Origin: Pseudalkalibacillus berkeleyi
GTDB taxonomy: Bacteria; Bacillota; Bacilli; Bacillales; Fictibacillaceae
Length of the DNA: 64,000 bases
Assembly: GCF_021608225.1 (NCBI RefSeq)
Contig: NZ_JAKIJS010000001.1
Span: forward strand, 2,108,001 to 2,172,000
Direction: 5' to 3'
Below the pieces are notes generated by a model. It was not told the DNA's origin. It made no database searches and saw only the letters and a list, made by a program, of their open reading frames with translations. How positions within the stretch are numbered: position 1 is the first letter of the stretch; each line of letters opens with the position of its first letter. Positions 1-64,000 of the stretch are shown here, in pieces. A program made the position numbers and the translations under genes.

Positions 1-1044
1 ATATTAACTGATGATCAAATCGTAAAACCAAGAAAAGCAACCGACGAGGAAATTAAGCTCGTTCATAACGATGATTATGTAAACGCTATCAAATTGGCTG
101 GAGAAGGACTGCTTCCAAAAGCCCAAGAATCCAGCTTCGGCTTAAATACAGATGATACTCCGATTTTTAAGGATATGCATGAAGCGAGTGCATGGCTTGT
201 CGGAGCTACACTAACGGCAGTCGAACAAGTCTTTGAGGGCAATTCGAAGAAAGCACTAAGCCTCGGCGGCGGCCTCCACCACGGATTTAGAGGGCGAGCG
301 TCAGGTTTTTGCATTTATAATGATAGCTCGATAGCGATTGAATATATGAAGCAGAAATATAATGCCCGCGTGCTTTATATTGATACGGATGCTCACCACG
401 GCGACGGCGTTCAATGGGCATTCTACGATGACCCAGATGTTTGTACGTTTTCCATACATGAGACCGGTCGTTACTTATTCCCGGGTACAGGGAACGTCTC
501 GGAAAAAGGGGCAGGTAAGGGCTACGGATATTCATTCAACATACCAGTAGACGCCTTTACTGAAGACGATTCGTGGATTCCAATCTTAGAAGAATCTATT
601 GATGAAATCGCAGCATTTTATAAACCTGATGTCATCATCAGTCAAAACGGGGTAGATGCGCACTATTGGGATCCGCTCACCCATCTATCAGTCACGATGG
701 AGTCCTACAGAAAAATTCCTCAGATTGTGAACCGAGCAGCTGACAAGTACGCAAATGGACGTTGGATTGCAGTCGGTGGTGGTGGATATGACATCTGGCG
801 TGTTGTTCCTAGAGCATGGTCAATGATCTGGGCAGAAATGACAGGTAAAGATTTGAAAGGACCTCTTCCAGAAGAGTGGCGATCGAAGTGGCAGGAAAAA
901 GCCCCTGTTGATTTGCCAGAATTTTGGGATGATGTAGCCGATTTATATGCACCTATCCCAAGGAAACAAGAGATTTGTGATAAAAATGACTTAATGCTTC
1001 AAAGAGCACTTCAACACATTCGAAACGAGCAGAAATCTATGTAA
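1..1044 (+). CDS. acuC: AcuC, acetoin utilization/histone-deacetylase-like protein (5' end outside window)
   Basis: The reading frame is open from base 1, so the N-terminus lies upstream of the window. The 347 visible residues are the C-terminal part of a zinc-dependent class I histone-deacetylase fold. Seen: the GGGLHHG segment, the metal-binding YIDTDAHHGDGVQ stretch, the SxHE strand, a QNGVDAHYWDP segment and a GGGGY glycine loop. In B. subtilis AcuC is a protein lysine deacetylase that activates acetyl-CoA synthetase, acting against the acetyltransferase AcuA. All metal and charge-relay residues of the visible part look intact. It is convergent with the distant ccpA, as in B. subtilis. 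A hairpin terminator follows within 10 bases of the stop. Confidence 0.93.
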   Translation: MLTDDQIVKPRKATDEEIKLVHNDDYVNAIKLAGEGLLPKAQESSFGLNTDDTPIFKDMHEASAWLVGATLTAVEQVFEGNSKKALSLGGGLHHGFRGRASGFCIYNDSSIAIEYMKQKYNARVLYIDTDAHHGDGVQWAFYDDPDVCTFSIHETGRYLFPGTGNVSEKGAGKGYGYSFNIPVDAFTEDDSWIPILEESIDEIAAFYKPDVIISQNGVDAHYWDPLTHLSVTMESYRKIPQIVNRAADKYANGRWIAVGGGGYDIWRVVPRAWSMIWAEMTGKDLKGPLPEEWRSKWQEKAPVDLPEFWDDVADLYAPIPRKQEICDKNDLMLQRALQHIRNEQKSM

Positions 1045-1051
1045 TGATTAG

Positions 1052-1080
1052 GGACTGATCCCACTGGGATCGGTCCTTTT
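1052..1080 (+). terminator. Rho-independent terminator of acuC
   Basis: An 11-bp stem (GGACTGATCCC pairing with GGGATCGGTCC, one G-U pair) with a 3-nt loop is followed by TTTT, directly after the acuC stop. Confidence 0.85.
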
Positions 1081-1119
1081 CAATTGAAGATCTCACAACT
1101 GTAACATCTTACTACACTG

Positions 1120-1148
1120 TTGAACTTTCAAAGAACTCGTGTCATAAT
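1120..1148 (+). promoter_or_regulatory. Sigma-A promoter of the MFS transporter leader
   Basis: TTGAAC, a 17-base spacer and CATAAT give a near-consensus vegetative promoter. Transcription would start near 1155, about 150 bases upstream of the transporter start, leaving a long leader that contains a short reading frame and hairpins. Confidence 0.65.
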
Positions 1149-1183
1149 AACTAACAAATTCAAAGAGGAAAGGATATCCAAAT

Positions 1184-1222
1184 ATGGTGCATACTACACA
1201 TATCAATCCATTTGAACATTAA
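1184..1222 (+). CDS. Putative 12-residue leader peptide MVHTTHINPFEH
   Basis: A short ORF sits in the leader of the MFS gene, preceded by an AGAGGAAAGG Shine-Dalgarno-like stretch about 11 bases upstream of ATG. It lies between the predicted promoter and the structured region that can hide the transporter RBS. The arrangement resembles ribosome-stalling attenuators of macrolide or phenicol resistance genes in Gram-positives. That it is translated, and that an antibiotic stalls it, are inferences. Confidence 0.45.
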   Translation: MVHTTHINPFEH

Positions 1223-1235
1223 CGCTATAGCAGAA

Positions 1236-1297
1236 TCCGAGGACCTCCAACGTGGATGAACAAACATGATTTGTAAGAATCCACACATAAACGGAGG
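1236..1297 (+). promoter_or_regulatory. Candidate attenuator structure over the MFS transporter RBS
   Basis: CCTCC at 1244-1248 can pair with the RBS core GGAGG at 1293-1297 and hide it. A competing hairpin pairs GTGGAT (1252-1257) with ATCCAC (1279-1284), with an inner ACAAA/TTTGT stem. The alternative pairings lie just downstream of the 12-codon leader ORF. Confidence 0.45.
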
Positions 1298-1305
1298 AAA
1301 TCACT

Positions 1306-2514
1306 ATGAATAAACAATTAATGATCTTATTAATTGGAAGAATCATTACAAACATCGCAGATAGTTTATATATGATTGCAACAATCTGGTATGTAAAGAC
1401 AACGACTGATTCCGCATTCCTAATTGGCCTAACCAGTGCGATTGCCATGTTACCAGTGACATTACAATTCCTATATGGACCGATGATCGATCGATTTTCA
1501 AAGCGCAAAATTCTGTTTTTTGCTGAAATAGGACAAGGAAGTTTAATAGCTGTCATTAGCGTGTTATTCTTCACAAATGCTTTATGGTTACCTTTACTTT
1601 TTTTCCTCATGTTCCTTGCACTAGCATTATCTGAAGCCACTTATCCAACTGAAAGTGCTTTAATTGAAAGTCTATCAGACAAGAAAGACCTTACTAAAGT
1701 AAATTCAGTATTTGCATGTTCATACCAAACATTAGACATCATTTCCGATGCCATATCTGGTATTCTGATTGTTTTTGTTGGACTAGGTGTAATTTACGTA
1801 TCCAACAGCATATTACTTATCGGTACCGGTTTACTCTTTCTATTTTACTTAAAAGTCCCAAAATCGAAGAAGGAAGACCAAACCACAAGCCTCAAATTTC
1901 TGGCGCAATACAAGAACGATTTTATCGATGGCTATCAGGTTATTAAAAAACAGCACACATTGTTGAATATCATGTTCGGAGTAATCGTAATCAATGTTAT
2001 GGCTACGATGGGCTTAGCAATGTTACCGGTGATCTCATCCAATTCAGCTGAATTTGGTTTTTGGTTAACCGCGATGTCAGTCGGTACTTTAGTTGGTACA
2101 GTTCTAGCGAGTAAGTTAGAACATATACCATTAAATCGCATCATGCCATATACATCCCTTTTTTCTGGTGTATGTTGGATGGTCGCCTTTTCTCAAAATG
2201 ATAAAACCGTATATTCTTATGTTTTGTTTGGCTTTGCATGGATTGGTATAGGATTGTTGGCAATCTTTGTTCAAACTATTATTCAAGTAAACCTACCAAA
2301 AGGTTACTTGGGAATTGGGTTTGCATTCATTTCATCCATCCTTGGCTCGTTAAGCCCTCTTGGATACTTTCTTGGAGGCCTGTTCGGTGAATTGAGTTCC
2401 GGACCGCTCATTTTGATGTTATCTGGACTTGGATACTTTGGGTTTACAATATACTTCTTAGTTCATCCAAAGCTTAAAAAACTAAACACAAACATAAGTA
2501 CAAATTTCGGATAA
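1306..2514 (+). CDS. MFS transporter, macrolide-efflux-like
   Basis: A 402-residue integral membrane protein with about 12 hydrophobic segments and a major-facilitator signature after the second segment (YGPMIDRFSKRKILF, the loop 2-3 D-R-x-x-R/K motif). The shape is that of the MFS_3/Mef-like drug exporters, presumably drug:proton antiporters in the cytoplasmic membrane. The ATG is set by GGAGG seven bases upstream. It is monocistronic, and its leader carries a short ORF and alternative hairpins, which favours induction by a translation inhibitor. Substrate cannot be read from sequence. A 34-bp palindromic hairpin follows. Confidence 0.8.
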   Translation: MNKQLMILLIGRIITNIADSLYMIATIWYVKTTTDSAFLIGLTSAIAMLPVTLQFLYGPMIDRFSKRKILFFAEIGQGSLIAVISVLFFTNALWLPLLFFLMFLALALSEATYPTESALIESLSDKKDLTKVNSVFACSYQTLDIISDAISGILIVFVGLGVIYVSNSILLIGTGLLFLFYLKVPKSKKEDQTTSLKFLAQYKNDFIDGYQVIKKQHTLLNIMFGVIVINVMATMGLAMLPVISSNSAEFGFWLTAMSVGTLVGTVLASKLEHIPLNRIMPYTSLFSGVCWMVAFSQNDKTVYSYVLFGFAWIGIGLLAIFVQTIIQVNLPKGYLGIGFAFISSILGSLSPLGYFLGGLFGELSSGPLILMLSGLGYFGFTIYFLVHPKLKKLNTNISTNFG

Positions 2515-2536
2515 AAGTATTTGAATAATCGTTCAA

Positions 2537-2570
2537 AAAGGGCTTAAAGGAAATTTCCTTTAAGCCCTTT
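2537..2570. terminator. Bidirectional hairpin between convergent genes
   Basis: A perfect 34-bp palindrome with 17-bp arms that begin AAAGGGCTTAAAGG. The arms end in A/T runs, so it can terminate transcription from both sides. Confidence 0.7.
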
Positions 2571-2631
2571 GGTACTATTGAGTTTTACTTTTTAGCTACT
2601 GTTTGTTTTATAACGATCACTTTTTTACATT

Positions 2632-3096
2632 CTATTTTTTCTCACTGCTTTTACCTACCGCTTTCCATGCCCCATCAATCTTCTCCATTAAAAGCGTGAT
2701 GGTTTTTGAAGCTTTATGATCTCCATTAACTTCGTCGTATTCATGACACATTATATATACTCTCTGATCGTTATCTTTATATTCCTGTTTCATGACTTTG
2801 AATGCTGCTTTTCCATCATTATATGATAACGATGTATTCGGACCAGTACAGCTTTGAATAAATCCTTTAAAGTCAGTCCAGTCGATCGGTTCTCTAGTTA
2901 ATATAAACACTGACTCCTCAGACATCGACTTCCATTCTTGATTACTTAATATGTATTTACTTTTACGTTTATCTTGGATAGCATCTTGAATGATTTCACT
3001 AGCGATTGTATAAGGTTTGTTAAACGTCTTTTTTATATATAAATCGTTTAATCCTTTATATGTAAGCAATATTCCAACAATAATAATCATTAACAT
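2632..3096 (-). CDS. Hypothetical membrane-anchored protein
   Basis: 154 residues from the first in-frame ATG: an N-terminal hydrophobic anchor, then a soluble domain rich in charged residues with a C-terminal KTITLLMEKIDGAWKAVG strand pattern typical of small extracytoplasmic domains. No family is recognised. The start is odd: the AGGAG motif is about 25 bases upstream of this ATG but ten bases from an in-frame ATT at 3111, which would add I-K-K-I-I and give a classical MKKII-type signal anchor. The gene is probably extracytoplasmic and is last in a minus-strand series with the methyltransferase and cupin genes. Confidence 0.6.
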   Translation of the reverse strand: MLMIIIVGILLTYKGLNDLYIKKTFNKPYTIASEIIQDAIQDKRKSKYILSNQEWKSMSEESVFILTREPIDWTDFKGFIQSCTGPNTSLSYNDGKAAFKVMKQEYKDNDQRVYIMCHEYDEVNGDHKASKTITLLMEKIDGAWKAVGKSSEKK

Positions 3097-3140
3097 TATT
3101 ATTTTTTTAATGTTATCTCTTCTCCTCTTAAATTATAGTT

Positions 3141-3764
3141 CTATGACATTATTTTCTTGATAAGAATCTTTCTGTACATGCCATTGAACATAATGGATTG
3201 GTCTTCTGTAACAGTTAAAGTATATGTATGATTTTCAATCAATTTCTCAAAGTTAATTCCTATGTCTGTACCTAGTCTTTTTATGAACGGTCTAATGGCT
3301 TTTTTGAGCGGGGAAAGTTGTTTATTTTTTGGTGCGAACTTATCAAAAATGATCATTTCTCCATTTGGTTTCAATACTCTCAGCATTTCTTTAAGACACT
3401 TTTCTGCATCCGGAACAACCGATACTACAAGGCTTCCTATCACTACATCAAAGTGATGATCACTAAAATTCATATCTTGAGCGTCCATTTTTACAAATTG
3501 TATCGATGAATCTTTAAATTTTTCTCTAGCCTTTTTTAGCATATCACTAGAATAATCTATGGCAGTGACATTTAATTCTTTGTAGCTAATTTGTTCTAAA
3601 TCAGCTCCTGTACCTACTCCGACAAGCAATACCTTTTGGTGTTTATCAAATATTTGATTTTGGAATATCTCTTTTCGTGCACTGAGAAATTGCCCACTGT
3701 TAAAAAACTTATCATACATAGGAGACCAAAACTTATAGATCAGTTCATTCCAACGATTATCCAT
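3141..3764 (-). CDS. Class I SAM-dependent methyltransferase
   Basis: 207 residues of the UbiE/Methyltransf_11 type. Motif I is VLLVGVGTGADLEQI, the acidic residue after strand 2 is in TAIDYSSDM, and VKMDAQDMNF and FDVVIGSLVVS follow. The N-terminal YKFWSPMYDKFF resembles small-molecule or phospholipid methyltransferases. Its C-terminus is basic. AGAGGTGTGAT precedes the ATG. It lies 25 bases downstream of a cupin gene and probably shares its transcript. The acceptor substrate is not predictable. Confidence 0.82.
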   Translation of the reverse strand: MDNRWNELIYKFWSPMYDKFFNSGQFLSARKEIFQNQIFDKHQKVLLVGVGTGADLEQISYKELNVTAIDYSSDMLKKAREKFKDSSIQFVKMDAQDMNFSDHHFDVVIGSLVVSVVPDAEKCLKEMLRVLKPNGEMIIFDKFAPKNKQLSPLKKAIRPFIKRLGTDIGINFEKLIENHTYTLTVTEDQSIMFNGMYRKILIKKIMS

Positions 3765-3789
3765 ATCACACCTCTAACGACATAACCCT

Positions 3790-4143
3790 TTATTTCTTGG
3801 TCATAAATGAAGCAGGGTCTAGCTCTTTGCTTTCTATTACGATTGCAGTTAGGCCTGTTTCGGTTTTTGTCTCATGCCATTCGTCTTTCTCCCAATATAT
3901 TGCATCACCAGCTCTTACGTTGAAATATTCGTCATCCTCTCCTCTTACTAAACCTTCTCCATTTACAATCAGCAACAACTGCGGAACAACAGCTTGATGA
4001 TAACCGATGATATCTTTCGCCGCTAAATGCATGCACCCAATGTGTGCAGGTTTTGTAGTCATCACTATTCTCGACATGATAAAGTTGGAATCGTACTTCT
4101 TAATCACTTTTCCAACCTTTTGGTTAAATTGATAAAATTCCAT
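3790..4143 (-). CDS. Small cupin-domain protein
   Basis: 117 residues forming one cupin beta-barrel. The first cupin motif is diverged. The RAGDAIYWEKDEWHETKTE segment contains the second-motif glycine and a histidine that could bind metal. It is too short for a fused regulator. GGAGGTATAG precedes the ATG. It sits between the methyltransferase and the serine hydrolase genes, probably in one operon. Role unknown; such proteins are often sugar or small-molecule binding or isomerase-like. Confidence 0.72.
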   Translation of the reverse strand: MEFYQFNQKVGKVIKKYDSNFIMSRIVMTTKPAHIGCMHLAAKDIIGYHQAVVPQLLLIVNGEGLVRGEDDEYFNVRAGDAIYWEKDEWHETKTETGLTAIVIESKELDPASFMTKK

Positions 4144-4160
4144 CTATACCTCCAAATGTA

Positions 4161-4913
4161 TTACTGTGTAAATTTGTACATAAGCTGTAATGCCTCAACC
4201 ACCTTTTGATCTGATTCTTGATTTTCACTTCGGTTCGGTACATCTTTTACCCCAATAACATACAACAACGGCTTGTTGTGAAACTCACCAATTATGCCTA
4301 AATGAACGAGAACTGTTGGCAGTCCTCCTGTCATATGATTTAAGTGGTGGCTTGGTATGCCCTCTATTAGACTCCGTTGTCTTACTAGTCCATTCATCAG
4401 TGGCTCCCAAAGTGACGCATCACCTATATATCCCTCATAAATCTCATTCAACATAAGGAACAATTCATTAATATTACCTGCATTATTTATATCTAGCGGG
4501 TCTTGTGTCAGATGGAAACGATGAAAAAATGTATGAAGCTCCTCATTAATTAAATCCCATCCCCCACAATGGCTGACGATTCTCTTTGCAAGATGGTTAT
4601 CATGACTTGCGATCATCACTTCAACTGCGTTTCTCAATGTTAGCTCGTTCATGCCTTGAAGATGAGGATACAACTCATGACTGTCTTCATGTTCATCAAA
4701 TCGTATGTCTTCTATAATTTCGTCCCAGGAGAATTGGTTTTTCATGACCCATTTTGTAATAACAAACCCAATTGCTATCTTTCCAGAAGAAGCAAGTGGA
4801 ATCCCCATATCACTATTAAATGATGCGACAACATTTCTTTCCTCAGGAGAGTAAATTACTATACCTACTTCTCCTTCATTTACCTCTGATAATTTTTTTA
4901 TAACCTCTAACAA
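4161..4913 (-). CDS. Serine hydrolase of the class A beta-lactamase fold
   Basis: 250 residues with a TTG start seven bases after GGAGTG. It has the S-x-x-K catalytic motif (ASSGK near residue 43) and an SHDN box near residue 108 equivalent to SDN. At the position of KTG it reads HMTGG, so the usual lysine is methionine. There is no signal peptide, so the protein should be cytoplasmic, unlike secreted penicillinases. I read it as a beta-lactamase-related esterase or amidase rather than a resistance enzyme. It is first in a cluster with the cupin and methyltransferase genes. Confidence 0.75.
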   Translation of the reverse strand: MLEVIKKLSEVNEGEVGIVIYSPEERNVVASFNSDMGIPLASSGKIAIGFVITKWVMKNQFSWDEIIEDIRFDEHEDSHELYPHLQGMNELTLRNAVEVMIASHDNHLAKRIVSHCGGWDLINEELHTFFHRFHLTQDPLDINNAGNINELFLMLNEIYEGYIGDASLWEPLMNGLVRQRSLIEGIPSHHLNHMTGGLPTVLVHLGIIGEFHNKPLLYVIGVKDVPNRSENQESDQKVVEALQLMYKFTQ

Positions 4914-5049
4914 AGCTTACACTCCTCTGTTCCTTTAAACTTTACTTAACTTATTTATGTATTTCACAAGATCTGCTTTCATATATTTCTTATCTATTTC
5001 CTACACCTTTATTTCGATAATTGATTTCTATTCCCTTCCATCCAACATA

Positions 5050-5085
5050 GAAAAAACTGTAAAGGCGATTCAGCACCTCTACAGT
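5050..5085 (-). terminator. Terminator of the sodium:solute symporter gene
   Basis: Read on the minus strand, ACTGTAGAGG pairs with CCTTTACAGT around a 10-nt loop and is followed by TTTTTTC, just past the symporter stop. Confidence 0.8.
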
Positions 5086-5095
5086 CTTGTGTGTT

Positions 5096-6685
5096 TTATT
5101 GTGCTTGTTTCTGTGTTTGTTCATATTGTCCTTCATGCCTTTCCTTAACTCCCATCAAGCTGACCGTAATAAATACGAGTGTCGATAAAGGTAGGGCATA
5201 AAATAACGGATCGATGTGCGTCCATGGGAACTCGAGCAGCGTTTCTTGACCGAACAGTGCTTTTGAAATGCCGAGTGCTGAAGCTTCTTTTACATGGAGG
5301 AAAAGGAACCCTAAAATACTTACTGTAAATCCGGTAATGATACTATAGGTAGCACCTGCCCTTGTCGCTCCTTTCCAATAAAAAGCACCGATTAAAGCTG
5401 GTAAGAACGCTGCCCCACAAATACCAAACCAGAAAGCAGTAGCTGTTGCGATTACCCCGGCAGGGAGAATGTATGCGAGAATGACCGCTGCGATCATTCC
5501 AAGAATTACACCGACACGAGAGAAGTTCATCTTTTTCCCAAACATTTTTTTGATGCCCAGTGTTTTTAATATATCTTGTCCAAACGCAGTTGCCTGAACA
5601 TGGATGAGTGAAGAAACCGTTGAAATCGTAGCAGAGAGTAATGTCAAAGTAAAGAGGTAGATAAACCAATTTGGCATAATGTCATTAATGAGCTTAGGTA
5701 TAATTAAATCAGTATTTCCACCCGCTACAGTTAAAGCAATTTCTCCAGTTGTATTGAAGAAATACAAGTTACTCAATGGACCAATTGCAAATGCTGCACC
5801 TGTCATGAATAAGATGAAGACGCCTCCGACTAATACAGATCTATATAACGCACGGTCATCTTTCACCGTCATACATCTCATCGCAAGCTGAGGTTGAGCA
5901 AGCACCCCTACACCAACACCCATAATAATTGTACTAACCATCGTCCACCATAGTGGTGAACCGAAGGCTGGCATGCTTGTCCACCCTAAATGACCGCCAT
6001 CCACCAATGGTTGTGGCACCATCTCCTTCATAGCAGCTAATCCCCTGTGACCTTCCATAAACCCACCAACCGCTTGATACGTGACGAAAAGAAAAAGCGC
6101 CATACCAATCAGCATAATGACCGCACCAAAAGCATCGGTATACATGACAGCTTTAATGCCACCACTAATGACATACAAAGCGATGATTGAAGCGAGAATC
6201 AACAATGCAATGTTGAAATTCATTGCGAGAGATTCTTCTAGGAATCGAGCCCCTCCAATTAAAACAATACTCGTGTAAGCAGGCATTAAGACGAAAATCA
6301 TTGCACCAGCAAAGACCGTTATGAAATTGGATTTGTATCTTTTACCTAATAAAGAGGGGAACGTTGAGGCATCTAATTCTAAAGATAACCTCCGTATTTT
6401 CGTACCAAATATAGCAAAGGCAACAAAAATGCCCAATACGATATTAAGAAAAGCAAGCCACAATAGCCCCATCCCAAATACGCCAGCAGCCCCACCGAAA
6501 CCAATGATTGCAGACGTACTTATAAATGTTGCACCGTATGATAATGCCATTACAGCTGGATGAATGTTTCTACCCCCTACTAGATAATCTGCTTCAGATG
6601 TGGTTTTTTTGTAGCCATAGTAGGCTAGTGCTGACATGATTCCTATGTAAACAATACAAATCGGTATTAATACGGCAAGATTCAT
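5096..6685 (-). CDS. Sodium:solute symporter family (SSS) transporter
   Basis: A 529-residue polytopic protein of the SSS/LeuT-fold family with about 13 hydrophobic segments. The family-typical segment DYLVGGRNIHPAVMALSYGATFISTSAIIGF near residues 34-64 includes the sodium-site region. It couples sodium entry to uptake of an organic solute such as a carboxylate, amino acid or pantothenate; the substrate is not readable. Its ATG overlaps the TGA of a 40-codon upstream ORF, so the two are translationally coupled. A terminator follows. The C-terminus is a short charged, glutamine-rich cytoplasmic tail. Confidence 0.87.
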   Translation of the reverse strand: MNLAVLIPICIVYIGIMSALAYYGYKKTTSEADYLVGGRNIHPAVMALSYGATFISTSAIIGFGGAAGVFGMGLLWLAFLNIVLGIFVAFAIFGTKIRRLSLELDASTFPSLLGKRYKSNFITVFAGAMIFVLMPAYTSIVLIGGARFLEESLAMNFNIALLILASIIALYVISGGIKAVMYTDAFGAVIMLIGMALFLFVTYQAVGGFMEGHRGLAAMKEMVPQPLVDGGHLGWTSMPAFGSPLWWTMVSTIIMGVGVGVLAQPQLAMRCMTVKDDRALYRSVLVGGVFILFMTGAAFAIGPLSNLYFFNTTGEIALTVAGGNTDLIIPKLINDIMPNWFIYLFTLTLLSATISTVSSLIHVQATAFGQDILKTLGIKKMFGKKMNFSRVGVILGMIAAVILAYILPAGVIATATAFWFGICGAAFLPALIGAFYWKGATRAGATYSIITGFTVSILGFLFLHVKEASALGISKALFGQETLLEFPWTHIDPLFYALPLSTLVFITVSLMGVKERHEGQYEQTQKQAQ

Positions 6686-6804
6686 TGTGAATCATCACCT
6701 CCACGATTCCACATCACCGCTCCAAATACAATACATCCTATTGCGGCAAGTAATGTGCCAATCCAAGCAAGACCGACAAGTCCATCTTCCATACCTAACA
6801 TCAT
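6682..6804 (-). CDS. Symporter small accessory protein (40 aa)
   Basis: A short ORF, MMLGMEDGLVGLAWIGTLL and onwards, with one transmembrane helix and an acidic end. AGGGGG lies a few bases before ATGATG, and the stop overlaps the symporter start by ATGA. Small single-helix proteins encoded directly upstream of SSS transporters are a recognised group (annotated as symporter small accessory protein). I infer that it assembles with or stabilises the symporter. Confidence 0.72.
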   Translation of the reverse strand: MMLGMEDGLVGLAWIGTLLAAIGCIVFGAVMWNRGGDDSQ

Positions 6805-6927
6805 TCAATCCCCCTAATCATGTTGAACCTCAAAGTTTTGTTTATTACTACTTCCTTTACATATACAAAACTCCTTCCGCTAGCTTATTAATTTATAGAA
6901 ATTTCAGAAAAATAGTACGAAAGAAAT

Positions 6928-6949
6928 AGCAGCCCTAATTAGGGCTGCT
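6928..6949 (-). terminator. Terminator of the signalling/GT2 operon
   Basis: A perfect 22-bp palindrome, AGCAGCCCTAA/TTAGGGCTGCT, is followed on the minus strand by ATTTCTTTC. It lies 22 bases past the hybrid kinase stop. Confidence 0.75.
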
Positions 6950-6970
6950 TACTCATGCAACGTTATTAAA

Positions 6971-9850
6971 TTAATTGTTCTCTGGCACCAATATTTGACC
7001 TACATTTTCCTGTTTCAGCAATACTTGTAGAATCGTTTTGGAAAGCTTGCTTGGTTGGTATGGTTTCACAAGATATTCCGTAGCACCTAGCATGTAACCC
7101 TTCTCTTTATCATCTAAAGCTGTAGAAACAATAATAGGAATTGCAGAAAATGCCTGGTCACCTTTCATCCTTTCAAGGACATCCCAACCGGTCATACTAC
7201 CTTCTAACATGATGTCTAGAACGACTGCATCAGGCTTTAGTTCTTTCATGCTTTCTATTCCTGATTCTGCATCTTTAAAGTGTTTAACTTGGAACCCACT
7301 GTCTGATAGCTCTGTTTTCAATAATGATGCAAGATTAATATCGTCTTCTATAACGAGGATATTCATTCCATTGGCGGCGTTGTCTTCTTCATTGTCCAAC
7401 TGGATTGTTGTATTCGGTAAATTTACCGTAAACGTTGTTCCCTCACCTAGCTGAGAATTCACGTCGATCGTTCCTTCATGTGCCTTAATGATTTCTTTCA
7501 CGATAGCAAGGCCTAAACCAGTCCCACCAATTCTCCGTCTGTCTGAGTTGTCAACGCGATAGAACTTTGTAAACAATTTCTCAATTGAATCAGCTGGTAT
7601 CCCAAGACCATGATCTTGAATATCAATTTTCAATCGACCGTGATCTTCATAAAATTTGATGCAAACCTTACCACCATCTGGTGAATATTTAATTGCATTA
7701 CTCACTAGATTCGTAAACACTTGGGACAACTTATCCCGATCCCCAAGAGTTGTAGTATGCTCTGTCTCTTGCAGTATTGTTATGTCATGATTAGGTGCGT
7801 TAATCTGCTGCTGGTCTACAACCTCTTCTACAATTGGCACAAGATTTTCGTATCGTTTCTCATACGTTTGACGTCCTGACTCCATTCTTTGCACATCAAG
7901 GAAATCATTAATCAATGCCGTTAATCGTTTCGCTTCTTGATAAATTGTCGTTAAATATTTCTTTTGTCGCTCTGGCTTCAACTCTTTGTTAAGCATCAAC
8001 TCTGTAAATCCTAGCACACTAGAAAGTGGGGTGCGGAGCTCATGACTAACCGTACTTACAAATTCTGATTTCATCTGATCCACTTCAAATTCCTTTGTAA
8101 TATCACGATGCACAAATATTGTACCAATCTGCTCATCCCCTCTATAAAGGCGTTCTGAATAGACTTGAAACACCTTTTCCAAAGATGGCACATGATAGGT
8201 AAGGTAGTTTGAGGTAATGTGTTCTTGATCAATAATCGAATCTAAGTATTGACCGACACTTACAGCATCTCCTACTTGATCAATAAAGTGCTGTTTCCAA
8301 TCCTTATAGGTAGATTGATAGAGTTCAGCAAAATCTACATTTAATAAACTAGCCATTTGAGAATTCACCATTAAATTTGTTCCGTCATGATCAACAAGCT
8401 GAATGCCTTCCTGCACATTATTTAGGATATCCTGAGTCGTTTCACGTTCTTTCTCGGATTCCTCGAAATGGTGAATTTTCTGTAAGGATATGGATATTTG
8501 CTTCGCTAAACTTTCATATCGCTCAATTTCTTCATCAGTAAAGTCCTCACTAAATCGGCTAAATACCATGATCGCTTCTACTTGTTCATTTACAGATAAG
8601 ACAGGGATAAACAAGTCAAAAGCAAATTGAGTTTCTTCATGATATCCTTTTTCTGGTCCAGATGAATGACGCTTGATGGAAAAAGCTTTCTTTGTTTCAA
8701 AAACACGCTCTTGAACACCATCATTTATGTTACGTATAAATTGTTGGACCCCATTTTCTGAAATCCCGAAAGCAGCATGAGACTGTTGATCATTTAAGAG
8801 TACAATCATTCCCCTTGCTGCATCCATTACGCTACACATACTTTTTACAACGCTGCCAAGCACTTCCTTCTTATCTAGTGAATTGGAAATGCCCTTGATA
8901 AATTGATTATACCGTTCTAGCTGTCTTTCTCTGTTTTGCATGACTTCAACAACATGCTCAAGCTCAGCTTGTTGTGACTCTAGTTCATCTTGCTGCGCAA
9001 TTAATTCATCTTGCTGTGCAATCAGTTCCTCATTTTGTTGAAGAAGATGCTCTTCCTTTTCTTGTATAGTGTGGATCATCTTTTCGAACGCAACAGACAG
9101 CTTCCCTATTTCATCTTTTCTTACAGTATCAAATGTAATTTGATTATAAGATTCATCTTCTGCAAATTTCTCAGCCGTAGTCGCAACTTCATCTAATGGT
9201 ATACCTACTTGTTTGAGCATCATTCTCATTATTGCCATTAACGTGAATAAAATGATGAGTACAAATATCACAAAAGCAATTTCATTTTGTAGCTCTTGTT
9301 GTTTAAGTTGAGCTTGTTCTCGTTCGATTTCTTGTTGAATGGAATCATTGTACGCATCTAGTTGATTTTGAAACTCATTAATTCTAGATGTTCCACCACT
9401 AGTAGATGATTGAATAATCGCATCAATATTCCCGTTTTCAAAATTGGAAAATCCACTTGGAATTAATTCATTGAAGTAAAATGAAATGAACACTTCAGCT
9501 TCATTGATAAATTGTTCATCCTCTTGACTACTCGATATTTCTCGTAATTCATCTAATGTAATTACAACTTTGGTCTGTTGCTCATTCACACTCTCTTTAA
9601 ATTCTTGTCTGCCGAAAGCGATATACCCTCGTGCATCAAAGAACGCTTTCGTAAACTCCCGATTAAGTTGTTCGGAATATTTATCTTTCTCATTCAATTG
9701 TTGTTGCTTACTTTCAAATTCATCCGTAATCGATTTGTCATAAATAAATAATAATGCCGCTCCTATTAAGAAAATAAGTATGAAGCATCCCATCAACCCT
9801 AGAAATTGTTTCCTTAAGCTTGTCTGGAAATACTCCTTAATTCTCTTCAT
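6971..9850 (-). CDS. Hybrid sensor histidine kinase (CHASE3-like, HAMP, GAF, PAS, HisKA, HATPase, REC)
   Basis: 959 residues. TM1 is at about 16-37, an external helical domain at 38-190 (CHASE3-like), TM2 at 191-212, and HAMP to about 265. A Q/E-rich coiled coil with repeated ELIAQQD follows (265-315), then GAF 320-460, PAS 470-585 and HisKA with phospho-acceptor H603 in VSHELRTPLSS. The ATP domain (DHGLG, GGTGLGLAIV) precedes a C-terminal receiver with D879. The fused receiver suggests a phosphorelay, plausibly through the Hpt-like domain of the diguanylate cyclase encoded first in the same operon. Its start overlaps the preceding response-regulator gene by 14 bases. Confidence 0.92.
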   Translation of the reverse strand: MKRIKEYFQTSLRKQFLGLMGCFILIFLIGAALLFIYDKSITDEFESKQQQLNEKDKYSEQLNREFTKAFFDARGYIAFGRQEFKESVNEQQTKVVITLDELREISSSQEDEQFINEAEVFISFYFNELIPSGFSNFENGNIDAIIQSSTSGGTSRINEFQNQLDAYNDSIQQEIEREQAQLKQQELQNEIAFVIFVLIILFTLMAIMRMMLKQVGIPLDEVATTAEKFAEDESYNQITFDTVRKDEIGKLSVAFEKMIHTIQEKEEHLLQQNEELIAQQDELIAQQDELESQQAELEHVVEVMQNRERQLERYNQFIKGISNSLDKKEVLGSVVKSMCSVMDAARGMIVLLNDQQSHAAFGISENGVQQFIRNINDGVQERVFETKKAFSIKRHSSGPEKGYHEETQFAFDLFIPVLSVNEQVEAIMVFSRFSEDFTDEEIERYESLAKQISISLQKIHHFEESEKERETTQDILNNVQEGIQLVDHDGTNLMVNSQMASLLNVDFAELYQSTYKDWKQHFIDQVGDAVSVGQYLDSIIDQEHITSNYLTYHVPSLEKVFQVYSERLYRGDEQIGTIFVHRDITKEFEVDQMKSEFVSTVSHELRTPLSSVLGFTELMLNKELKPERQKKYLTTIYQEAKRLTALINDFLDVQRMESGRQTYEKRYENLVPIVEEVVDQQQINAPNHDITILQETEHTTTLGDRDKLSQVFTNLVSNAIKYSPDGGKVCIKFYEDHGRLKIDIQDHGLGIPADSIEKLFTKFYRVDNSDRRRIGGTGLGLAIVKEIIKAHEGTIDVNSQLGEGTTFTVNLPNTTIQLDNEEDNAANGMNILVIEDDINLASLLKTELSDSGFQVKHFKDAESGIESMKELKPDAVVLDIMLEGSMTGWDVLERMKGDQAFSAIPIIVSTALDDKEKGYMLGATEYLVKPYQPSKLSKTILQVLLKQENVGQILVPENN

Positions 9851-10208
9851 TCAGGATCTCCTCTATTTTATTTACTAACTCAAGGGGACTAAATGGTTTT
9901 GCCATGAAATAATCAGCTCCAGCATCTAGCACTCTCAACTGATCGACCTTTTGACTTTTTGCTGAGAGCATCATGATCTTTGTGTCCTTCTTTTCAGGTA
10001 TGTTTCTAACTTGCTCAATGACTTCTAAACCAGTGTATAACGGCATCATGTAATCTAATAGAATGAGATCATATGTATTTTCCTTAATGAAATGAATAGC
10101 CTCTTGACCGTCACATGCCTCATCAATTTCATGCCCCTCATCCTCCAAAGTATCCATTACTAACATACGCAAAACTTCTTCATCTTCAGCAAGTAAGATA
10201 TTTGCCAC
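9837..10208 (-). CDS. Single-domain CheY-like response regulator
   Basis: 123 residues consisting only of a receiver domain: acidic pair in LLAEDEE, phospho-acceptor aspartate in LILLDYMMP, the Ser/Thr in MMLSAKS, and the conserved lysine in FMAKPFSP. No output domain. The GTG start is nine bases after AGGAG. It overlaps the hybrid kinase gene, so the two are co-translated. It probably acts as a phosphate shuttle or as a protein-binding effector for the membrane glycosyltransferase encoded just upstream. Confidence 0.9.
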   Translation of the reverse strand: MANILLAEDEEVLRMLVMDTLEDEGHEIDEACDGQEAIHFIKENTYDLILLDYMMPLYTGLEVIEQVRNIPEKKDTKIMMLSAKSQKVDQLRVLDAGADYFMAKPFSPLELVNKIEEILNEEN

Positions 10209-10248
10209 TTTAACATGCTCCTTCCAGTGCAGATATTCATGCCTAATA

Positions 10249-11661
10249 CTATTTGGAAACCCCTTTTCTTGACATCTTTCCCCAGCCTCTTCTTCTCAGA
10301 ATCACATCAATTATGCCTTCACACCGCCATAGAACAGTTAACGGCCTGAACCATAATGTCTCTGTTAGAGAAAAGAAGAAGAGTTTTATGATGTCTGTGA
10401 CTTTAGGAAATTTTTGAACTGACCATTCCTCTAGTAGAACTGCTGCCATTGAAAAGATTGAACCATACAAGACCGCCATTAAGAAAAGTAAGATGGAAAA
10501 CTCTACAAAGACACCGCCCAAAAACATGGAAATGATCATTACTAAATAGCCTATTAACTCAACTACAGGTCCTAGGAACTCAATAATAAGAAAATACGGC
10601 ATTGAAGCTAAACCTATCGAACCATATTTAGGATTAAAGATCAGCTTCTTATGCAGCCATAAGCTTTCAAATAAACCTCTATGCCAACGTTTTCTTTGGA
10701 TACGAAGGTCTTTCATAGATTCAGGTGCCTCCGTCCAACATACGGGGTCTGGAACAAAGACAATTTTCTTATCAACCTTTTTCTCTCGAATAAGACGATG
10801 GAGTCTAACGACCAATTCCATGTCTTCTCCGACTGTCTTGTTATATCCACCTGCTTCAATGACCCAACTCTTTGAAAACACGCCAAAAGCTCCTGATACA
10901 ATCAATAGTAGATTATGTCTACTAAGGCCGATTCTTCCCATTAAGAATGCTCTGAGGTATTCAACTACTTGCATAATGACAAGTGGACGGCGAGATAATC
11001 CGACCTTAACAATCTCTCCACTTTCAATATCACAACCATTAGCAATACGAATACTCCCTCCTGATGCAATTACGTCTCCATCTGATTCAATAATTGGCTT
11101 CATTACTTTAAGAAAGGCATTCCTCTCAATGACTGAATCTCCATCAATCGAACAGAAATAAGGATAGCTTGATAGATTGATCCCTGCGTTTAAAGCTCCT
11201 GATTTCCCTTCATTCTCTTTGTCTATTACAAGTAATTGTTTAAATATATTAGATTGGTATACACCTTTAATTTCCTCAGTTTCTAACTGTTGTCGGATGA
11301 CTCGGTTCGTTTTGACTAACTGAAAGGAATCGATTAATTTCTCTAAAGAATCATCCGTGGAGCCATCATTAATGACGATAATTTCATATTCAGGATATTG
11401 TGTACTTAGTAAGGAACGGACCGTTGCGATAATGCCACTAGATTCGTTGTAAACGGGAACAAGAATCGAAACTGGTTTAGTTTGACTGAAGTCCAATAAT
11501 TCTTCATAAGGTTCCCAATCATCTAGCTGATATGAATTTCTTAATTGTGATAAAGAAATAATAAGTAATACTGTATAGAAAGTAATGACTAATAACATAA
11601 ATGCAAAAACAAACCAACCTACGTAAATGAGGGATAAACCCCAATCAATATCATTTATCAT
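10249..11661 (-). CDS. Processive family 2 glycosyltransferase (polysaccharide synthase type)
   Basis: 470 residues with an N-terminal membrane segment (about 12-36), a GT-A domain (SILVPVYNES at 65-74, DGS near 99-101), the D-G-D metal site at 173-175, the catalytic GED at 278-280 and QRKRW at 322-326, then three or four C-terminal membrane helices. This D,D,D,Q-x-x-R-W layout belongs to cellulose, chitin, hyaluronan or PNAG-type synthases, so it likely polymerises and exports an exopolysaccharide. No PilZ domain is present. The start overlaps the end of the HEAT-repeat gene by 11 bases. Confidence 0.88.
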   Translation of the reverse strand: MINDIDWGLSLIYVGWFVFAFMLLVITFYTVLLIISLSQLRNSYQLDDWEPYEELLDFSQTKPVSILVPVYNESSGIIATVRSLLSTQYPEYEIIVINDGSTDDSLEKLIDSFQLVKTNRVIRQQLETEEIKGVYQSNIFKQLLVIDKENEGKSGALNAGINLSSYPYFCSIDGDSVIERNAFLKVMKPIIESDGDVIASGGSIRIANGCDIESGEIVKVGLSRRPLVIMQVVEYLRAFLMGRIGLSRHNLLLIVSGAFGVFSKSWVIEAGGYNKTVGEDMELVVRLHRLIREKKVDKKIVFVPDPVCWTEAPESMKDLRIQRKRWHRGLFESLWLHKKLIFNPKYGSIGLASMPYFLIIEFLGPVVELIGYLVMIISMFLGGVFVEFSILLFLMAVLYGSIFSMAAVLLEEWSVQKFPKVTDIIKLFFFSLTETLWFRPLTVLWRCEGIIDVILRRRGWGKMSRKGVSK

Positions 11662-12700
11662 GACCAGGACCTCTTTCTAACCATTGTTCTGCCATATCTC
11701 GTGCAAATGGATCTTCATTAGTAGCCGCCACTTCATATAAAATTTGGATCCCGTTTTCCATACGTAATAAAGTCTTTGCAGCTTGAGAACGCACATAGAA
11801 CGTAGAATCACTTAATAGATCTAACAAGAAAGGGATAAATTCATCTGATCGAATTTGATCACAAATCTTTATAGCCATTAACCTTTCTTGCCATTGGTCT
11901 GATTGTAAGTATTCAATAACTTCTGATTCTTCGAGTTGGAACCCGATTGTCACCATTGCTTTCAATGCTCGAATTCGAACTTCAGAAGAATCGTCTTCCA
12001 GTAACCCTTTAAGAAATCGACCATTATTTTGTTGATTACGTGTTCCAATCGATTCTATAAACGAATATTTCATCCGTTGCGGTAACTCCGAAAATCGATT
12101 ATATATGCGTTCAAAAGTCTGCTCGCTCATCCTACGAAACAACAAATTATACTCGAATTCAGTAAGTGCATGTTTCGGATACACCATCCGATTGTATAGA
12201 TCTGGATAATCGAAGCGCGCATAAATCTTCAAGATTTGAATTTCTTCAGCCTTAGTCAAATCCTTTGATTTATACAATAGATTTAAATTGTTCGTCATGA
12301 TTTCCATTTGAAAATCTTCTATTTGAAATAAAGCATTCATTCTAATGCTCCACCGACTGTGTTTTAATTTCTTAAGCATTATTCCCTGAAAGTGGGATTC
12401 AGCAAATTCTTTCGTCTTTCGCTGAAAGTGTTCACTTGAAATCATACTAATAAATTCCTCTAACAACTCTATGAATGCTTCCATCTGAAGAAATGAGGGG
12501 CACCGTAAATCTTTCTCCTCAATTCCTTCATTAATATATTTAAATAAAGCACTTTGGTACTCTTGTTTATATTGATTAATTTTTCTTCGCCGAGAATTTT
12601 CTATCGCTTTTTGGATAATAAGATAGAAAAACAAAACCGTTAAAATATATACTAAACCGATCAGAATAAGCAAGAAGAATAAGATTTCACCATGGAACAA
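11651..12700 (-). CDS. Membrane-anchored HEAT-repeat protein
   Basis: 349 residues with a single N-terminal transmembrane helix (about 8-30), a charged linker, and a long helical domain with HEAT-type repeats clearest at 220-345 (for example VRIRALKAMVTIG and VRSQAAKTLLRM). HEAT repeats serve as protein-protein scaffolds. With the operon context I infer a scaffold coupling the glycosyltransferase to regulators. The TTG start lies four bases after the diguanylate cyclase stop, with its RBS inside that gene's last codons, so translation is coupled. Confidence 0.8.
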   Translation of the reverse strand: MFHGEILFFLLILIGLVYILTVLFFYLIIQKAIENSRRRKINQYKQEYQSALFKYINEGIEEKDLRCPSFLQMEAFIELLEEFISMISSEHFQRKTKEFAESHFQGIMLKKLKHSRWSIRMNALFQIEDFQMEIMTNNLNLLYKSKDLTKAEEIQILKIYARFDYPDLYNRMVYPKHALTEFEYNLLFRRMSEQTFERIYNRFSELPQRMKYSFIESIGTRNQQNNGRFLKGLLEDDSSEVRIRALKAMVTIGFQLEESEVIEYLQSDQWQERLMAIKICDQIRSDEFIPFLLDLLSDSTFYVRSQAAKTLLRMENGIQILYEVAATNEDPFARDMAEQWLERGPGHDK

Positions 12701-12704
12701 TGGA

Positions 12705-14315
12705 CTAACTCATCCTTTTAATAATTTGAGAGAGTCTTGCTTCAAGTTCATAAAGTTTAAACGGTTTTGTTATATAGTCGTCCGCCCCAAGCTGTAATGC
12801 TCTTGCGATGTCCATCTCACTTTTCCTCGATGTTAACATCAGCACTTTATAACGCTCACTATCGAGTTGACTTCTTAACTCATGTAGAACCTCTAAGCCA
12901 TCCATCTTCGGCATAACGCCGTCCAAAATAACTAAACATCGAGATTTCTTATGCCACTCATTTTGGACGAAAAGACTGCCGTCGCTAAAGGTTTGAATAT
13001 CAAATTGTGTATGTTCAGGCTTTGGTAACTTCGTAACGATGTCAGAAAGTACTGTTCGAATGATAGGATCGTCATCAACAATGGCGATTTTTATCACTTT
13101 ACTCGGTGCTAACTCTACAGAAGGCTTCGCCATTTTTATGTGATTTCTACCTGAGTTTTTCGCTTCATATAACGCTGCATCTGCCAGCTCTATCCACTCG
13201 TTTAGTGGCCGATCACCTGAAGTGACTTCTACTACTCCACCAGAAAACGTACATGAGAAACTACCATTATGTTCAATAGAATGCTCTGCAAATCCCTTAC
13301 AGAGCCGATCTAAAACCTTATAAGCATCTTCTACATTTGTTTTAGGGAATAGAATGATAAACTCTTCTCCACCATATCTAACGATTGTGTCATTTAATCT
13401 AGCTTCCTTGTTTAGAAAACTTGAAAACTGCTGTAACACAAGGTCTCCTACTAAGTGCCCGTACTTGTCATTCACATTTTTGAACTTATCTAAATCAAGA
13501 ACGGCTAAACAAAATGTCTCATTATATCGTATAAGATAATTCGTTAACTTATCGTATTCCTGCTTTAGGTATTTGCGGTTATATACTTGTGTCAGTTCAT
13601 CAACCAATAGCAATTCATCGATTTGCTGCTTCCGGTGCAATTGACGTCCTAATCGAGCCGTAAATTCGTCAATATCAAAAGGCTTCTTAATAAAATCGTC
13701 TGCGCCCAATTCATAGCTTTTCATTCTATTTTCTTTTTTATCATCAATACTTACCATAACTGTTGGTATGAATTGTTGTTTTAACTTCTCTTTAAGGAAT
13801 TGCAAAACCTTGAATCCATCTGTTTCTTGCATATGTATATCAATGACAACACAATCTGGCCTCACATCATAAAATGACATAATCGCCTTTTGTGGATTTG
13901 CAATCGCAACCACATACCACCCTATTTGTTCGATCTGTTCTTTAATATACATAAGGAATGAAGTATCATCATCTACTAGAAGAATCACTGGTTTGTCTTC
14001 TCTTTGTATACTTAGTTGTACAAAGGTGGAAAAGAGCTCTTCTTCGTTTGTGTAACACATTACAATGATTTCATAAATCCATTGTTTCGCCTCAGCGATG
14101 GTCCAAACTCTCTCATCGTCTTCATTCAGTTCATCCATCAAGTTTCTTGCTTTAGCTCCAATTTCCTCTAAACCGATCATCGGAGATGTTCCCGCTATTG
14201 AGTGTAGAAAGCGGTATAATTCAAAATTAGAGATGGTTGATACCTTCTCCCATTCATCTAATTTATTTCTCACGTTGTTGAAAAAATGCTGTCTATATTT
14301 ATCCAATTTGATCAT
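12705..14315 (-). CDS. Hpt-REC-GGDEF-REC diguanylate cyclase response regulator
   Basis: 536 residues from the ATG at 14315 (a TTG at 14336 is an alternative). An Hpt-like helical domain at 1-105 has H38 in LHSIAGTS. Receiver 1 (110-230) has D159, a GGDEF domain (235-395) has the active GGEEF at 315-319, and receiver 2 (407-535) has D465. An R-x-x-D inhibitory site (306-309) sits exactly five residues before GGEEF, so product feedback is likely. It should make c-di-GMP under phosphorelay control. First gene of the five-gene operon. Confidence 0.92.
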   Translation of the reverse strand: MIKLDKYRQHFFNNVRNKLDEWEKVSTISNFELYRFLHSIAGTSPMIGLEEIGAKARNLMDELNEDDERVWTIAEAKQWIYEIIVMCYTNEEELFSTFVQLSIQREDKPVILLVDDDTSFLMYIKEQIEQIGWYVVAIANPQKAIMSFYDVRPDCVVIDIHMQETDGFKVLQFLKEKLKQQFIPTVMVSIDDKKENRMKSYELGADDFIKKPFDIDEFTARLGRQLHRKQQIDELLLVDELTQVYNRKYLKQEYDKLTNYLIRYNETFCLAVLDLDKFKNVNDKYGHLVGDLVLQQFSSFLNKEARLNDTIVRYGGEEFIILFPKTNVEDAYKVLDRLCKGFAEHSIEHNGSFSCTFSGGVVEVTSGDRPLNEWIELADAALYEAKNSGRNHIKMAKPSVELAPSKVIKIAIVDDDPIIRTVLSDIVTKLPKPEHTQFDIQTFSDGSLFVQNEWHKKSRCLVILDGVMPKMDGLEVLHELRSQLDSERYKVLMLTSRKSEMDIARALQLGADDYITKPFKLYELEARLSQIIKRMS

Positions 14316-14597
14316 CTTCCCTTTATGATATCGCAAGAAGTAATCTAGCTGCTTGCATCTTAATCACATTTATATTATTAAACATCTAAAAACCATTTTC
14401 CTTATTCTTGATACATATCCTAACTATACCATGAAGGAATTTATTACTACTATAAATAATAAATGAATAAAATGATAAAATAGATTACTAATTTCTTATC
14501 TTTTTAGCCATTATGAACTATTTATATGAGAGGTATTGGTTTTTAGTAGAATGAGATTTTGTAACACTTATACTTTGTCCTTAATTAATTATTAAAA
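14316..14597. other. Intergenic region upstream of the signalling operon
   Basis: A+T-rich, no ORF. On the minus strand TGGTATAGT near 14430 resembles an extended -10 element and could be the operon promoter, but no convincing -35 is present. No riboswitch fold was recognised. Confidence 0.35.
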
Positions 14598-14627
14598 AGA
14601 CACAGCCAAATATTATGGACTGTGTCT
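14598..14627 (-). terminator. Terminator of the 5'-nucleotidase gene
   Basis: On the minus strand AGACACAGTCC pairs with GGCTGTGTCT around an A/T loop, followed by TTTTAAT. Confidence 0.8.
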
Positions 14628-14633
14628 AAACGC

Positions 14634-16031
14634 TCATATTTTGATTTTGTCATTTACATCTATTGATTTCCATCGGTGATACGCTGCTTTTCTAATAGAA
14701 GAATCGGATTCAGCATATATTCTAATGACATCCTTTATTTCTTCAGGTAAATATCTTACATTTCTATTATTTGCAAGAGCAGGATAACCAGAACCTCTTT
14801 GTAGATAATCTGAAGTGGCAACTTTATACCACTCATCATCCACCACAACTTTGTCTCCAATTGTGAAATCTACTATATGATTCCCTTCGTATGTCACCTC
14901 AGCTCCCGCAATATGCAGACTACCTACGAACTTTCCTCTAAATCCAGGTCCTTTACCATCAGCTAAACAATTTTGTGTATCAAGTGATTGTTCCAGTGCA
15001 TTTTTCAATTCTTTCCCCACAATTTCAAACGAAGTTGGATTTAAAGGGGATGGACATATTTCAATTAATTTCCGATTTGAAACATAATTGAAGAGCCCTG
15101 CATTAACGATACCACTATTGATCAGTCCTATATCGCAGTCAAGCATGTCCTTCAGTCCATCTGCAATGAGATTACTAATTGGATTTTCTTCTATGACATC
15201 GTGCCATAAAGGTGATGATAATTCATATAAAGGGCGACTAAGTACTTCCACTGCAATCTCTTTATTCTTTCTTAACAGAGATACAATTTCCTGGTCAATG
15301 CCTGCGTTCTCTGTTTGAATCGTTCTTGAATCCAACAATGTAAGGGTATCATTTAAATATTCAACTTCAACAATTCCAACATACTCCCCATAACATCCTG
15401 CACTGTTCAGAATCGTACCATTTACACTTTTGGCATTTGCAAAAAGCTTGTGGTCATGGGAAGAAATGATAATATCGACTTCATCAAATTCGTTGGCAAG
15501 CTCTTCATCAACCACAGTGCCAAGATGACTTAACAAAATGCAAACATCGTAATGACCATAATACTTTCTAATTTCTTCACTTATTGCCTCTTTATAAGAA
15601 AGGATGTGAACACCAAGTCCGTCATTGAACTCTTCTAAGTCTGGCGAAGACCCAGTAATTAAAATACGAAGACCATTCTTGTTGATTAACGTACTCGGAA
15701 CGACTCCCTTAATGTGGGTTTTATCTTTTCTCAACAAGTTATTACTTATGAAGGGAAAAGAGCTATTGCTTGCCATATACTCAAGTGTATCAACACCGTT
15801 AAACGTTTCATTATTTCCAATTGTCAGCGCTTCATAACCTACCTCTTCCATTAACTCAATAGCAGCTATTCCACGCGTCCCCTGCAATTCAATACTTCTG
15901 AAATCTGCAAAATCTCCCCCATCTAAAATAAGACTATGTTCATCCTTATTCTGTTTTATAATAGAAGCAGCTCTTGCAAAACTGTCAAAATGACTATGTA
16001 AGTCATTCGTATGTATGATTTTTAATTTCAT
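14634..16031 (-). CDS. Bifunctional metallophosphatase/5'-nucleotidase (YunD/UshA type)
   Basis: 465 residues. The N-terminal dinuclear metal domain shows IIHTNDLHSHFD, LDGGDFAD, GNNE and LSHLG, with IISSHDH near residue 190. The C-terminal 5'-nucleotidase substrate domain begins near 260 and includes an NLIADGL motif near residue 287. There is no signal peptide, so unlike secreted UshA it should be cytoplasmic, as YunD. It hydrolyses nucleotides or related phosphate esters. Monocistronic, with its own terminator; GGGGG lies upstream of the ATG at slightly long spacing. Confidence 0.85.
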   Translation of the reverse strand: MKLKIIHTNDLHSHFDSFARAASIIKQNKDEHSLILDGGDFADFRSIELQGTRGIAAIELMEEVGYEALTIGNNETFNGVDTLEYMASNSSFPFISNNLLRKDKTHIKGVVPSTLINKNGLRILITGSSPDLEEFNDGLGVHILSYKEAISEEIRKYYGHYDVCILLSHLGTVVDEELANEFDEVDIIISSHDHKLFANAKSVNGTILNSAGCYGEYVGIVEVEYLNDTLTLLDSRTIQTENAGIDQEIVSLLRKNKEIAVEVLSRPLYELSSPLWHDVIEENPISNLIADGLKDMLDCDIGLINSGIVNAGLFNYVSNRKLIEICPSPLNPTSFEIVGKELKNALEQSLDTQNCLADGKGPGFRGKFVGSLHIAGAEVTYEGNHIVDFTIGDKVVVDDEWYKVATSDYLQRGSGYPALANNRNVRYLPEEIKDVIRIYAESDSSIRKAAYHRWKSIDVNDKIKI

Positions 16032-16113
16032 GTTTTATGTTGGCCCCCTATTTTTTATGAACACTCTATAAAACTTCCAAATGTTGTATTCGATAGTGAG
16101 GATTCATATCCTT

Positions 16114-16260
16114 TTAATTGTTGGAATCCTCATATACATTAAACAAAAATCCAAATGAATCTTCATTGTTGTAAGGCTGACGTTCATCATAATGTGAAAT
16201 AGCTGTAGCCGAGCACGCAACTATGGCACAGCACAATAAGATCAAAAATATAATTCCCAC
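16114..16260 (-). CDS. Small membrane/lipoprotein-like protein (48 aa)
   Basis: The GTG start lies eight bases after GGGAGG. An N-terminal hydrophobic stretch with several cysteines (LILLCCAIVACSATA) is followed by a polar tail ending NVYEDSNN. It looks like a membrane-anchored or signal-bearing peptide; no family is recognised. It is transcribed divergently from the LacI regulator gene, and the palindromic operator between them could control both. Confidence 0.5.
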   Translation of the reverse strand: MGIIFLILLCCAIVACSATAISHYDERQPYNNEDSFGFLFNVYEDSNN

Positions 16261-16303
16261 TACGCATTCCTCCCTTTCTCCTTTTCATAGTAAGGGTAAT
16301 GTA

Positions 16304-16317
16304 TGAAACGCGTTTCA
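16304..16317. promoter_or_regulatory. LacI-family operator palindrome
   Basis: TGAAACGCGTTTCA is a perfect 14-bp palindrome with the central CG typical of LacI/GalR operators. It lies 30 bases before the LacI regulator start, between divergent genes. It is likely an autoregulatory site; CcpA binding is possible because cre boxes share this form. Confidence 0.7.
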
Positions 16318-16347
16318 GAGCAAACACAAATTTAAGTAGGTGATTGA

Positions 16348-17307
16348 ATGCCAAATATAAGAGATATCGCAAAACGTGCAGGCGTTTCTGTAACAACCGT
16401 ATCAAGGGTATTGAACGATCAACAGTATGTAAGTGAAGAGAAAAGGAATGCAGTTATAGAGGCTATCAATCATAGCAACTATCAAAAAAATATAAACGCA
16501 GTGCATTTAAGTAAAGGAAAAACAAATCTAATTGGAGTGGTCATTCCTTTTTCAAACCATCCCTATTTTGGATTATTGTTAGAAGGAATTGCATCGGAAG
16601 CACTCAATCATAATCATCAATTAGTCCTTTTTCAATCAAACTACGAACCGAAAAAAGAAAAAGAAGCACTTGATATGTTGAAACATAAACAAGTTGATGC
16701 GTTAATCATCTGTTCTCGTATTACGGAATGGGATACCATTGAACGTTATAATGAATATGGCCCTGTTGTCGTTTGTGAAGATGCGAGAGGAAAAGTGGTA
16801 TCTTCAACATTTGTTAACCATTATCAAAGTTTCACGCTAGCTCTAGCACTATTACATAGAAAAGGACATAGAAAGATGGGTTACTGTATAGGTAGAAGCT
16901 CAGGTACGAACAGTCACCAGAGGGAACGTGCTTATAATGATTTTCTCAAAAAGCTGAATGAACCTTTTCATAGTCATTATGTCTTTAGTGATTGCTTTCA
17001 TTTCGAGGATGGTGAAAAAGTCGTCAACTCGTTAGTAGAAATGACAACCCCCCCATCAGCTCTCCTAGTGACAAGTGACCAAGTAGCAGCTGGCATATTG
17101 ACTTGTTGTCATAAACAAGGCATCTCTGTTCCTGAAGACTTAGCAATAGTCGGTTTCGATAACCAACCAATTGCCAAAGTAATGAATATCACGACGATTG
17201 AAATCCCACTTGTAAAAGTAGGACAGAATCTGTTTCGACAAGCCCTAAAAGAAGAAGTATTACATGAAGAAATTCAGACAGCACTTATTGAGAGAGGAAC
17301 CGTTTGA
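16348..17307 (+). CDS. LacI-family transcriptional regulator
   Basis: 319 residues. The N-terminal helix-turn-helix with hinge (IRDIAKRAGVSVTTVSRVLN) is followed by a periplasmic-binding-protein-like effector domain with DALIICSR and IVGFDNQP segments. AGGTG precedes the ATG. No sugar operon is adjacent, only a divergent small gene and a perfect palindrome in the shared intergenic region, so autoregulation is likely and the effector and regulon are unknown. It is clearly separate from CcpA at 34 kb. Confidence 0.88.
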   Translation: MPNIRDIAKRAGVSVTTVSRVLNDQQYVSEEKRNAVIEAINHSNYQKNINAVHLSKGKTNLIGVVIPFSNHPYFGLLLEGIASEALNHNHQLVLFQSNYEPKKEKEALDMLKHKQVDALIICSRITEWDTIERYNEYGPVVVCEDARGKVVSSTFVNHYQSFTLALALLHRKGHRKMGYCIGRSSGTNSHQRERAYNDFLKKLNEPFHSHYVFSDCFHFEDGEKVVNSLVEMTTPPSALLVTSDQVAAGILTCCHKQGISVPEDLAIVGFDNQPIAKVMNITTIEIPLVKVGQNLFRQALKEEVLHEEIQTALIERGTV

Positions 17308-17335
17308 AGATTTAGGAAGGTATAAGTAGGTTCAT

Positions 17336-17674
17336 TTATTTTTTTAATCTGATAAACATTAAATCCGAAAAGGCAATTCCCATGGAGACTCCTAAAGGAA
17401 CACCAATGTCATATAGATTAATTGCTTTAGTCCCAAAAACATAATTGAATAATTGCCCTGTCGCACTCAACAAAATAAACCATACGAAAAAGGTCAACAA
17501 TCTTTTCATTAATTGATTCGGTTTGTAATATTTTAGGTTTACTAAAATCATGACAATTAAACCTAGACTGTATGTGAGTATAAACATTACATATCCTATT
17601 ACGAACATCGTAGCAAATGAAGAATCTATATCATTATAGATCACCATAAACATTATAACTAACTGTTCCGACAA
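17336..17674 (-). CDS. Hypothetical membrane protein, possibly frameshifted at its start
   Basis: 112 codons open from a TTG, with three predicted membrane helices and a KYYKPNQLMKR basic loop. There is no RBS for this TTG. A 28-codon ORF with a good RBS overlaps its 5' end in another frame and encodes a first hydrophobic helix. Joining the two would give a natural four-helix protein. Either the gene is frameshifted or the two pieces are separate. No family is recognised. Confidence 0.5.
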   Translation of the reverse strand: MSEQLVIMFMVIYNDIDSSFATMFVIGYVMFILTYSLGLIVMILVNLKYYKPNQLMKRLLTFFVWFILLSATGQLFNYVFGTKAINLYDIGVPLGVSMGIAFSDLMFIRLKK

Positions 17675-17720
17675 ACATGATCGTTAACAGTATAGTTTGA
17701 ATGAACTTTAACTTTTTCAT
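17634..17720 (-). CDS. 28-aa ORF, likely N-terminal part of the following membrane protein
   Basis: MKKLKFIQTILL... has a strong AGAGGTAG RBS six bases before ATG and one hydrophobic helix, and ends VYGDL-stop inside the start region of the downstream ORF. A one-base shift near 17640 would fuse it in frame with the downstream helices. Confidence 0.45.
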   Translation of the reverse strand: MKKLKFIQTILLTIMFVGTVSYNVYGDL

Positions 17721-17759
17721 TTCTACCTCTTATAATTAATATTTATCTTTCATTAAAAA

Positions 17760-17788
17760 GGCGGATACTCACTAAAGAGTATCTCGCC
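17760..17788 (-). terminator. Terminator of the M48/RDD operon
   Basis: On the minus strand GGCGAGATACTC and GAGTATCCGCC form a hairpin followed by TTTTTAATG. Confidence 0.8.
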
Positions 17789-17813
17789 AAAAGATTTTTC
17801 GTAAATTTTGTTA

Positions 17814-18227
17814 TTACGGTTTTTCGTGGGTAACATACGTACCTGCAATAAAGTCATGAATGGATCTTTTGTCTTCCCTTAATCCTACCATGAACGCACT
17901 AATGATTAATCCTATCCCTAAAGTGACTGCATAGACTAACGCAGATACGACTGTGCGCATCAACATTGTTCCAATTCCAACCTTATTACCATTCACTTTC
18001 GCAATACGAATACCAAGAATTCTTTTACCAATTGTATACCCCACCCAAAAAACAGGAACGAGTAATGTATATAAGAATTCGATAATACCCGTAATGAAAT
18101 TCTCCTCCATATTGCCGACAATAAGGTAACCAACCAAAGCGGCTGGTATACCAATAATGATGCCATCTAAAATTGATGCAAATAATCTTCTCCAAAATCC
18201 AGCAGGTTGTGTAACCATTGTTTTCAT
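17814..18227 (-). CDS. RDD-family membrane protein
   Basis: 137 residues with the RDD-type layout: an arginine in the first helix region (FWRRLFASILDGIIIG, R-x(n)-D-G-D-like spacing), two long hydrophobic segments, the IGKRILGIRIAKVNG amphipathic region, and a conserved D near HDFIAGTYV. Family function is poorly defined; some members are sodium/proton transporters or partners of proteases. Its ATG overlaps the TGA of the M48 gene, pointing to a joint role. Confidence 0.85.
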   Translation of the reverse strand: MKTMVTQPAGFWRRLFASILDGIIIGIPAALVGYLIVGNMEENFITGIIEFLYTLLVPVFWVGYTIGKRILGIRIAKVNGNKVGIGTMLMRTVVSALVYAVTLGIGLIISAFMVGLREDKRSIHDFIAGTYVTHEKP

Positions 18228-19642
18228 TCTCCCTTTTTTGTATTACTTGATTTTTTTAATATATTTATAATATCTCTGTTTCCAAGTTGTATAGCATGCA
18301 TAAGAGCAGTCATATTTTCAGAATCAAGCGTATCGAGATCTACCCCTTGATCGATTAGTAGTTTGACTGTTTCCGGATTATCACTGAACACCGCATAGAA
18401 CAAAGCGTTCATCCCTTCGTAATCCTTCCCATTTAAGTCACCGTAAGCCTCAATCAACATTTTAATGATATTTGAATTTCCGAATTCGGCCGCTGACATC
18501 ATTGGTGTCAACCCAAAATAAAAATCTTCAACATTCGGATCCGCTCCACTGTTAATCAGAATCTTAACCATATCTTCGTTGCCATCTTGTACCGCCCAAT
18601 GTAAAGGTGTTAGTCCTTGACTATCCTCTAATTGTATATCCGTACCCTTCTCAATTAACGAAATTACTTTTGCAGAATCTCCCGTCACGACAGCATCAAT
18701 TAATTCTGGGGGCTCTTCATTAATCATCCCGATGCTTTCTTCAAGATGACTTAATAAACTTGTGAATTGAAACCGTTCAGCAACGAAATATGTTCCAACT
18801 CCGAGTATACCTATGATTAGAACAATAGAAGGGATTACGATTAAAGCATTTTTTGAGGTTTTTTTGTGCGTGTGAATAATTTCTTTCCCATCAAAAAACT
18901 TTTGGATTTCATGAATTCTTTTCGGTAAAGGGGGATGTGTTGATAACATCTCACTTAACCAAACAAAAAAGCCTTTTTCTGTCTTTAACTGTTCAAGATA
19001 TGCTTCATGGTTGACCTGTTTATAAAAAGTCTTACCTATTGCAAGAATCGTTAAACTATTGGTTGCAGCTTGAGTATTTCCTGTATAAAAAGTAGCCATT
19101 CGATCGCAAGTGTACTCACAAGCACGTAAGTAAAGCTCAGCAACAGCAGGAATCCACATAGCAGGTAATATGAACAAGTATTTCGAAATATGATTCCGTT
19201 TAATATGAGCTAACTCATGCGCAATGATGAAATTGAGTTCATCATTTGCTTCCTTCTCGATTAAATCAAATATCTCTGAATACAGAACAATCATATTTTT
19301 ACCAAAAAAACGTGTTGCAAAGGCATTTAATGCTCCACTTGATTCCATTACATAAATGTCTGGAACATTAGGTATTCCCATTCTTTCACTTAATTCCTTT
19401 GACATTTGATATACAAGTGGAAATTGTTTTTCACTCAATTTGACGGCATTTGTACGAATTTGACCAATCATGATTGTATGAAAAAATAAGGACAACCCAA
19501 CCAATAATAAAGCAATAAGGATTCCTATAATGGAGATAGCTAAAAATATATATGCACTGATACTAATAAATAAGACCAATAAAAAATACTTTTTCTCATT
19601 TTTATGTATCAATTCATTCAGTTGTAAATGTTGATTGTTCAC
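18224..19642 (-). CDS. M48-family metalloprotease fused to C-terminal ankyrin repeats
   Basis: 472 residues, GTG start after GGAGGAG. Two N-terminal membrane helices (18-58) precede an HtpX/Ste24-like protease domain with zinc motif HELAH at 142-146 and a downstream glutamate in LRACEYTCDR (176). A further membrane helix lies at 266-290, and a C-terminal block (about 312-467) has four or five ankyrin repeats, for example LTPLHWAVQDGNEDMVKILI. All zinc-binding residues are present. The ankyrins presumably recruit substrates or a partner. Co-translated with an RDD protein. Confidence 0.88.
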   Translation of the reverse strand: MNNQHLQLNELIHKNEKKYFLLVLFISISAYIFLAISIIGILIALLLVGLSLFFHTIMIGQIRTNAVKLSEKQFPLVYQMSKELSERMGIPNVPDIYVMESSGALNAFATRFFGKNMIVLYSEIFDLIEKEANDELNFIIAHELAHIKRNHISKYLFILPAMWIPAVAELYLRACEYTCDRMATFYTGNTQAATNSLTILAIGKTFYKQVNHEAYLEQLKTEKGFFVWLSEMLSTHPPLPKRIHEIQKFFDGKEIIHTHKKTSKNALIVIPSIVLIIGILGVGTYFVAERFQFTSLLSHLEESIGMINEEPPELIDAVVTGDSAKVISLIEKGTDIQLEDSQGLTPLHWAVQDGNEDMVKILINSGADPNVEDFYFGLTPMMSAAEFGNSNIIKMLIEAYGDLNGKDYEGMNALFYAVFSDNPETVKLLIDQGVDLDTLDSENMTALMHAIQLGNRDIINILKKSSNTKKGE

Positions 19643-19771
19643 AGTACCTATCTCCTCCTTTCTTTGTCATTTGTTGTAAATATCTGTATAGCAAGATAAT
19701 TATACAGCTAAAATCTTCAAATGAGGAGAATTTTTTTTTGTAATTAATGCCAATATTTTTGACAATAAGAA
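19643..19771. other. A/T-rich intergenic stretch
   Basis: Holds the GTG-start RBS (GGAGGAG) of the M48 gene and presumably its promoter. No ORF seen. Confidence 0.3.
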
Positions 19772-19797
19772 AACACCTTCTTATAAAGAAAGGTGTT
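19772..19797 (-). terminator. Terminator of the peptidase E gene
   Basis: On the minus strand AACACCTTTC pairs with GAAGGTGTT and is followed by TTCTTAT. Confidence 0.75.
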
Positions 19798-19825
19798 AAA
19801 AAAGTGGTGATGTCTATTTAATAGA

Positions 19826-20497
19826 TTAATCCAACATCGAAGGTTCAATATCGGCTTTTCCTCTTTCAGAAATTAAGTAGATAGAATCGGTTCCTATCAC
19901 CTTCATTTCTAAATTCTGTACAAATATAGCGGTACCTTCTGGTATAGCTATCACTTGTTTTTTATGTTTGTTAACGTATGACTGTATAAATGTATCGTCA
20001 TCACTTTTGTAATGGCTCCATATTAAATAATTATTTACTAGATTTAAACCAATGTAACATGCTTTACCACTAATGTTTAAATTCATTTCCGATAAGTGTT
20101 CTAGACCTTCACCTAGGATCGATGCTCCAGCACTTTGACCATATATTGTTCCACCATTTTCAAAGTAATGGATTAACGCTGCATCAAACCCTGATTTCTT
20201 AAAAGCATCCAGTAACTTAAATGGATTACCTCCACTAATGTACACGCCTGAATACTGGTTTAGATCTTCCACAGTTTTCTGCTCAACATCCGTCCACATG
20301 ATGATATTGTTTATGCCTAAGGGTTCGAATGTACTTCTTACATAGTCAAGACTATCTTCGTATGGTCTGAAGTTCGGGTCACCGGCTATCGGTATGTATA
20401 ATAATGGTTTAGTTCGGTCCAGTTGATCAACAAAAGCCTTATTCACTGCAAAAGTCTGATTGAAACTCCCACCACCACATAAAATGATATTTCCCAT
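19826..20497 (-). CDS. Peptidase E-like protein (S51 family, class I glutamine amidotransferase fold)
   Basis: 223 residues. The nucleophile elbow is IYGQSAGASIL with serine in place of the cysteine of true amidotransferases, preceded by GVYISGGNPFKLLD. S51 peptidases include aspartyl dipeptidases and cyanophycinases; this length fits the dipeptidase-like YgaJ group. A histidine in LIWSHYKSDD is a candidate for the catalytic triad. AGGAGGTCATT precedes the ATG. Probably cytoplasmic; it lies just after a GNAT gene on the same strand. Confidence 0.8.
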   Translation of the reverse strand: MGNIILCGGGSFNQTFAVNKAFVDQLDRTKPLLYIPIAGDPNFRPYEDSLDYVRSTFEPLGINNIIMWTDVEQKTVEDLNQYSGVYISGGNPFKLLDAFKKSGFDAALIHYFENGGTIYGQSAGASILGEGLEHLSEMNLNISGKACYIGLNLVNNYLIWSHYKSDDDTFIQSYVNKHKKQVIAIPEGTAIFVQNLEMKVIGTDSIYLISERGKADIEPSMLD

Positions 20498-20523
20498 AAT
20501 GACCTCCTATTATGTTACTTAAG

Positions 20524-21087
20524 TTACCTCACTTTTGCATAGATGCATGTATCTGTTAAACGTTTGCCGTCTACAGATAAATCATCGTTCTTTAAGATGC
20601 CTTCTAATTCGAACCCGAGCTTCTCTGGAATAGAACGACTTCTCTTATTTTCGGATTCACATTGAATAACTACTCTTCTCATTTTCAAATCATGTTGTGC
20701 ATACTCCGTGAGCTTTTGTATCGCTTCTGTCATATAACCCTTACCAGCATATCTTGTATCAATCCAATAGCCGAGCTCAAGTTTGGGCACATCCCAATCT
20801 ATGTTGTGATATCCTGTCGAACCTACAAACTCATTGTTATCTTTTCGGAATATGAGATACCTTAAGCTTGTTCTCTTAACAAAATGACTATAAGCTTCTC
20901 TAAGGTTACTTTCGGTTTCCTCTACGGTTGGAGTCGTTTGAACGAATGGTAACCATGGCTTCATTTCTTTAATGGATGCCCTAATTGCCTCATTGACTGC
21001 AGCTCCGTCACCTGGTTGTGGCATACGTAAGATCAATCGCTCAGTCTCCAACTCTTTTGCTACATCTATTAAAATGGGATTCTGCAT
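20524..21087 (-). CDS. GNAT N-acetyltransferase (RimJ/RimL type)
   Basis: 187 residues. ELETERLILRMPQPGDGAAV is the start typical of the Acetyltransf_3 branch. The acetyl-CoA loop is in ELGYWIDTRYAGKGYMTEAI, followed by RRVVIQCESENKRSRSIPEKLGF. Paralogues acetylate ribosomal proteins or small amines; the acceptor is not known here. AAGGAGG precedes the ATG. One of two GNATs in this cluster of small modifying enzymes. Confidence 0.85.
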   Translation of the reverse strand: MQNPILIDVAKELETERLILRMPQPGDGAAVNEAIRASIKEMKPWLPFVQTTPTVEETESNLREAYSHFVKRTSLRYLIFRKDNNEFVGSTGYHNIDWDVPKLELGYWIDTRYAGKGYMTEAIQKLTEYAQHDLKMRRVVIQCESENKRSRSIPEKLGFELEGILKNDDLSVDGKRLTDTCIYAKVR

Positions 21088-21129
21088 GTTTTCCTCCTTA
21101 AGTAGTGAAGTTCATGTTAAATGAAGTAA

Positions 21130-21936
21130 TTATCCCTTCTTTTTCCCTATATACAATAAGTGAGAGGATGATCCTAACAAATAAGGATCTCTTGCTTTTT
21201 CAATTAGGAGTTCTAATAATTTTTCTTGCTCCCCTTTTTGCCACCAATAATTCCATTCTCTTTCTGAAAGAGAAGCTCCAACATTTGAACCAATCAATTC
21301 AATTGTTTTAAAACCTATACTTTCCATAAATGGTTGTATATCTTCAATATTAAAATAATAAGCACCTGTAAAGCGCCCTTCATCTAAATGATTAAAGCAC
21401 CCGGTTTGATCAAATCGATTGATGGCATCCATTGAGTTATTTGGTCTCCAATTTTCAGGGAACTGTAAAGAAGTGAATATATGTCTTACCCGGGGCATAA
21501 AAGCAACAAAAACGAGTCCTTCGTTCTTCGTAACTCGATATAATTCTTTAACTGCTTGAATTCGGTCTCGTTCTTCCTGTATATGATATAAAGGACCAAG
21601 CATTAAAGCCGCATCAAATTGCTGATTCGATAACACTTTTAAATTACGTGCATCCGCCACATGGAAGCCATCGAATTTCTCGGTTAAATTAAACTCTTTA
21701 GCTTTTCTCTTAGCATCTTCAACAGATTTTGGTGTTAGGTCGGTTAATGTAATTTCATAACTGCTTCTTGCTAGTTCCATAGAGTACTTTCCAGGCCCAG
21801 CACCGTTGTCGAGTATTGCCCCGCTTGAAGGTAGGTATTTTTTTATGTAATGTAAATTCACTTGAAATTCTATTGGTTGCCTGTCAAGCCGGCCCCACTC
21901 GTCAAATTGCTTATAGTATTCTATTACTTTTTCCAT
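21130..21936 (-). CDS. Class I SAM-dependent methyltransferase
   Basis: 268 residues of the Methyltransf_11/25 type. Motif I is AILDNGAGPGKYSMELA, then ITLTDLTPKSV, VADARNL and DAALMLGPLYHI, where the LGPLYH segment is typical of a Bacillus subgroup. The C-terminal part is an alpha/beta extension ending in a basic GKKKG tail. AGAGGTG precedes the ATG. Acceptor unknown. It lies just downstream of a 50-codon membrane-protein gene. Confidence 0.83.
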   Translation of the reverse strand: MEKVIEYYKQFDEWGRLDRQPIEFQVNLHYIKKYLPSSGAILDNGAGPGKYSMELARSSYEITLTDLTPKSVEDAKRKAKEFNLTEKFDGFHVADARNLKVLSNQQFDAALMLGPLYHIQEERDRIQAVKELYRVTKNEGLVFVAFMPRVRHIFTSLQFPENWRPNNSMDAINRFDQTGCFNHLDEGRFTGAYYFNIEDIQPFMESIGFKTIELIGSNVGASLSEREWNYWWQKGEQEKLLELLIEKARDPYLLGSSSHLLYIGKKKG

Positions 21937-21952
21937 TTTTCACCTCTACATC

Positions 21953-22105
21953 TCATTTTCTGGGATTTGAATTTAGTTCTTTTAACAGTGCTATGATCTC
22001 TTCATTCTGTTCGATTTGCCTATCTGTATTTTCTTTAACAGCTCTGATCCATTTCACGACAAATATTAGTACTAACACAATGACAAATACACTACCTAAT
22101 CCCAT
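21953..22105 (-). CDS. Small membrane protein with cytoplasmic coiled tail (50 aa)
   Basis: An ORF of 50 codons with AGGAAG about seven bases before ATG. It has one N-terminal transmembrane helix (VFVIVLVLIFVVKWI) and a charged amphipathic tail rich in E/K/Q. No family is recognised. The stop lies 17 bases before the methyltransferase start, so the two are probably co-transcribed. Confidence 0.55.
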   Translation of the reverse strand: MGLGSVFVIVLVLIFVVKWIRAVKENTDRQIEQNEEIIALLKELNSNPRK

Positions 22106-22131
22106 ATCATTTCTTCCTAAAGATGATTTCG

Positions 22132-22428
22132 TTACTGGTAACCTTTTGAGTAATAATGAATCAGCTTATTGTTATCTTTTGCGTATTTAATTTCCTTTCT
22201 CGTACTGTCTCCAACGTAACCATCTACGTCAATTACATAAATTTCTTCAGCCAAATCAATCTTTCGGAAATGTAATGCTTTTAACATTTGTAATTGTTCG
22301 TCAGTAACTTCTAATTCATCTATAAATCCAACACTAATCACAATATTCCCTTGTAAAGTCAGTAACGCCTCAATTTCTCTGAACTGCTCTTTAAACTTAG
22401 TTGAGCCACATAACGTAATCACTTTCAT
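22132..22428 (-). CDS. Nucleoside 2-deoxyribosyltransferase-like protein
   Basis: 98 residues from the ATG at 22428, set by GGAG eight bases upstream rather than the in-frame GTG at 22437. VITLCGSTKFKEQFREIE followed by a C-terminal AEEIYVIDVDGYVGDSTRKEI pattern belongs to the short Rossmann-like deoxyribosyltransferase/DUF4406 superfamily. The catalytic glutamate equivalent is uncertain. Function unproven; possibly nucleotide-related. Confidence 0.6.
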   Translation of the reverse strand: MKVITLCGSTKFKEQFREIEALLTLQGNIVISVGFIDELEVTDEQLQMLKALHFRKIDLAEEIYVIDVDGYVGDSTRKEIKYAKDNNKLIHYYSKGYQ

Positions 22429-22443
22429 TCTGTACACTCCAAC

Positions 22444-22893
22444 CTATTTGTTAATACTGGGTTCAAAGGATTGATCTCGTACGACCACTGTTTCAGGTTC
22501 AAATCGAATCAGGACATTGCTATCTCCTAATCCTTTGAATCTAGGATCCCAGTTCTCTTCATTTGTCCCTAAATAACGAGACAACAGTCGTTTTGCTCTT
22601 TCAACATCAAAAGTTTCAACAGTTGCTTTGCCCCTAAATCCAGCATGCATCACTTTCCCAGTTGTATGGTCGAGGTCCACAATCCCGATTGCACATTTAG
22701 GAAATTCCTCTATTCTCTTAGGAAAACTGTCCGATGAAGGCGTTCCAATAATCCATATACATTCATCTTCCCAATAAAACCAGACTGGAGATTCTCGCGG
22801 TCCCTCTTCGGACATAGTAGATAAATGAGCAAATAATGGTTTTTTTAGAAATTCATTTAAATCAAAACTTCTGTTACCTTCAATAATTTTCAT
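22444..22893 (-). CDS. Pyridoxamine 5'-phosphate oxidase-family (flavin split-barrel) protein
   Basis: 149 residues forming one split barrel. The FAHLSTMSEEGPRESPVWFYWEDECIWI segment matches the N-terminal strands of FMN- or F420-type reductases, and a later MHAGFRGKATVE strand is family-typical. Probably a flavin-dependent reductase or general stress-type protein rather than PdxH. AAAGGATC precedes the ATG. Confidence 0.75.
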   Translation of the reverse strand: MKIIEGNRSFDLNEFLKKPLFAHLSTMSEEGPRESPVWFYWEDECIWIIGTPSSDSFPKRIEEFPKCAIGIVDLDHTTGKVMHAGFRGKATVETFDVERAKRLLSRYLGTNEENWDPRFKGLGDSNVLIRFEPETVVVRDQSFEPSINK

Positions 22894-22921
22894 ATGTATG
22901 ATCCTTTCTGTAGTTAAATTT

Positions 22922-23767
22922 TTAGGTCTTTACTACATCCTTCCAATATTTCCAGGCTAACAAATACTTTTCTAGATCAACTGGATGATGCTTCACACAA
23001 GTAGCAAGTCTAAGAAATAGTCCAATTAAAACTTCCTCATGCAAAAATGGTTCACTACGTTTTCCTATCGCTAGATTAGAAGCCGCAGAATGGATGGTTT
23101 CTATCGTTAGATTTTCTGGTGAAGAGCAAAAAGCATAAATTAAATCATATAATGGATCTCCAAGAATAGGAGTAGGATCAATGACTCCTGTAAATTTTCC
23201 ATTTGAACAAATAAAATTATGAACACCACAGTCTCCATGAATGATATAAGGCACATCTAACGCCTCATATCGGTCAGGTTGTTGTAGGATATCCACGACC
23301 ATTTCTATATCTTCCTCACCTAATGTTGAAGCCAGTATCTCTCTTGCTCCATCAACTCTTTGTAAAAGAAACTCCTCCCACGTTTCCACTGGTTCATCTA
23401 ACCATCCCCAGCCTTTATATTCAGACAAATGGTTATAATAATTGATGAAATCTGTAATCAATTGCGTAAGCAGATCTTCTTTTTTAACATGAAAAACGGA
23501 TCCAGAAATAAAAGAATAAACTAAGAAACGATTCAAGGGGTCTATGTAAATCGGTTCTGGCAATAGAGAAAGATGTCGATAGTGTTCAAGAAAGAAAGAC
23601 TCTGAACCTATGATATTAGCTTCGTTAATTTTGACGACATATTCCTCACTACCGTGTAGCAGATAGACTTGACTATTCGTTCCTCCATTTAATTTCTTAA
23701 ATTGAATGTCCACACCATCAATAATATGATGCTCACTTAAATCTTTTAATATATATTCAATATTCAT
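22922..23767 (-). CDS. Aminoglycoside phosphotransferase-like (APH) family kinase
   Basis: 281 residues of protein-kinase-like fold. The catalytic loop is IIHGDCGVHNFI (HGD-x-x-x-x-N) and the metal-binding aspartate lies in GVIDPTPILGDPLYDL. The N-lobe lysine is in EYVVKINE. AAGGAGTC precedes the ATG. APH-fold proteins include antibiotic, choline and sugar kinases, so resistance cannot be assumed. Confidence 0.8.
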   Translation of the reverse strand: MNIEYILKDLSEHHIIDGVDIQFKKLNGGTNSQVYLLHGSEEYVVKINEANIIGSESFFLEHYRHLSLLPEPIYIDPLNRFLVYSFISGSVFHVKKEDLLTQLITDFINYYNHLSEYKGWGWLDEPVETWEEFLLQRVDGAREILASTLGEEDIEMVVDILQQPDRYEALDVPYIIHGDCGVHNFICSNGKFTGVIDPTPILGDPLYDLIYAFCSSPENLTIETIHSAASNLAIGKRSEPFLHEEVLIGLFLRLATCVKHHPVDLEKYLLAWKYWKDVVKT

Positions 23768-23802
23768 GCTAGACTCCTTAACACTAATGATTCCATTTAA
23801 TT

Positions 23803-24204
23803 TCAGTCCGTTATTTCTTGTAATTCATCACGTTCAAAGACAAAGAATGCGCCTACGATTTCCTCTATACCCACCACTATATATGAATTTTTATAGTTAG
23901 AATGATCTTCTGTTTTCGCAATGGTCACTGCTGTATCTTTACTGGACTGATGCATTTTAGCAATACGAAGCTTTTTAAAGCTCTCTCCAGTAGATATTAC
24001 CACCGCCTTCTTACCTTCAGCTATGTTGAATATTTTATATCCTCGATAATCAATTCTTTCGGATTGTAATTCTGCTACATATTGCTGAATTTCTGACAAT
24101 TTATTTATTTCACTATCTTCGATTGACCAATACCCATTAGAATCTTTCCCACATGCTACTAGAAAAATAGATACTAGAAACATGAATATTAGACCTTTCT
24201 TCAT
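23803..24204 (-). CDS. Hypothetical lipoprotein
   Basis: 133 residues. The signal peptide has lipobox LVAC (cysteine 18), followed by a small domain ending in E-rich strands. No family is recognised. Its ATG overlaps the TGA of the upstream GNAT gene, so translation is coupled although the products act in different compartments. Confidence 0.65.
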   Translation of the reverse strand: MKKGLIFMFLVSIFLVACGKDSNGYWSIEDSEINKLSEIQQYVAELQSERIDYRGYKIFNIAEGKKAVVISTGESFKKLRIAKMHQSSKDTAVTIAKTEDHSNYKNSYIVVGIEEIVGAFFVFERDELQEITD

Positions 24205-24773
24205 ACATCGGTTTCCAGAACATCTTCTTTAATGATCGCATATAGTTTCAGATCATGATGCTTGCCTTTACCGTATAAACCTTTGCGCATCGTCCCTTCA
24301 TAAGACATACCGGACTTTTGCATGACTCGTTCTGAACCTACATTTTGAATGAAACATCTTGCTTGAATACGAACCATTCCTAATTCCTCAAACCCAAATC
24401 GAATTACTTCTTTCGCAGCTTCAGTCATTAGTCCTTTTCCCCAGTAATGGGGTGATATGACGTAGCCCAGCTCTCCGACTTTGTGTATTGAATTCCAAGA
24501 CACATAATAGATTGTGCCGATCATTTTTTGGCTATCTTTGTCTACAATACCCCAGAATAGCCCTTCATTCTTTTCATATTGTTCTAAAGTCATGTTAAGA
24601 AATTGCTCGGTATCTTTAATTGAGCGATGGGTATTCCACGTCACATGTGTTGAAGTTTCGTCTAACGAGGCATATTCATACATATCTTCTAAATCATTTA
24701 TACTTACCTTCCTAAGCGTAAGACGGTTTGTTTCTAACGTAGGTAAGTTCCTACATATTTCTTTTTTCTCCAC
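24201..24773 (-). CDS. GNAT N-acetyltransferase (RimJ/RimL type)
   Basis: 190 residues from the GTG at 24773, whose AAGGGG spacing is better than for the GTG at 24782. The start LPTLETNRLTLRKVSINDLEDM and acetyl-CoA loop ELGYVISPHYWGKGLMTEAA are typical of the ribosomal-protein/small-molecule acetyltransferase branch. Overlaps the lipoprotein gene by four bases. Confidence 0.83.
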   Translation of the reverse strand: MEKKEICRNLPTLETNRLTLRKVSINDLEDMYEYASLDETSTHVTWNTHRSIKDTEQFLNMTLEQYEKNEGLFWGIVDKDSQKMIGTIYYVSWNSIHKVGELGYVISPHYWGKGLMTEAAKEVIRFGFEELGMVRIQARCFIQNVGSERVMQKSGMSYEGTMRKGLYGKGKHHDLKLYAIIKEDVLETDV

Positions 24774-24904
24774 CCTAAACACCCCTTATGTAAAATTGTT
24801 CCTATTATACAACACTTTTTACAATCAAAGTGGATGATTTCCAATAAAGTTCTTCATGATCAATGCAGATTCTTTTACAATATAGATGGAAGGAGCGAAA
24901 GTTT

Positions 24905-26704
24905 ATGCCAGATTGGTCGTATCATACATTTTTTAAACCGGCTTTATTTAAACTCACACCTAGAAAAGCGAGGTCTCTCACACTCCAAACAATGAACCGT
25001 TTAGTTACCTTACCTTTTGGTCATCATATCATTGAATTTTTCGGACATATGGCTCCGTCCAAAGCAATTTCTGCACATATCTGTGGTGTTGAAACTGCAA
25101 GTCCAATCGGAGTAAGTGGACAAGTTGACCCTAAACTTGAGGGCACACGTGCATTATCTAAATTGGGATTTGGTTATTTAGAAGTTGGACCTATAAGCCT
25201 TGAACCCGCAACAAAACAGGAAATCGTTTTACATAAAAAAGGAGAAGAAATCGGATACAGCCATCTTCATGAAAACCTTGGGGTTGAGAATACAATTGAT
25301 GCGCTATCTAGATCAGCCCCTGACATACCAGTTCTAATTAAAATTAGTGACGAGTCTACTGGGAAGATCGTTACGCTTATTAAAAAGTTAGAGCCTTTTG
25401 CCGATTGGTTTGTCGTTGACTCAACGATAGATCTCCCTGCGATTCGTGAAGCGACTTCTACGCCTATCTTTGTCGGTGTAAGTGATCAAAAACAATTGGA
25501 TGAGGTAGAAATAGAAGATTTTGACGGTATCTACTTACCGGAAGGCGTTCATAACCGGATTGGACAATTTGAGCTAGAGACGAAAATAGAAATGATTAAA
25601 ACCGTTCAACCATCTGGCAAACCGATCATAGCTTCCGGTGGAGTGCATCAGCCTTCAGATGCACTAGATTTAATTGATGCTGGGGCTGATTTAGTAAACA
25701 TACATAGTGGCTTTATCTTTTATGGACCAGGGCTGCCGAAACGAATAAATGAAGCAATAGCATATAGATATCAGGAATCTCCTCTAAATCAAAAGGGCTG
25801 GTTCGCAAGTTTTTTAATGGGTTTTGGCGTTTTATTAGCTGGGTTCATTGCTTCATTCGTTGGGTTAACAGATGTTCTTCTCGCTCCAGATGAGCGCTTT
25901 CTCGGTATGTCTAAGGAAGAAATTCAAGAATTCAGTGAGCACTTATTTAAGTTTATGTCTCATGACCGGATTAGTCTTGCCGGCGTAATGATATCAGCTG
26001 GCTTTCTATACATGATGCTCGCCTATTTCGGAATACGAGTCGGTCAGCACTGGGCTAGAAAGGTGTTTTACATTGCTGCAACTTTAGGATTCTTAAATTT
26101 TTTCTATTTCATTGGTTTCGGCTATCTTGATCCCATTCATTTGTTGTACAACGCATTAATATTACCCTTTTTCATCTATGGCTTTATTCAAACGCGCAAC
26201 ATGCCGCATGGAAGTCATGGCCAAAACCTCCATAATAGTAGAGCCTGGCGGAAGAGTCAGTTCGGTCAGACGATGTTCATCATACTTGGAGGAGCTTTCC
26301 TCACTGCGGGAATGGTCATTTCATTTATTGGGGTGACCGATGTATTCGTGAAAGAGGATCTCGGATTTCTACAACTAGAGCCAAATGAAATTCACGAACA
26401 CAATCATCAATTCATTTCTTTAATCGCTCATGACCGTGCAGGATTCGGTGGTGCATTAATTTCAGCAGGAATTTTAATCATGCTTATAGCCATGTGGGGA
26501 TTTCGCGAGGGAGAAAAGTGGATTTGGTGGACATTGACTGTAGGTGGCATTCCTGGGTTTGCAGCTGGTATCGGCATCCATTATCATATCGGTTATGTTG
26601 ATCAGTATCATCTGGCTCCTGCATACTTTGCCATTCTACTCTACCTACTAGGTGTCATTTATTCTTACTCCTATTTAATGACTGCAAAGCGCTCTCCAGA
26701 ATGA
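24905..26704 (+). CDS. DHOD-like domain fused to a duplicated membrane domain
   Basis: 599 residues from the ATG with AAGGAG nine bases upstream. The N-terminal 290 residues resemble the dihydroorotate dehydrogenase TIM barrel: an SPIGVSGQVDP start and the FMN phosphate site IASGGV plus DLVNIHSGFIFYGPGLPKRIN. The usual DHOD substrate loop with its catalytic residue is not recognisable, so activity may differ. The C-terminal half is membrane-bound and contains two related modules, each with a G-x-TDV helix end, an E-I-x-E stretch, HDR, ISAG and a later GY-x-D-x-x-HL motif. Monocistronic. Confidence 0.75.
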   Translation: MPDWSYHTFFKPALFKLTPRKARSLTLQTMNRLVTLPFGHHIIEFFGHMAPSKAISAHICGVETASPIGVSGQVDPKLEGTRALSKLGFGYLEVGPISLEPATKQEIVLHKKGEEIGYSHLHENLGVENTIDALSRSAPDIPVLIKISDESTGKIVTLIKKLEPFADWFVVDSTIDLPAIREATSTPIFVGVSDQKQLDEVEIEDFDGIYLPEGVHNRIGQFELETKIEMIKTVQPSGKPIIASGGVHQPSDALDLIDAGADLVNIHSGFIFYGPGLPKRINEAIAYRYQESPLNQKGWFASFLMGFGVLLAGFIASFVGLTDVLLAPDERFLGMSKEEIQEFSEHLFKFMSHDRISLAGVMISAGFLYMMLAYFGIRVGQHWARKVFYIAATLGFLNFFYFIGFGYLDPIHLLYNALILPFFIYGFIQTRNMPHGSHGQNLHNSRAWRKSQFGQTMFIILGGAFLTAGMVISFIGVTDVFVKEDLGFLQLEPNEIHEHNHQFISLIAHDRAGFGGALISAGILIMLIAMWGFREGEKWIWWTLTVGGIPGFAAGIGIHYHIGYVDQYHLAPAYFAILLYLLGVIYSYSYLMTAKRSPE

Positions 26705-26715
26705 AGAGCGCTTTA
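26688..26715. terminator. Bidirectional terminator
   Basis: AAAGCGCTC and GAGCGCTTT form a 9-bp stem across the end of the fusion gene. It lies between convergent genes. Confidence 0.7.
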
Positions 26716-26719
26716 TGAT

Positions 26720-27043
26720 TTATGAAGTAAAATAAGGTAGATAGTAGATAAATGTAATTACACCACTAGTCAGCAAATACACAATAGATCCGATCATGAA
26801 TGGGTTAAACTGAATCTTAAAAGTCTTCATTTCCCCTGTACTAATCCCAGTAGTCCCTTTAATCGTTGCATCCATCATATTGGTCGATCGATTTAACCCT
26901 AACAATACGAACCATACAATTCCAAACATTAGTAAACCACATAGAAACATTGACTCCATGAAACTCCATCCTACTAGCTTAGAAAACAACCAAGATACGG
27001 CACCGTTAAAAGCAATCGTAACTAGAATAAATAAATATCTCAT
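26720..27043 (-). CDS. Small integral membrane protein (DUF3899-like)
   Basis: 107 residues from the ATG at 27043, chosen because GGTGGGGGTTAC precedes it; an in-frame ATG 20 codons earlier lacks an RBS. Three hydrophobic segments at about 3-22, 28-50 and 82-105. The layout resembles DUF3899 proteins of Bacilli. Function unknown. Confidence 0.55.
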   Translation of the reverse strand: MRYLFILVTIAFNGAVSWLFSKLVGWSFMESMFLCGLLMFGIVWFVLLGLNRSTNMMDATIKGTTGISTGEMKTFKIQFNPFMIGSIVYLLTSGVITFIYYLPYFTS

Positions 27044-27114
27044 GTAACCCCCACCTTTTATGTATTTAATGATTTTACGAAAATAGATGGTGTAAGGTTT
27101 CAATTTTTTCCAAT

Positions 27115-27612
27115 TTATATAGGTGTAGCTTTATTGCCTTTAATCGCATTAATAATTCTAAGTCCGTCAGATGGTAAGCCCGCGTAAGATTTCATCCAAT
27201 TAGGATATCGGATTGGAATAATGGTCATGAAAAACAAATAGAAATTAAACAAGCTAATAGCAGCAACGAAATTTCTCATCGAACCATCCATTAACTGAGA
27301 GAAAGATAGGATGATCGTTAATGTAGCAAGGATGAAGGACAGAATCGGACCTCCTGCAGCGACGATAATTTGTTGTCTATAACTTAGAGGATATTCTACG
27401 GTTCTAATAGATCCAAAATAAGCCCACTTAATATGGAAGCGGATCCTACCAAGCTTGAAGGACTCACGATTTGAACGGTCATTTGGTCCGAGGAATACAA
27501 TCGCATTGGAATTAGACGACAGTAGGACACCTATTGCATGTCCAATTTCATGCAAAAGAACAGATATCGGAATGACTAAAATATAAAATACTAAAAAGAA
27601 AATCATGTTCAT
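27115..27612 (-). CDS. M50-like site-2-protease-family protein
   Basis: 165 residues from the ATG at 27612, placed five bases after GGAGG. The zinc motif HEIGHAIG lies in the first membrane helix. GGPILSFILA is an S2P-typical loop, and the C-terminal LPSDGLRII supplies the third metal-ligand aspartate. No PDZ domain, so this is a compact intramembrane protease-like protein. The set of ligands looks complete, but the substrate is unknown. Confidence 0.75.
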   Translation of the reverse strand: MNMIFFLVFYILVIPISVLLHEIGHAIGVLLSSNSNAIVFLGPNDRSNRESFKLGRIRFHIKWAYFGSIRTVEYPLSYRQQIIVAAGGPILSFILATLTIILSFSQLMDGSMRNFVAAISLFNFYLFFMTIIPIRYPNWMKSYAGLPSDGLRIINAIKGNKATPI

Positions 27613-27662
27613 AAGATCCTCCACTCACTTAAAGGAGCTTTTATTGTAATACTTCCTATTCG

Positions 27663-28220
27663 TTATTTGTTTTCTTTAACTATCTTTTCAACATAATTCC
27701 ATGCATCATTAATTTTAAAATTTTCATCTAAGTGGAAGTTCATTTGAAATGAACCGTTTTTTACGTTAAACGAACTAGATAAAATGTGATTGTTATTTTG
27801 TTTCTTTTCAATGTACTCTACGGTTACGCCATTCATATCTCTTACCTTTGAGTTGTTCATACTGTTTTTAAAATTACTAACTGACACATTTATGTTTGGC
27901 TTTCCTTCATAAGGACCATAAATATATTCTTGCTGCTGTTCATCATGTTTTGTTTCTAATTTTTCACCTAGTTCACCTGCATATGATACTAAAACAACAT
28001 GGCGGTCTCCGTTTGGCTCGCCTGGGTTAATCTCAGGTGGGTATTCCAAACTAATATTATTTACTTTATAGTTATCTATATCTGGGAAAGAAACGTCAAA
28101 CCCGATGTGATCTTTAATTTTTGTTTGAATATCATCTGTGAAAACCGCTTCACTTTGATTGGAACAAGCAATCAATACGAATAACATAAAGATTCCAAAG
28201 AACTTTATTGATTTACTCAT
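27663..28220 (-). CDS. Hypothetical lipoprotein
   Basis: 185 residues with a lipobox signal peptide (LIAC, cysteine 19) and a soluble domain in which GEPNGDRHVVLVSY and FQMNFHLDE form beta-strand patterns. GAGGGGGTATCT precedes the ATG. No recognised family; probably a membrane-anchored extracytoplasmic protein. Confidence 0.68.
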   Translation of the reverse strand: MSKSIKFFGIFMLFVLIACSNQSEAVFTDDIQTKIKDHIGFDVSFPDIDNYKVNNISLEYPPEINPGEPNGDRHVVLVSYAGELGEKLETKHDEQQQEYIYGPYEGKPNINVSVSNFKNSMNNSKVRDMNGVTVEYIEKKQNNNHILSSSFNVKNGSFQMNFHLDENFKINDAWNYVEKIVKENK

Positions 28221-28267
28221 AGATACCCCCTCGTATTATTAACTAGCACTTTATGTATCTATAGACA

Positions 28268-28612
28268 TCATCTCGATTCTTCACTTTCTTTTCCGTTTGT
28301 ACTCCATGTTTCCATATGGAAGTCTTCTAGATAATTATCTTTTCCTATCTTTTCAAATATCTTCTTTTCCTCATTGAATTCTAATATGAGTATATCTCCT
28401 CTATTACCTGAATGAAGCTTTGTTTCTATTATTGCAATTCGATTCTCTCCGAGTTGTACTACCCGCTCCCCTTCATCCACAACTTGATAAGAATCATGAG
28501 AGTGGTTGTCGGGCATTTGGTTTACATCAAGTGATGGAACAGGTTTCAACGCAATGAAAATTAAACAAATTAATATCCCAATGAAAATATTTCTATTAGA
28601 CCTTTCTGGCAC
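28268..28612 (-). CDS. Hypothetical membrane-anchored small protein
   Basis: 114 residues from a GTG eight bases after GGGGG. An N-terminal anchor (NIFIGILICLIFIALKP) is followed by a polar beta-rich domain with a VVQLGENRIAIIE strand pair. No family is recognised. It precedes the lipoprotein gene on the same strand with a short gap. Confidence 0.58.
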   Translation of the reverse strand: MPERSNRNIFIGILICLIFIALKPVPSLDVNQMPDNHSHDSYQVVDEGERVVQLGENRIAIIETKLHSGNRGDILILEFNEEKKIFEKIGKDNYLEDFHMETWSTNGKESEESR

Positions 28613-28660
28613 TTTCTTTTCCCCCTAATGATTTTCAAGATCATCTATGTCTATAAAATA

Positions 28661-28691
28661 GTGCCACAAAAGGCAAACCAATTTGTGGCAC
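28661..28691 (-). terminator. Terminator of the ABC transporter operon
   Basis: GTGCCACAAA and TTTGTGGCAC form a 10-bp stem just past the permease stop. Confidence 0.7.
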
Positions 28692-28700
28692 AAATTCTTC

Positions 28701-29645
28701 TTATATACTAATATCTCGCTTTTGGAAGAAGACAAAAGTAAGAATCATAAAAATTACATAATACACGGATAAGATTAACAGCGATATTGGCAATGTAATA
28801 TCTCCTAAAATATGATCCTGTAGCGCATAAACCGTTAAATCGAGATGCGGAAAGATCAAAAATTTTGCCCATTCGTATTTCTCTGCCAAAAAGACAATTA
28901 ATCCGCCTAGTGTTGAAGATACAAATAATACAAAGATTCCAATACCGACAGCCAACGCCTGACTTTTGAATAATGTGGAGAGCATAAAGGCAATTGCTGT
29001 AATGATCAACAAACTTGGAAGGTAATAGACCATCTTCAAGAAGAACTGCGGACCTAGTTCCGCTACCTTTTCTCCTTCTAAAGTATATTCAAAGAATTTA
29101 GCTGAAAAATCCCCATTACCGAATGTGATTAATCCAACTAGATAGCCAGAAACAATGAGTGTTACGACTAAAATTAATGAATAAATGATCAATGATAAAT
29201 ATTTAGAAAGTAGAATGGACCATCTTGGATGTGGCCTAATTAACAGCTGCTTAATTGTCCCATCAGCAAATTCAGAAGACACACTTGCACTGCATACAAT
29301 TACAGCAAGTAACGTCACCAGCGTAGTCATACCATATATAACATCATTCATAAAATGCCAATTACTTACTGCGGTAGGGTTAATGTTTTCATCAAGACTT
29401 TTCTGCTTTTGTTCAATTTCATTGTTAATAAATTGTTTTTTTTCTTTTGGTGCCTCATTTGCTTCCTTCTGTAATTGCTCAATTTCTGCCTTCATACTCG
29501 CCTTCCAATTATCATCTTGTTCACCTGTAGCTGCATTGTATATGATACCGCTCGCAATGACCCCTATTACAATGATAATGAGATAGATCCAGCTCGATTT
29601 CTTTTGGAACAGTTTCATAAGTTCATTACGGACTAAGGAAATCAT
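28701..29645 (-). CDS. ABC transporter permease (ABC-2 type)
   Basis: 314 residues with an N-terminal helix (18-38), a large charged external loop (about 45-100, rich in E and K), then five helices from 100 on. The SSEFADGTIKQLLIRPHPRWSILLSKYL segment is the cytoplasmic coupling motif of the YhaP/LtnF-like ABC-2 group. It forms an exporter with the ATPase encoded directly upstream (start overlaps its TGA). Substrate unknown; lantibiotic-immunity-type exporters share this architecture. Confidence 0.85.
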   Translation of the reverse strand: MISLVRNELMKLFQKKSSWIYLIIIVIGVIASGIIYNAATGEQDDNWKASMKAEIEQLQKEANEAPKEKKQFINNEIEQKQKSLDENINPTAVSNWHFMNDVIYGMTTLVTLLAVIVCSASVSSEFADGTIKQLLIRPHPRWSILLSKYLSLIIYSLILVVTLIVSGYLVGLITFGNGDFSAKFFEYTLEGEKVAELGPQFFLKMVYYLPSLLIITAIAFMLSTLFKSQALAVGIGIFVLFVSSTLGGLIVFLAEKYEWAKFLIFPHLDLTVYALQDHILGDITLPISLLILSVYYVIFMILTFVFFQKRDISI

Positions 29646-30577
29646 TTCACTTCCTCCCTTGCGCCTTTGTTTGTTATTTCAAAAAAGCGGTCTTCAAGTG
29701 AAGCTTCTACTCTATTAATGCCATAGACATTGATATCATTTGAGATTAATGTCCTATTAATTGTACTTATGTCAGCTCGGTTTACGTTGACCGAGAACTG
29801 GTGGTCTGAGAGTACTTTGACGCTTAAAGCTTCCATTTTCTCTTTCACAACCTCTACTGCTTCTTCAGAGTTGTCCACCTCAAAGACGACTTCTTTCGCT
29901 TCATCGATTTCCATCGTTTCTTTCATGGAAGAAATATGTATGAGCTTACCTTTTTCAAGGATTGCAAATCGATCACACATAAGCTGCATTTCAGATAACA
30001 GATGCGAGGAAACGAGGACTGAAATTCCATCACGCGCAAGCATATGTAAATAATCTCTGAATTCTCTAATACCCTGAGGGTCCAATCCATTTGTTGGCTC
30101 ATCTAGAATAAGCAGTGACGGATTATGTAATAACGCTTGAGCCACTCCGAGCCTTTGCCTCATTCCAAGGGAATATGTTTTAACCTTTTGATGAATGACA
30201 TCTTCTAATTTTACTAATTTAGCAACCTCATTAATCCGTTCATCTGACACTTTTTTAAGTGCCATATTTGCATAATGCTTTAAATTTTTGTACCCACTCA
30301 TATACTTGTAAAACTCGGGGTTTTCAACAATGGCACCCATCTCACTCATTGTCTCTTTAAATTGTTCATCAAGGTTATTTCCATTTATGATTACTGCTCC
30401 GTCTGTTCGATTGATTAAGCTTACAATCATACGAATAATGGTTGTTTTTCCTGCACCATTAGGGCCTAATAGTCCAAAAATTTCCCCCTTATTCACACTG
30501 AAACTAACTTGATCTACTACTTTTTTCTTACCAATGACCTTCGTCAACGATTGTACTTCTAAAGCGTATGCCGTCAT
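29642..30577 (-). CDS. ABC transporter ATP-binding protein
   Basis: 311 residues from the ATG at 30577, preceded by GAGGGGGAAAG; an earlier in-frame start lacks an RBS. Walker A GPNGAGKTT, signature SLGMRQRLGVA, Walker B LLILDEPTNGLDP and the switch histidine in SSHLLSE are all intact. The C-terminal 80 residues form the regulatory domain seen in bacitracin- or lantibiotic-type exporters. Paired with the ABC-2 permease. Confidence 0.92.
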   Translation of the reverse strand: MTAYALEVQSLTKVIGKKKVVDQVSFSVNKGEIFGLLGPNGAGKTTIIRMIVSLINRTDGAVIINGNNLDEQFKETMSEMGAIVENPEFYKYMSGYKNLKHYANMALKKVSDERINEVAKLVKLEDVIHQKVKTYSLGMRQRLGVAQALLHNPSLLILDEPTNGLDPQGIREFRDYLHMLARDGISVLVSSHLLSEMQLMCDRFAILEKGKLIHISSMKETMEIDEAKEVVFEVDNSEEAVEVVKEKMEALSVKVLSDHQFSVNVNRADISTINRTLISNDINVYGINRVEASLEDRFFEITNKGAREEVK

Positions 30578-30770
30578 ACTTTCCCCCTCTTTCTGAAAAA
30601 ATAATAGCTTAATAAACTCACCTATAAATACGACCCAGAAGCAAAAAAGTTCCAAATTTTCACAGAAAATGTTCTTATGCTTTATGTATCAATAATTAAA
30701 TCGTCTTAAATCTTCTATAATTGGAAGAGTCACAAATGTAAGACAAACAACCATTTATAAAGGATAGTTT

Positions 30771-31325
30771 TCAATATCTTCGAATAAAGACACCAGGATA
30801 CTCAAGGATAAGTCCATCCTGATCCACTGTGATTACTGTTTCATAATCTCTACACTTGTAGTGAAACTTTCTAGTTCCACCTTCCGAATATCCTTTAAAC
30901 TTATATTGTTGTTCTAATTTCATAAACCCCAGAGTTGGAACATCAATATAGAGCACATTAAAGTTTCTTTCTTGCCCTTCCTCCCATTCAAAACGATTAA
31001 TTGGAAGAGTATTTGAAAATGGTGTCATTGATATGTCAATATCAATAATTCCGTCCATTTCAACTAATTCACTGTTATGTAAAAACCATTTTCCTTTACA
31101 ATTTGAATCCAATTGAAGTTTTTCATTAAGTTCTAAATTAATGATTTCAATACTTTTAGTAAACCACCTATTATCTGTTATCACTTCATATGAAAATTTA
31201 TACGCGTCTCGTTTGGATGTATAAAGAACCAGTCCTTCTGCTTTTATGTTTGTATCATTTTCACTGATTCTTAAGAATTCAGATCCCGACTGCTCTTTAT
31301 GTTCCCAGAAAACTTTCTTATACAA
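30771..31325 (-). CDS. Putative glycolipid-binding domain protein (PF06475-like)
   Basis: 184 residues, TTG start seven bases after AGGAGTG. All-beta pattern; the WFTKSIEII and GKWFLHNSELVEMDGIIDIDISMTPFSNTLPI segments match the family with the 'putative glycolipid-binding' barrel. No signal peptide. Function in bacteria is not established. Monocistronic or first of a short unit. Confidence 0.65.
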   Translation of the reverse strand: MYKKVFWEHKEQSGSEFLRISENDTNIKAEGLVLYTSKRDAYKFSYEVITDNRWFTKSIEIINLELNEKLQLDSNCKGKWFLHNSELVEMDGIIDIDISMTPFSNTLPINRFEWEEGQERNFNVLYIDVPTLGFMKLEQQYKFKGYSEGGTRKFHYKCRDYETVITVDQDGLILEYPGVFIRRY

Positions 31326-31403
31326 TCAATCACTCCTAAGCTCAAGTTCTTTTACTTTGTTAACTTTCATTTAAAATTACTTTTGTGATTTTCTCCTTAA
31401 TCC

Positions 31404-32498
31404 CTATAAATGATTGATTTCAAAAACTGCCTGTTCAGCTGCCAGGAGGGCACCTTCAAGATGGCCACCATATTTTGAATGAGCCTCTGTACCAGCAAAA
31501 ACAATTTTCTTTTCCCATACCTCAGATTTTGGTGGTTGACCATAGACCGGAAAATCTTTAAGCGGGTCTAAATCTTCCTCAACAGCCGTTTCGAGATCTC
31601 TGGACCAATCCTTGTATAGGATTGCCTTTACGTTTTGAGCAGAAGGACCAAAGAGTCTAACCAATTGATCTATGACCAAATTTAAAACTTTATCCTCACC
31701 CATTTCTCGGCGCGTTTTCGCTGACATGCCGAAGAATCCAAATAATGCACCAGATCCTGTTTCAGGAGAAGCATCATGGATTTCTTGTAAAGGTCCAACC
31801 CAGCTTGTTGCAAACCCAGAGAGTTCCGACTCCCTCCAAAAGGGACGCTCATAAACTGCAATTGCCTTGGCTTGCCCTGCCATCCACGTAGGTTTGCTTA
31901 TGAGGTCAGTTACTATATCTTGGGATAAGGAAGGAGAGAAATTAATATGACGCGCCACAATCCGAGGCGGCACTGCTAGGATTACAGCTCTTGCCGGAAC
32001 TTCTTTTCTCTTTCCCTCAGCACATGCTGCTTCAACCTTAATAACACCGTCTTCATCAAGTTGAATTGCTGTAACTCGCGTTTCAAGCTCAACTACACCT
32101 GTGGGAATTGTATCTTCGACAGCATTAATAAGGGACTCCACCCCACCAATGATGCGAACTGATCTTTCACTTGAGTTTTCTGGTAGTACATAACGCTCTG
32201 GCGGAATGTTATGCGATCGTTCTGAAAGCATTGCCCCTTTTGTGTACTGGGCGAACGTTCCGATCTTCAGTTCTTTTACAAGGTTGGTGATCGTGCTCTC
32301 ATACTGCGGCCAGTACCATGTCGGGCCGAGATCAAATTTTCCTAGGTCAGGTCTAATTGGATCTGATGTACTTAAGACCCTACCGCCAATCCTATCTCTT
32401 GCTTCTAGTACCTTACAGTCGATACCTTGTTTAGCAAGGAGAGACGCAGCCCGCAAGCCACTTAAACCAGCACCAACAATGACTACAGGATTGTTCAA
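31404..32498 (-). CDS. Flavin monoamine oxidase-like FAD-dependent oxidoreductase
   Basis: 364 residues from a TTG with AGGAGG seven bases upstream; the ATG twelve codons earlier has no RBS. N-terminal dinucleotide fold VVIVGAGLSGLRAASLLAKQG, followed by LEARDRIGGRVLS. The C-terminal FAD site is FAGTEAHSKYGGHLEGALLAAEQA. These are hallmarks of the amine-oxidase/phytoene-desaturase superfamily. It is shorter than typical monoamine oxidases (about 450), so the substrate domain is reduced. Substrate unknown. Confidence 0.82.
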   Translation of the reverse strand: MNNPVVIVGAGLSGLRAASLLAKQGIDCKVLEARDRIGGRVLSTSDPIRPDLGKFDLGPTWYWPQYESTITNLVKELKIGTFAQYTKGAMLSERSHNIPPERYVLPENSSERSVRIIGGVESLINAVEDTIPTGVVELETRVTAIQLDEDGVIKVEAACAEGKRKEVPARAVILAVPPRIVARHINFSPSLSQDIVTDLISKPTWMAGQAKAIAVYERPFWRESELSGFATSWVGPLQEIHDASPETGSGALFGFFGMSAKTRREMGEDKVLNLVIDQLVRLFGPSAQNVKAILYKDWSRDLETAVEEDLDPLKDFPVYGQPPKSEVWEKKIVFAGTEAHSKYGGHLEGALLAAEQAVFEINHL

Positions 32499-32551
32499 CT
32501 TCCTTCCTCCTTCCAATGATGTATAAAATTCCATTTAAACTTAATAATCTC

Positions 32552-33547
32552 TTACAGTATCCAATTCTCAATACAATAAACTTTTTTATCTCCCGCATCT
32601 AACTTTACTTTCTTCCCTATAGCTAAGGGGTGCATCGGATGAGTATGACATGTATCGAAATCAGCTAGTACAGGCACATCCACACCATCCAATTGTTCTA
32701 GGAGTAGATCTAATGGCGTCTTCCTTGTATCTAAATCATCATAACATTCATGTTTTCCTAAAATGATGCCCGACACTTTATTAAAAAGCCCATGCATTTT
32801 CAACATAGCAAAATTCTTTTCTACTGTTGCAGCATTTTTCCCACAATCTTCTATTAAAAGAATGTCCCCATAATTAATAGTTGGGAAATACTCGGTGCCA
32901 ATAAAACCATACATGGCATTAACATTTCCTCCGATTAATCGACCCTCTGCAACACCTGGTATTCCAGTTATCCATTCATTTTGATATAACGTTTTTTCAG
33001 TTGTTTTTTCCAGCCAGTTTACAGGTTCATCAGACCAGTATGGAGGCATCGGTATTTCATATGGTATTTTTTCTTTATACGTAAAATAGTTTTCAAAGTA
33101 ACGATATGTATCATTCACTAGTGGTTCAAATTCACCAAAAGATGGAATGAGAGCGGGTCCATAATAAGTAGAGATATTCGTCTTAGCAAATAGCGCCAAA
33201 ATAATCGCTGTTGCGTCTGAATATCCTACAACCATCTTTGGGTTTTGCTTGAACGCTTCATAATCGATATAGGGCAACATGCTGTTAGAGTTTGTCCCAC
33301 CAATCGTGGACATAATCATGTTGATTTCTGGATTTCTGAGTAATTCATTTAATTCTAGTGCCCGTTCTTTAGGTGAACCCGAACGATAAACTTCGGATTT
33401 CCCCGTCAAACTACCTTCTACAATAACAAAGCCCTTCTTTTCCAAAAAAGACTTGGCACGTTCGAAACGTGGCTTTGCTGTAACCGTTGCAGGTGAAGAT
33501 GGAGTAAAGATTCCTATCTTATCTCCTTTTTGTAATACTGATGTCAA
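32552..33547 (-). CDS. S66-family LD-carboxypeptidase/MccF-like protein
   Basis: 331 residues from a TTG at 33547, about 11 bases after GGAAGG. The frame stays open for 35 codons upstream, but the homologous region starts at LQKGDKIGIFTPSSP. The nucleophile elbow is VVGYSDATAI, with MSTIGGTNSNSMLPYID before it and a C-terminal THPMHPLAIG histidine region. S66 enzymes trim murein tetrapeptides or cleave microcin-type aminoacyl adenylates. Cytoplasmic by sequence. Confidence 0.8.
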   Translation of the reverse strand: MTSVLQKGDKIGIFTPSSPATVTAKPRFERAKSFLEKKGFVIVEGSLTGKSEVYRSGSPKERALELNELLRNPEINMIMSTIGGTNSNSMLPYIDYEAFKQNPKMVVGYSDATAIILALFAKTNISTYYGPALIPSFGEFEPLVNDTYRYFENYFTYKEKIPYEIPMPPYWSDEPVNWLEKTTEKTLYQNEWITGIPGVAEGRLIGGNVNAMYGFIGTEYFPTINYGDILLIEDCGKNAATVEKNFAMLKMHGLFNKVSGIILGKHECYDDLDTRKTPLDLLLEQLDGVDVPVLADFDTCHTHPMHPLAIGKKVKLDAGDKKVYCIENWIL

Positions 33548-33707
33548 AACAATCAAATCCTTCCATGATTTTAAATAAGATCGATATCTTTGTAACGAAG
33601 TAATTCCAATTATTTCAAAACGATCTGCATTCCGCAATAAAAATTTACACAAAAAAGAAGCTCATCCTTTTTAGGAATCGCCCTTTCATTGAAAAGCATC
33701 TAAATAA

Positions 33708-33971
33708 TTAGCAAATTGAATGGATACTTTTAATAAATTTACCACTTTGGTCATCAATATGGTCAATACCACTCTCACAGTTTTCGATATTTTCCCATTC
33801 AACTACATACTTTCCTCTTTTATGATTCACTTCTATTATTTTACCTCCAGGATGCCGTTCAATTACGATTGATTCTACTTCTTCTATTGATATTTTTGAA
33901 TCCGAATTTTCACAGCCATTGGAGATGAAAAGTATAAAGACAAATAAAATACTAAAACCAATTTTCTTCAT
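33708..33971 (-). CDS. Small lipoprotein-like protein
   Basis: 87 residues. The signal sequence ends in FISNGC (cysteine 20, a loose lipobox); a short PepSY-like domain follows (EEVESIVIERHPGGKIIEVNHKRGKYVVEWEN). AAGGGGGAT precedes the ATG. PepSY-type domains often inhibit or bind peptidases; the assignment rests on the I-x-x-V-x-x-x-G-K-Y-V-V-E pattern only. Confidence 0.55.
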   Translation of the reverse strand: MKKIGFSILFVFILFISNGCENSDSKISIEEVESIVIERHPGGKIIEVNHKRGKYVVEWENIENCESGIDHIDDQSGKFIKSIHSIC

Positions 33972-34118
33972 TTTATCCCCCTTTATCTAGACCAAAATTA
34001 TTGAAACTTAGAAACCAAAAAGAAAAACATTCTAATCCTTCTACCATTTAAGCTTTTTCCATCCGTCAAAATAGGTTTTTACGATTTTCACGGTACGAAA
34101 GGACTCATTGTGATTAAA

Positions 34119-34154
34119 TAAAAAACACGTATCTCTGTGTGAGTTACGTGTTTT
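34119..34154 (-). terminator. Terminator of ccpA
   Basis: On the minus strand AAAACACGTA pairs with TACGTGTTTT around a 13-nt loop, followed by TTATTTAAT, just past the ccpA stop. Confidence 0.85.
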
Positions 34155-34164
34155 CGCCGTCTTG

Positions 34165-35169
34165 TTATTTCGTTGAGTCACGAAGTTGAATTCGGTGTGG
34201 CAGTATGACTGTTCGATCTTCAACCGTTTCGTTTTTCATAAATTTCGTCAGCAGTCTCATTGCAACTGCACCAATGTCATACATCGGTTGTACGACAGTT
34301 GTTAACGTCGGTCTAACCATAGAGGCTAACCGTGTATTATCAAATCCGATAACTTCTATATCTTCAGGAATGCTTAGCCCTCGATCTTGTGCACCATGAA
34401 TGACGCCGAGTGCCATTTCGTCAGTACCGACAAACACAGAAGTTGGCTGTTCTGTTAATGATAAGAACTTTTCTACTGCTTCAATCCCTGAATCATATGT
34501 GTAGTCACCAATGGAGACATAGTCTTCATTCATTTCCAAATTCGCTTCTTCTAAAGCTCGGCGATATCCAGAAAACTTATGGTGACCGTTAATTGGGTCT
34601 TCTAATGGACCTGATACCATGGCAACCCGTTCGTTACCTTGTTCTATTAACATGTGCACTGCATCAAAAACCGCTTCCTGATAGTTGATGTTAACAGTTG
34701 GAATCTCCTCATCAGGTGATATGGTAGCAGCAAGAACAATCGGTACAGGAGAGCGCTTAAATTCCTCGACATGCTCCTCAGTAATTGTGCCTCCCATAAA
34801 GACGATGCCATCCACTTGTTTACCCAAGAGTGTGTTCAGCAAATGGATCTCTTTGTCTTTATTTTGATCAGAGTTACAAAGAATGATGTTGTAGTTATAC
34901 ATTGTAGCAATGTCTTCAATTCCTCTAGCTAACTCTGCAAAGAACATACTAGAGATATCTGGGATAATGACACCTACTGTTGTCGTCTTCTTACTAGCCA
35001 AACCTCGAGCGACTGCATTTGGACGATATCCAAGCCTTTCGATCGCATCAAGCACTTTCTTCCGAGTTGCTGGTTTAACGTTTGGATTCCCGTTCACAAC
35101 ACGTGAAACGGTTGCCATCGATACTCCGGCTTCTCTAGCTACATCATAAATAGTTGAATTATTGTTCAT
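34165..35169 (-). CDS. ccpA: Catabolite control protein A
   Basis: 334 residues. LacI-type helix-turn-helix and hinge ([38 protein letters not shown]) are at 5-43, with a close CcpA-type core that includes [21 protein letters not shown]. CcpA binds HPr-Ser46-P and represses or activates carbon genes at cre boxes. Gene order aroA-ccpA matches B. subtilis. AGGAGGCCGTT precedes the ATG, and a terminator follows. B. subtilis has motPS downstream; here an amine-oxidase/S66 block follows instead. Confidence 0.96.
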
Positions 35170-35249
35170 AACGGCCTCCTATTCTGCACGTTGTTGTTCC
35201 AAACGATGATTTATGTTTATTTTATCCTAAAAGGGCTACTTTCTATGAA

Positions 35250-36326
35250 TTAAATTAGCTCAGGATAAGTTTGTTTCAATGATGAGACAAATTCATTGTA
35301 TTGATTGATGTCCATTTGTTGCGTTGCATCTGACAAGGCAACAGCTGGGTCAGGGTGCACTTCTGCCATGATGCCGTCTGCTCCAATTGCTAATGCAGCT
35401 TTGGCAATAGGGAGTAGAATATCTCGACGGCCCGTTGAATGGGTGACATCCACAAAGACGGGTAAGTGTGTTTCCTGCTTCAAAATGGGTACAGCTGAAA
35501 TATCTAGCGTGTTCCTCGTTGCTCTCTCATACGTTCTTATGCCCCGCTCACAAAGAATAATATCACCATTTCCTTGTGACATAATGTATTCAGCAGCATT
35601 CATAAACTCAGAGAGTGTGGCAGCCAGACCACGTTTCAATAGTACAGGCTTGGATGTTCTTCCTGCCTCTTTAAGTAATTCAAAGTTATGCATATTACGT
35701 GCACCTATTTGAATGATATCTACATATTCAGTTGCTTCTTGTATGTCAGCTGGATTGACAATTTCGCTTATTACAGCTAAATCATAATTTCGTGCAACAT
35801 CTCGCAAGATTTTCAGACCTTCCATCCCTAGTCCTTGGAAGTCATATGGAGAGGTCCGAGGTTTGAAGGCACCACCACGAAGGATTTTTCCGCCTTGCTC
35901 CTTTACAGCTTTTGCTACTGCATCCACCTGTTCATAGTACTCGACAGAGCATGGACCGGCAATTATCCTCTGTTTTCCATCTCCAATGGTTTCACCGAGT
36001 ACATTAACGACAGAGTCCTCGGGTTTGTTTTTTCTAGAAACGAGTAAATCTCGTCTATGCTCATCCTCCTGTAACTCTAACCCTGCTTTAAAAATTTGCT
36101 TAAATAAATGTTGTAGTGTTGCAGTTTCAAGAGGTCCATGATTATGTTCTGCAATCAAATCCATCATATGTCGTTCTCGGACAGGTTCAAAACGATTAAC
36201 GCCTTGCTTCTTCTTCACTTTACCAATTTGTTGAACAATCTCAGCACGTTGGTTAAGAGTTTTGACTAATTGTAAATTTATTTGATCAATCTGTTCACGT
36301 AAATGGTCGAGTTCTTGGTTACTCAT
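35250..36326 (-). CDS. aroA: Bifunctional 3-deoxy-7-phosphoheptulonate synthase/chorismate mutase
   Basis: 358 residues from the ATG at 36326 (RBS AGGAAGTG). The N-terminal chorismate mutase AroQ domain (1-90: [30 protein letters not shown]) is fused to the DAHP synthase barrel ([54 protein letters not shown]). It performs the first shikimate-pathway step, with prephenate or chorismate feedback through the mutase domain. Length equals the B. subtilis enzyme. Directly upstream of ccpA. Confidence 0.95.
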
Positions 36327-36418
36327 TATTTCACTTCCTAGAATATAAGGATCCCTCATAAATTAAGTATGATTCATTTCTAGTTTAGTCGACAGAAAAA
36401 ATGTCGTCTACTTCTGAG

Positions 36419-36748
36419 TCATCTAACATGTTCTTTTGTTAACTTCTCTAATTTATCATAAGTAATGTTCCAATGGGAATCGTGAGCAAGCACTTTTCCG
36501 TCTTTTATTAGAAAAAGCTGTGGAGATTCATGCTTTATACCAAACTCTTCAGCCAGTTGATTAGATAGTGGTCTAGCTTCTTGTACATTTAAATAATAAA
36601 CTGGGATGTCAGAGTGATCATCCGAAAAGTTCTTCACTTCTTCATAAGCTGAACCACTAATTGGACATGTTGTACTATTTTTTAGAAAGTAAAAGGGTTC
36701 TGCTCTTTCAATTGCTTTAAATTCTTCCAGGCTACTCACTTTCTTCAT
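36419..36748 (-). CDS. ytxJ: Monothiol bacilliredoxin YtxJ/BrxC
   Basis: 109 residues from the ATG at 36748 with AGGTGG upstream. Thioredoxin-like fold with a single-cysteine site STTCPIS (T-C-P-I), the signature of the YtxJ family, which removes bacillithiol from oxidised proteins. Last gene of ytxGHJ under a sigma-B-type promoter, consistent with an oxidative or general stress role. Confidence 0.9.
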   Translation of the reverse strand: MKKVSSLEEFKAIERAEPFYFLKNSTTCPISGSAYEEVKNFSDDHSDIPVYYLNVQEARPLSNQLAEEFGIKHESPQLFLIKDGKVLAHDSHWNITYDKLEKLTKEHVR

Positions 36749-36886
36749 GTATATCCACCTCTTTAATGTGTCTGGTTCTCCAAATCCCTTTAATCCCTTA
36801 TAACATAAAGGAAAAGTGCCGGACAATCTCAAATAGGGTTAGCGTCCTAATGAGTATCCGTGCACTCTACAAATGATTATATCAAC

Positions 36887-37342
36887 TTACTTAGATTTCG
36901 TCGTGTGCTTCTCTTCATAATTTGTTTCTAAATTGTTCAAATCTTTATTCGGCGTTTGCATTGCATCTTCAATTGCATCTGCTTTACCTTCATTATATTC
37001 TTCTTCAAGTAACTCGGCCTCTTTATCCTTGTTTCTCCAGTTCGCATAATCGTCTTTCACATTGCTTGAGAATTCTTTTACTTTATTAGCAGCTTGAGAA
37101 GTTTGTGTACTTACTGTTTGAGCAATATTGGATGACTTTTCTTTTGCCATTGATGCAACTTCAGTACTCTTCCCCTTTAATTGAACAGCTTGGTCATTCA
37201 AGTCTGTTCGGAGCTCTTTCCCTGATTTAGGAGCGAGCAACAATGCTGTAGTAGCACCTACAATTCCTCCGATTAAAGACCCGATCAAGAAATCCTTCGT
37301 ATCAATACTTGAATTTTGATTGTTGTTTTTTTCATTTGACAT
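36887..37342 (-). CDS. ytxH: YtxH-domain general stress protein
   Basis: 151 residues. An N-terminal glycine-rich membrane helix, FLIGSLIGGIVGATTALLLAPKSGKELR, is the YtxH/GvpP-like motif; a long, charged, probably coiled C-terminal part follows. AGGAGGAATC precedes the ATG. Fifteen bases after ytxG, same operon. Confidence 0.9.
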   Translation of the reverse strand: MSNEKNNNQNSSIDTKDFLIGSLIGGIVGATTALLLAPKSGKELRTDLNDQAVQLKGKSTEVASMAKEKSSNIAQTVSTQTSQAANKVKEFSSNVKDDYANWRNKDKEAELLEEEYNEGKADAIEDAMQTPNKDLNNLETNYEEKHTTKSK

Positions 37343-37356
37343 ACATGATTCCTCCT

Positions 37357-37797
37357 CTATTTTGGTTCGGTCGTTCGTTCAACTCTTCTGTTTCTAAGTT
37401 TAAATTTCTCGTAAATATCTAATGCTGCATTACTCCATTGTACAACTTGTGAAACGGTATCCGATTTATTCTCACCCTCGCGTGCGATACGAGTAGATAC
37501 ATTTTTCACAGAATGACTTACAGTAGAGAGACTATCTCCAATTTCACGTACTCCATGGAATACGGAGTTAAGAGACTCAGATTTGTGTTGGATATCTTCG
37601 GCCAATCGATTGGTCTTATGTAACAAATCCGTTGTTTCCCTCGATACCCCGTCTAGTTGATTTTCCAGTCCATCGAGTGTTTTTGCGACATTCGCCAAAG
37701 TCAGTTGGAGTGATTTCAAAGTCTTTGAGATAAATACGACCAATACTGCAAACGCTACTGCAATTAGAGCTACACTTAAATACAAGATTATTTCCAT
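37357..37797 (-). CDS. ytxG: DUF948 general stress protein YtxG
   Basis: 146 residues from the ATG at 37797, with GGAGGTGG eight bases upstream. One N-terminal transmembrane helix ([20 protein letters not shown]) is followed by a long amphipathic helix with regular leucine/valine spacing, as in DUF948. Its promoter region holds a sigma-B consensus; in B. subtilis this operon is part of the general stress regulon. Confidence 0.9.
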
Positions 37798-37827
37798 AAC
37801 GTAAACCACCTCCTGTTTAGTATTCCA

Positions 37828-37853
37828 TTTCCCATTCTGTCTATTCGTTAAAC
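37828..37853 (-). promoter_or_regulatory. Sigma-B promoter of ytxGHJ
   Basis: On the minus strand GTTTAA (37853-37848), a 14-base spacer and GGGAAA (37833-37828) match the sigma-B consensus GTTTAA-N12-14-GGGWAW. It lies about 30 bases before the ytxG start. In B. subtilis ytxGHJ is sigma-B/sigma-H dependent. Confidence 0.8.
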
Positions 37854-37977
37854 CAAGTATCTATTGTAATGAAATTCGATGCTAAGCACAAACAATCCTC
37901 CTACCTTTTTTCTAAAGTGAAAATAAAGTACAATAGTATGTAGGAAATATTTTAGAGAAGAGAGAGGAGATAGATTT

Positions 37978-39093
37978 ATGAGAGACCCTAGAATTCAAAC
38001 ATTAGCAAACAATATCATTACATATTCAGTTGATTTACAACCCGGTGAGAAAGTTTTGATAGAAAATACAGGCTATCAGCAAGAGCTTGTAAACGCTTTA
38101 GTGGAAGAAGCATATAAGGTGGGGGGATTGCCATTCGTATCAATTAAAGACGAGTCCACCCAGAGAGCCTTACTCATGAATGCAAAGGAAGAACAGCTTG
38201 CATTACAAGGTAAGTTCGAGGAAACGATTATGAAAGAAATGGACGCTTATGTGGCGATCCGTTCAGGAAACAACATTTCTGAGATGTCAGATGTTCCTTC
38301 TGAACAGATCGCGATGTACCAAAAGAAAGTATACAAAGGTGTTCATCACGGCATCCGAATCCCTAAAACAAAGTGGTGTGTGCTCCGTTATCCTACACCA
38401 AACATGTCACAGCTTGCTGACATGAGCTCAACTGCATTCGAAAACTTGTATTTCAATGTATGTAATCTTGACTATAGCAAGATGGATGAAGCGATGAATC
38501 CATTGGCAAAATTAATGGATCAAACAGACCAAGTTCAAATTAAAGGACCTGGAACTGATTTAACCTTCTCGATTAAGGATATTCCATCAATTAAATGTGC
38601 AGGAAATAAAAATCTTCCAGATGGAGAAGTTTACACAGCACCTATTAGAGAATCTGTAAATGGAACGATTACTTACAACTCTCCATCACCTTATCAAGGA
38701 TTTGTCTTCCATAACGTGAGCTTTACGTTTAAAGACGGAAAAATTATTGAAGCAAGTGCAAATGATACTGAACGACTCAATAAAGTGTTGGATACCGATG
38801 AGGGTGCACGCTTCATTGGAGAATTTGCAATTGGTGTAAATCCATTTATCCAAAATCCAATGCAAGATATCTTGTTCGACGAAAAAATTGATGGCAGCTT
38901 CCACTTCACACCTGGACAATGCTATGAAGAGGCTTCAAATGGTAATGACTCTAACATCCACTGGGACCTTGTTAATATTCAGCGCCCAGACTACGGTGGA
39001 GGAGAAATTTACTTCGATGGCGTATTAATTCGTAAAGACGGACGATTCGTCTTACCTGAATTAGAACCACTCAATCCTGAAAACCTGAAATAA
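37978..39093 (+). CDS. M29-family aminopeptidase
   Basis: 371 residues of the AmpS/thermophilic aminopeptidase type. The N-terminus is RDPRIQTLANNIITYSVDLQPGEKVLIE. The C-terminal dinuclear metal domain includes FTPGQCYEEASNG and SNIHWDLVNIQRPDYGGGEIYFDG, with His and Asp ligands. It releases N-terminal residues in the cytoplasm. Divergent from the ytxGHJ operon and followed by its own terminator. Somewhat shorter than the B. subtilis AmpS (about 410). Confidence 0.9.
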   Translation: MRDPRIQTLANNIITYSVDLQPGEKVLIENTGYQQELVNALVEEAYKVGGLPFVSIKDESTQRALLMNAKEEQLALQGKFEETIMKEMDAYVAIRSGNNISEMSDVPSEQIAMYQKKVYKGVHHGIRIPKTKWCVLRYPTPNMSQLADMSSTAFENLYFNVCNLDYSKMDEAMNPLAKLMDQTDQVQIKGPGTDLTFSIKDIPSIKCAGNKNLPDGEVYTAPIRESVNGTITYNSPSPYQGFVFHNVSFTFKDGKIIEASANDTERLNKVLDTDEGARFIGEFAIGVNPFIQNPMQDILFDEKIDGSFHFTPGQCYEEASNGNDSNIHWDLVNIQRPDYGGGEIYFDGVLIRKDGRFVLPELEPLNPENLK

Positions 39094-39106
39094 AATCATA
39101 CAGAAT

Positions 39107-39143
39107 GAGAGTGATGCAAAATGAATTGCATCACTCTCTTTTT
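39107..39143 (+). terminator. Terminator of the M29 aminopeptidase gene
   Basis: GAGAGTGATGCAA and TTGCATCACTCTC form a 13-bp stem followed by TTTTTTG. Confidence 0.9.
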
Positions 39144-39182
39144 TGTTAATACCTCATACTAAAATTGTACATTAAAGACAAA

Positions 39183-39222
39183 ACAGCTGGCTCGATGTCA
39201 ATATAACATCTGAGCCAGCTGT
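39183..39222 (-). terminator. Terminator of murC
   Basis: On the minus strand ACAGCTGGCTC pairs with GAGCCAGCTGT, with extra pairing inside, followed by TTTTGT, just downstream of the murC stop. Confidence 0.8.
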
Positions 39223-39236
39223 TTGTTCATTTAAAA

Positions 39237-40538
39237 TTACGAAGCCAATTCATTTTCGTAGGCTTTTTGATACTTTTGTATGTCACCTGCACCCATGAAT
39301 AGGAGTACACTATTGGTATGTTTCGATAACAAATCAATCGTCTCTTCACTAATTTTGTGCGAGTTTTCTATGCGTTCTTGAAGGTTATCTATTGATAGGT
39401 TTCCAGCATTTTCACGAGCTGATCCGAAAATGTCGCAAAGATAAACCTGATCCGCACGACCGAGGCTATCCGCAAATTCATCCAAGAAGGTTTGAGTACG
39501 GGTGTACGTGTGTGGTTGGAATATTGCAACCACTTCCTTATCAGGATATTTTTGCTTTGCTGATTCAATCGTCGCCTTAATTTCAGTTGGATGATGAGCG
39601 TAATCATCGATCAACACTTGTTGTCCAACAAACTTTTCAGTGAAACGTCTTTTCACACCTTTAAACGTTTTCAGTTGCTCCTTCAAAATTGTCACATCGA
39701 CTTCTTCATAATGACAAAGGGCAATGACGGATAAAGCGTTTAATACATGGTGTGTACCATAGCCTGGAATAGAAAACGTTTCATGGAATGAATTTCGGAT
39801 GAACACATCGAATGTTGTTCCATTCTCATTCACTTTAATATTTCTAGCTTGAAAATCATTGTTCTCATTTAGTCCATAGAATAGAACAGGTACATTTGCT
39901 TGAATTTGTTGCAAGTAAGAATCATCGCCACACGCAATAATCCCTTTCTGAACCTGCATCGCCATAGATTGGAATGCGTCGAATACGTCATTTACATCCT
40001 TAAAGTAATCAGGATGATCAAAATCTATGTTCGTCATGATCGCATATGAAGGTTCATATGAAAGGAAATGCCTACGATATTCACATGCTTCAAAGACGAA
40101 GTACTCACTGTCTTCCACACCTTTACCAGAACCATCACCAATTAAAAATGATGTCGGATGAGCCGCTCCTAAAACATGAGCAAGTAATCCAGTAGTAGAT
40201 GTTTTTCCGTGTGAACCTGTAACAGCCACACTTGTGAATTTCTTAATGAATTCACCTAAGAAATGATGATAACGATAAACAGGAAGTCCTAATTCATTCG
40301 CCTTTGCCACTTCTTCATGTTCGTCTGGAAAAGCATTACCCGCAATGACAACTTGATCAGGGTTAATGTTGTCTGCTTGAAAAGGTAATACTGAAATATT
40401 TCTTTCTTCTAAAGCTTGTTGGGTAAAGATATACTTTTCGATATCAGATCCCTGAATCGAAAATTTCATATCGTGTAGTATTTGTGCCAGGGGACTCATT
40501 CCCGTCCCTTTAATCCCAACAAAATGGTATGTTGTCAT
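39237..40538 (-). CDS. murC: UDP-N-acetylmuramate--L-alanine ligase
   Basis: 433 residues. N-terminal Rossmann domain [18 protein letters not shown], central ATP loop [29 protein letters not shown], and the Mur ligase C-domain with [11 protein letters not shown] and [12 protein letters not shown]. It adds the first amino acid to the peptidoglycan stem. TTGGAGGTTC precedes the ATG. Position next to ytxGHJ matches B. subtilis, with the M29 peptidase gene inserted between. Confidence 0.96.
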
Positions 40539-40692
40539 AAAAATGAACCTCCAACTGATCTGGACTCTTTGCTCATTTGATCTATTTGTATTATATGTTT
40601 TATTTCCTTAAAAAGGGCTAGTTCCCCATATAGGCGTAAAACTCATTTTACTATTATATCAGAAACCAATACTTCAAACCATTCGCACCTAT

Positions 40693-41799
40693 TTACCAGT
40701 CAACTTTTTCCATTCTTTCGTTCGGGCGATACTTACGGCCTTTCTTCGCTTCCTCTTTTCCATTGAGGATCACATTGTCTCCCGTGAAACCAATATTTAT
40801 CTTCAATAATGAACTTCCAACACCATAAATATCGACAGGAACGTTCTCTTTCTCAAACGAACGGATACGGTCTTCCGTAAATCCACCACTTACGACAATC
40901 TTTACGTGATTGTACCCTTCTTGATCGAGTGCATGCCTTAAAGCGAAGATTAACTCTTGGTTCACACCCCGTGGGTCGAATTTCCCTAGAACGTCTTGGT
41001 TTCTCCAAAAGTACTGATCTACCATCGTTCTAGAAGTATCCACTCTAACACCCTTCAACAAGTCGCCGAATTCCCTTGCTACTTTAAGGGCATCTGTTAC
41101 TACATCATTGTTGTAATCTACTAAAGCCATCAATTCATCCTCTGGAAATTGTTCATGATAAGCCCTAGATGCAGCAACAACATCTCCTTCAAATAATTGG
41201 ATAAGTGCATGAGGCATCGTCCCCATACCTCTTTTACCCCACCATTCATTCATTGCATGCGTGGCTTGAGCTGTAGAACCACCAATGTATGCAGAGTATC
41301 CATCGCCGGATTGTTGTGTGAAATGATCATCACGATCTCCCATGAATATGACAGGCTTTTGTACGCCTGAAGTACTTGCAGCTTTCACAACGTTATATAC
41401 ATTCGTTGCAACTGACGTTCTTCTGCCTAGTATTCCGTCAATAATTCCTTCTAAGAATCCGAAATTTTGATAGGGTCCTTCAATCGTCATAACCGTTTCA
41501 TACGGTTCGACCTTATCCCCATCTTTTAATGAATGGATCGTCAGTTCTTCCGGGTTTTTGGCAAACGTTTGTATTAATGCAATCGCCTCATCGGTCCCAC
41601 ATAAGACAGCATGCTTCTTTTGGAAGAATTGCATCATCACCTGGTTATTTGGCTTGTGCGACTCTGCAATTGCACAAGTCTTTAGGAAGTAAACTGCAGA
41701 GAACCATCCCTCACTCACTCGTTCATCAAATTTAAAGGTGTGATTCGTAAGTCTTTTTATCTTTCCTTGCATTTTAAGTTCTATTTCTTTCATGTCCAT
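40693..41799 (-). CDS. Nicotinate phosphoribosyltransferase (short form)
   Basis: 368 residues from an ATG at 41799, with AGGTG six bases upstream; the in-frame GTG at 41808 is itself part of that RBS. It shows the NAPRT-type barrel: SEGWFSAVYFLKT, GGSTAQATHAMNEWWGKRGMGTMPHALI, VDYNNDV, VRVDTSRTM and VSGGFTEDRI. It converts nicotinate and PRPP to nicotinate mononucleotide (NAD salvage). It is the short type rather than the about 490-residue PncB. Inserted between murC and sftA relative to B. subtilis. Confidence 0.88.
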   Translation of the reverse strand: MDMKEIELKMQGKIKRLTNHTFKFDERVSEGWFSAVYFLKTCAIAESHKPNNQVMMQFFQKKHAVLCGTDEAIALIQTFAKNPEELTIHSLKDGDKVEPYETVMTIEGPYQNFGFLEGIIDGILGRRTSVATNVYNVVKAASTSGVQKPVIFMGDRDDHFTQQSGDGYSAYIGGSTAQATHAMNEWWGKRGMGTMPHALIQLFEGDVVAASRAYHEQFPEDELMALVDYNNDVVTDALKVAREFGDLLKGVRVDTSRTMVDQYFWRNQDVLGKFDPRGVNQELIFALRHALDQEGYNHVKIVVSGGFTEDRIRSFEKENVPVDIYGVGSSLLKINIGFTGDNVILNGKEEAKKGRKYRPNERMEKVDW

Positions 41800-41890
41800 A
41801 ACATGCACCTAATTCCTTCACTCGAAATAACAAAACTATAGTTTTTATTAATGTTTGTTTTTAAAAGATTGTTGCTATTGAAACCATTTA

Positions 41891-42096
41891 AGCGGAAGAA
41901 ATATTCGAGACTCCTGCGGGAACAGCGAGCCAAGCAAGACTCCGCCACGATTAGGGATCTTCGACTAACAGTAAGGACCTTCGACTAAGTGTAGCCACGT
42001 CCTGTGGTGAACGTCGAAACCAGTACTCCCTGTGAAAGTGAGTGAGGACGCTTGCGGTTCGCCCGCGGAAAGCGAGTATATTTCTGTAGCCACTAA
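41891..42096. repeat. Interspersed imperfect-palindrome repeat (copy 1)
   Basis: The outer ends are imperfect inverted repeats: AGAAATATTCGAGACTCCTG on the left and, read from the other strand, AGAAATATACTCGCTTTCCG on the right. Two direct repeats of GGATCTTCGACTAA/GGACCTTCGACTAA lie 20 bases apart (41955, 41975). More G+C-rich than its surroundings, with no ORF. The GACTCCTGCGGG...CCGCGGAAAGCGAGTAT layout is that of non-coding repeats scattered through Bacillaceae genomes. It fills most of the 430-base gap upstream of the NAPRT gene. Confidence 0.7.
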
Positions 42097-42231
42097 AAAA
42101 CAACAATCTTTATGAAAAAGAGCGTTATTGATAAGCTTTCGATCTAGATAGCTCATCAATGTACACGTATATCTATAAGATAACCATTACTTTATCATAT
42201 AAAACGACTGAACATAATACAAGCGCTTCCT

Positions 42232-44904
42232 TTAACGCTTAATCTCCTCACCAGAGTGTTCAAAGTATTCGGCTTTCGTTATAAGTACATTCCTAGGTTT
42301 ACTACCCATTGCTTCAGAAACAAAACCTTTCGCTTCCATCATATCAATGAGTCGAGCTGCACGATTATAGCCGATTCTGAATCTTCTTTGGAGAGATGAG
42401 GATGAAGCAGCACCTTGCTCCAAAACAAATTCACATGCTTCATCAAACAGTTCATCACTTTGATCAAGTTCAAGAGTAGATTGTATCAGCTCTTCTCTTT
42501 CAAAGAAATAGTCTGGATCTCTTTGTCTTTTCACATGATCTGTGATTCTTTCAATCTCATCATCAGAAACAAAATTCCCTTGAATCCGTACTGGCTTCGA
42601 TACACCATTTCCTAAAAAGAGCATATCACCTTTACCAAGAAGTTTATCTGCACCATTCGTATCGATGATTGTTCTCGAATCAACTGAAGATGAAACAGCA
42701 AATGCAACCCTTGTTGGAATATTAGCTTTGATTAATCCTGTAATAACATCAACTGAAGGTCTTTGCGTTGCAAGTAATAAATGAATCCCACATGCCCTTG
42801 CTTTTTGAGCAATACGACAAATTGAATCTTCAACCTCTTGTGGGGATACCATCATTAAATCAGCAAGCTCATCAATGACGACAACGATATAAGGTAGCTT
42901 TTGATCTGGATCGCCCTTCTCTTTAACGAGTTTATTGAATCGCTCCATATCCCTTACACCAGATTTTGCAAACAATTCATACCTACGTTCCATTTCATCA
43001 ACGGCCCACTTCAACCCTTGTGTAGCTTCCTTGGCATCAGTGATAACAGGTGTAACAAGATGTGGTAGTTGATTGTAAGGGGCCAACTCTACCATTTTCG
43101 GATCAATTAATAATAATCTTACGTCATCTGGATGTGACTTATATAAAATACTAATAAGTAGCGAGTTAATACAAACACTCTTACCAGACCCTGTTGCTCC
43201 TGCAATTAAGCCATGTGGCATTTTCTGAAGGTCTGTAACGACTGGCTGTCCAGAAATATCAAGTCCTAATGCAACGGATAAAGGTGATGAATTTTGATTA
43301 AAGTTCGGATGAGTAATAATTTCGCGTAATGGAACAGCCTTACTTACACTGTTCGGAACTTCAATACCAATCGCGTTCTTCCCTGGTATTGGTGCTTCAA
43401 TTCTAATATCTTTAGCTGCCAAGCTAAGTTTAATATCATCAGATAGATTTGTAATCTTATTCACCTTAACACCTGGTGCTGGTTGTACTTCAATTCTCGT
43501 AACGGAAGGACCTTTTGTTGCGCCTAGCACTTTCGCCTTCACATTAAAATTATCAAGAGTGGATTGAAGCAAATCAATTTGATCATCAAGCCATGTGTCA
43601 TCATCATTCGGCTCAAACAGTTCAGCATCTAAGAGTTGTGCAGAAGGGAATTCATAGTTCTCATGATGCACTTGAACTTGATTACTCTGCCTTATCGTTT
43701 CTTGTTGGCGCTCAACCTTTTGCTCAGGTTGGGACTGAGTATTCGATTGAGTCGGAGTATGATTCGCTGACTTCAGATTGGGCTTATTTGATTCTTTTGA
43801 ATTACGGTCTCTTTGTAACATCATGACGTTGAAAGGAATCATGCTCTTCTTTTGCTCTGATCCGATCGGATTTCGTTTCTTCTTCTTCTCGGATGGCATC
43901 TCTTTCTGCTGTTGTTCTTCTTGTGTCTCTTGCTTAGGATGTGCTTCAGCTGTTGGTTGTTCTATTTGATCGTCTAGATCGGTATCTGTATCAGTTTCAG
44001 TATTCTCATTAGTGTAGGTACCTCCATCGTCTTCATCATGCTCGGTACCTGCTTTGATTACTGCGTCAGTATCTATTTCATCGTATGTAACTTGATCTTC
44101 TTCAGTATTTTCACCTTCGTTTGGTTCATCATCACTTACAGAACTGTTGTACGATTCTTCCTGATTCTCATCTTTCTCTAACTCGAAAATCGTTTTAATT
44201 TCTTGATCATCATCAGCTTCTATTTCATCATTCATATGAGTTTCAACTGCAAATTGAAGGTCTATTTCCTCTTCAGAAAATACTTGTTCGTCGTCTTCCA
44301 TTTCAGATGGATATTCCATCTTTACATCTTCAATCATATTCTCGGATTCGAATTCCTCATACTCTTCATCGATTGCTTTTAATGTTTCATAACCCGGTTC
44401 ATAGCTAGTGAACTCTTCTTGTCTACCATCCCCATACTGGGGTGGAAATACTTCAGGACGCTCACCGAAGCCATAAATCGGTGAGGGTATATCGGATGGT
44501 GTGAAGTTGACACCAGTAAATTTAGGACGTTCAGTTGCTTCCCTTGAAGTTCGAGTTGAGCTGACTGATTGGCTTCTTTTTATGTTCTCTTTTTCTGTTT
44601 CTTTTGGTTCAGTATCCCGATTACGATTACTTTCAGGTTGTTGGTTTTGACTTTGTCTGTAAGTTCTAGTTCTATTTTTCTCTTCATCTGGGATTAACGG
44701 AAATCGAAAATTCCCTTCTTTCGGATACTGATGCTTCATTTTAGGCTCAATCGTTCGTTTACTATCTTGCATTCTGCCTATTGTTTTAGTTTGATCTTGC
44801 TTTCGTTTACTCTTTTTTGATTGAGGTTCATTGTGTTGTGTTTCGTTCTTTTCATCTTCATCCTCAAGAATGAGGTCCATCATTTTTTTCAACCATTTAG
44901 ACAT
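42232..44904 (-). CDS. sftA: DNA translocase SftA
   Basis: 890 residues from the ATG at 44904, nine bases after AAGGTG. No transmembrane segments, unlike SpoIIIE. A long, highly acidic and Q/N/S-rich disordered region (about 20-430) precedes the FtsK motor. Motor motifs: PAPGVKVNKITNLSDDIKL, Walker A GATGSGKS, VDPK-like LLIDPKMVEL, IDELADLMM and LLATQRPSVDVITG. The C-terminal gamma winged helix (ASSSLQRRFRIGYNRAARLID) recognises polar DNA motifs. Soluble SftA clears chromosome DNA from the division septum. Same place as ytpS in B. subtilis. Confidence 0.94.
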   Translation of the reverse strand: MSKWLKKMMDLILEDEDEKNETQHNEPQSKKSKRKQDQTKTIGRMQDSKRTIEPKMKHQYPKEGNFRFPLIPDEEKNRTRTYRQSQNQQPESNRNRDTEPKETEKENIKRSQSVSSTRTSREATERPKFTGVNFTPSDIPSPIYGFGERPEVFPPQYGDGRQEEFTSYEPGYETLKAIDEEYEEFESENMIEDVKMEYPSEMEDDEQVFSEEEIDLQFAVETHMNDEIEADDDQEIKTIFELEKDENQEESYNSSVSDDEPNEGENTEEDQVTYDEIDTDAVIKAGTEHDEDDGGTYTNENTETDTDTDLDDQIEQPTAEAHPKQETQEEQQQKEMPSEKKKKRNPIGSEQKKSMIPFNVMMLQRDRNSKESNKPNLKSANHTPTQSNTQSQPEQKVERQQETIRQSNQVQVHHENYEFPSAQLLDAELFEPNDDDTWLDDQIDLLQSTLDNFNVKAKVLGATKGPSVTRIEVQPAPGVKVNKITNLSDDIKLSLAAKDIRIEAPIPGKNAIGIEVPNSVSKAVPLREIITHPNFNQNSSPLSVALGLDISGQPVVTDLQKMPHGLIAGATGSGKSVCINSLLISILYKSHPDDVRLLLIDPKMVELAPYNQLPHLVTPVITDAKEATQGLKWAVDEMERRYELFAKSGVRDMERFNKLVKEKGDPDQKLPYIVVVIDELADLMMVSPQEVEDSICRIAQKARACGIHLLLATQRPSVDVITGLIKANIPTRVAFAVSSSVDSRTIIDTNGADKLLGKGDMLFLGNGVSKPVRIQGNFVSDDEIERITDHVKRQRDPDYFFEREELIQSTLELDQSDELFDEACEFVLEQGAASSSSLQRRFRIGYNRAARLIDMMEAKGFVSEAMGSKPRNVLITKAEYFEHSGEEIKR

Positions 44905-45049
44905 ATATGCATTCACCTTTTTTTAATAATTTTCTTCTTTCCTTTTTTAAAGGTACTTTAAGAATATCGGAAATACCTTTCATTTATAAGGGGCTAAAGA
45001 AAAGAACCAAACCTAATTCTTAATGAATTTCCTTCGAAAAGGTAAATAC

Positions 45050-45094
45050 GTAGTAGAAAACAACCAAAGAAATTCTCTGGTTGTTTTCTACTAC
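45050..45094 (-). terminator. Hairpin after ytpR
   Basis: GTAGTAGAAAACAACCA and TGGTTGTTTTCTACTAC form a perfect 17-bp stem around an 11-nt loop, just past the ytpR stop. The U-run is inside the stem, so termination is likely but not certain. Confidence 0.65.
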
Positions 45095-45096
45095 AT

Positions 45097-45714
45097 CTAC
45101 TTGTTCAAATTGAAGAAGTCAGCCCCTACCTCATACGTATCTTCAAGAACTAATATGCCCTTTTCCTTCGGTGCATCTGGTAAATCCAACTCTTTTGCTG
45201 AGCAAATCATACCAGATGATTTCACGCCTCGTAATTCTGCTTCTTTAATAAGCATCCCACTTGGCATTACAGCTCCAACTCTTGAAACAACAACCTTTTG
45301 GCCTTGATCAATATTAGGCGCACCGCAAACAATTTGTAAGTTCTCATCACCAATGTTCACCTTGCAAACACTAAGCTTATCGGCGTCTGGATGTTTTTCT
45401 TTCGATTCAACATATCCCACGATAAATTCTGGACGCGAATCATATTCAATTGTTTCATCAATGTTGTTCTTTTTTAGAAAGGCGTTGATTTCATTTACTA
45501 TTGATTCGGAAAGCTCAATCTTTCCTTGACCAGAAATATCAAAGTACGTAGACGCGTTAAAGATGTTGAAACCTAGTGTACGACCATCACTTTTATCAAC
45601 AAGCTTGACCACATCTCCGGTCTTTTCGTAATTCCGCTCAATCACATCTCCCGCATCTGTTGTTACGAGCAGGACATCTCCAATGCCTTTTTCATTATAG
45701 TGTAAGTTAATCAT
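45097..45714 (-). CDS. ytpR: YtpR-type tRNA-binding-domain protein
   Basis: 205 residues. An N-terminal DUF4479-like region is followed by an OB-fold tRNA-binding domain (about 95-200: VGYVESKEKHPDADKLSVCKVNIG, IVCGAPNIDQGQKVVV, GVKSSGMICSAKELDL), as at the N-terminus of PheT. A stand-alone paralogue with no synthetase domain. AAGGGG precedes the ATG. Between ytpQ and sftA as in B. subtilis. Confidence 0.93.
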   Translation of the reverse strand: MINLHYNEKGIGDVLLVTTDAGDVIERNYEKTGDVVKLVDKSDGRTLGFNIFNASTYFDISGQGKIELSESIVNEINAFLKKNNIDETIEYDSRPEFIVGYVESKEKHPDADKLSVCKVNIGDENLQIVCGAPNIDQGQKVVVSRVGAVMPSGMLIKEAELRGVKSSGMICSAKELDLPDAPKEKGILVLEDTYEVGADFFNLNK

Positions 45715-45740
45715 CTGTTATACCCCTTCCTAAAGGACAC

Positions 45741-46541
45741 TTAATCTGCTTTAGTTGGTTTGTTTTTTGCTAAAATAAAAATGGGATCAAGCTCGTCATC
45801 CTCATACAGAAATGGTAACGCCGTAATCGGTACCCTACCATTTGAGAAGAAGTGCATCGCCATTTGTCCTAAAATATCATAGCCTTGTTCATTTCGAATA
45901 TCTGCAAAAATCAACACATCTTGATGGGGTACTGCGACTGCTAAAGTACCTTCAACCTTACTTTTCATATCTTCTAATAACTGGATGTTAAGAATCCGAC
46001 TCGCATCATAACCATCGTTACTATTAAGGAAGTAGAAACGATTGCCAGCCACTTCATCTTCTTTCATATTGCAATCTAAAGATCTCAGGTTAAATCGACC
46101 GATTTCTTTTAATTGCTTTAGGTCCCAGCCTTCAGCATCTAACATCTTCTGAGTTACTAAACGATAAGAGTTTCCAAGGTCCTGTGCATAAAAGACACTT
46201 GTTTCAGCTGTATGCTCTTCAAAAATTAGTTGATCACCGTTATGTTCGGTCGGGAAAGATGTTGAACGGATAACAGGATATATTCCTTTTTCGTTGTCTT
46301 TAAGAGGTTGCTGCTGATCCATTACTGAAAACACCTCATTAACATGATGGATGATTTCATCTAATGCCGCATCCTTACGTTCTTCATACTTTGCAGTTAA
46401 TCCTGGTAGTGATAAAGTAATGCCTTTACCAGATTGATCATCTTCAATTCGAAGTGTTTTTTCTTCAGAATCAAATACAAACTTTCGATTATTCGCTTGG
46501 AGCTTATTTTCAAGTATACGTTTAAGTTCAATTGGTTCCAT
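45741..46541 (-). CDS. ytpQ: DUF1444 protein YtpQ
   Basis: 266 residues, cytoplasmic, in the conserved position upstream of ytpR. It contains PGLTAKYEERKDAALDEIIHHV and VAVPHQDVLIFADIRNEQGYDILGQMAMHFFSNGRVPITALPFLYE, typical of DUF1444. GGAAAGGAGG precedes the ATG. Biochemical role unknown. Confidence 0.9.
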   Translation of the reverse strand: MEPIELKRILENKLQANNRKFVFDSEEKTLRIEDDQSGKGITLSLPGLTAKYEERKDAALDEIIHHVNEVFSVMDQQQPLKDNEKGIYPVIRSTSFPTEHNGDQLIFEEHTAETSVFYAQDLGNSYRLVTQKMLDAEGWDLKQLKEIGRFNLRSLDCNMKEDEVAGNRFYFLNSNDGYDASRILNIQLLEDMKSKVEGTLAVAVPHQDVLIFADIRNEQGYDILGQMAMHFFSNGRVPITALPFLYEDDELDPIFILAKNKPTKAD

Positions 46542-46606
46542 TTAACATCCTCCTTTCCATATTTGGAATTAAGAAACCGTATAGTAAGCTTCTTAACGTG
46601 TAAAAA

Positions 46607-46641
46607 GGCTGACTCAAAAGTACATCACTGATGAGTCAGCC
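46607..46641 (-). terminator. Terminator of queF
   Basis: On the minus strand GGCTGACTCA pairs with TGAGTCAGCC, followed by TTTTTAC. It separates queF from ytpQ. Confidence 0.85.
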
Positions 46642-46693
46642 CCTGGGTCATGCTATTCATAGGGCGAGACCCTAGAGAAAATTAGATCAACTC

Positions 46694-47113
46694 TTATTCG
46701 CCTTTTTTGTATTCTGCGATAACTTCTGTTCCTAGTCCGCCTCTTGCATTCCAAATTGCAGTAATCTGCATTTCCTTTGGATCAAGAAGTTGTACCAGAT
46801 CATCAAGAATACGGTTGGTTGCATGCTCTTGATAAATACCTACGTTTCGATATGAAGTCAAGTAATATTTCAATGATTTCATCTCTACAAGATTCTCATT
46901 CGGAATATAGCTGATATGGAATTCAGCGAAATCCGGAAGTCCTGACCATGGACAAACGGATGTAAATTCAGTTGTTGGAATCTTAACGAGTGTATTTTTC
47001 CCTACATATTCGTATGGAATTGTTTCTAGTATATCAACAAGGATGACATCCTCATTTTCAATATCAAATCGAATACCTTCATATTTACTGTGGTTTACCT
47101 CAACTTTTGCCAC
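46694..47113 (-). CDS. queF: NADPH-dependent preQ0 reductase QueF
   Basis: 139 residues from a GTG with AAAGGG eight bases upstream. The QueF signature is complete: catalytic cysteine in FTSVCPWSGLPDF and the NADPH motif EMKSLKYYL (E-x-K-S-x-K). It reduces preQ0 to preQ1, the last free-base step before tRNA insertion. Shorter at both ends than the 165-residue B. subtilis enzyme, with a diverged N-terminus. Here it sits between ytpP and ytpQ instead of in the queCDE operon. Confidence 0.9.
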   Translation of the reverse strand: MAKVEVNHSKYEGIRFDIENEDVILVDILETIPYEYVGKNTLVKIPTTEFTSVCPWSGLPDFAEFHISYIPNENLVEMKSLKYYLTSYRNVGIYQEHATNRILDDLVQLLDPKEMQITAIWNARGGLGTEVIAEYKKGE

Positions 47114-47193
47114 GTTATTCACCCTTTCTAATGACAATAGAGACCTTATCTCAATGTTAAATTGTAACACCTGAAAGGGAAAAAGTCACTGTT

Positions 47194-47508
47194 TTACCTT
47201 ACGGATTGCAGGAAGTTTACAATTTGTTCCTTTGATTTTCGCTCCTTATCTACATAGCGACCAACCTCTTTGCCATTCCGATATGCCAGAAAGCTCGGTA
47301 TACCAAAGATATCAAGTTCCTGACATAATTCGATGTGCGCATCCCGATCCACGTAATAATAATCAAAGGCTGCGAATTCATCTTCAATTTCTCGCATAAT
47401 TGGCTTTACTATCACACAGTCTGGACACCATACAGCTGAGAACATGATGATTGCATTCTCAGATTGAATCGCTTCGTTCCATTCCTCAGTTGAGGTAATT
47501 GTCTTCAT
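47194..47508 (-). CDS. ytpP: Thioredoxin-like protein YtpP
   Basis: 104 residues from an ATG eight bases after GGAGG. Thioredoxin fold with active site WCPDC (in SAVWCPDCVIV) and cis-proline loop GIPSFLAYRNGKEVGR. It probably serves in thiol-disulfide exchange, possibly with bacillithiol. Synteny supports YtpP. Confidence 0.9.
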   Translation of the reverse strand: MKTITSTEEWNEAIQSENAIIMFSAVWCPDCVIVKPIMREIEDEFAAFDYYYVDRDAHIELCQELDIFGIPSFLAYRNGKEVGRYVDKERKSKEQIVNFLQSVR

Positions 47509-47526
47509 TATTTGTACCTCCATATG

Positions 47527-48540
47527 TTAATAATCAATTTTCATATCTCCGGGTTGGATATACCCTTTCTTTCTTAACAATTCTGATAATACTAAAGAGA
47601 TGAGAGCAGGTCCAATAAAGTGTAGTAAGGCGATGATCATAAATGTGTGTGTGTTGAATCCCATAGACTCGAAAGTCATGATTTGCCCCACGAAACCACT
47701 CGTTCCCATTCCTGCTCCTGCGGGGATATTAGATGTAACCCAAACGACGGTTCCAAAAGGAGCTAGTAACATCCCAGCCACAGTTGGTGGAATCAAAATA
47801 ATCGGTTTCTTAACGATGTTTGCCACCTGAAGCATAGACGTTCCTAATCCTTGAGCGAACCAACCTCCCCATCCATTATCACGAAAGCTTGATGTTGCAA
47901 ATCCAATCATTTGTGCAGCACAACCAATTGTCGCAGCACCCGCTGCCAAACCTTCCAACCCGAGCATGATCGCAATTGCAGCACTAGAAATCGGTGCAGT
48001 AAGTGCTAGCCCCATTAAAGCTGCTACAAGAATACCCATCACGAATGGTCGTTGTTCAGTTGCCCACATAATGAGCTCACCGAAATTAACCATAACGTCT
48101 GATATTTTAGGAGAAATGAATTTTGCCACAACGTATCCTGTCGTTACCGTTACAAAGGGTGTAACGATAATATCAACTTTCGTCTCTTTTGAAATCATTT
48201 TCCCTACCTCAACAGCAATAACTGAAGCAACGAAACTTCCGGCTGGTCCTCCACCAAGCGCACTTCCCGCTGCCCCCGCAATGACGGCAGAGAATAAAAC
48301 AAGCGGTGGCGCATTTAACCCGTATGCGATTGCCACACCTATAGCTGGTCCCATTAAACTCATGGCAAGTGTCCCGATTTCAGTTAAAAACGCTAGACCT
48401 TCAACTCTTTCTCCAAGCGTTTTCAAGATGAGCCCAACAATTAATGATGAAAATAGTCCGAGTGCCATATAACTTAATGCAGTTACAAAATATGTATGTG
48501 CAGATAGCGAGACACCTTTTTTCGCTAGAAATGTTTTCAA
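47527..48540 (-). CDS. PTS transporter subunit IIC-like protein (PTS_EIIC_2 family)
   Basis: 337 residues from a TTG seven bases after GGGGG; the ATG eleven codons earlier has no RBS. Very hydrophobic, with 8-10 helices and small-residue stretches (ALGGGPAGSFVAS, PISSAAIAIMLGLEG, AGMGTSGFVGQ). Resembles stand-alone EIIC-type membrane proteins of Bacilli. No IIA or IIB gene is adjacent, so phosphotransfer transport is doubtful. Stops just before ytpP. Confidence 0.72.
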   Translation of the reverse strand: MKTFLAKKGVSLSAHTYFVTALSYMALGLFSSLIVGLILKTLGERVEGLAFLTEIGTLAMSLMGPAIGVAIAYGLNAPPLVLFSAVIAGAAGSALGGGPAGSFVASVIAVEVGKMISKETKVDIIVTPFVTVTTGYVVAKFISPKISDVMVNFGELIMWATEQRPFVMGILVAALMGLALTAPISSAAIAIMLGLEGLAAGAATIGCAAQMIGFATSSFRDNGWGGWFAQGLGTSMLQVANIVKKPIILIPPTVAGMLLAPFGTVVWVTSNIPAGAGMGTSGFVGQIMTFESMGFNTHTFMIIALLHFIGPALISLVLSELLRKKGYIQPGDMKIDY

Positions 48541-48801
48541 TTCAACTTCCCCCAAAATATACAATTCATTCAAGTCATAGTGACCAAAGTTCTATTTTTT
48601 TGAAAATAACTACTATAAAAGTATTAAGATTTTTCAAACAATCACGATAATAAGATTAGTAAGGAAAATGATAAAGCTATTCACTAATCTACCCCATTGA
48701 ATACATAACCAACACGATTTCAATATTTTTATTATATACGTGTCGTTTTCAGATATAAAGGTAGAGTTAGAAATAGTCAAGGGAATTAAGGGGGAGAAGA
48801 C
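48541..48801. other. Divergent intergenic region (PTS IIC / MCP)
   Basis: A+T-rich. A GATTAGT/ACTAATC inverted repeat lies at 48654-48689. No sigma-D -10/-35 pair of good quality was found for the MCP gene. Confidence 0.4.
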
Positions 48802-50970
48802 ATGGGACAGATGCCGAAGCTACCAAAGATACCAAAGTTATCAAAGGAATCATTTACATCTAAAGTACCTAACTTACCTAAGATGCCAGAGATGACAATT
48901 AACAACAAAGTACGACTTATGCTGACAATGGCAATCGTAGGAATCGTAATTTTATTTGCTTTTACGATGTTCTACATCTTTATGACTCAGAACATGGATC
49001 AAAAGAAAACAGATTTGCAAACACTATCGTCCGAAACTGCTGGTGTTGGTGCTAGTTTCTCTCAAATTCGTAAGCTAGAACAAGAATATTTGAGAACAAA
49101 CAGAGAGATTATCATCACTGAAATTGAAACTCATATTAATGAACTTCATGAACAGGCGGATAATATACAAAAAGATCATAAAAACTTTGCAAAAGCGTAT
49201 GAAGACATTATCAACCAAATTGTGAATTACCATGAGTCTTTTAACAACACCGCGAAGTTGACTGCAGATATAGACAGTATGCAAGGGATCCTTGATGAAA
49301 AGTCTGATGCCCTATTTAAGGTTCTTTCTTCCGAAAGTCAAAGTTTGCAATCAGAGTTTTACGAGTTAAGGGTGCTCGAGAAACAGTATTTCTTAGCAGG
49401 CACTACAACTGACCTTAACCGATACAATGATCAAAAAGAAAAAATAAGTAGTAATGTAAAGTCATCAGAAATGGATCAAGACAAAAAGTCGGCATTCAGT
49501 TCAGCATTTCTAGCGTATACAAGTGCAGTTGATACAGTCCAATCCTATCGTGGTCAAATTAACCAATCTGTCGTGAATTTCGAAGAAATCGGAATGAGCT
49601 TAGAGAAATCTATTACAAACCTTGAAAAATCAGTTCAAGCTGAATCGCAATCATTAAATAAGAGTCAGGACCGTTTATCAACGATTCTTCTTTGGACATT
49701 GATTGTGATGAGTATTGTGATCATAGGGGCGATGGTCGCTCTAGGATTCTGGCTAATGCGAACGATTAAATCATCGATCACGAGTCTTAAAGAAGGCGCT
49801 ACAATTATTGGAGAAGGTAACCTAGGACATAGAGTGAGAGTAGAACAACAGGATGAAATGGGTGAACTTGCCATTACCTTCAACACCATGGCAGAAAAAA
49901 TGCAAAAAGCGATGTCTGAGGTAAATGTTGCTTCAGATAAGCTTTCATCATCTTCCCAACACCTTGCTGCTATTTCTCAAGAAACCACTGCTCAAACCGA
50001 AGAAGTAAATGAAGCGATCCAACAAGTATCTAATGGCGCACAAGTTCAAGCAGATCATCTATTAGAAAGTACAGAATTAATTGATAGAGTAACATCATCA
50101 GTTGAAGATTCTGCTCAATTGAGTATGCAAATTAGTGAAGACTCACAATCTACAGAACTTGAAGGGAAAGAAGGCCTTCAAATTGTTGAGAATTTAGATA
50201 AGAGTTCAAATGAATTCCTATCTCTTGCAAACCACTTAATTAAACAAGTACAAGAAGCAAATCACAATTCACAACAAATCGGCTCTATCGTCGATACAAT
50301 TAAGGACATTGCAAGTAGTACAGATTTACTTGCCTTAAATGCAGCGATTGAATCGGCTCGAGCTGGTGATGCAGGACGAGGGTTTGCAGTCGTAGCTCAA
50401 GAAGTCCGAAAGCTTGCTGAACGATCTAAATCTGAAGCGCAAAACATTTACAAGCTTATTGCTGTCATGTCTGAACAGATGGAACAGCTTTCAAATGAAG
50501 CAGAACAGTTCGATCATTACCGAACTGAACAACAAACTTCAGTTGATCGAACGAAGAATGCATTTACGAAAATTGTGGATAACGTTTCGGGAATTAATTC
50601 GCGAATCCAACAAATCCGTACTGCAATTAATCATGTACAAACATCAAACTCTGCTTTATCAGAAAAGCTACAAGAAGTAAGTGCGATTTCACAGGAATCT
50701 GTCGCAGCTTCTGAACAAGTGAGTGCATCTAGTATTCATCAAAAAGAAGCGATCAGTGAGGTCAATCATGCTGCTAATGAGCTACAACATATCGCTCTGA
50801 TGCTACAAGAAGAAGTAGGTCAATTTAATTTGGTTAGTAGCTTTGTGGAAGAAGAATTAACAACAGAAGTTACTGAAGATCATGAGAGTGTAGACCATGA
50901 CTCAGGTTATAAGAATGAAGCCGCTGCATCAAAAGAAATAGATGATGTAAACGGAGAGGACAAAAACTAA
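48802..50970 (+). CDS. Methyl-accepting chemotaxis protein
   Basis: 722 residues. An unusual K/P-rich cytoplasmic start ([18 protein letters not shown]) precedes TM1 (about 37-59), a helical extracytoplasmic sensor (60-290), TM2 (291-316), HAMP and a long MCP signalling domain. The hairpin tip reads [36 protein letters not shown] 50-residue acidic tail follows. It signals to CheA/CheW. GGGGGAG precedes the ATG. Ligand unknown. A strong terminator follows. Confidence 0.93.
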
Positions 50971-50988
50971 GTCATTGACTGATGAATA

Positions 50989-51028
50989 GAGCTTCAGACG
51001 TTACGGTAACGTTTGAAGCTCTTTTTTT
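50989..51028 (+). terminator. Terminator of the MCP gene
   Basis: GAGCTTCAGACGTTAC and GTAACGTTTGAAGCTC pair over 16 bp with one mismatch and a minimal loop, followed by seven T. Confidence 0.9.
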
Positions 51029-52025
51029 ACCAATTTCCTTTATGATCAGTATGTTTTTGATGTTCTTTAAAGGTTTTAGAGAAATGATGCTCTCCAGAAC
51101 CGTCCCCTTTTACAACGAAGAAATAGTAGTTATGATTTTTCGCATTGTTACTCGCTAATAGAGATTGTTTACCTGGATTGCTGATCGGACCTGGTGGCAG
51201 CCCCTCATGAATGTATGTGTTGTATGGGCTCTTTGTTTCTAAATCTTTATACAACAAGCGCTCTCTCGGCTTATCAAGTACATATTGGACAGTCGCACAA
51301 GATTGGAGCCTCCACTCATCTTCCATCCGATTATGAAAAACGCCAGCAATTAATTCACGTTCTTTATCCACGACAGCCTCTTTTTCAACAATAGAAGCGA
51401 GTGTAACCCATTCATTGAGCGATATTTTATCTTCTGGTGCAATTTCCTCGCGTACTTGTTGGAATCTTGTAAGCATTTTTTCAATAATGGCTTTTTCCGA
51501 AGATTTTTTTGGAAATGAGTAGGTATCAGGAAACAAATATCCTTCTAATAAATACTTCATCCCCTTCTGTTTCTTTATTTCTTTAACGAGCGGATGTGAA
51601 ATGCCCTCTCCAGTTTGTACCAATTTAACAAAGGCTGCGCGATTGATTAATTTATTCTTTTCTAATCGATCAGCTATTTGCTCTACAGTAAATCCCTCTG
51701 GAAACGTGACCTCAACGCCATCCTCCATAGGTGAGGTAGTGAGCTCCTCATAAACGCGTGGAATCGTCTCCGATCCTGGTATCTCATGCGTGCCTTGTTT
51801 GATTTGACTATCAAGTTTTCGAATTGAGCCGTATAACAGAAAGATTTGTTTGTTCTTAATGAGCTTTTTGTTATGTAAAACTTCTGCAACTTCACGTAAC
51901 GATTGCCCTGGCTTGACGGTAATGCTTTGCGTTTCCCCTGTTGCAGGCGTTAACTCATAACCACCCCAAAATAATAAAAGAAGCAAGACAATTAGCGATA
52001 TTCGGATGAGTACTCGTTTTGTCAT
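51027..52025 (-). CDS. mltG: Endolytic murein transglycosylase MltG
   Basis: 332 residues from the ATG at 52025, nine bases after AGGTG. An N-terminal membrane anchor (RVLIRISLIVLLLLLFWGGY), a LysM-like region (ITVKPGQSLREVAEVLHNKK) and the YceG domain with catalytic glutamate in VTLASIVEKEAV and the GLPPGPISNPG signature. It cleaves nascent glycan strands to set their length. Confidence 0.94.
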   Translation of the reverse strand: MTKRVLIRISLIVLLLLLFWGGYELTPATGETQSITVKPGQSLREVAEVLHNKKLIKNKQIFLLYGSIRKLDSQIKQGTHEIPGSETIPRVYEELTTSPMEDGVEVTFPEGFTVEQIADRLEKNKLINRAAFVKLVQTGEGISHPLVKEIKKQKGMKYLLEGYLFPDTYSFPKKSSEKAIIEKMLTRFQQVREEIAPEDKISLNEWVTLASIVEKEAVVDKERELIAGVFHNRMEDEWRLQSCATVQYVLDKPRERLLYKDLETKSPYNTYIHEGLPPGPISNPGKQSLLASNNAKNHNYYFFVVKGDGSGEHHFSKTFKEHQKHTDHKGNW

Positions 52026-52160
52026 TGAAAAAAACACCTAACTTTCATTTTCAGTTTTCATGATGCCCTTTTCGATGAGCAATCATTCAAGTGTTTGAAC
52101 CCGAGTTTTCTGAAATTTCATGTTAGGATGTAAAGAGACTATCGTTTAGGAGTGATGACA

Positions 52161-52607
52161 ATGAATTTAACTGTCTATTTAGCAGGACAAATCCATGATC
52201 CATGGAGAGATGAATTAATTGAAAAAGCTCATTCAAAAGATTTACCACTGACATTCGTGAGCCCTATGACGAACCATAGTCGGTCAGATGCCATTGGCGA
52301 AGAAATTTCAGGAGAACAGCCAACGAAAATAATGAAGGATGATAAAGCCTCTGAATTCAATAATTTAAGAACTGAAGTATTAATGGCAAAATCCGATGTA
52401 GTCATCGCTTATTTTGGAGAAAGCTATAAGCAGTGGAATACGGCAATGGATGCTTCAACCGCACTTGCGAAAAATAAACCACTGATTTTAATCAGAGATG
52501 AATCCCTCCACCATGCTTTGAAAGAGTTATCGAACAAAGCAACCGCAACCGTCGAAAACTTCGACCAAGCAATCAAAGCCCTCTCCTATGTGTTTGAAAC
52601 AGAATAA
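52161..52607 (+). CDS. ytoQ: YtoQ family protein
   Basis: 148 residues from the ATG eight bases after AGGAG, equal to the B. subtilis length. A nucleoside-deoxyribosyltransferase-like fold: TVYLAGQIHDPWRDELIEKA, FVSPMTNHSRSDAIGEEI, and a later MAKSDVVIAYFGESYKQWNTAMDASTALA. Actual activity unknown. Terminator immediately after. Confidence 0.9.
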   Translation: MNLTVYLAGQIHDPWRDELIEKAHSKDLPLTFVSPMTNHSRSDAIGEEISGEQPTKIMKDDKASEFNNLRTEVLMAKSDVVIAYFGESYKQWNTAMDASTALAKNKPLILIRDESLHHALKELSNKATATVENFDQAIKALSYVFETE

Positions 52608-52624
52608 TAACAAAGAATACGCTG

Positions 52625-52662
52625 CACCTAATTGATTCGTACAATCAGTTAGGTGTTTTTTT
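52625..52662 (+). terminator. Terminator of ytoQ
   Basis: CACCTAATTGATT and AATCAGTTAGGTG form a 13-bp stem with one mismatch, followed by seven T. Confidence 0.9.
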
Positions 52663-52793
52663 ATGTTGAATGGCCCTTTTGCGGGTACTGAAATCCGGGG
52701 TTCCTCTTTTTTAGGGTACGAGATAACCTCATCCATGGTTCTTTTGTACGACATTCAGTTCTTTATCATTACAATAAATACCATTCAAATAGT

Positions 52794-52820
52794 TAAATAG
52801 TCACCCGTTCAGGCCGATAT
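52794..52820 (+). promoter_or_regulatory. Sigma-D (motility) promoter
   Basis: TAAA, exactly 15 bases, then GCCGATAT is the full Bacillus sigma-D consensus. It lies 27 bases before the ATG of the acidic disordered protein at 52847. Confidence 0.85.
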
Positions 52821-52846
52821 AAATTATGAAAGAAGGGGGTGAAACT

Positions 52847-53644
52847 ATGCAAGTCAACCAATCGTCTAGTACCTATTATCAATCCAATAATAATACGTAC
52901 AACTATCAAAATGATCGTGCTGAGTCAAAAAATACCCAGTCAAACGGTTATGGGTATGAAGACTCGAATAGAACACGTCATGAAACAGAGGGTCAAAAGT
53001 ATTCTAAACAATCCTTTACGGATATGAAAAACGTTTTGAACGCCTATTATTCTCACCAAAATGGGGGCAATGCCTCATTTGAGGATTTAAAATCCAATTT
53101 GCAAAATTTAGCGAGCAAACTAGTCAGCTATCGTGTGAATAAGTTTGAGCAATCATGGGAATCAAAATTGCACGCATTTCGAATGGATATTAGTAAAGAG
53201 GCTTATGATCGGTTCAATGCTAACAAGGCTACGTTACATTCAAGCGGGGTTAGTCAAGTAACACCAAATACTGATCCTTCTGCTCATACAGATGAAACGA
53301 GCACGCAAACCGATTCTGGAACTAATTCAGAATCACCTGGATCAACTTCTGAAGATAACGCAACAGAGACTACCAACAATGACACCAATCCTACTGGTAC
53401 GACTACAGGTGAAGAAGGATCCACAGATACCAACCCAACTGATGAGCAAAACAATACAGGCGGAACAACTGGTTCAGAAACTACGAATGATGAAACAACT
53501 ACTGAAGAGAATAATACGAGTGAAGAAAGTAGCGGCTCGACCGGAGGCGACACTTCAGGGGATTCGACAGGTGATTCTGAATCTGGAGATGACTCAAACA
53601 ATGGAGGTGGCGGTGGTCTTTTCGATGGACTGCTCGGCAAATAA
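52847..53644 (+). CDS. Sigma-D-controlled disordered acidic protein
   Basis: 265 residues from an ATG after AAGGGGGTG. Residues 1-55 are N/Q/Y/S-rich; about 55-130 is a predicted helical core (DMKNVLNAYYSHQNGG, FEDLKSNLQNLASKLVSYRVNKFEQSW); 131-250 is a T/E/N/D/G low-complexity stretch; the end is GGGGGLFDGLLGK. No signal peptide and no known family. A perfect sigma-D promoter places it in the flagellar/chemotaxis/autolysin regulon. FliK-like or secreted roles are guesses only. Confidence 0.75.
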   Translation: MQVNQSSSTYYQSNNNTYNYQNDRAESKNTQSNGYGYEDSNRTRHETEGQKYSKQSFTDMKNVLNAYYSHQNGGNASFEDLKSNLQNLASKLVSYRVNKFEQSWESKLHAFRMDISKEAYDRFNANKATLHSSGVSQVTPNTDPSAHTDETSTQTDSGTNSESPGSTSEDNATETTNNDTNPTGTTTGEEGSTDTNPTDEQNNTGGTTGSETTNDETTTEENNTSEESSGSTGGDTSGDSTGDSESGDDSNNGGGGGLFDGLLGK

Positions 53645-53660
53645 TAATTAATCCTAATTA

Positions 53661-53709
53661 GGAGTGACCGATCACTTTGTACGATACATTGATCGAGTCA
53701 CTCCTTTTT
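53661..53709. terminator. Terminator between convergent genes
   Basis: GGAGTGACCGATCA pairs with TGATCGAGTCACTCC (one bulge) and is followed by TTTTT, terminating the plus-strand disordered-protein gene. Confidence 0.85.
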
Positions 53710-53717
53710 CTACTCTT

Positions 53718-54221
53718 TTATTTGTCGTAGTGATACTGTCCGACTAGGAGTTTAACCACATGTGCAAACATATCGCTTCGTGTAACGTAGCCGGCAGAAA
53801 ACACACCAACTGCTCCTTCTTTCTTAGAAATGTCTTGTTGGTCTGTAAATGAGGCCATCACATCTCCTAATTCAGTCCCTGCACGAACAGATCGACTAAC
53901 TTCATCGGGTAATAAAATTTTCGCACCGCTTGCATAATAGGTTTGCCCCTCTTTCGTTACAAGCGAACCCCAATTAGACAGAAAGAGGCCCTCTTCCGTT
54001 TCTTCAACGCCACCCTCAAGCCCAATACCGATGTCATAACCTAATGCAATACAACCCTTTGCTCGATTATATGCACCCTTTCTCGTCTCGTCATCTGAGA
54101 ATGGTTGAGGAGATACATGGGATGGGACGTCAACGCCTTCCACTTCCCAGCCTATTGAATCGACTATAGTCTCTACAGACCGTATTTTCGCAGGATTTCG
54201 TGACCCGACTGCTACTTTCAT
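53718..54221 (-). CDS. DUF84/YjjX-type inosine/xanthosine triphosphatase
   Basis: 167 residues from the ATG at 54221 with GGAGG six bases upstream. VAVGSRNPAKIRSVE, DETRKGAYNRA and DIGIGLEGGVEE are the ITPase-like nucleotide motifs of the DUF84 family; E. coli YjjX hydrolyses ITP and XTP to keep deaminated purines out of nucleic acids. Preceded upstream by a 17-bp inverted repeat. Confidence 0.85.
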   Translation of the reverse strand: MKVAVGSRNPAKIRSVETIVDSIGWEVEGVDVPSHVSPQPFSDDETRKGAYNRAKGCIALGYDIGIGLEGGVEETEEGLFLSNWGSLVTKEGQTYYASGAKILLPDEVSRSVRAGTELGDVMASFTDQQDISKKEGAVGVFSAGYVTRSDMFAHVVKLLVGQYHYDK

Positions 54222-54237
54222 ACAATTCCTCCAATTG

Positions 54238-54299
54238 AAAGTGTCAGACACCAAAAAGAGACCGGGATGGTCTACAATTTAATTGGTGTCTGACACTTT
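54238..54299. repeat. 17-bp inverted repeat between ytoP and the YjjX-type gene
   Basis: AAAGTGTCAGACACCAA at 54238-54254 is the exact complement of TTGGTGTCTGACACTTT at 54283-54299. The loop carries an inner AGACC/GGTCT stem. It lies in the 5' leader of the YjjX-type gene and just past the ytoP stop. The core TGTCAGACACC is common in non-coding repeats of Bacillus genomes. Confidence 0.75.
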
Positions 54300-54304
54300 T
54301 CGTT

Positions 54305-55378
54305 TTATTCGTAAATGATTTGGTCGACTGTCGATCGATCAGATTGCTTAACTAGTTTAAGTAATAATTCTTTAGCAGCTGCGTAATCGTCTATATGAAT
54401 CATTGATGCAGATGTATGGATATATCGTGAGCAAATCCCTACAACTGCAGACGGTACACCTTCACCTGTTACGTGGACGCTCCCTGCATCTGTCCCACCT
54501 TTAGAGATGAAGTATTGGTAAGGGATATCATTTGATTCAGCCGTATCAAGAATAAACTCGCGCATTCCTTTATGCGTAATCATGGTCCGATCAAGAATTC
54601 GTAGTAGGGCACCTTGTCCTAGTTGACCGAAAGCTTCTTTGTCCCCGTTCGAATCATTTGCAGGGCTAGCATCTAATGCATAGAAAAGATCTGGTTGGAT
54701 CATGTTTGCGGCTGTTTTTGCTCCTCTAAGGCCTGCTTCTTCTTGTACTGTCGCACCTGAGTACAGGTTATTCGGAAGCTCAGTACCCTTAAGTTCTTTC
54801 ATTAATTCAATAGCTAGTCCTACCCCATATCGATTGTCCCATGCCTTCGCTAGTATCTTCTTCTCATTCGCCATTGGAGTGAATGGGCAGATTGGAACGA
54901 CTTGTTGGCCAGGACGAATGCCAATCGCTTTCGCATCCTCACGATCATCCGCACCAATATCAATGTACATATGCTTCATCGGCATCGGTTTAGATCGCTG
55001 TGCCTCTTCTAATAAGTGGGGAGGCGTTGATCCAATTACTCCAATAACTGGTCCTTGATCTGTCATCACTTGAACACGTTGTGCAAGTAATACTTGACTC
55101 CACCAACCACCAAGGGTTTCGAATTTCAACATACCGTTTCTCGTAATTTGCGAAACCATAAACCCGACTTCGTCCATATGGCCAGCTACCATGATTTTAG
55201 GGTCGTTTTCTTTCCCCTTCTTCACTCCGAAAATACTGCCTAGTCGATCTTGAATCAATTCATCTGAAAAAGGTTCTAGTTCACTTCGAACAAATTTTCG
55301 GATATCATGCTCAAATCCCGGTGCACCTTGTAATTCTGTTAACGTCTTAAAAAGCTGTAACGTATCTTTGTTCATCAT
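54305..55378 (-). CDS. ytoP: M42-family glutamyl aminopeptidase YtoP
   Basis: 357 residues. Dinuclear metal motifs [43 protein letters not shown], the [10 protein letters not shown] aspartate and [11 protein letters not shown] are all present. M42 enzymes form tetrahedral dodecamers and remove N-terminal residues. AAGGGTGAA precedes ATGATG. Confidence 0.93.
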
Positions 55379-55445
55379 TTCACCCTTCTCATTACAATAG
55401 TTTTCCTACCACTATTGTAACGTAACTTCATTAGGGTCGCTAGAA

Positions 55446-56123
55446 TCAGCCTCTTGTGGCATAAGGAATCGGGTCTTCAGCTCCAGCTTCTTCAAAGCCT
55501 TTCAAGCGTAAAAGGCAGCTATCACACTCGCCACAAGCGACTTGTTCTCCTAGGTAACAAGATGTCGTTAGGTCATACGGTACGTCCAAACGTAATCCCT
55601 CTTCAATCGTTTCCTTCTTCGTCATTTGAATAAGCGGTGCCTCAATCTCAAATTTCCCACCTGTAGCTCCAGCTTTTGTCGCAAGGTTAACCGTTTCGTT
55701 CATGCTTTCAATAAATTCAGGTCTACAATCAGGGTAACCGCTATAGTCAACGGCTGATACGCCGATATATATCGCTTCTGCTCCAATCACCTCTGCATAA
55801 GCACTTGCAAGTGATAGGAATATCATATTTCGGGCTGGTACGTATGTTGCAGGAATATCTTCATCTACTCCGCCTTGTCTAACGTCTATAGACTCATCAG
55901 TCAATGCGCTTCCACCGATCTGTTGCAGGAAGCTAACATCTACAACACGATGTTCTGGAGCATCGAAATATTTGGCAACCTTTTCAGCTTGTTCAACTTC
56001 ACGATTGTGGCGTTGTCCATAATGAAACGTAATCGGATAAAGTGAATAGCCCTTTTCTTTTGCGATTCCCATACATGTAGTACTATCTAGTCCGCCGCTT
56101 AGAACGACAACAGCTTTCTTCAT
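55446..56123 (-). CDS. queC: 7-cyano-7-deazaguanine synthase QueC
   Basis: 225 residues. N-terminal PP-loop VVLSGGLDSTTCMG, the YVPARNMIFLSLASAYAE segment and the C-terminal zinc site CYLGEQVACGECDSCLLR. It makes preQ0 from 7-carboxy-7-deazaguanine with ATP and ammonia. AGAGGGG lies in the end of queE, three bases from the start. Last gene of queDEC. Confidence 0.95.
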   Translation of the reverse strand: MKKAVVVLSGGLDSTTCMGIAKEKGYSLYPITFHYGQRHNREVEQAEKVAKYFDAPEHRVVDVSFLQQIGGSALTDESIDVRQGGVDEDIPATYVPARNMIFLSLASAYAEVIGAEAIYIGVSAVDYSGYPDCRPEFIESMNETVNLATKAGATGGKFEIEAPLIQMTKKETIEEGLRLDVPYDLTTSCYLGEQVACGECDSCLLRLKGFEEAGAEDPIPYATRG

Positions 56124-56126
56124 AAC

Positions 56127-56858
56127 TTATACCCCTCTCTGATTTGGATCCCAGATCACTTTGTGCATTTGTAGGCTTAGTTTGACCTCTGGTAGTGGCT
56201 CAGCTAGCATTTTTGATACGAGCTTTTTCGGAGGCATCGTTTCCCATACTGGACTAAACAACACTTGACCTTCCTTGTGGTGTTCTTTTACAACTGAGGT
56301 TGCGATGTTAAAGTCTTCATCGCTTCCGATCACAAATTTAATCTCATCCTGTGATCGTAAAATTTCAAAATTCTCATGGATCATCCTATCCATCTCACCT
56401 GAATCTGGTAATTTGTAGTCCATAATGAATCTTGCTTTATTTTTTATAGCTTCATCTTCATTTCGTAACGCTTCAAATGGAATAAGATCGATTGCCCCAT
56501 TCGTTTCAATATGCACATCTGTAATATGATCTAAGTCACACATTGCCTTTAGTAATGCAGCAGATTTCGTTCCATGAATCAAAGGCTCTCCACCTGTAAA
56601 GCAGATCCGACGACTTGGAAAGCTTTGAACCTTCTCCACAATCTCTTCAATCGTCGCTTTATATTCTTCCTTAGCTGGCGCATAGCTATAATCCGTATCA
56701 CACCATGTACATCGTAAATTACAATGAAACACACGTACGAAAACTGTAGGAAAGCCTGCCATGCTACCTTCGCCTTCAACTGTTTCAAAAATCTCGACCA
56801 TAGGAAGCTCCCATTTCATATATTCCGTTTGGTCAGGTAAAATCATTTGTTTACTCAT
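56127..56858 (-). CDS. queE: 7-carboxy-7-deazaguanine synthase QueE
   Basis: 243 residues of a radical-SAM enzyme. VEIFETVEGEGSMAGFPTVFVRVFHCNLRCTWCDTDYSY carries the iron-sulfur cysteines, and CFTGGEPLIHG follows. It ring-contracts carboxy-tetrahydropterin to CDG. Starts eight bases inside the end of queD, so translation is coupled. Confidence 0.95.
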   Translation of the reverse strand: MSKQMILPDQTEYMKWELPMVEIFETVEGEGSMAGFPTVFVRVFHCNLRCTWCDTDYSYAPAKEEYKATIEEIVEKVQSFPSRRICFTGGEPLIHGTKSAALLKAMCDLDHITDVHIETNGAIDLIPFEALRNEDEAIKNKARFIMDYKLPDSGEMDRMIHENFEILRSQDEIKFVIGSDEDFNIATSVVKEHHKEGQVLFSPVWETMPPKKLVSKMLAEPLPEVKLSLQMHKVIWDPNQRGV

Positions 56859-57324
56859 TGTCCATCCACTCTCGTTTTAAAGTTGCGTAGCTTGTTGGCG
56901 TTTCATAAAGCTTTAATTCTTCTAAACGCGTTCCTAGCTTCTTATATTCATCTACCTTGAGGCGTCGTTCTAACTGTTCCCAGATCCAAACGATCATATT
57001 TTCTGCAGTCGTATTCATTTTCGGCAGAGCGTCATTTAAATACCGATGATCAAGTTTTGAATCAATTTCCTCTTTAAAAAGGGCTTTAATATCACCAAAA
57101 TCCACTGTTATACCAATCTCATTGACGAAACCACTAACTGTAATAACTAATTTATAAGTATGTCCATGTAAACTTTTACACTTTCCTTCATAACAATGTA
57201 AATGATGGGCCGCATCAAACGTGAATTCCTTCGTAACAGCAACACGCTTATTATGATACTTCAATTCGTGACGTTGGATATCTTCGTCAATCTTTTCTAC
57301 CTTTTTAGGAATTTGAAAATCCAT
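56851..57324 (-). CDS. queD: 6-carboxytetrahydropterin synthase QueD
   Basis: 157 residues. The pterin synthase fold has zinc histidines in TFDAAHHLHCYEGKCKSLHGHTYKL, the catalytic cysteine in CKSLHGH, and a C-terminal KLYETPTSYA glutamate. It converts dihydroneopterin triphosphate to CPH4. AGGAGGGTACG precedes the ATG. First gene of queDEC, under the preQ1-I riboswitch about 300 bases upstream. Confidence 0.94.
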   Translation of the reverse strand: MDFQIPKKVEKIDEDIQRHELKYHNKRVAVTKEFTFDAAHHLHCYEGKCKSLHGHTYKLVITVSGFVNEIGITVDFGDIKALFKEEIDSKLDHRYLNDALPKMNTTAENMIVWIWEQLERRLKVDEYKKLGTRLEELKLYETPTSYATLKREWMDNE

Positions 57325-57421
57325 CCTACGTACCCTCCTCTTCGTTAAATATTAAACCGTAAACTAACCTTGTATTTTTGATAAACATTCTTGCTCGCAA
57401 ACACTTGCAAAAGTCTTGTAA

Positions 57422-57557
57422 ATTTCTTAATGAAATTCACGACACTCCAGCCGGTAAAAGCGGGCTAGGTGAGACCCCACAACGACGACGTCGAAGCCAC
57501 CACATCCTGTGCAAGTGAGGCTGGCAGATCGCCGAGAGAATTTCAAAGAAATTTAAT
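57422..57557. repeat. Interspersed imperfect-palindrome repeat (copy 2)
   Basis: The ends are inverted: AAATTTCTTAATGAAATTC on the left, and AAATTTCTTTGAAATTC read from the other strand on the right. The interior is more G+C-rich (CCGGTAAAAGCGGGC, GACGACGTCGAAG) and shares CCAC-R-TCCTGTG with the repeat at 41.9 kb, suggesting one family. No ORF. It lies between the preQ1 riboswitch terminator and queD. Confidence 0.55.
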
Positions 57558-57578
57558 TTATTCTCGAAAAAACAAAAA

Positions 57579-57600
57579 ACTCCACCAAAAAAAGTGGAGT
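57579..57600 (-). terminator. Riboswitch-controlled terminator upstream of queD
   Basis: On the minus strand ACTCCAC pairs with GTGGAGT and is followed by TTTTTTGTTTTTT. It sits about 30 bases after the preQ1-I aptamer and far upstream of any stop codon on this strand, so it is an attenuator, not a gene-end terminator. Confidence 0.8.
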
Positions 57601-57625
57601 GTGAAAGTAAAATCTGAATTGTTCA

Positions 57626-57672
57626 CGCTCCCTAGTTTTGTTTAATGAGGGGTGGGAATTACGAACCCTCCA
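57626..57672 (-). promoter_or_regulatory. preQ1-I riboswitch of queDEC
   Basis: On the minus strand GAGGG and CCCTC close a short P1 around a TTCGTAATTCCCA loop, followed by the A-rich tail ATTAAACAAAACTAGGGAG. The loop CCC can pair with the tail GGG to form the H-type pseudoknot. This matches the class I preQ1 aptamer form. Downstream, GGAGCGTGAA can pair with TTCACACTCC (one mismatch), an antiterminator that competes with the terminator. Ligand binding should sequester GGGAG and stop transcription. Confidence 0.82.
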
Positions 57673-57756
57673 TAATTCAATATATTAATGACAAAACCCA
57701 TTCTGTTATACTATAGAATAAAGGAAAACAATTCGGTTGGAAAGGGGCATGCCATT

Positions 57757-58062
57757 TTGAAAACTTCTACCATTGTAGGTGTAGGTTTAGGCTTTCTTGC
57801 AGGGGCATTCGTTTCAAAGCAAATACAAACGAGACCTATTACACCTGAAGCAGCACTCAGCAATATTAAACAGAAGGTGCAAGCAAAAGTCAGTGGATCT
57901 TGGATCTACACAAATAAAGAAAGCGTAAATGTAAATGACTTACACTATAATGTCTATAAAGGCGGATTTACACGTGAGACGCCTTCGGGTGATGAGCACT
58001 TTCTTTTCACTGTAGATGCTGACACTGGATCTGTTATTGAATTATCAAGTACAAACGTATAA
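57757..58062 (+). CDS. Small PepSY-like domain protein with membrane anchor
   Basis: 101 residues from a TTG behind GGAAAGGGG. An N-terminal glycine-rich helix (TSTIVGVGLGFLAGAFVSKQI) is followed by a C-terminal 70-residue domain (ALSNIKQKVQAKV...GDEHFLFTVDADTGSVIEL) of PepSY pattern. Probably membrane-anchored and extracytoplasmic. An in-frame ATG 23 codons earlier lacks an RBS. Divergent from queDEC. Confidence 0.68.
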   Translation: MKTSTIVGVGLGFLAGAFVSKQIQTRPITPEAALSNIKQKVQAKVSGSWIYTNKESVNVNDLHYNVYKGGFTRETPSGDEHFLFTVDADTGSVIELSSTNV

Positions 58063-58081
58063 TTTTCAAGCACATGTTAAA

Positions 58082-58118
58082 GGGGCCGAACTCAAATCTT
58101 GAGTCAGCCCCTTTTCTT
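58082..58118. terminator. Bidirectional terminator
   Basis: GGGGCCGAACTCA and TGAGTCAGCCCC form a hairpin followed by TTTTCTTT on the plus strand. It resembles the hairpin at 46607. Confidence 0.85.
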
Positions 58119-58130
58119 TAAGGCATACTA

Positions 58131-58700
58131 TTAGTTAAATGTGTGCTTTTGGTTGTAAATGTTGTTACGAATTTGGAAGCTTGTCGAAGAATAAACTTGA
58201 TTGCCCCATACAAACATGAAGTAAGCTGGGATCAATAAGATCAAGCCATGTAGAGACAAGATCCAACCAAGGTTCATCTTCTTACCAAGATGAGCAAAGC
58301 TATCTTTGTATTCAATCAGCTTGTCATTCTCAAGCTTACCAACTTCAGTTCCAGTAAGAACCTTCTTATTTGTTGCATCATAGTAAACTACTTCTCTATG
58401 AGAAAAAGTATAAATGTCGTCACGTACAGTTTGAAACTTCGCTAATGAAGCATAAACAGTAATCGGTCCAGACGCTTCTTTTCCATCTTCCGCTTGAGGA
58501 GTAGCTTCCACTTTAATTGTCTCTGAAAGGTCTACCGCATTTTTTGTCTTATGAAAATCATAAAATTCCTTTTCCAAATGCTTCTCAACAGCTTTTTCCA
58601 TGCCTTTTGGTTCTTCAACATCTGTAGCTGCAAGCGCACCTGCTCCACCTGATAGTAGTAGCGTTAAAGCCATCAATGAGGCTGTAATTTGCTTCAACAT
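58131..58700 (-). CDS. Secreted/membrane protein of unknown function
   Basis: 189 residues from the ATG at 58700, nine bases after AGGAGGG. Signal peptide (LKQITASLMALTLLLSGGAGALA, cleavage near ALA-AT), a charged extracellular domain, and one C-terminal transmembrane helix (about 150-170) with a short tail. No family is recognised. Topology: outside domain anchored by the C-terminal helix. Confidence 0.65.
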   Translation of the reverse strand: MLKQITASLMALTLLLSGGAGALAATDVEEPKGMEKAVEKHLEKEFYDFHKTKNAVDLSETIKVEATPQAEDGKEASGPITVYASLAKFQTVRDDIYTFSHREVVYYDATNKKVLTGTEVGKLENDKLIEYKDSFAHLGKKMNLGWILSLHGLILLIPAYFMFVWGNQVYSSTSFQIRNNIYNQKHTFN

Positions 58701-58853
58701 ATCAACATTCCCTCCTAACAATATAAGCCAATTAATATATTACACTATTATTGCTTTAAAAATCTATGTTAATTGTAACAGGTTTCTGTAAAAAATGTGA
58801 TGTTTTTCAACATCCATTTTCTTACAAACCGACTAAATGTGACAATTTTTTGA

Positions 58854-59696
58854 TCAAATGTTTCTTTTAACTACATCCACGATTTCACCGTCAGCATTAA
58901 ACTGTATCGCACGATAAATGGCATCATGATAAAACGTGAACCATGCTCCCTCAGTCATTCCTTTTGGTATCCATTCTTGCTTTTGACCAATAGATGTCAT
59001 CGGATAGTCATCGTACGCAAGCACCCAAAGTGGATTTTTGTGCGCATGAGTCGGCATTAGATCTGCCATATGGACAAGTCTCTCATCGCCTTGCTCGAAA
59101 ACAATAATGGAATGTCCATCACTGTGACCACCTGTGTGAATCATATGTAGTCCAGGCAGCACCTCAATCCGATCTTGAAACGTTTGGATTTGTGACTCGA
59201 TACCCTTCCAGTTCATTTCCCAATATGTATTTTTTGACCGAACGTTAGGATTTCTCATTTCGTTCCACTCAGTAATAGACGTATAGATCTTTGCATTTTT
59301 GAATACTGAATCATACGCATCACCATTAGGTCGCGTTAAACCACAAGCATGGTCGAAGTGAAGATGTGTCATCAATACCACATCGATATCATCTGGCGTA
59401 AGATTTAATTTCGCGAGTTCTTGTTCGATATTAGATTCTTCATTTACACCATAATTTCGCAATTGCTTGTCCGACAATTTACCATTGCCCATACCGGATT
59501 CAATGAGAATATTTTTACCCTCATATTGAAAAAAAATCGGATCTGTTCTTAACTCGATTTGGTTCTTTTCATTTACAGGATACTTCTTACTCCATAAGGG
59601 CTTAGGTACTACACCGAACATCGCTCCTCCGTCCATATGCGTGACCCCACCGTTCAACCAGTGCAGTTTAATTTCCCCGAATTGTAGCGTTTCCAT
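58854..59696 (-). CDS. ytnP: MBL-fold hydrolase YtnP (lactonase type)
   Basis: 280 residues from the ATG at 59696 (AGGAG nine bases upstream). Metallo-beta-lactamase motif [10 protein letters not shown] (H-x-H-x-D-H), plus [11 protein letters not shown] and [13 protein letters not shown]. subtilis YtnP is a quorum-quenching N-acyl homoserine lactonase-like enzyme. Length and synteny before trmB agree. Confidence 0.9.
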
Positions 59697-59758
59697 GACC
59701 ATTCACTCCTTTTCCATAACTAGCGTTTATTGTATCATATTGAAATTGTCCAAATCAT

Positions 59759-60403
59759 TTACCCGTTTCGGTATACAGCCTCACAGCGATAGATTCTATT
59801 CCCTTTTTCTGAGAACTTTTCTTCATATTCAGTCATGATGTTTCCTTCGATCCCACTTTTATGAAGATCCAGACTTACATTATTCAAAACCATACCGTAT
59901 TTTGAAAAGCTATGAAGTGAATATTCGAATAGACCTTGATTGTCTGTTTTCATATGGATTTCACCATTTGGTATGAGCACATTTTCGTAGGATTCCAAAA
60001 ATGAATCATGACTTAACCGTCTTTTCTCATGTCGGTTTTTTGGCCAAGGATCCGAAAAATTCAAATAGACACGGTGGACTTCGTTTTCAGCAAAATATTG
60101 ATTTAATTCCACTGCATTAACGTTGATCATACGAACATTTTTCTGTCCGGACTCTTTGATTTTATCAATAGCCGAGACGACGATACTTTTCTGACGTTCA
60201 ATTCCAATGTAATTGACGTTCGGGTGTAATTTAGACATTTCAGTAATAAATTGTCCTTTGCCTGTGCCAACTTCTATATGGATGGGATTATTATTGTTAA
60301 ACTGTTCTGCCCATTTTCCTTTCCACTCTTCTGGATTGATAACTACAATCCCAGGATGTTCTTCAATTTTATCTTGAGCCCAAGGTTTGTTTCTAAGACG
60401 CAT
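59759..60403 (-). CDS. trmB: tRNA (guanine-N7-)-methyltransferase
   Basis: 214 residues. SAM site [13 protein letters not shown] and catalytic [22 protein letters not shown] are diagnostic. It methylates G46 of tRNA. AAAGGATT precedes the ATG. Confidence 0.95.
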
Positions 60404-60615
60404 ATGATTAATCCTTTCTTTTTACAATTTCCTCGGATATTTTACCATGAAACAGGCGTAAAGATGAACAATAATAGAATTTATATAGCAATTATTCCAT
60501 ATCATCGAGTATATAGACGGATATTGGCGCATTTTTCTATATTAGAGACCTGAATGGTAGTGACATCAGCATAGAATGGCTAATCATGGATAATGGTGGA
60601 TAACGTCATTAGGAG
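60404..60615. other. Intergenic stretch before the cre-controlled small gene
   Basis: A+T-rich, no convincing ORF on either strand; holds the upstream region of trmB. Confidence 0.3.
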
Positions 60616-60629
60616 AGAAAACGCTTTCA
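60616..60629. promoter_or_regulatory. CcpA cre box
   Basis: AGAAAACGCTTTCA (reverse TGAAAGCGTTTTCT) fits the cre consensus TGWAARCGYTWWCW at every position. A TATAAT lies 11 bases downstream at 60641-60646, so CcpA bound here would block the promoter of the 54-codon gene that follows. Confidence 0.65.
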
Positions 60630-60688
60630 AGTGTATGCTTTATAATATTGTTTGACAAAAACACATTAGGGGTGACTTTAACAAACTT

Positions 60689-60853
60689 ATGATGAAAAAA
60701 GCGATTACGAAAACAGCGGAAGTTACAGCAGTAACAGTATTCAGCGGAATCTTTGCAGGCTATGCATTAGCAATATATCCATTTGAGCGACTTGTACACA
60801 AACAATCTACACGAGCTAAGAAAATGAAAATTAAATATGCATCACAGTACTAA
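60689..60853 (+). CDS. Small membrane protein (54 aa)
   Basis: MMKKAITKTAEVTAVTVFSG... has one transmembrane helix (about 13-33, with G-x-x-x-G spacing) and a basic C-terminal tail (RAKKMKIKY). The codon pattern looks coding, and a terminator follows. Weak point: AGGGGTG is 14 or more bases upstream of ATGATG, longer than usual. No family is recognised. The upstream cre box suggests carbon control. Confidence 0.6.
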   Translation: MMKKAITKTAEVTAVTVFSGIFAGYALAIYPFERLVHKQSTRAKKMKIKYASQY

Positions 60854-60865
60854 GTGATTGAAATG

Positions 60866-60920
60866 GAGAGGGCTGTTTAGAAAGTCAGTTAAGACTGATT
60901 TTCTTACAGCCCTTTTATTT
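60866..60920 (+). terminator. Terminator of the 54-aa gene
   Basis: AGGGCTGT...ACAGCCCT outer stem with an inner AGTCAGT/GACTGAT stem, followed by TTTTATTTTT. Confidence 0.8.
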
Positions 60921-61166
60921 TTATAAATGTATGTTGATATCCTTGAGATTCCCTTTCTTACTGTTGGCCAAACACGAGCCAATTGCTTATCGCAGGTTTC
61001 ACTAGTAAATGGTTACTGCGGGGTCTCGCTATTCAAGCAGGAGTGTCCGGTATTCCATTTGATATCAACCTTAATAAGCAGTGGAATATGTGATAAACAC
61101 CTTTCTAACGGGTACAATGGGTATGAAAACACATTTTCGCTTTAACAAACCTAATGAAAAGGTGAG
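60921..61166. other. Intergenic stretch with a possible gene remnant
   Basis: A frame at 60947-61093 reads like the end of a protein (AGFTSKWLLRGLAIQAG, IPFDINLNKQW) but has no start codon with RBS and no neighbour to join. No other structure seen. Confidence 0.25.
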
Positions 61167-61259
61167 ATGAAATTGGAAAACTTTTTTATCATGTGGGCTC
61201 CGCCACTTGTTCTATTGATTGCAATCATTGGTTTATTCGTTTGGGGCGCAAAAAAATAG
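61167..61259 (+). CDS. Very small membrane protein (30 aa)
   Basis: MKLENFFIMWAPPLVLLIAI... is a single transmembrane helix with a GAKK end. AAAGGTGAG lies close before the ATG; TTG at 61173 has better spacing. Placed directly before ytzH. No family is recognised; it resembles small helical subunits or stress peptides. Confidence 0.5.
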   Translation: MKLENFFIMWAPPLVLLIAIIGLFVWGAKK

Positions 61260-61322
61260 TGTTTAAACTGTAGGCATTGACACATCCTAAAGACAAATGA
61301 ACACGAGAAAGGGTGTATTTCA

Positions 61323-61598
61323 ATGCCACTACAAGTGACAGATCAACTTTCTTTATTGATGGATATTTTGCGGAGCCACCAATTAGATCAATGTGGCTCT
61401 AATTCAGAATGTGCTCAAATTCAACGATTAACCAATTCATTACTTCAAAATCCACAAACCCCACTCGAACTCCGGGAAACGCTGACATCGATTCAGACTT
61501 ACAGCCAAGGTGGCAATAGTGCTCCCTCTGTAGACCAACATGTAATGGGATACCAAAACGAGCTGAACCAATGGATGAATGTGCTCGAACACAACTAA
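61323..61598 (+). CDS. ytzH: YtzH-like protein
   Basis: 91 residues, helical and soluble: QLSLLMDILRSHQLDQCGSNSECAQIQRLTNSLLQ. The size and position beside ytmP agree with B. subtilis YtzH (92 residues). AGAAAGGGTG precedes the ATG. Function unknown. Confidence 0.85.
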   Translation: MPLQVTDQLSLLMDILRSHQLDQCGSNSECAQIQRLTNSLLQNPQTPLELRETLTSIQTYSQGGNSAPSVDQHVMGYQNELNQWMNVLEHN

Positions 61599-61682
61599 TT
61601 TCTTCACGAAACGCTTTTCATTTACGCTATTAGTTTTCACTATATTAAGTCACAATATGAAGCTAAATAAATGAAATATAAA

Positions 61683-61718
61683 AAAATGATGAAACCTTGT
61701 TTATGGCTTCATCATTTT
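61683..61718 (-). terminator. Terminator of ytmP
   Basis: On the minus strand AAAATGATGAAGCC pairs with GGTTTCATCATTTT, followed by TTTATATTTC. Confidence 0.85.
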
Positions 61719-61719
61719 C

Positions 61720-62532
61720 CTAATGTAAAATTTGTTTGTTTAATTGGCTCAAATAATTCATCCAGTAATTAGCTTGTTCCGGCTGATTTCTTTCGCAGTG
61801 CCAATAGATCGATTCGATTGTTTGAGCAACGATATACCAATACATTCTTGTTTTTAGTGATGTCGTCAAAGGAACACCGTATGAGCGTAACCAGCTGTCC
61901 CATTCATCGTCAGGAACGTACCAGTAAAGCAACATTGCAAGATCAAGTGCCGGATCTGCAATAACAGCTCCATCCCAATCAATTAAATAAAGACGTTGAT
62001 CTTCAGTAATTAACCAATTATTATGATTCACATCTGCATGACATACGACGAATTGATCTGTACGTACAGCATCAATATGTGAAGATAAATAATCGAGATA
62101 TGGCTTAATTTCATTTTGATATTTTGTATTTTGGAAAGATCGGTTCACAAGTTCGTTCAACACTGCATCGGGTGTCAACGGTTGAATGCCAATCCTTCTT
62201 AACATCGATAGTAGTTCTTGTGAACGATGAATTTTGGAAAGCAGTTGCGCAACAATTTGTTGATCCATCTCTGCAGCTTTTAATTCTCTGCCGTTCAACC
62301 AATGCTGAGCAGTTATGACATCCCCATTCTCTAATCGTTTCGTCCATAAAAGCTTTGGAACGATTCCTTCTGCCGATAATACAGCAAGGAATGGTGACGA
62401 ATTCCTTTTTAAGAAGATTTTCTCTTCCCCATATTGTGCGATGTAGGCTTCCCCGGTTGCACCACCCGCAGGCTTCACCTGCCAGCCGCTTCCTAATATG
62501 TGTTTCAATGCTTTCACCTTCGATTTCATCAT
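61720..62532 (-). CDS. ytmP: YtmP, APH-fold phosphotransferase
   Basis: 270 residues. Catalytic HADVNHNNWLI and the metal site YLIDWDGAVIADPALDLA show the choline/aminoglycoside-kinase fold. The N-lobe lysine is in EKIFLKRN. Substrate unknown. Convergent with ytzH as in B. subtilis. Confidence 0.9.
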   Translation of the reverse strand: MMKSKVKALKHILGSGWQVKPAGGATGEAYIAQYGEEKIFLKRNSSPFLAVLSAEGIVPKLLWTKRLENGDVITAQHWLNGRELKAAEMDQQIVAQLLSKIHRSQELLSMLRRIGIQPLTPDAVLNELVNRSFQNTKYQNEIKPYLDYLSSHIDAVRTDQFVVCHADVNHNNWLITEDQRLYLIDWDGAVIADPALDLAMLLYWYVPDDEWDSWLRSYGVPLTTSLKTRMYWYIVAQTIESIYWHCERNQPEQANYWMNYLSQLNKQILH

Positions 62533-62660
62533 TCTATCTTTATTATCGGCTAAATCCGTTAATTTGAACGTACAATTCTATAGTTCTGTACAGATATAAT
62601 ATTTTAACACACAATTGTGAGTTCCAAAAGTCGCATTTGAGAAACAAGGCCTCTTAACGT

Positions 62661-63596
62661 TTAGATAACCTTTATTTGCTTTGGTAAAACTTTGATCGAA
62701 ATCGGACTTGTGCCGATTACCTCTCCATCAGCATGCATCGTAACAGGTTTGTCAGGAATGACTTCGATGTCTCTCCCTTTTAACAATGTGACTTCTTTCA
62801 TCTTTGTATGTAGTCCTAAAAATACCGTTCCAAACAGGAAAAATAGTTTTTTTCTAGATAAGTTATGTACGACACAAATATCGAATTGTCCATCATTTGG
62901 GCGGGCTTCAGGACATATTTTCATACCGCCACCGTAGTATTTTATGTTCGTAGTGGCAATGAGCCAAACATCGTCAAACACATAACGTTTGTTGTCTACT
63001 CTTATTTGAAGCGTAAATGGTTTGTATTTGAAACTAAGGTTCAATAAAGTGAAAATATAGGATAGTGAGCCTAATCCTACTTTATTCAATAGTCCTTTAT
63101 ATTTTGACTCGTTCGTCTGCTTAGCCACTTCACCGTCAAATCCAATTCCAATTGAACTTGAAAAGTAATTGGGCTTATGTTTACGAGCACTCAAACGAAA
63201 TTCGCCCAAATCATACGACCGGCTTCTTTCGAATTTAGAAGACAAAATATAGTTTAATGCATGGAGAGGCGATCTTGATAGATTGAATCCTCTCGCAAAG
63301 TCATTACCAGAACCAGCTGAGATAAATCCTACAGGAATGTTCATATATTGACCCATTCCATTAATTACCTCATGAATCGTACCATCGCCACCTACTGAAA
63401 CGATCCCCTTCATATTCTCATGATGCATGTGGCACATTTGTTGCGCAAGATCTTTCGCATGACCAGGTCTTTGTGTGAAAAAGCTTCGATACATGATGTC
63501 TCGTTTCATCAATTCCTTTTTTACTTTCTTCCAAACACGTTCACCTTTATCGTTACCTGCTTTTGGATTAATGATAAAAATTAAGAACTTTTCCAT
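62661..63596 (-). CDS. ytlR: Diacylglycerol kinase-family lipid kinase YtlR
   Basis: 311 residues. The DAGK catalytic region is IINPKAGNDKGERVW, SVGGDGTIHEVINGM and GSGNDFARGF; a C-terminal beta-domain with ITTNIKYYGGGMKICPEARPNDGQFDI and the MHADGE loop follows. It phosphorylates lipids such as diacylglycerol, sphingosine-like or ceramide analogues. AGAGGCTTCT precedes the ATG. Confidence 0.9.
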   Translation of the reverse strand: MEKFLIFIINPKAGNDKGERVWKKVKKELMKRDIMYRSFFTQRPGHAKDLAQQMCHMHHENMKGIVSVGGDGTIHEVINGMGQYMNIPVGFISAGSGNDFARGFNLSRSPLHALNYILSSKFERSRSYDLGEFRLSARKHKPNYFSSSIGIGFDGEVAKQTNESKYKGLLNKVGLGSLSYIFTLLNLSFKYKPFTLQIRVDNKRYVFDDVWLIATTNIKYYGGGMKICPEARPNDGQFDICVVHNLSRKKLFFLFGTVFLGLHTKMKEVTLLKGRDIEVIPDKPVTMHADGEVIGTSPISIKVLPKQIKVI

Positions 63597-63806
63597 AGAA
63601 GCCTCTTTCTATATGATGGACTTGTTTTGAATCCCAATGCACGTCAGTGGTACATAGGAGTTTTGGCACCGACAAGTATTCATGACCTTTTATGTTTTTC
63701 TACAAAATACCTATAAATCCTCTATTCATTCGTAAGAATTTGTCAAATTTTCGATATTTATATGTCTTAATTACTAATGAAATAAGGTCTTTAGCACTAA
63801 TGTCGA

Positions 63807-64000
63807 TTAATCGACGTCTATTTGTTGCCATGGTTCTTGAGCCGATTCCCACTCTGGTCGAAGATATGAGGTCGTTACGCAATGATCTAACAACGTCTTC
63901 GCTGCTTTAAGTTGCTTATACTTTATTGGGCTCGGTTGCCTTTTTAACTGATCTGACCATTGTTCATAAACAGACTTATCAACCACCTGGATATAAGGTG
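63807..64000 (-). CDS. C-terminal end of a gene running off the window
   Basis: The minus-strand frame is open to the edge and ends with TAA at 63807. The 63 visible codons read YIQVVDKSVYEQWSDQLK... and end in WQQIDVD. Tryptophan, proline and charged residue use look coding. By B. subtilis synteny it could be the ytlQ-like gene next to ytlR; I cannot confirm a family from this fragment. Confidence 0.6.
   Translation of the reverse strand, partial: PYIQVVDKSVYEQWSDQLKRQPSPIKYKQLKAAKTLLDHCVTTSYLRPEWESAQEPWQQIDVD

Follow-up and report, generated by a model that had tools for sequence, protein, structure and literature searches.

The leader of queD in the 64,000-nt stretch of DNA analysed here (the window) raises two questions: whether a preQ1-I riboswitch controls the genes behind it, and what is contributed by the palindromic repeat that separates this element from queD. 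The initial annotation had read the minus strand as an aptamer of preQ1-I form, an antiterminator, a terminator and an interspersed repeat ahead of queD. All of these parts are present on that strand and, as far as sequence can tell, both the observation and the interpretation placed on it are supported. We consider it very probable that a preQ1-I riboswitch, a type I variant of the family and beyond, controls transcription of queD, a queE-like gene and queC. Judged by comparison among relatives, the surprise lies in the form of the aptamer, which is conserved in the family and scores under the curated threshold, and less so in the insertion.

Anatomy and conservation of the queD leader

Read 5' to 3' on the minus strand, the order is aptamer, antiterminator, terminator, repeat, Shine-Dalgarno sequence, queD, queE-like gene and queC, at the following window positions:

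57670-57628, minus: predicted preQ1-I aptamer
57647-57670, minus: P1 stem-loop (GAGGG, loop UUCGUAAUUCCCAC, CCCUC), base roles mapped from PMC8752633
57670-57666 and 57651-57647, minus: P1 arms GAGGG and CCCTC
57652, minus: predicted specificity base, the last C of the loop
57628-57646, minus: A-rich L3 and tail, ACUAGGGAG
57632-57628, minus: proposed 3' strand of pseudoknot P2, GGGAG, facing UUCCC at 57658-57654
57622-57631, minus: antiterminator 5' arm, GGAGCGUGAA
57596-57605, minus: antiterminator 3' arm, UUCACACUCC, with 57600-57596 common to the terminator 5' arm
57579-57600, minus: intrinsic terminator hairpin, ACUCCACUUUUUUUGGUGGAGU
57578-57567, minus: T-rich tail of the terminator; the sequence directly after the hairpin is TTTTTGTTTTTT
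57420-57554, minus: 135-bp interspersed palindromic repeat with terminal inverted repeats AAATTTCTTTGAAATTC ... GAATTTCATTAAGAAATTT
57333-57340, minus: Shine-Dalgarno sequence of queD, GAGGAGGG, by inspection
56851-57324, minus: queD, 6-carboxytetrahydropterin synthase
56127-56858, minus: queE-like radical SAM gene, overlapping queD by 8 bases
55446-56123, minus: queC (TIGR00364, over cut-off)
46694-47170, minus: QueF open reading frame

The aptamer tail, AAACTAGGGAG, ends at 57628 on the minus strand. QueD scores 104.7 bits with TIGR03367 (cut-off 89.25), while the queE-like protein has QueE models as its best matches, yet stays below their curated cut-offs; the three genes would share one transcript. 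On the plus strand, window positions 57688-58062 contain a small divergent gene whose product has a PepSY domain (27.1 bits against a cut-off of 24); its 5' end, where the start codon is uncertain, points towards the sequence upstream of the riboswitch. The sole gathering-level Rfam match in the window is a Bacillaceae-1 RNA (RF01690, 48.4 bits) at 41969-42036 on the plus strand.

RF00522, the Rfam preQ1-I model that had been proposed as a check, matches at exactly the expected place (57675-57626, minus strand; E-value 0.0036 in a 1.3-kb search and 0.0023 in a whole-genome search), but with 27.6 bits it falls below the Rfam gathering score of 39. At the gathering score there is no RF00522 match in the window or the genome, and the queD-leader aptamer is thus left without Rfam annotation. 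A lone match of 27.6 bits is insufficient to identify the element, and the case is carried instead by conservation adjoining que genes, a comparison that supports the preQ1-I identity and points to a variant form. The features expected of preQ1-I are a 5-bp P1 with a G-C pair on top, an A-rich L3, a tail complementary to the loop (as in an H-type pseudoknot) and a location upstream of queuosine genes, and all of these are found here.

A search for queD in 40 relatives gave a match in 36, and RF00522 was run with a lax E-value on 34 genomes of the family, 24 of which were also in the queD search. In all 24 family genomes in which queD was located, an RF00522 match of 23.0-29.5 bits lies directly upstream of it, and all of these 24 queD-leader copies stay under 39 bits. 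An over-threshold preQ1-I match elsewhere is present in six of the 34 genomes; five of the six are among the 24, so that in these Rfam calls the other copy and misses the one at queD. Eight loci with matches over or near the threshold were read: the first (L134) precedes queF, while the other seven (L135-L141) all seem to precede the same gene, which TIGR00697 identifies as a queuosine precursor transporter in L135, the one of the seven that was tested. Reliance on the Rfam threshold would leave the queD operon of the family without its likely regulator in annotation.

As the gathering score is silent on the queD-leader element, a separate model, R1, was built from an alignment (A1) of 24 distinct aptamers, chosen by an early pattern that fixed part of the motif and left out copies with G at position 11 (e.g. 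L043). Of 249 genomes of the order, 43 contain an R1 match with an E-value of 0.01 or better and 29 a match of 54 bits or more. Of these 29 strong loci, 16 reproduce a row of the model exactly and 13 do not. Going downstream from the aptamer, the first of these three que genes to be reached is queD at 27 loci, queE at L157 and queC at L147. A further locus, L171 (47.1 bits), lies ahead of queC and its loop is shorter. None of the 19 strong loci (of 29) that were scanned with Rfam reaches the RF00522 threshold, and neither does L171. With a fixed pattern, the queD-leader form was found upstream of queD in 32 of 80 queD loci and was absent from 48, a number that includes the deviating copies L039, L047 and L060.

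Within the 24 aptamers of A1, 97.4% of P1 cells and 95.7% of P2 cells are paired. P1 covaries at one pair (G-C, A-U and U-A), whereas the three central pairs of P2 never vary; P2 is thus without covariation support and rests on its complementarity and on a slide control, in which 96.6% of cells pair in register against at most 72.6% when slid, a difference partly favoured by construction. The percentage paired was reached by none of 500 shuffles and the covariation score by 34 of 500. The number of pairs changed on both sides was reached by 321 of 500, which makes covariation weak overall.

The predicted terminator switch

The annotated antiterminator with one mismatch and the terminator with a U-tract are both present. 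The antiterminator (GGAGCGTGAA with TTCACACTCC) has a single C-A mismatch and a predicted energy of -10.4 kcal/mol, equalled by one of 200 dinucleotide shuffles, and the terminator at 57600-57579 has -11.4 kcal/mol, equalled by none of 200. This was the only terminator found in a pattern scan of 56800-58200; since shuffles of the same region yield a mean of one, the scan by itself proves nothing.

Among 54 distinct leaders, a simple terminator was found in 33 and none by scan in 21. In 30 of the 33, the antiterminator fold pairs at least 4 of the 5 bases of GGGAG with the 5' side of the terminator; shuffling the sequence after GGGAG by base, which keeps only base composition, gives an expectation of 9.7. 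The three leaders that fail are L073 (3 of 5 bases) and L111 and L157 (0 of 5); the supposed terminator of L157 lies inside queE and is probably not a real one. This comparison bears out the claim that GGGAG is common to the pseudoknot and the antiterminator and lends support to the reading of the element as an OFF switch. When preQ1 is plentiful, the pseudoknot would close by pairing of loop UUCCC with tail GGGAG; with GGGAG hidden in P2, the antiterminator would lack its 5' arm, the terminator would form and the operon would be off. When preQ1 is scarce, GGAGCGUGAA would pair with UUCACACUCC, taking away the 5' arm of the terminator, and transcription would continue. We infer that ligand turns the operon off because GGGAG is shared and because the known Bacillus subtilis switch works in this direction. 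The nearly equal energies of the two structures fit a switch that is tipped by ligand.

An alternative would be that the terminator and antiterminator have decayed, that control has been lost and that the repeat is the mark of a relaxed leader. The antiterminator mismatch and the inserts found in several genomes of the genus would agree with this, but the aptamer, both antiterminator arms and the terminator are retained in six genomes (G000 and G003-G007), in which it is the sequence following the terminator that varies, and the two energies are balanced. We regard decay as very improbable and prefer a working switch.

The same aptamer seems to serve ribosome-site control in some species. In six loci (L030, L049, L154, L160, L168 and L169) it ends a few bases before the start codon, and in the first four of these GGGAG sits where the ribosome-binding site would be; in three others (L032-L034) a hairpin extends to the start codon. 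All nine are among the 21 leaders without a simple terminator. One aptamer would then act in two modes of control within a single order, so that the change between transcriptional and translational platforms could be traced in close relatives.

Two further arrangements were seen. By inspection, the last hairpin before queD in L032-L034 and L161-L167 passes through a T tract into the start codon, and it may be a terminator and a ribosome-site blocker at once. In L109 and L111 (genomes G002 and G001), an apparent terminator stem, AAGRACUG ... CAGUUCUU, is followed by a T tract and encloses 93 and 98 nt rather than a short loop; neither locus contains a gathering-level Rfam match.

The repeat behind the terminator

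The repeat had been put at about 130 bp, in a leader longer than usual. It spans 135 bp (57554-57420), has terminal inverted repeats and lies between the terminator and queD, and parts of it give 23 matches in its own genome, itself included, with L010 and L023 being parts of one element. Its outer palindrome recurs in L003, L005-L009 and L017; the rest is part of an inner module, which other copies carry inside different outer palindromes. By inspection, this inner module (L010-L014 and L020-L022, own genome) contains two CAC-AGGAY-GTG hairpins and a CTTCGAC/GTCGAAG stem, and it lies mid-way in several different outer palindromes, as a mobile unit nested within other repeats might. Its AGGA loops are reminiscent of CsrA sites. 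The repeat is short, apparently non-coding, palindromic and present in many copies, like other interspersed palindromic repeats of Bacillaceae, and is presumably of the same general kind as bcr1 of Bacillus cereus. Literature searches by words and with a 12-base piece of related copies returned no relevant name among the matches listed.

The leader is indeed lengthened. The distance from P1 to the start of queD is 346 nt in the window and 519, 517, 403, 363, 232, 186 and 239 nt in the other seven genomes of the genus, while in Fictibacillus it is 122-143 nt in 13 of 15 loci and 174 and 181 nt in the other two. The closest leader without a recognised repeat (L110, 186 nt) keeps both aptamer and terminator. 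Comparison of the queD leaders of close relatives, which had been suggested, shows that this position is taken by other repeats or by no recognised repeat. Repeats lie behind the terminator in five of the eight genus leaders (the window, L105, L106, L107 and L108): L106 and L107 share one element, and L106 carries one more repeat besides; stretches of the L105 and L108 inserts match 60 and 56 pieces of their respective genomes; and the window and L105 repeats share 37 bases at 81%. In L105, inspection also reveals a second long inverted repeat (ATCTTGATGAGAAA ... TTTCTCATCAAGAT) behind the first, inside arms ATGCTCCCC/GGGGAGCAT and just before queD.

The repeat might itself be functional: as a structured part of the leader it could uncouple queD from the riboswitch or tune it, acting as an internal promoter, a site of processing or a determinant of stability. 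Its RNA fold of -45.5 kcal/mol (z -3.1) is equalled by one of 200 shuffles, and a slightly wider cut folds with z -2.1 (7 of 200). However, a palindromic repeat would fold well anywhere, and the plus-strand fold is unremarkable (z -1.3). As to its position, some repeat is present in five of eight genus leaders, compared with a library repeat downstream of the aptamer in one of 30 SAM-riboswitch loci of the genus (L207), a control that is biased in that the same small library was taken from the queD leaders themselves. The L106 element matches three of the 30 SAM loci. Long SAM leaders are not rare, with a median of 118 nt and 8 of 29 measured exceeding 200 nt. The repeats also differ between species, and L110 has none recognised. 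No sigma-70-like site was found on the minus strand between the terminator and queD; the scan of the 56800-58200 region likewise found no consensus promoter just upstream of the aptamer, so this absence weighs little. We think a regulatory role for the repeat unlikely. A separate proposal, that the queD leader is a hot spot for repeats (five of eight leaders, at least four kinds), was dropped, since it was post hoc, L106 and L107 share an element and the SAM control is biased.

Given that this position holds different repeats in close relatives, or no recognised one, the repeat is taken to be incidental. It would have been inserted between the terminator and the ribosome-binding site, leaving a longer leader and an untouched switch, and most likely has just lengthened the leader; the genus comparison gave no sign of regulation by it.

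The aptamer form and published preQ1-I subtypes

Over 33 distinct aptamers, the loop consensus is UUCGNRAUUCCC, a free base and C, and the tail is ACUAGGG. The pattern used required five standard P1 pairs with a G-C top, the first U, C at 8, a purine at 11, A at 12, CCC, the specificity C and ACUAGGG, and left open the second U, G at 9, base 10, the bases between A12 and CCC, and the free base. This free base, directly before the specificity C, is A in 18 aptamers, U in 8, G in 5 and C in 2. With loop UUCCC facing tail GGGAG, P2 can form three G-C pairs.

PMC11625349 describes type I aptamers as carrying UU on the P1 5' strand, with UC ahead of the 3' strand and a conserved tail C, and as binding two stacked preQ1 molecules, while type II has AC before the 3' strand. 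In the Carnobacterium antarcticus (Can) structure described in PMC8752633, the first ligand is served by U6, C17 and A30. The second is served by U7 and C31 and donates a hydrogen bond to U16, and C8-A12-U32 forms a ceiling. The window copy retains all of these mapped residues except U16, which is A. Three marks can be compared across the group. First, UU on top of the P1 5' strand is present in all 33 aptamers, the pattern having fixed the first T but not the second; L039, L047 and L060, which are in A1 and outside this pattern, have a single U before CG. Second, the tail C followed by UA (C31, U32) is present in the window, is invariant in all 24 rows of A1 (chosen by a pattern containing CTAG) and was also seen in the R1 loci read. 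Third, the type I UC before the P1 3' strand (U16, C17) is replaced in the window by AC, the type II mark, which occurs in 18 of the 33 aptamers and is no rule of the group.

The departure at position 16 raises the possibility that this RNA, whose preQ1 ligand is itself a prediction, senses another compound of the pathway such as preQ0. The two-site contacts U6, U7, C17, A30 and C31 of the type I structure described in PMC8752633 are nevertheless matched in the window, and QueF, the maker of preQ1, is present in all eight genomes of the genus. In the genome studied here it scores 139.1 bits with TIGR03139 (cut-off 86.9), so the host can probably make preQ1. We judge another ligand to be improbable and retain preQ1 as the predicted one.

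The aptamer form is a distinct one; a literature search found no paper combining preQ1 and Fictibacillus, and we do not claim that the form is unpublished. Tentatively, and with less confidence than we place in the riboswitch itself, the form may be a separate Bacillales preQ1-I subtype missed by the Rfam threshold, in which the two-site residues of type I are kept, position 16 is freed and an ordinary G-C P2 replaces a largely non-canonical one, with one aptamer used for terminator control and seemingly for ribosome-site control. Because position 16 varies naturally among these type I-like aptamers, they offer a direct test of whether binding two ligands requires U16. If the form is a separate subtype, binding of two preQ1 molecules by it would bear directly on whether U16 is needed for the second ligand.

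Among known systems, the queD-leader form resembles type I (RF00522; the C. antarcticus aptamer of PMC8752633) in its H-type pseudoknot, UU on the P1 5' strand, loop specificity C, A-rich L3, CUA in the tail and position upstream of que genes. It differs from type I in its score, which lies below the Rfam threshold, and in the position before the specificity C, where bases other than U occur. Compared with the type I-like copies of the same family (L135-L141), its loop is longer (UUCGAAAACUC in L135) and has UUCCCN where they have ACU, so that P2 can form three or more ordinary pairs. The predicted mechanism is like that of the type II transcriptional switch of B. subtilis, in which, according to PMC11625349, a ligand-stabilised pseudoknot excludes the antiterminator and the terminator forms, and the window copy shares with that switch an A before the specificity C. 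In contrast to the B. subtilis switch as described there, the type I marks UU and CUA are kept, and the strand given to the antiterminator is the GGGAG of P2, whereas the A-rich L3 is part of the B. subtilis antiterminator.
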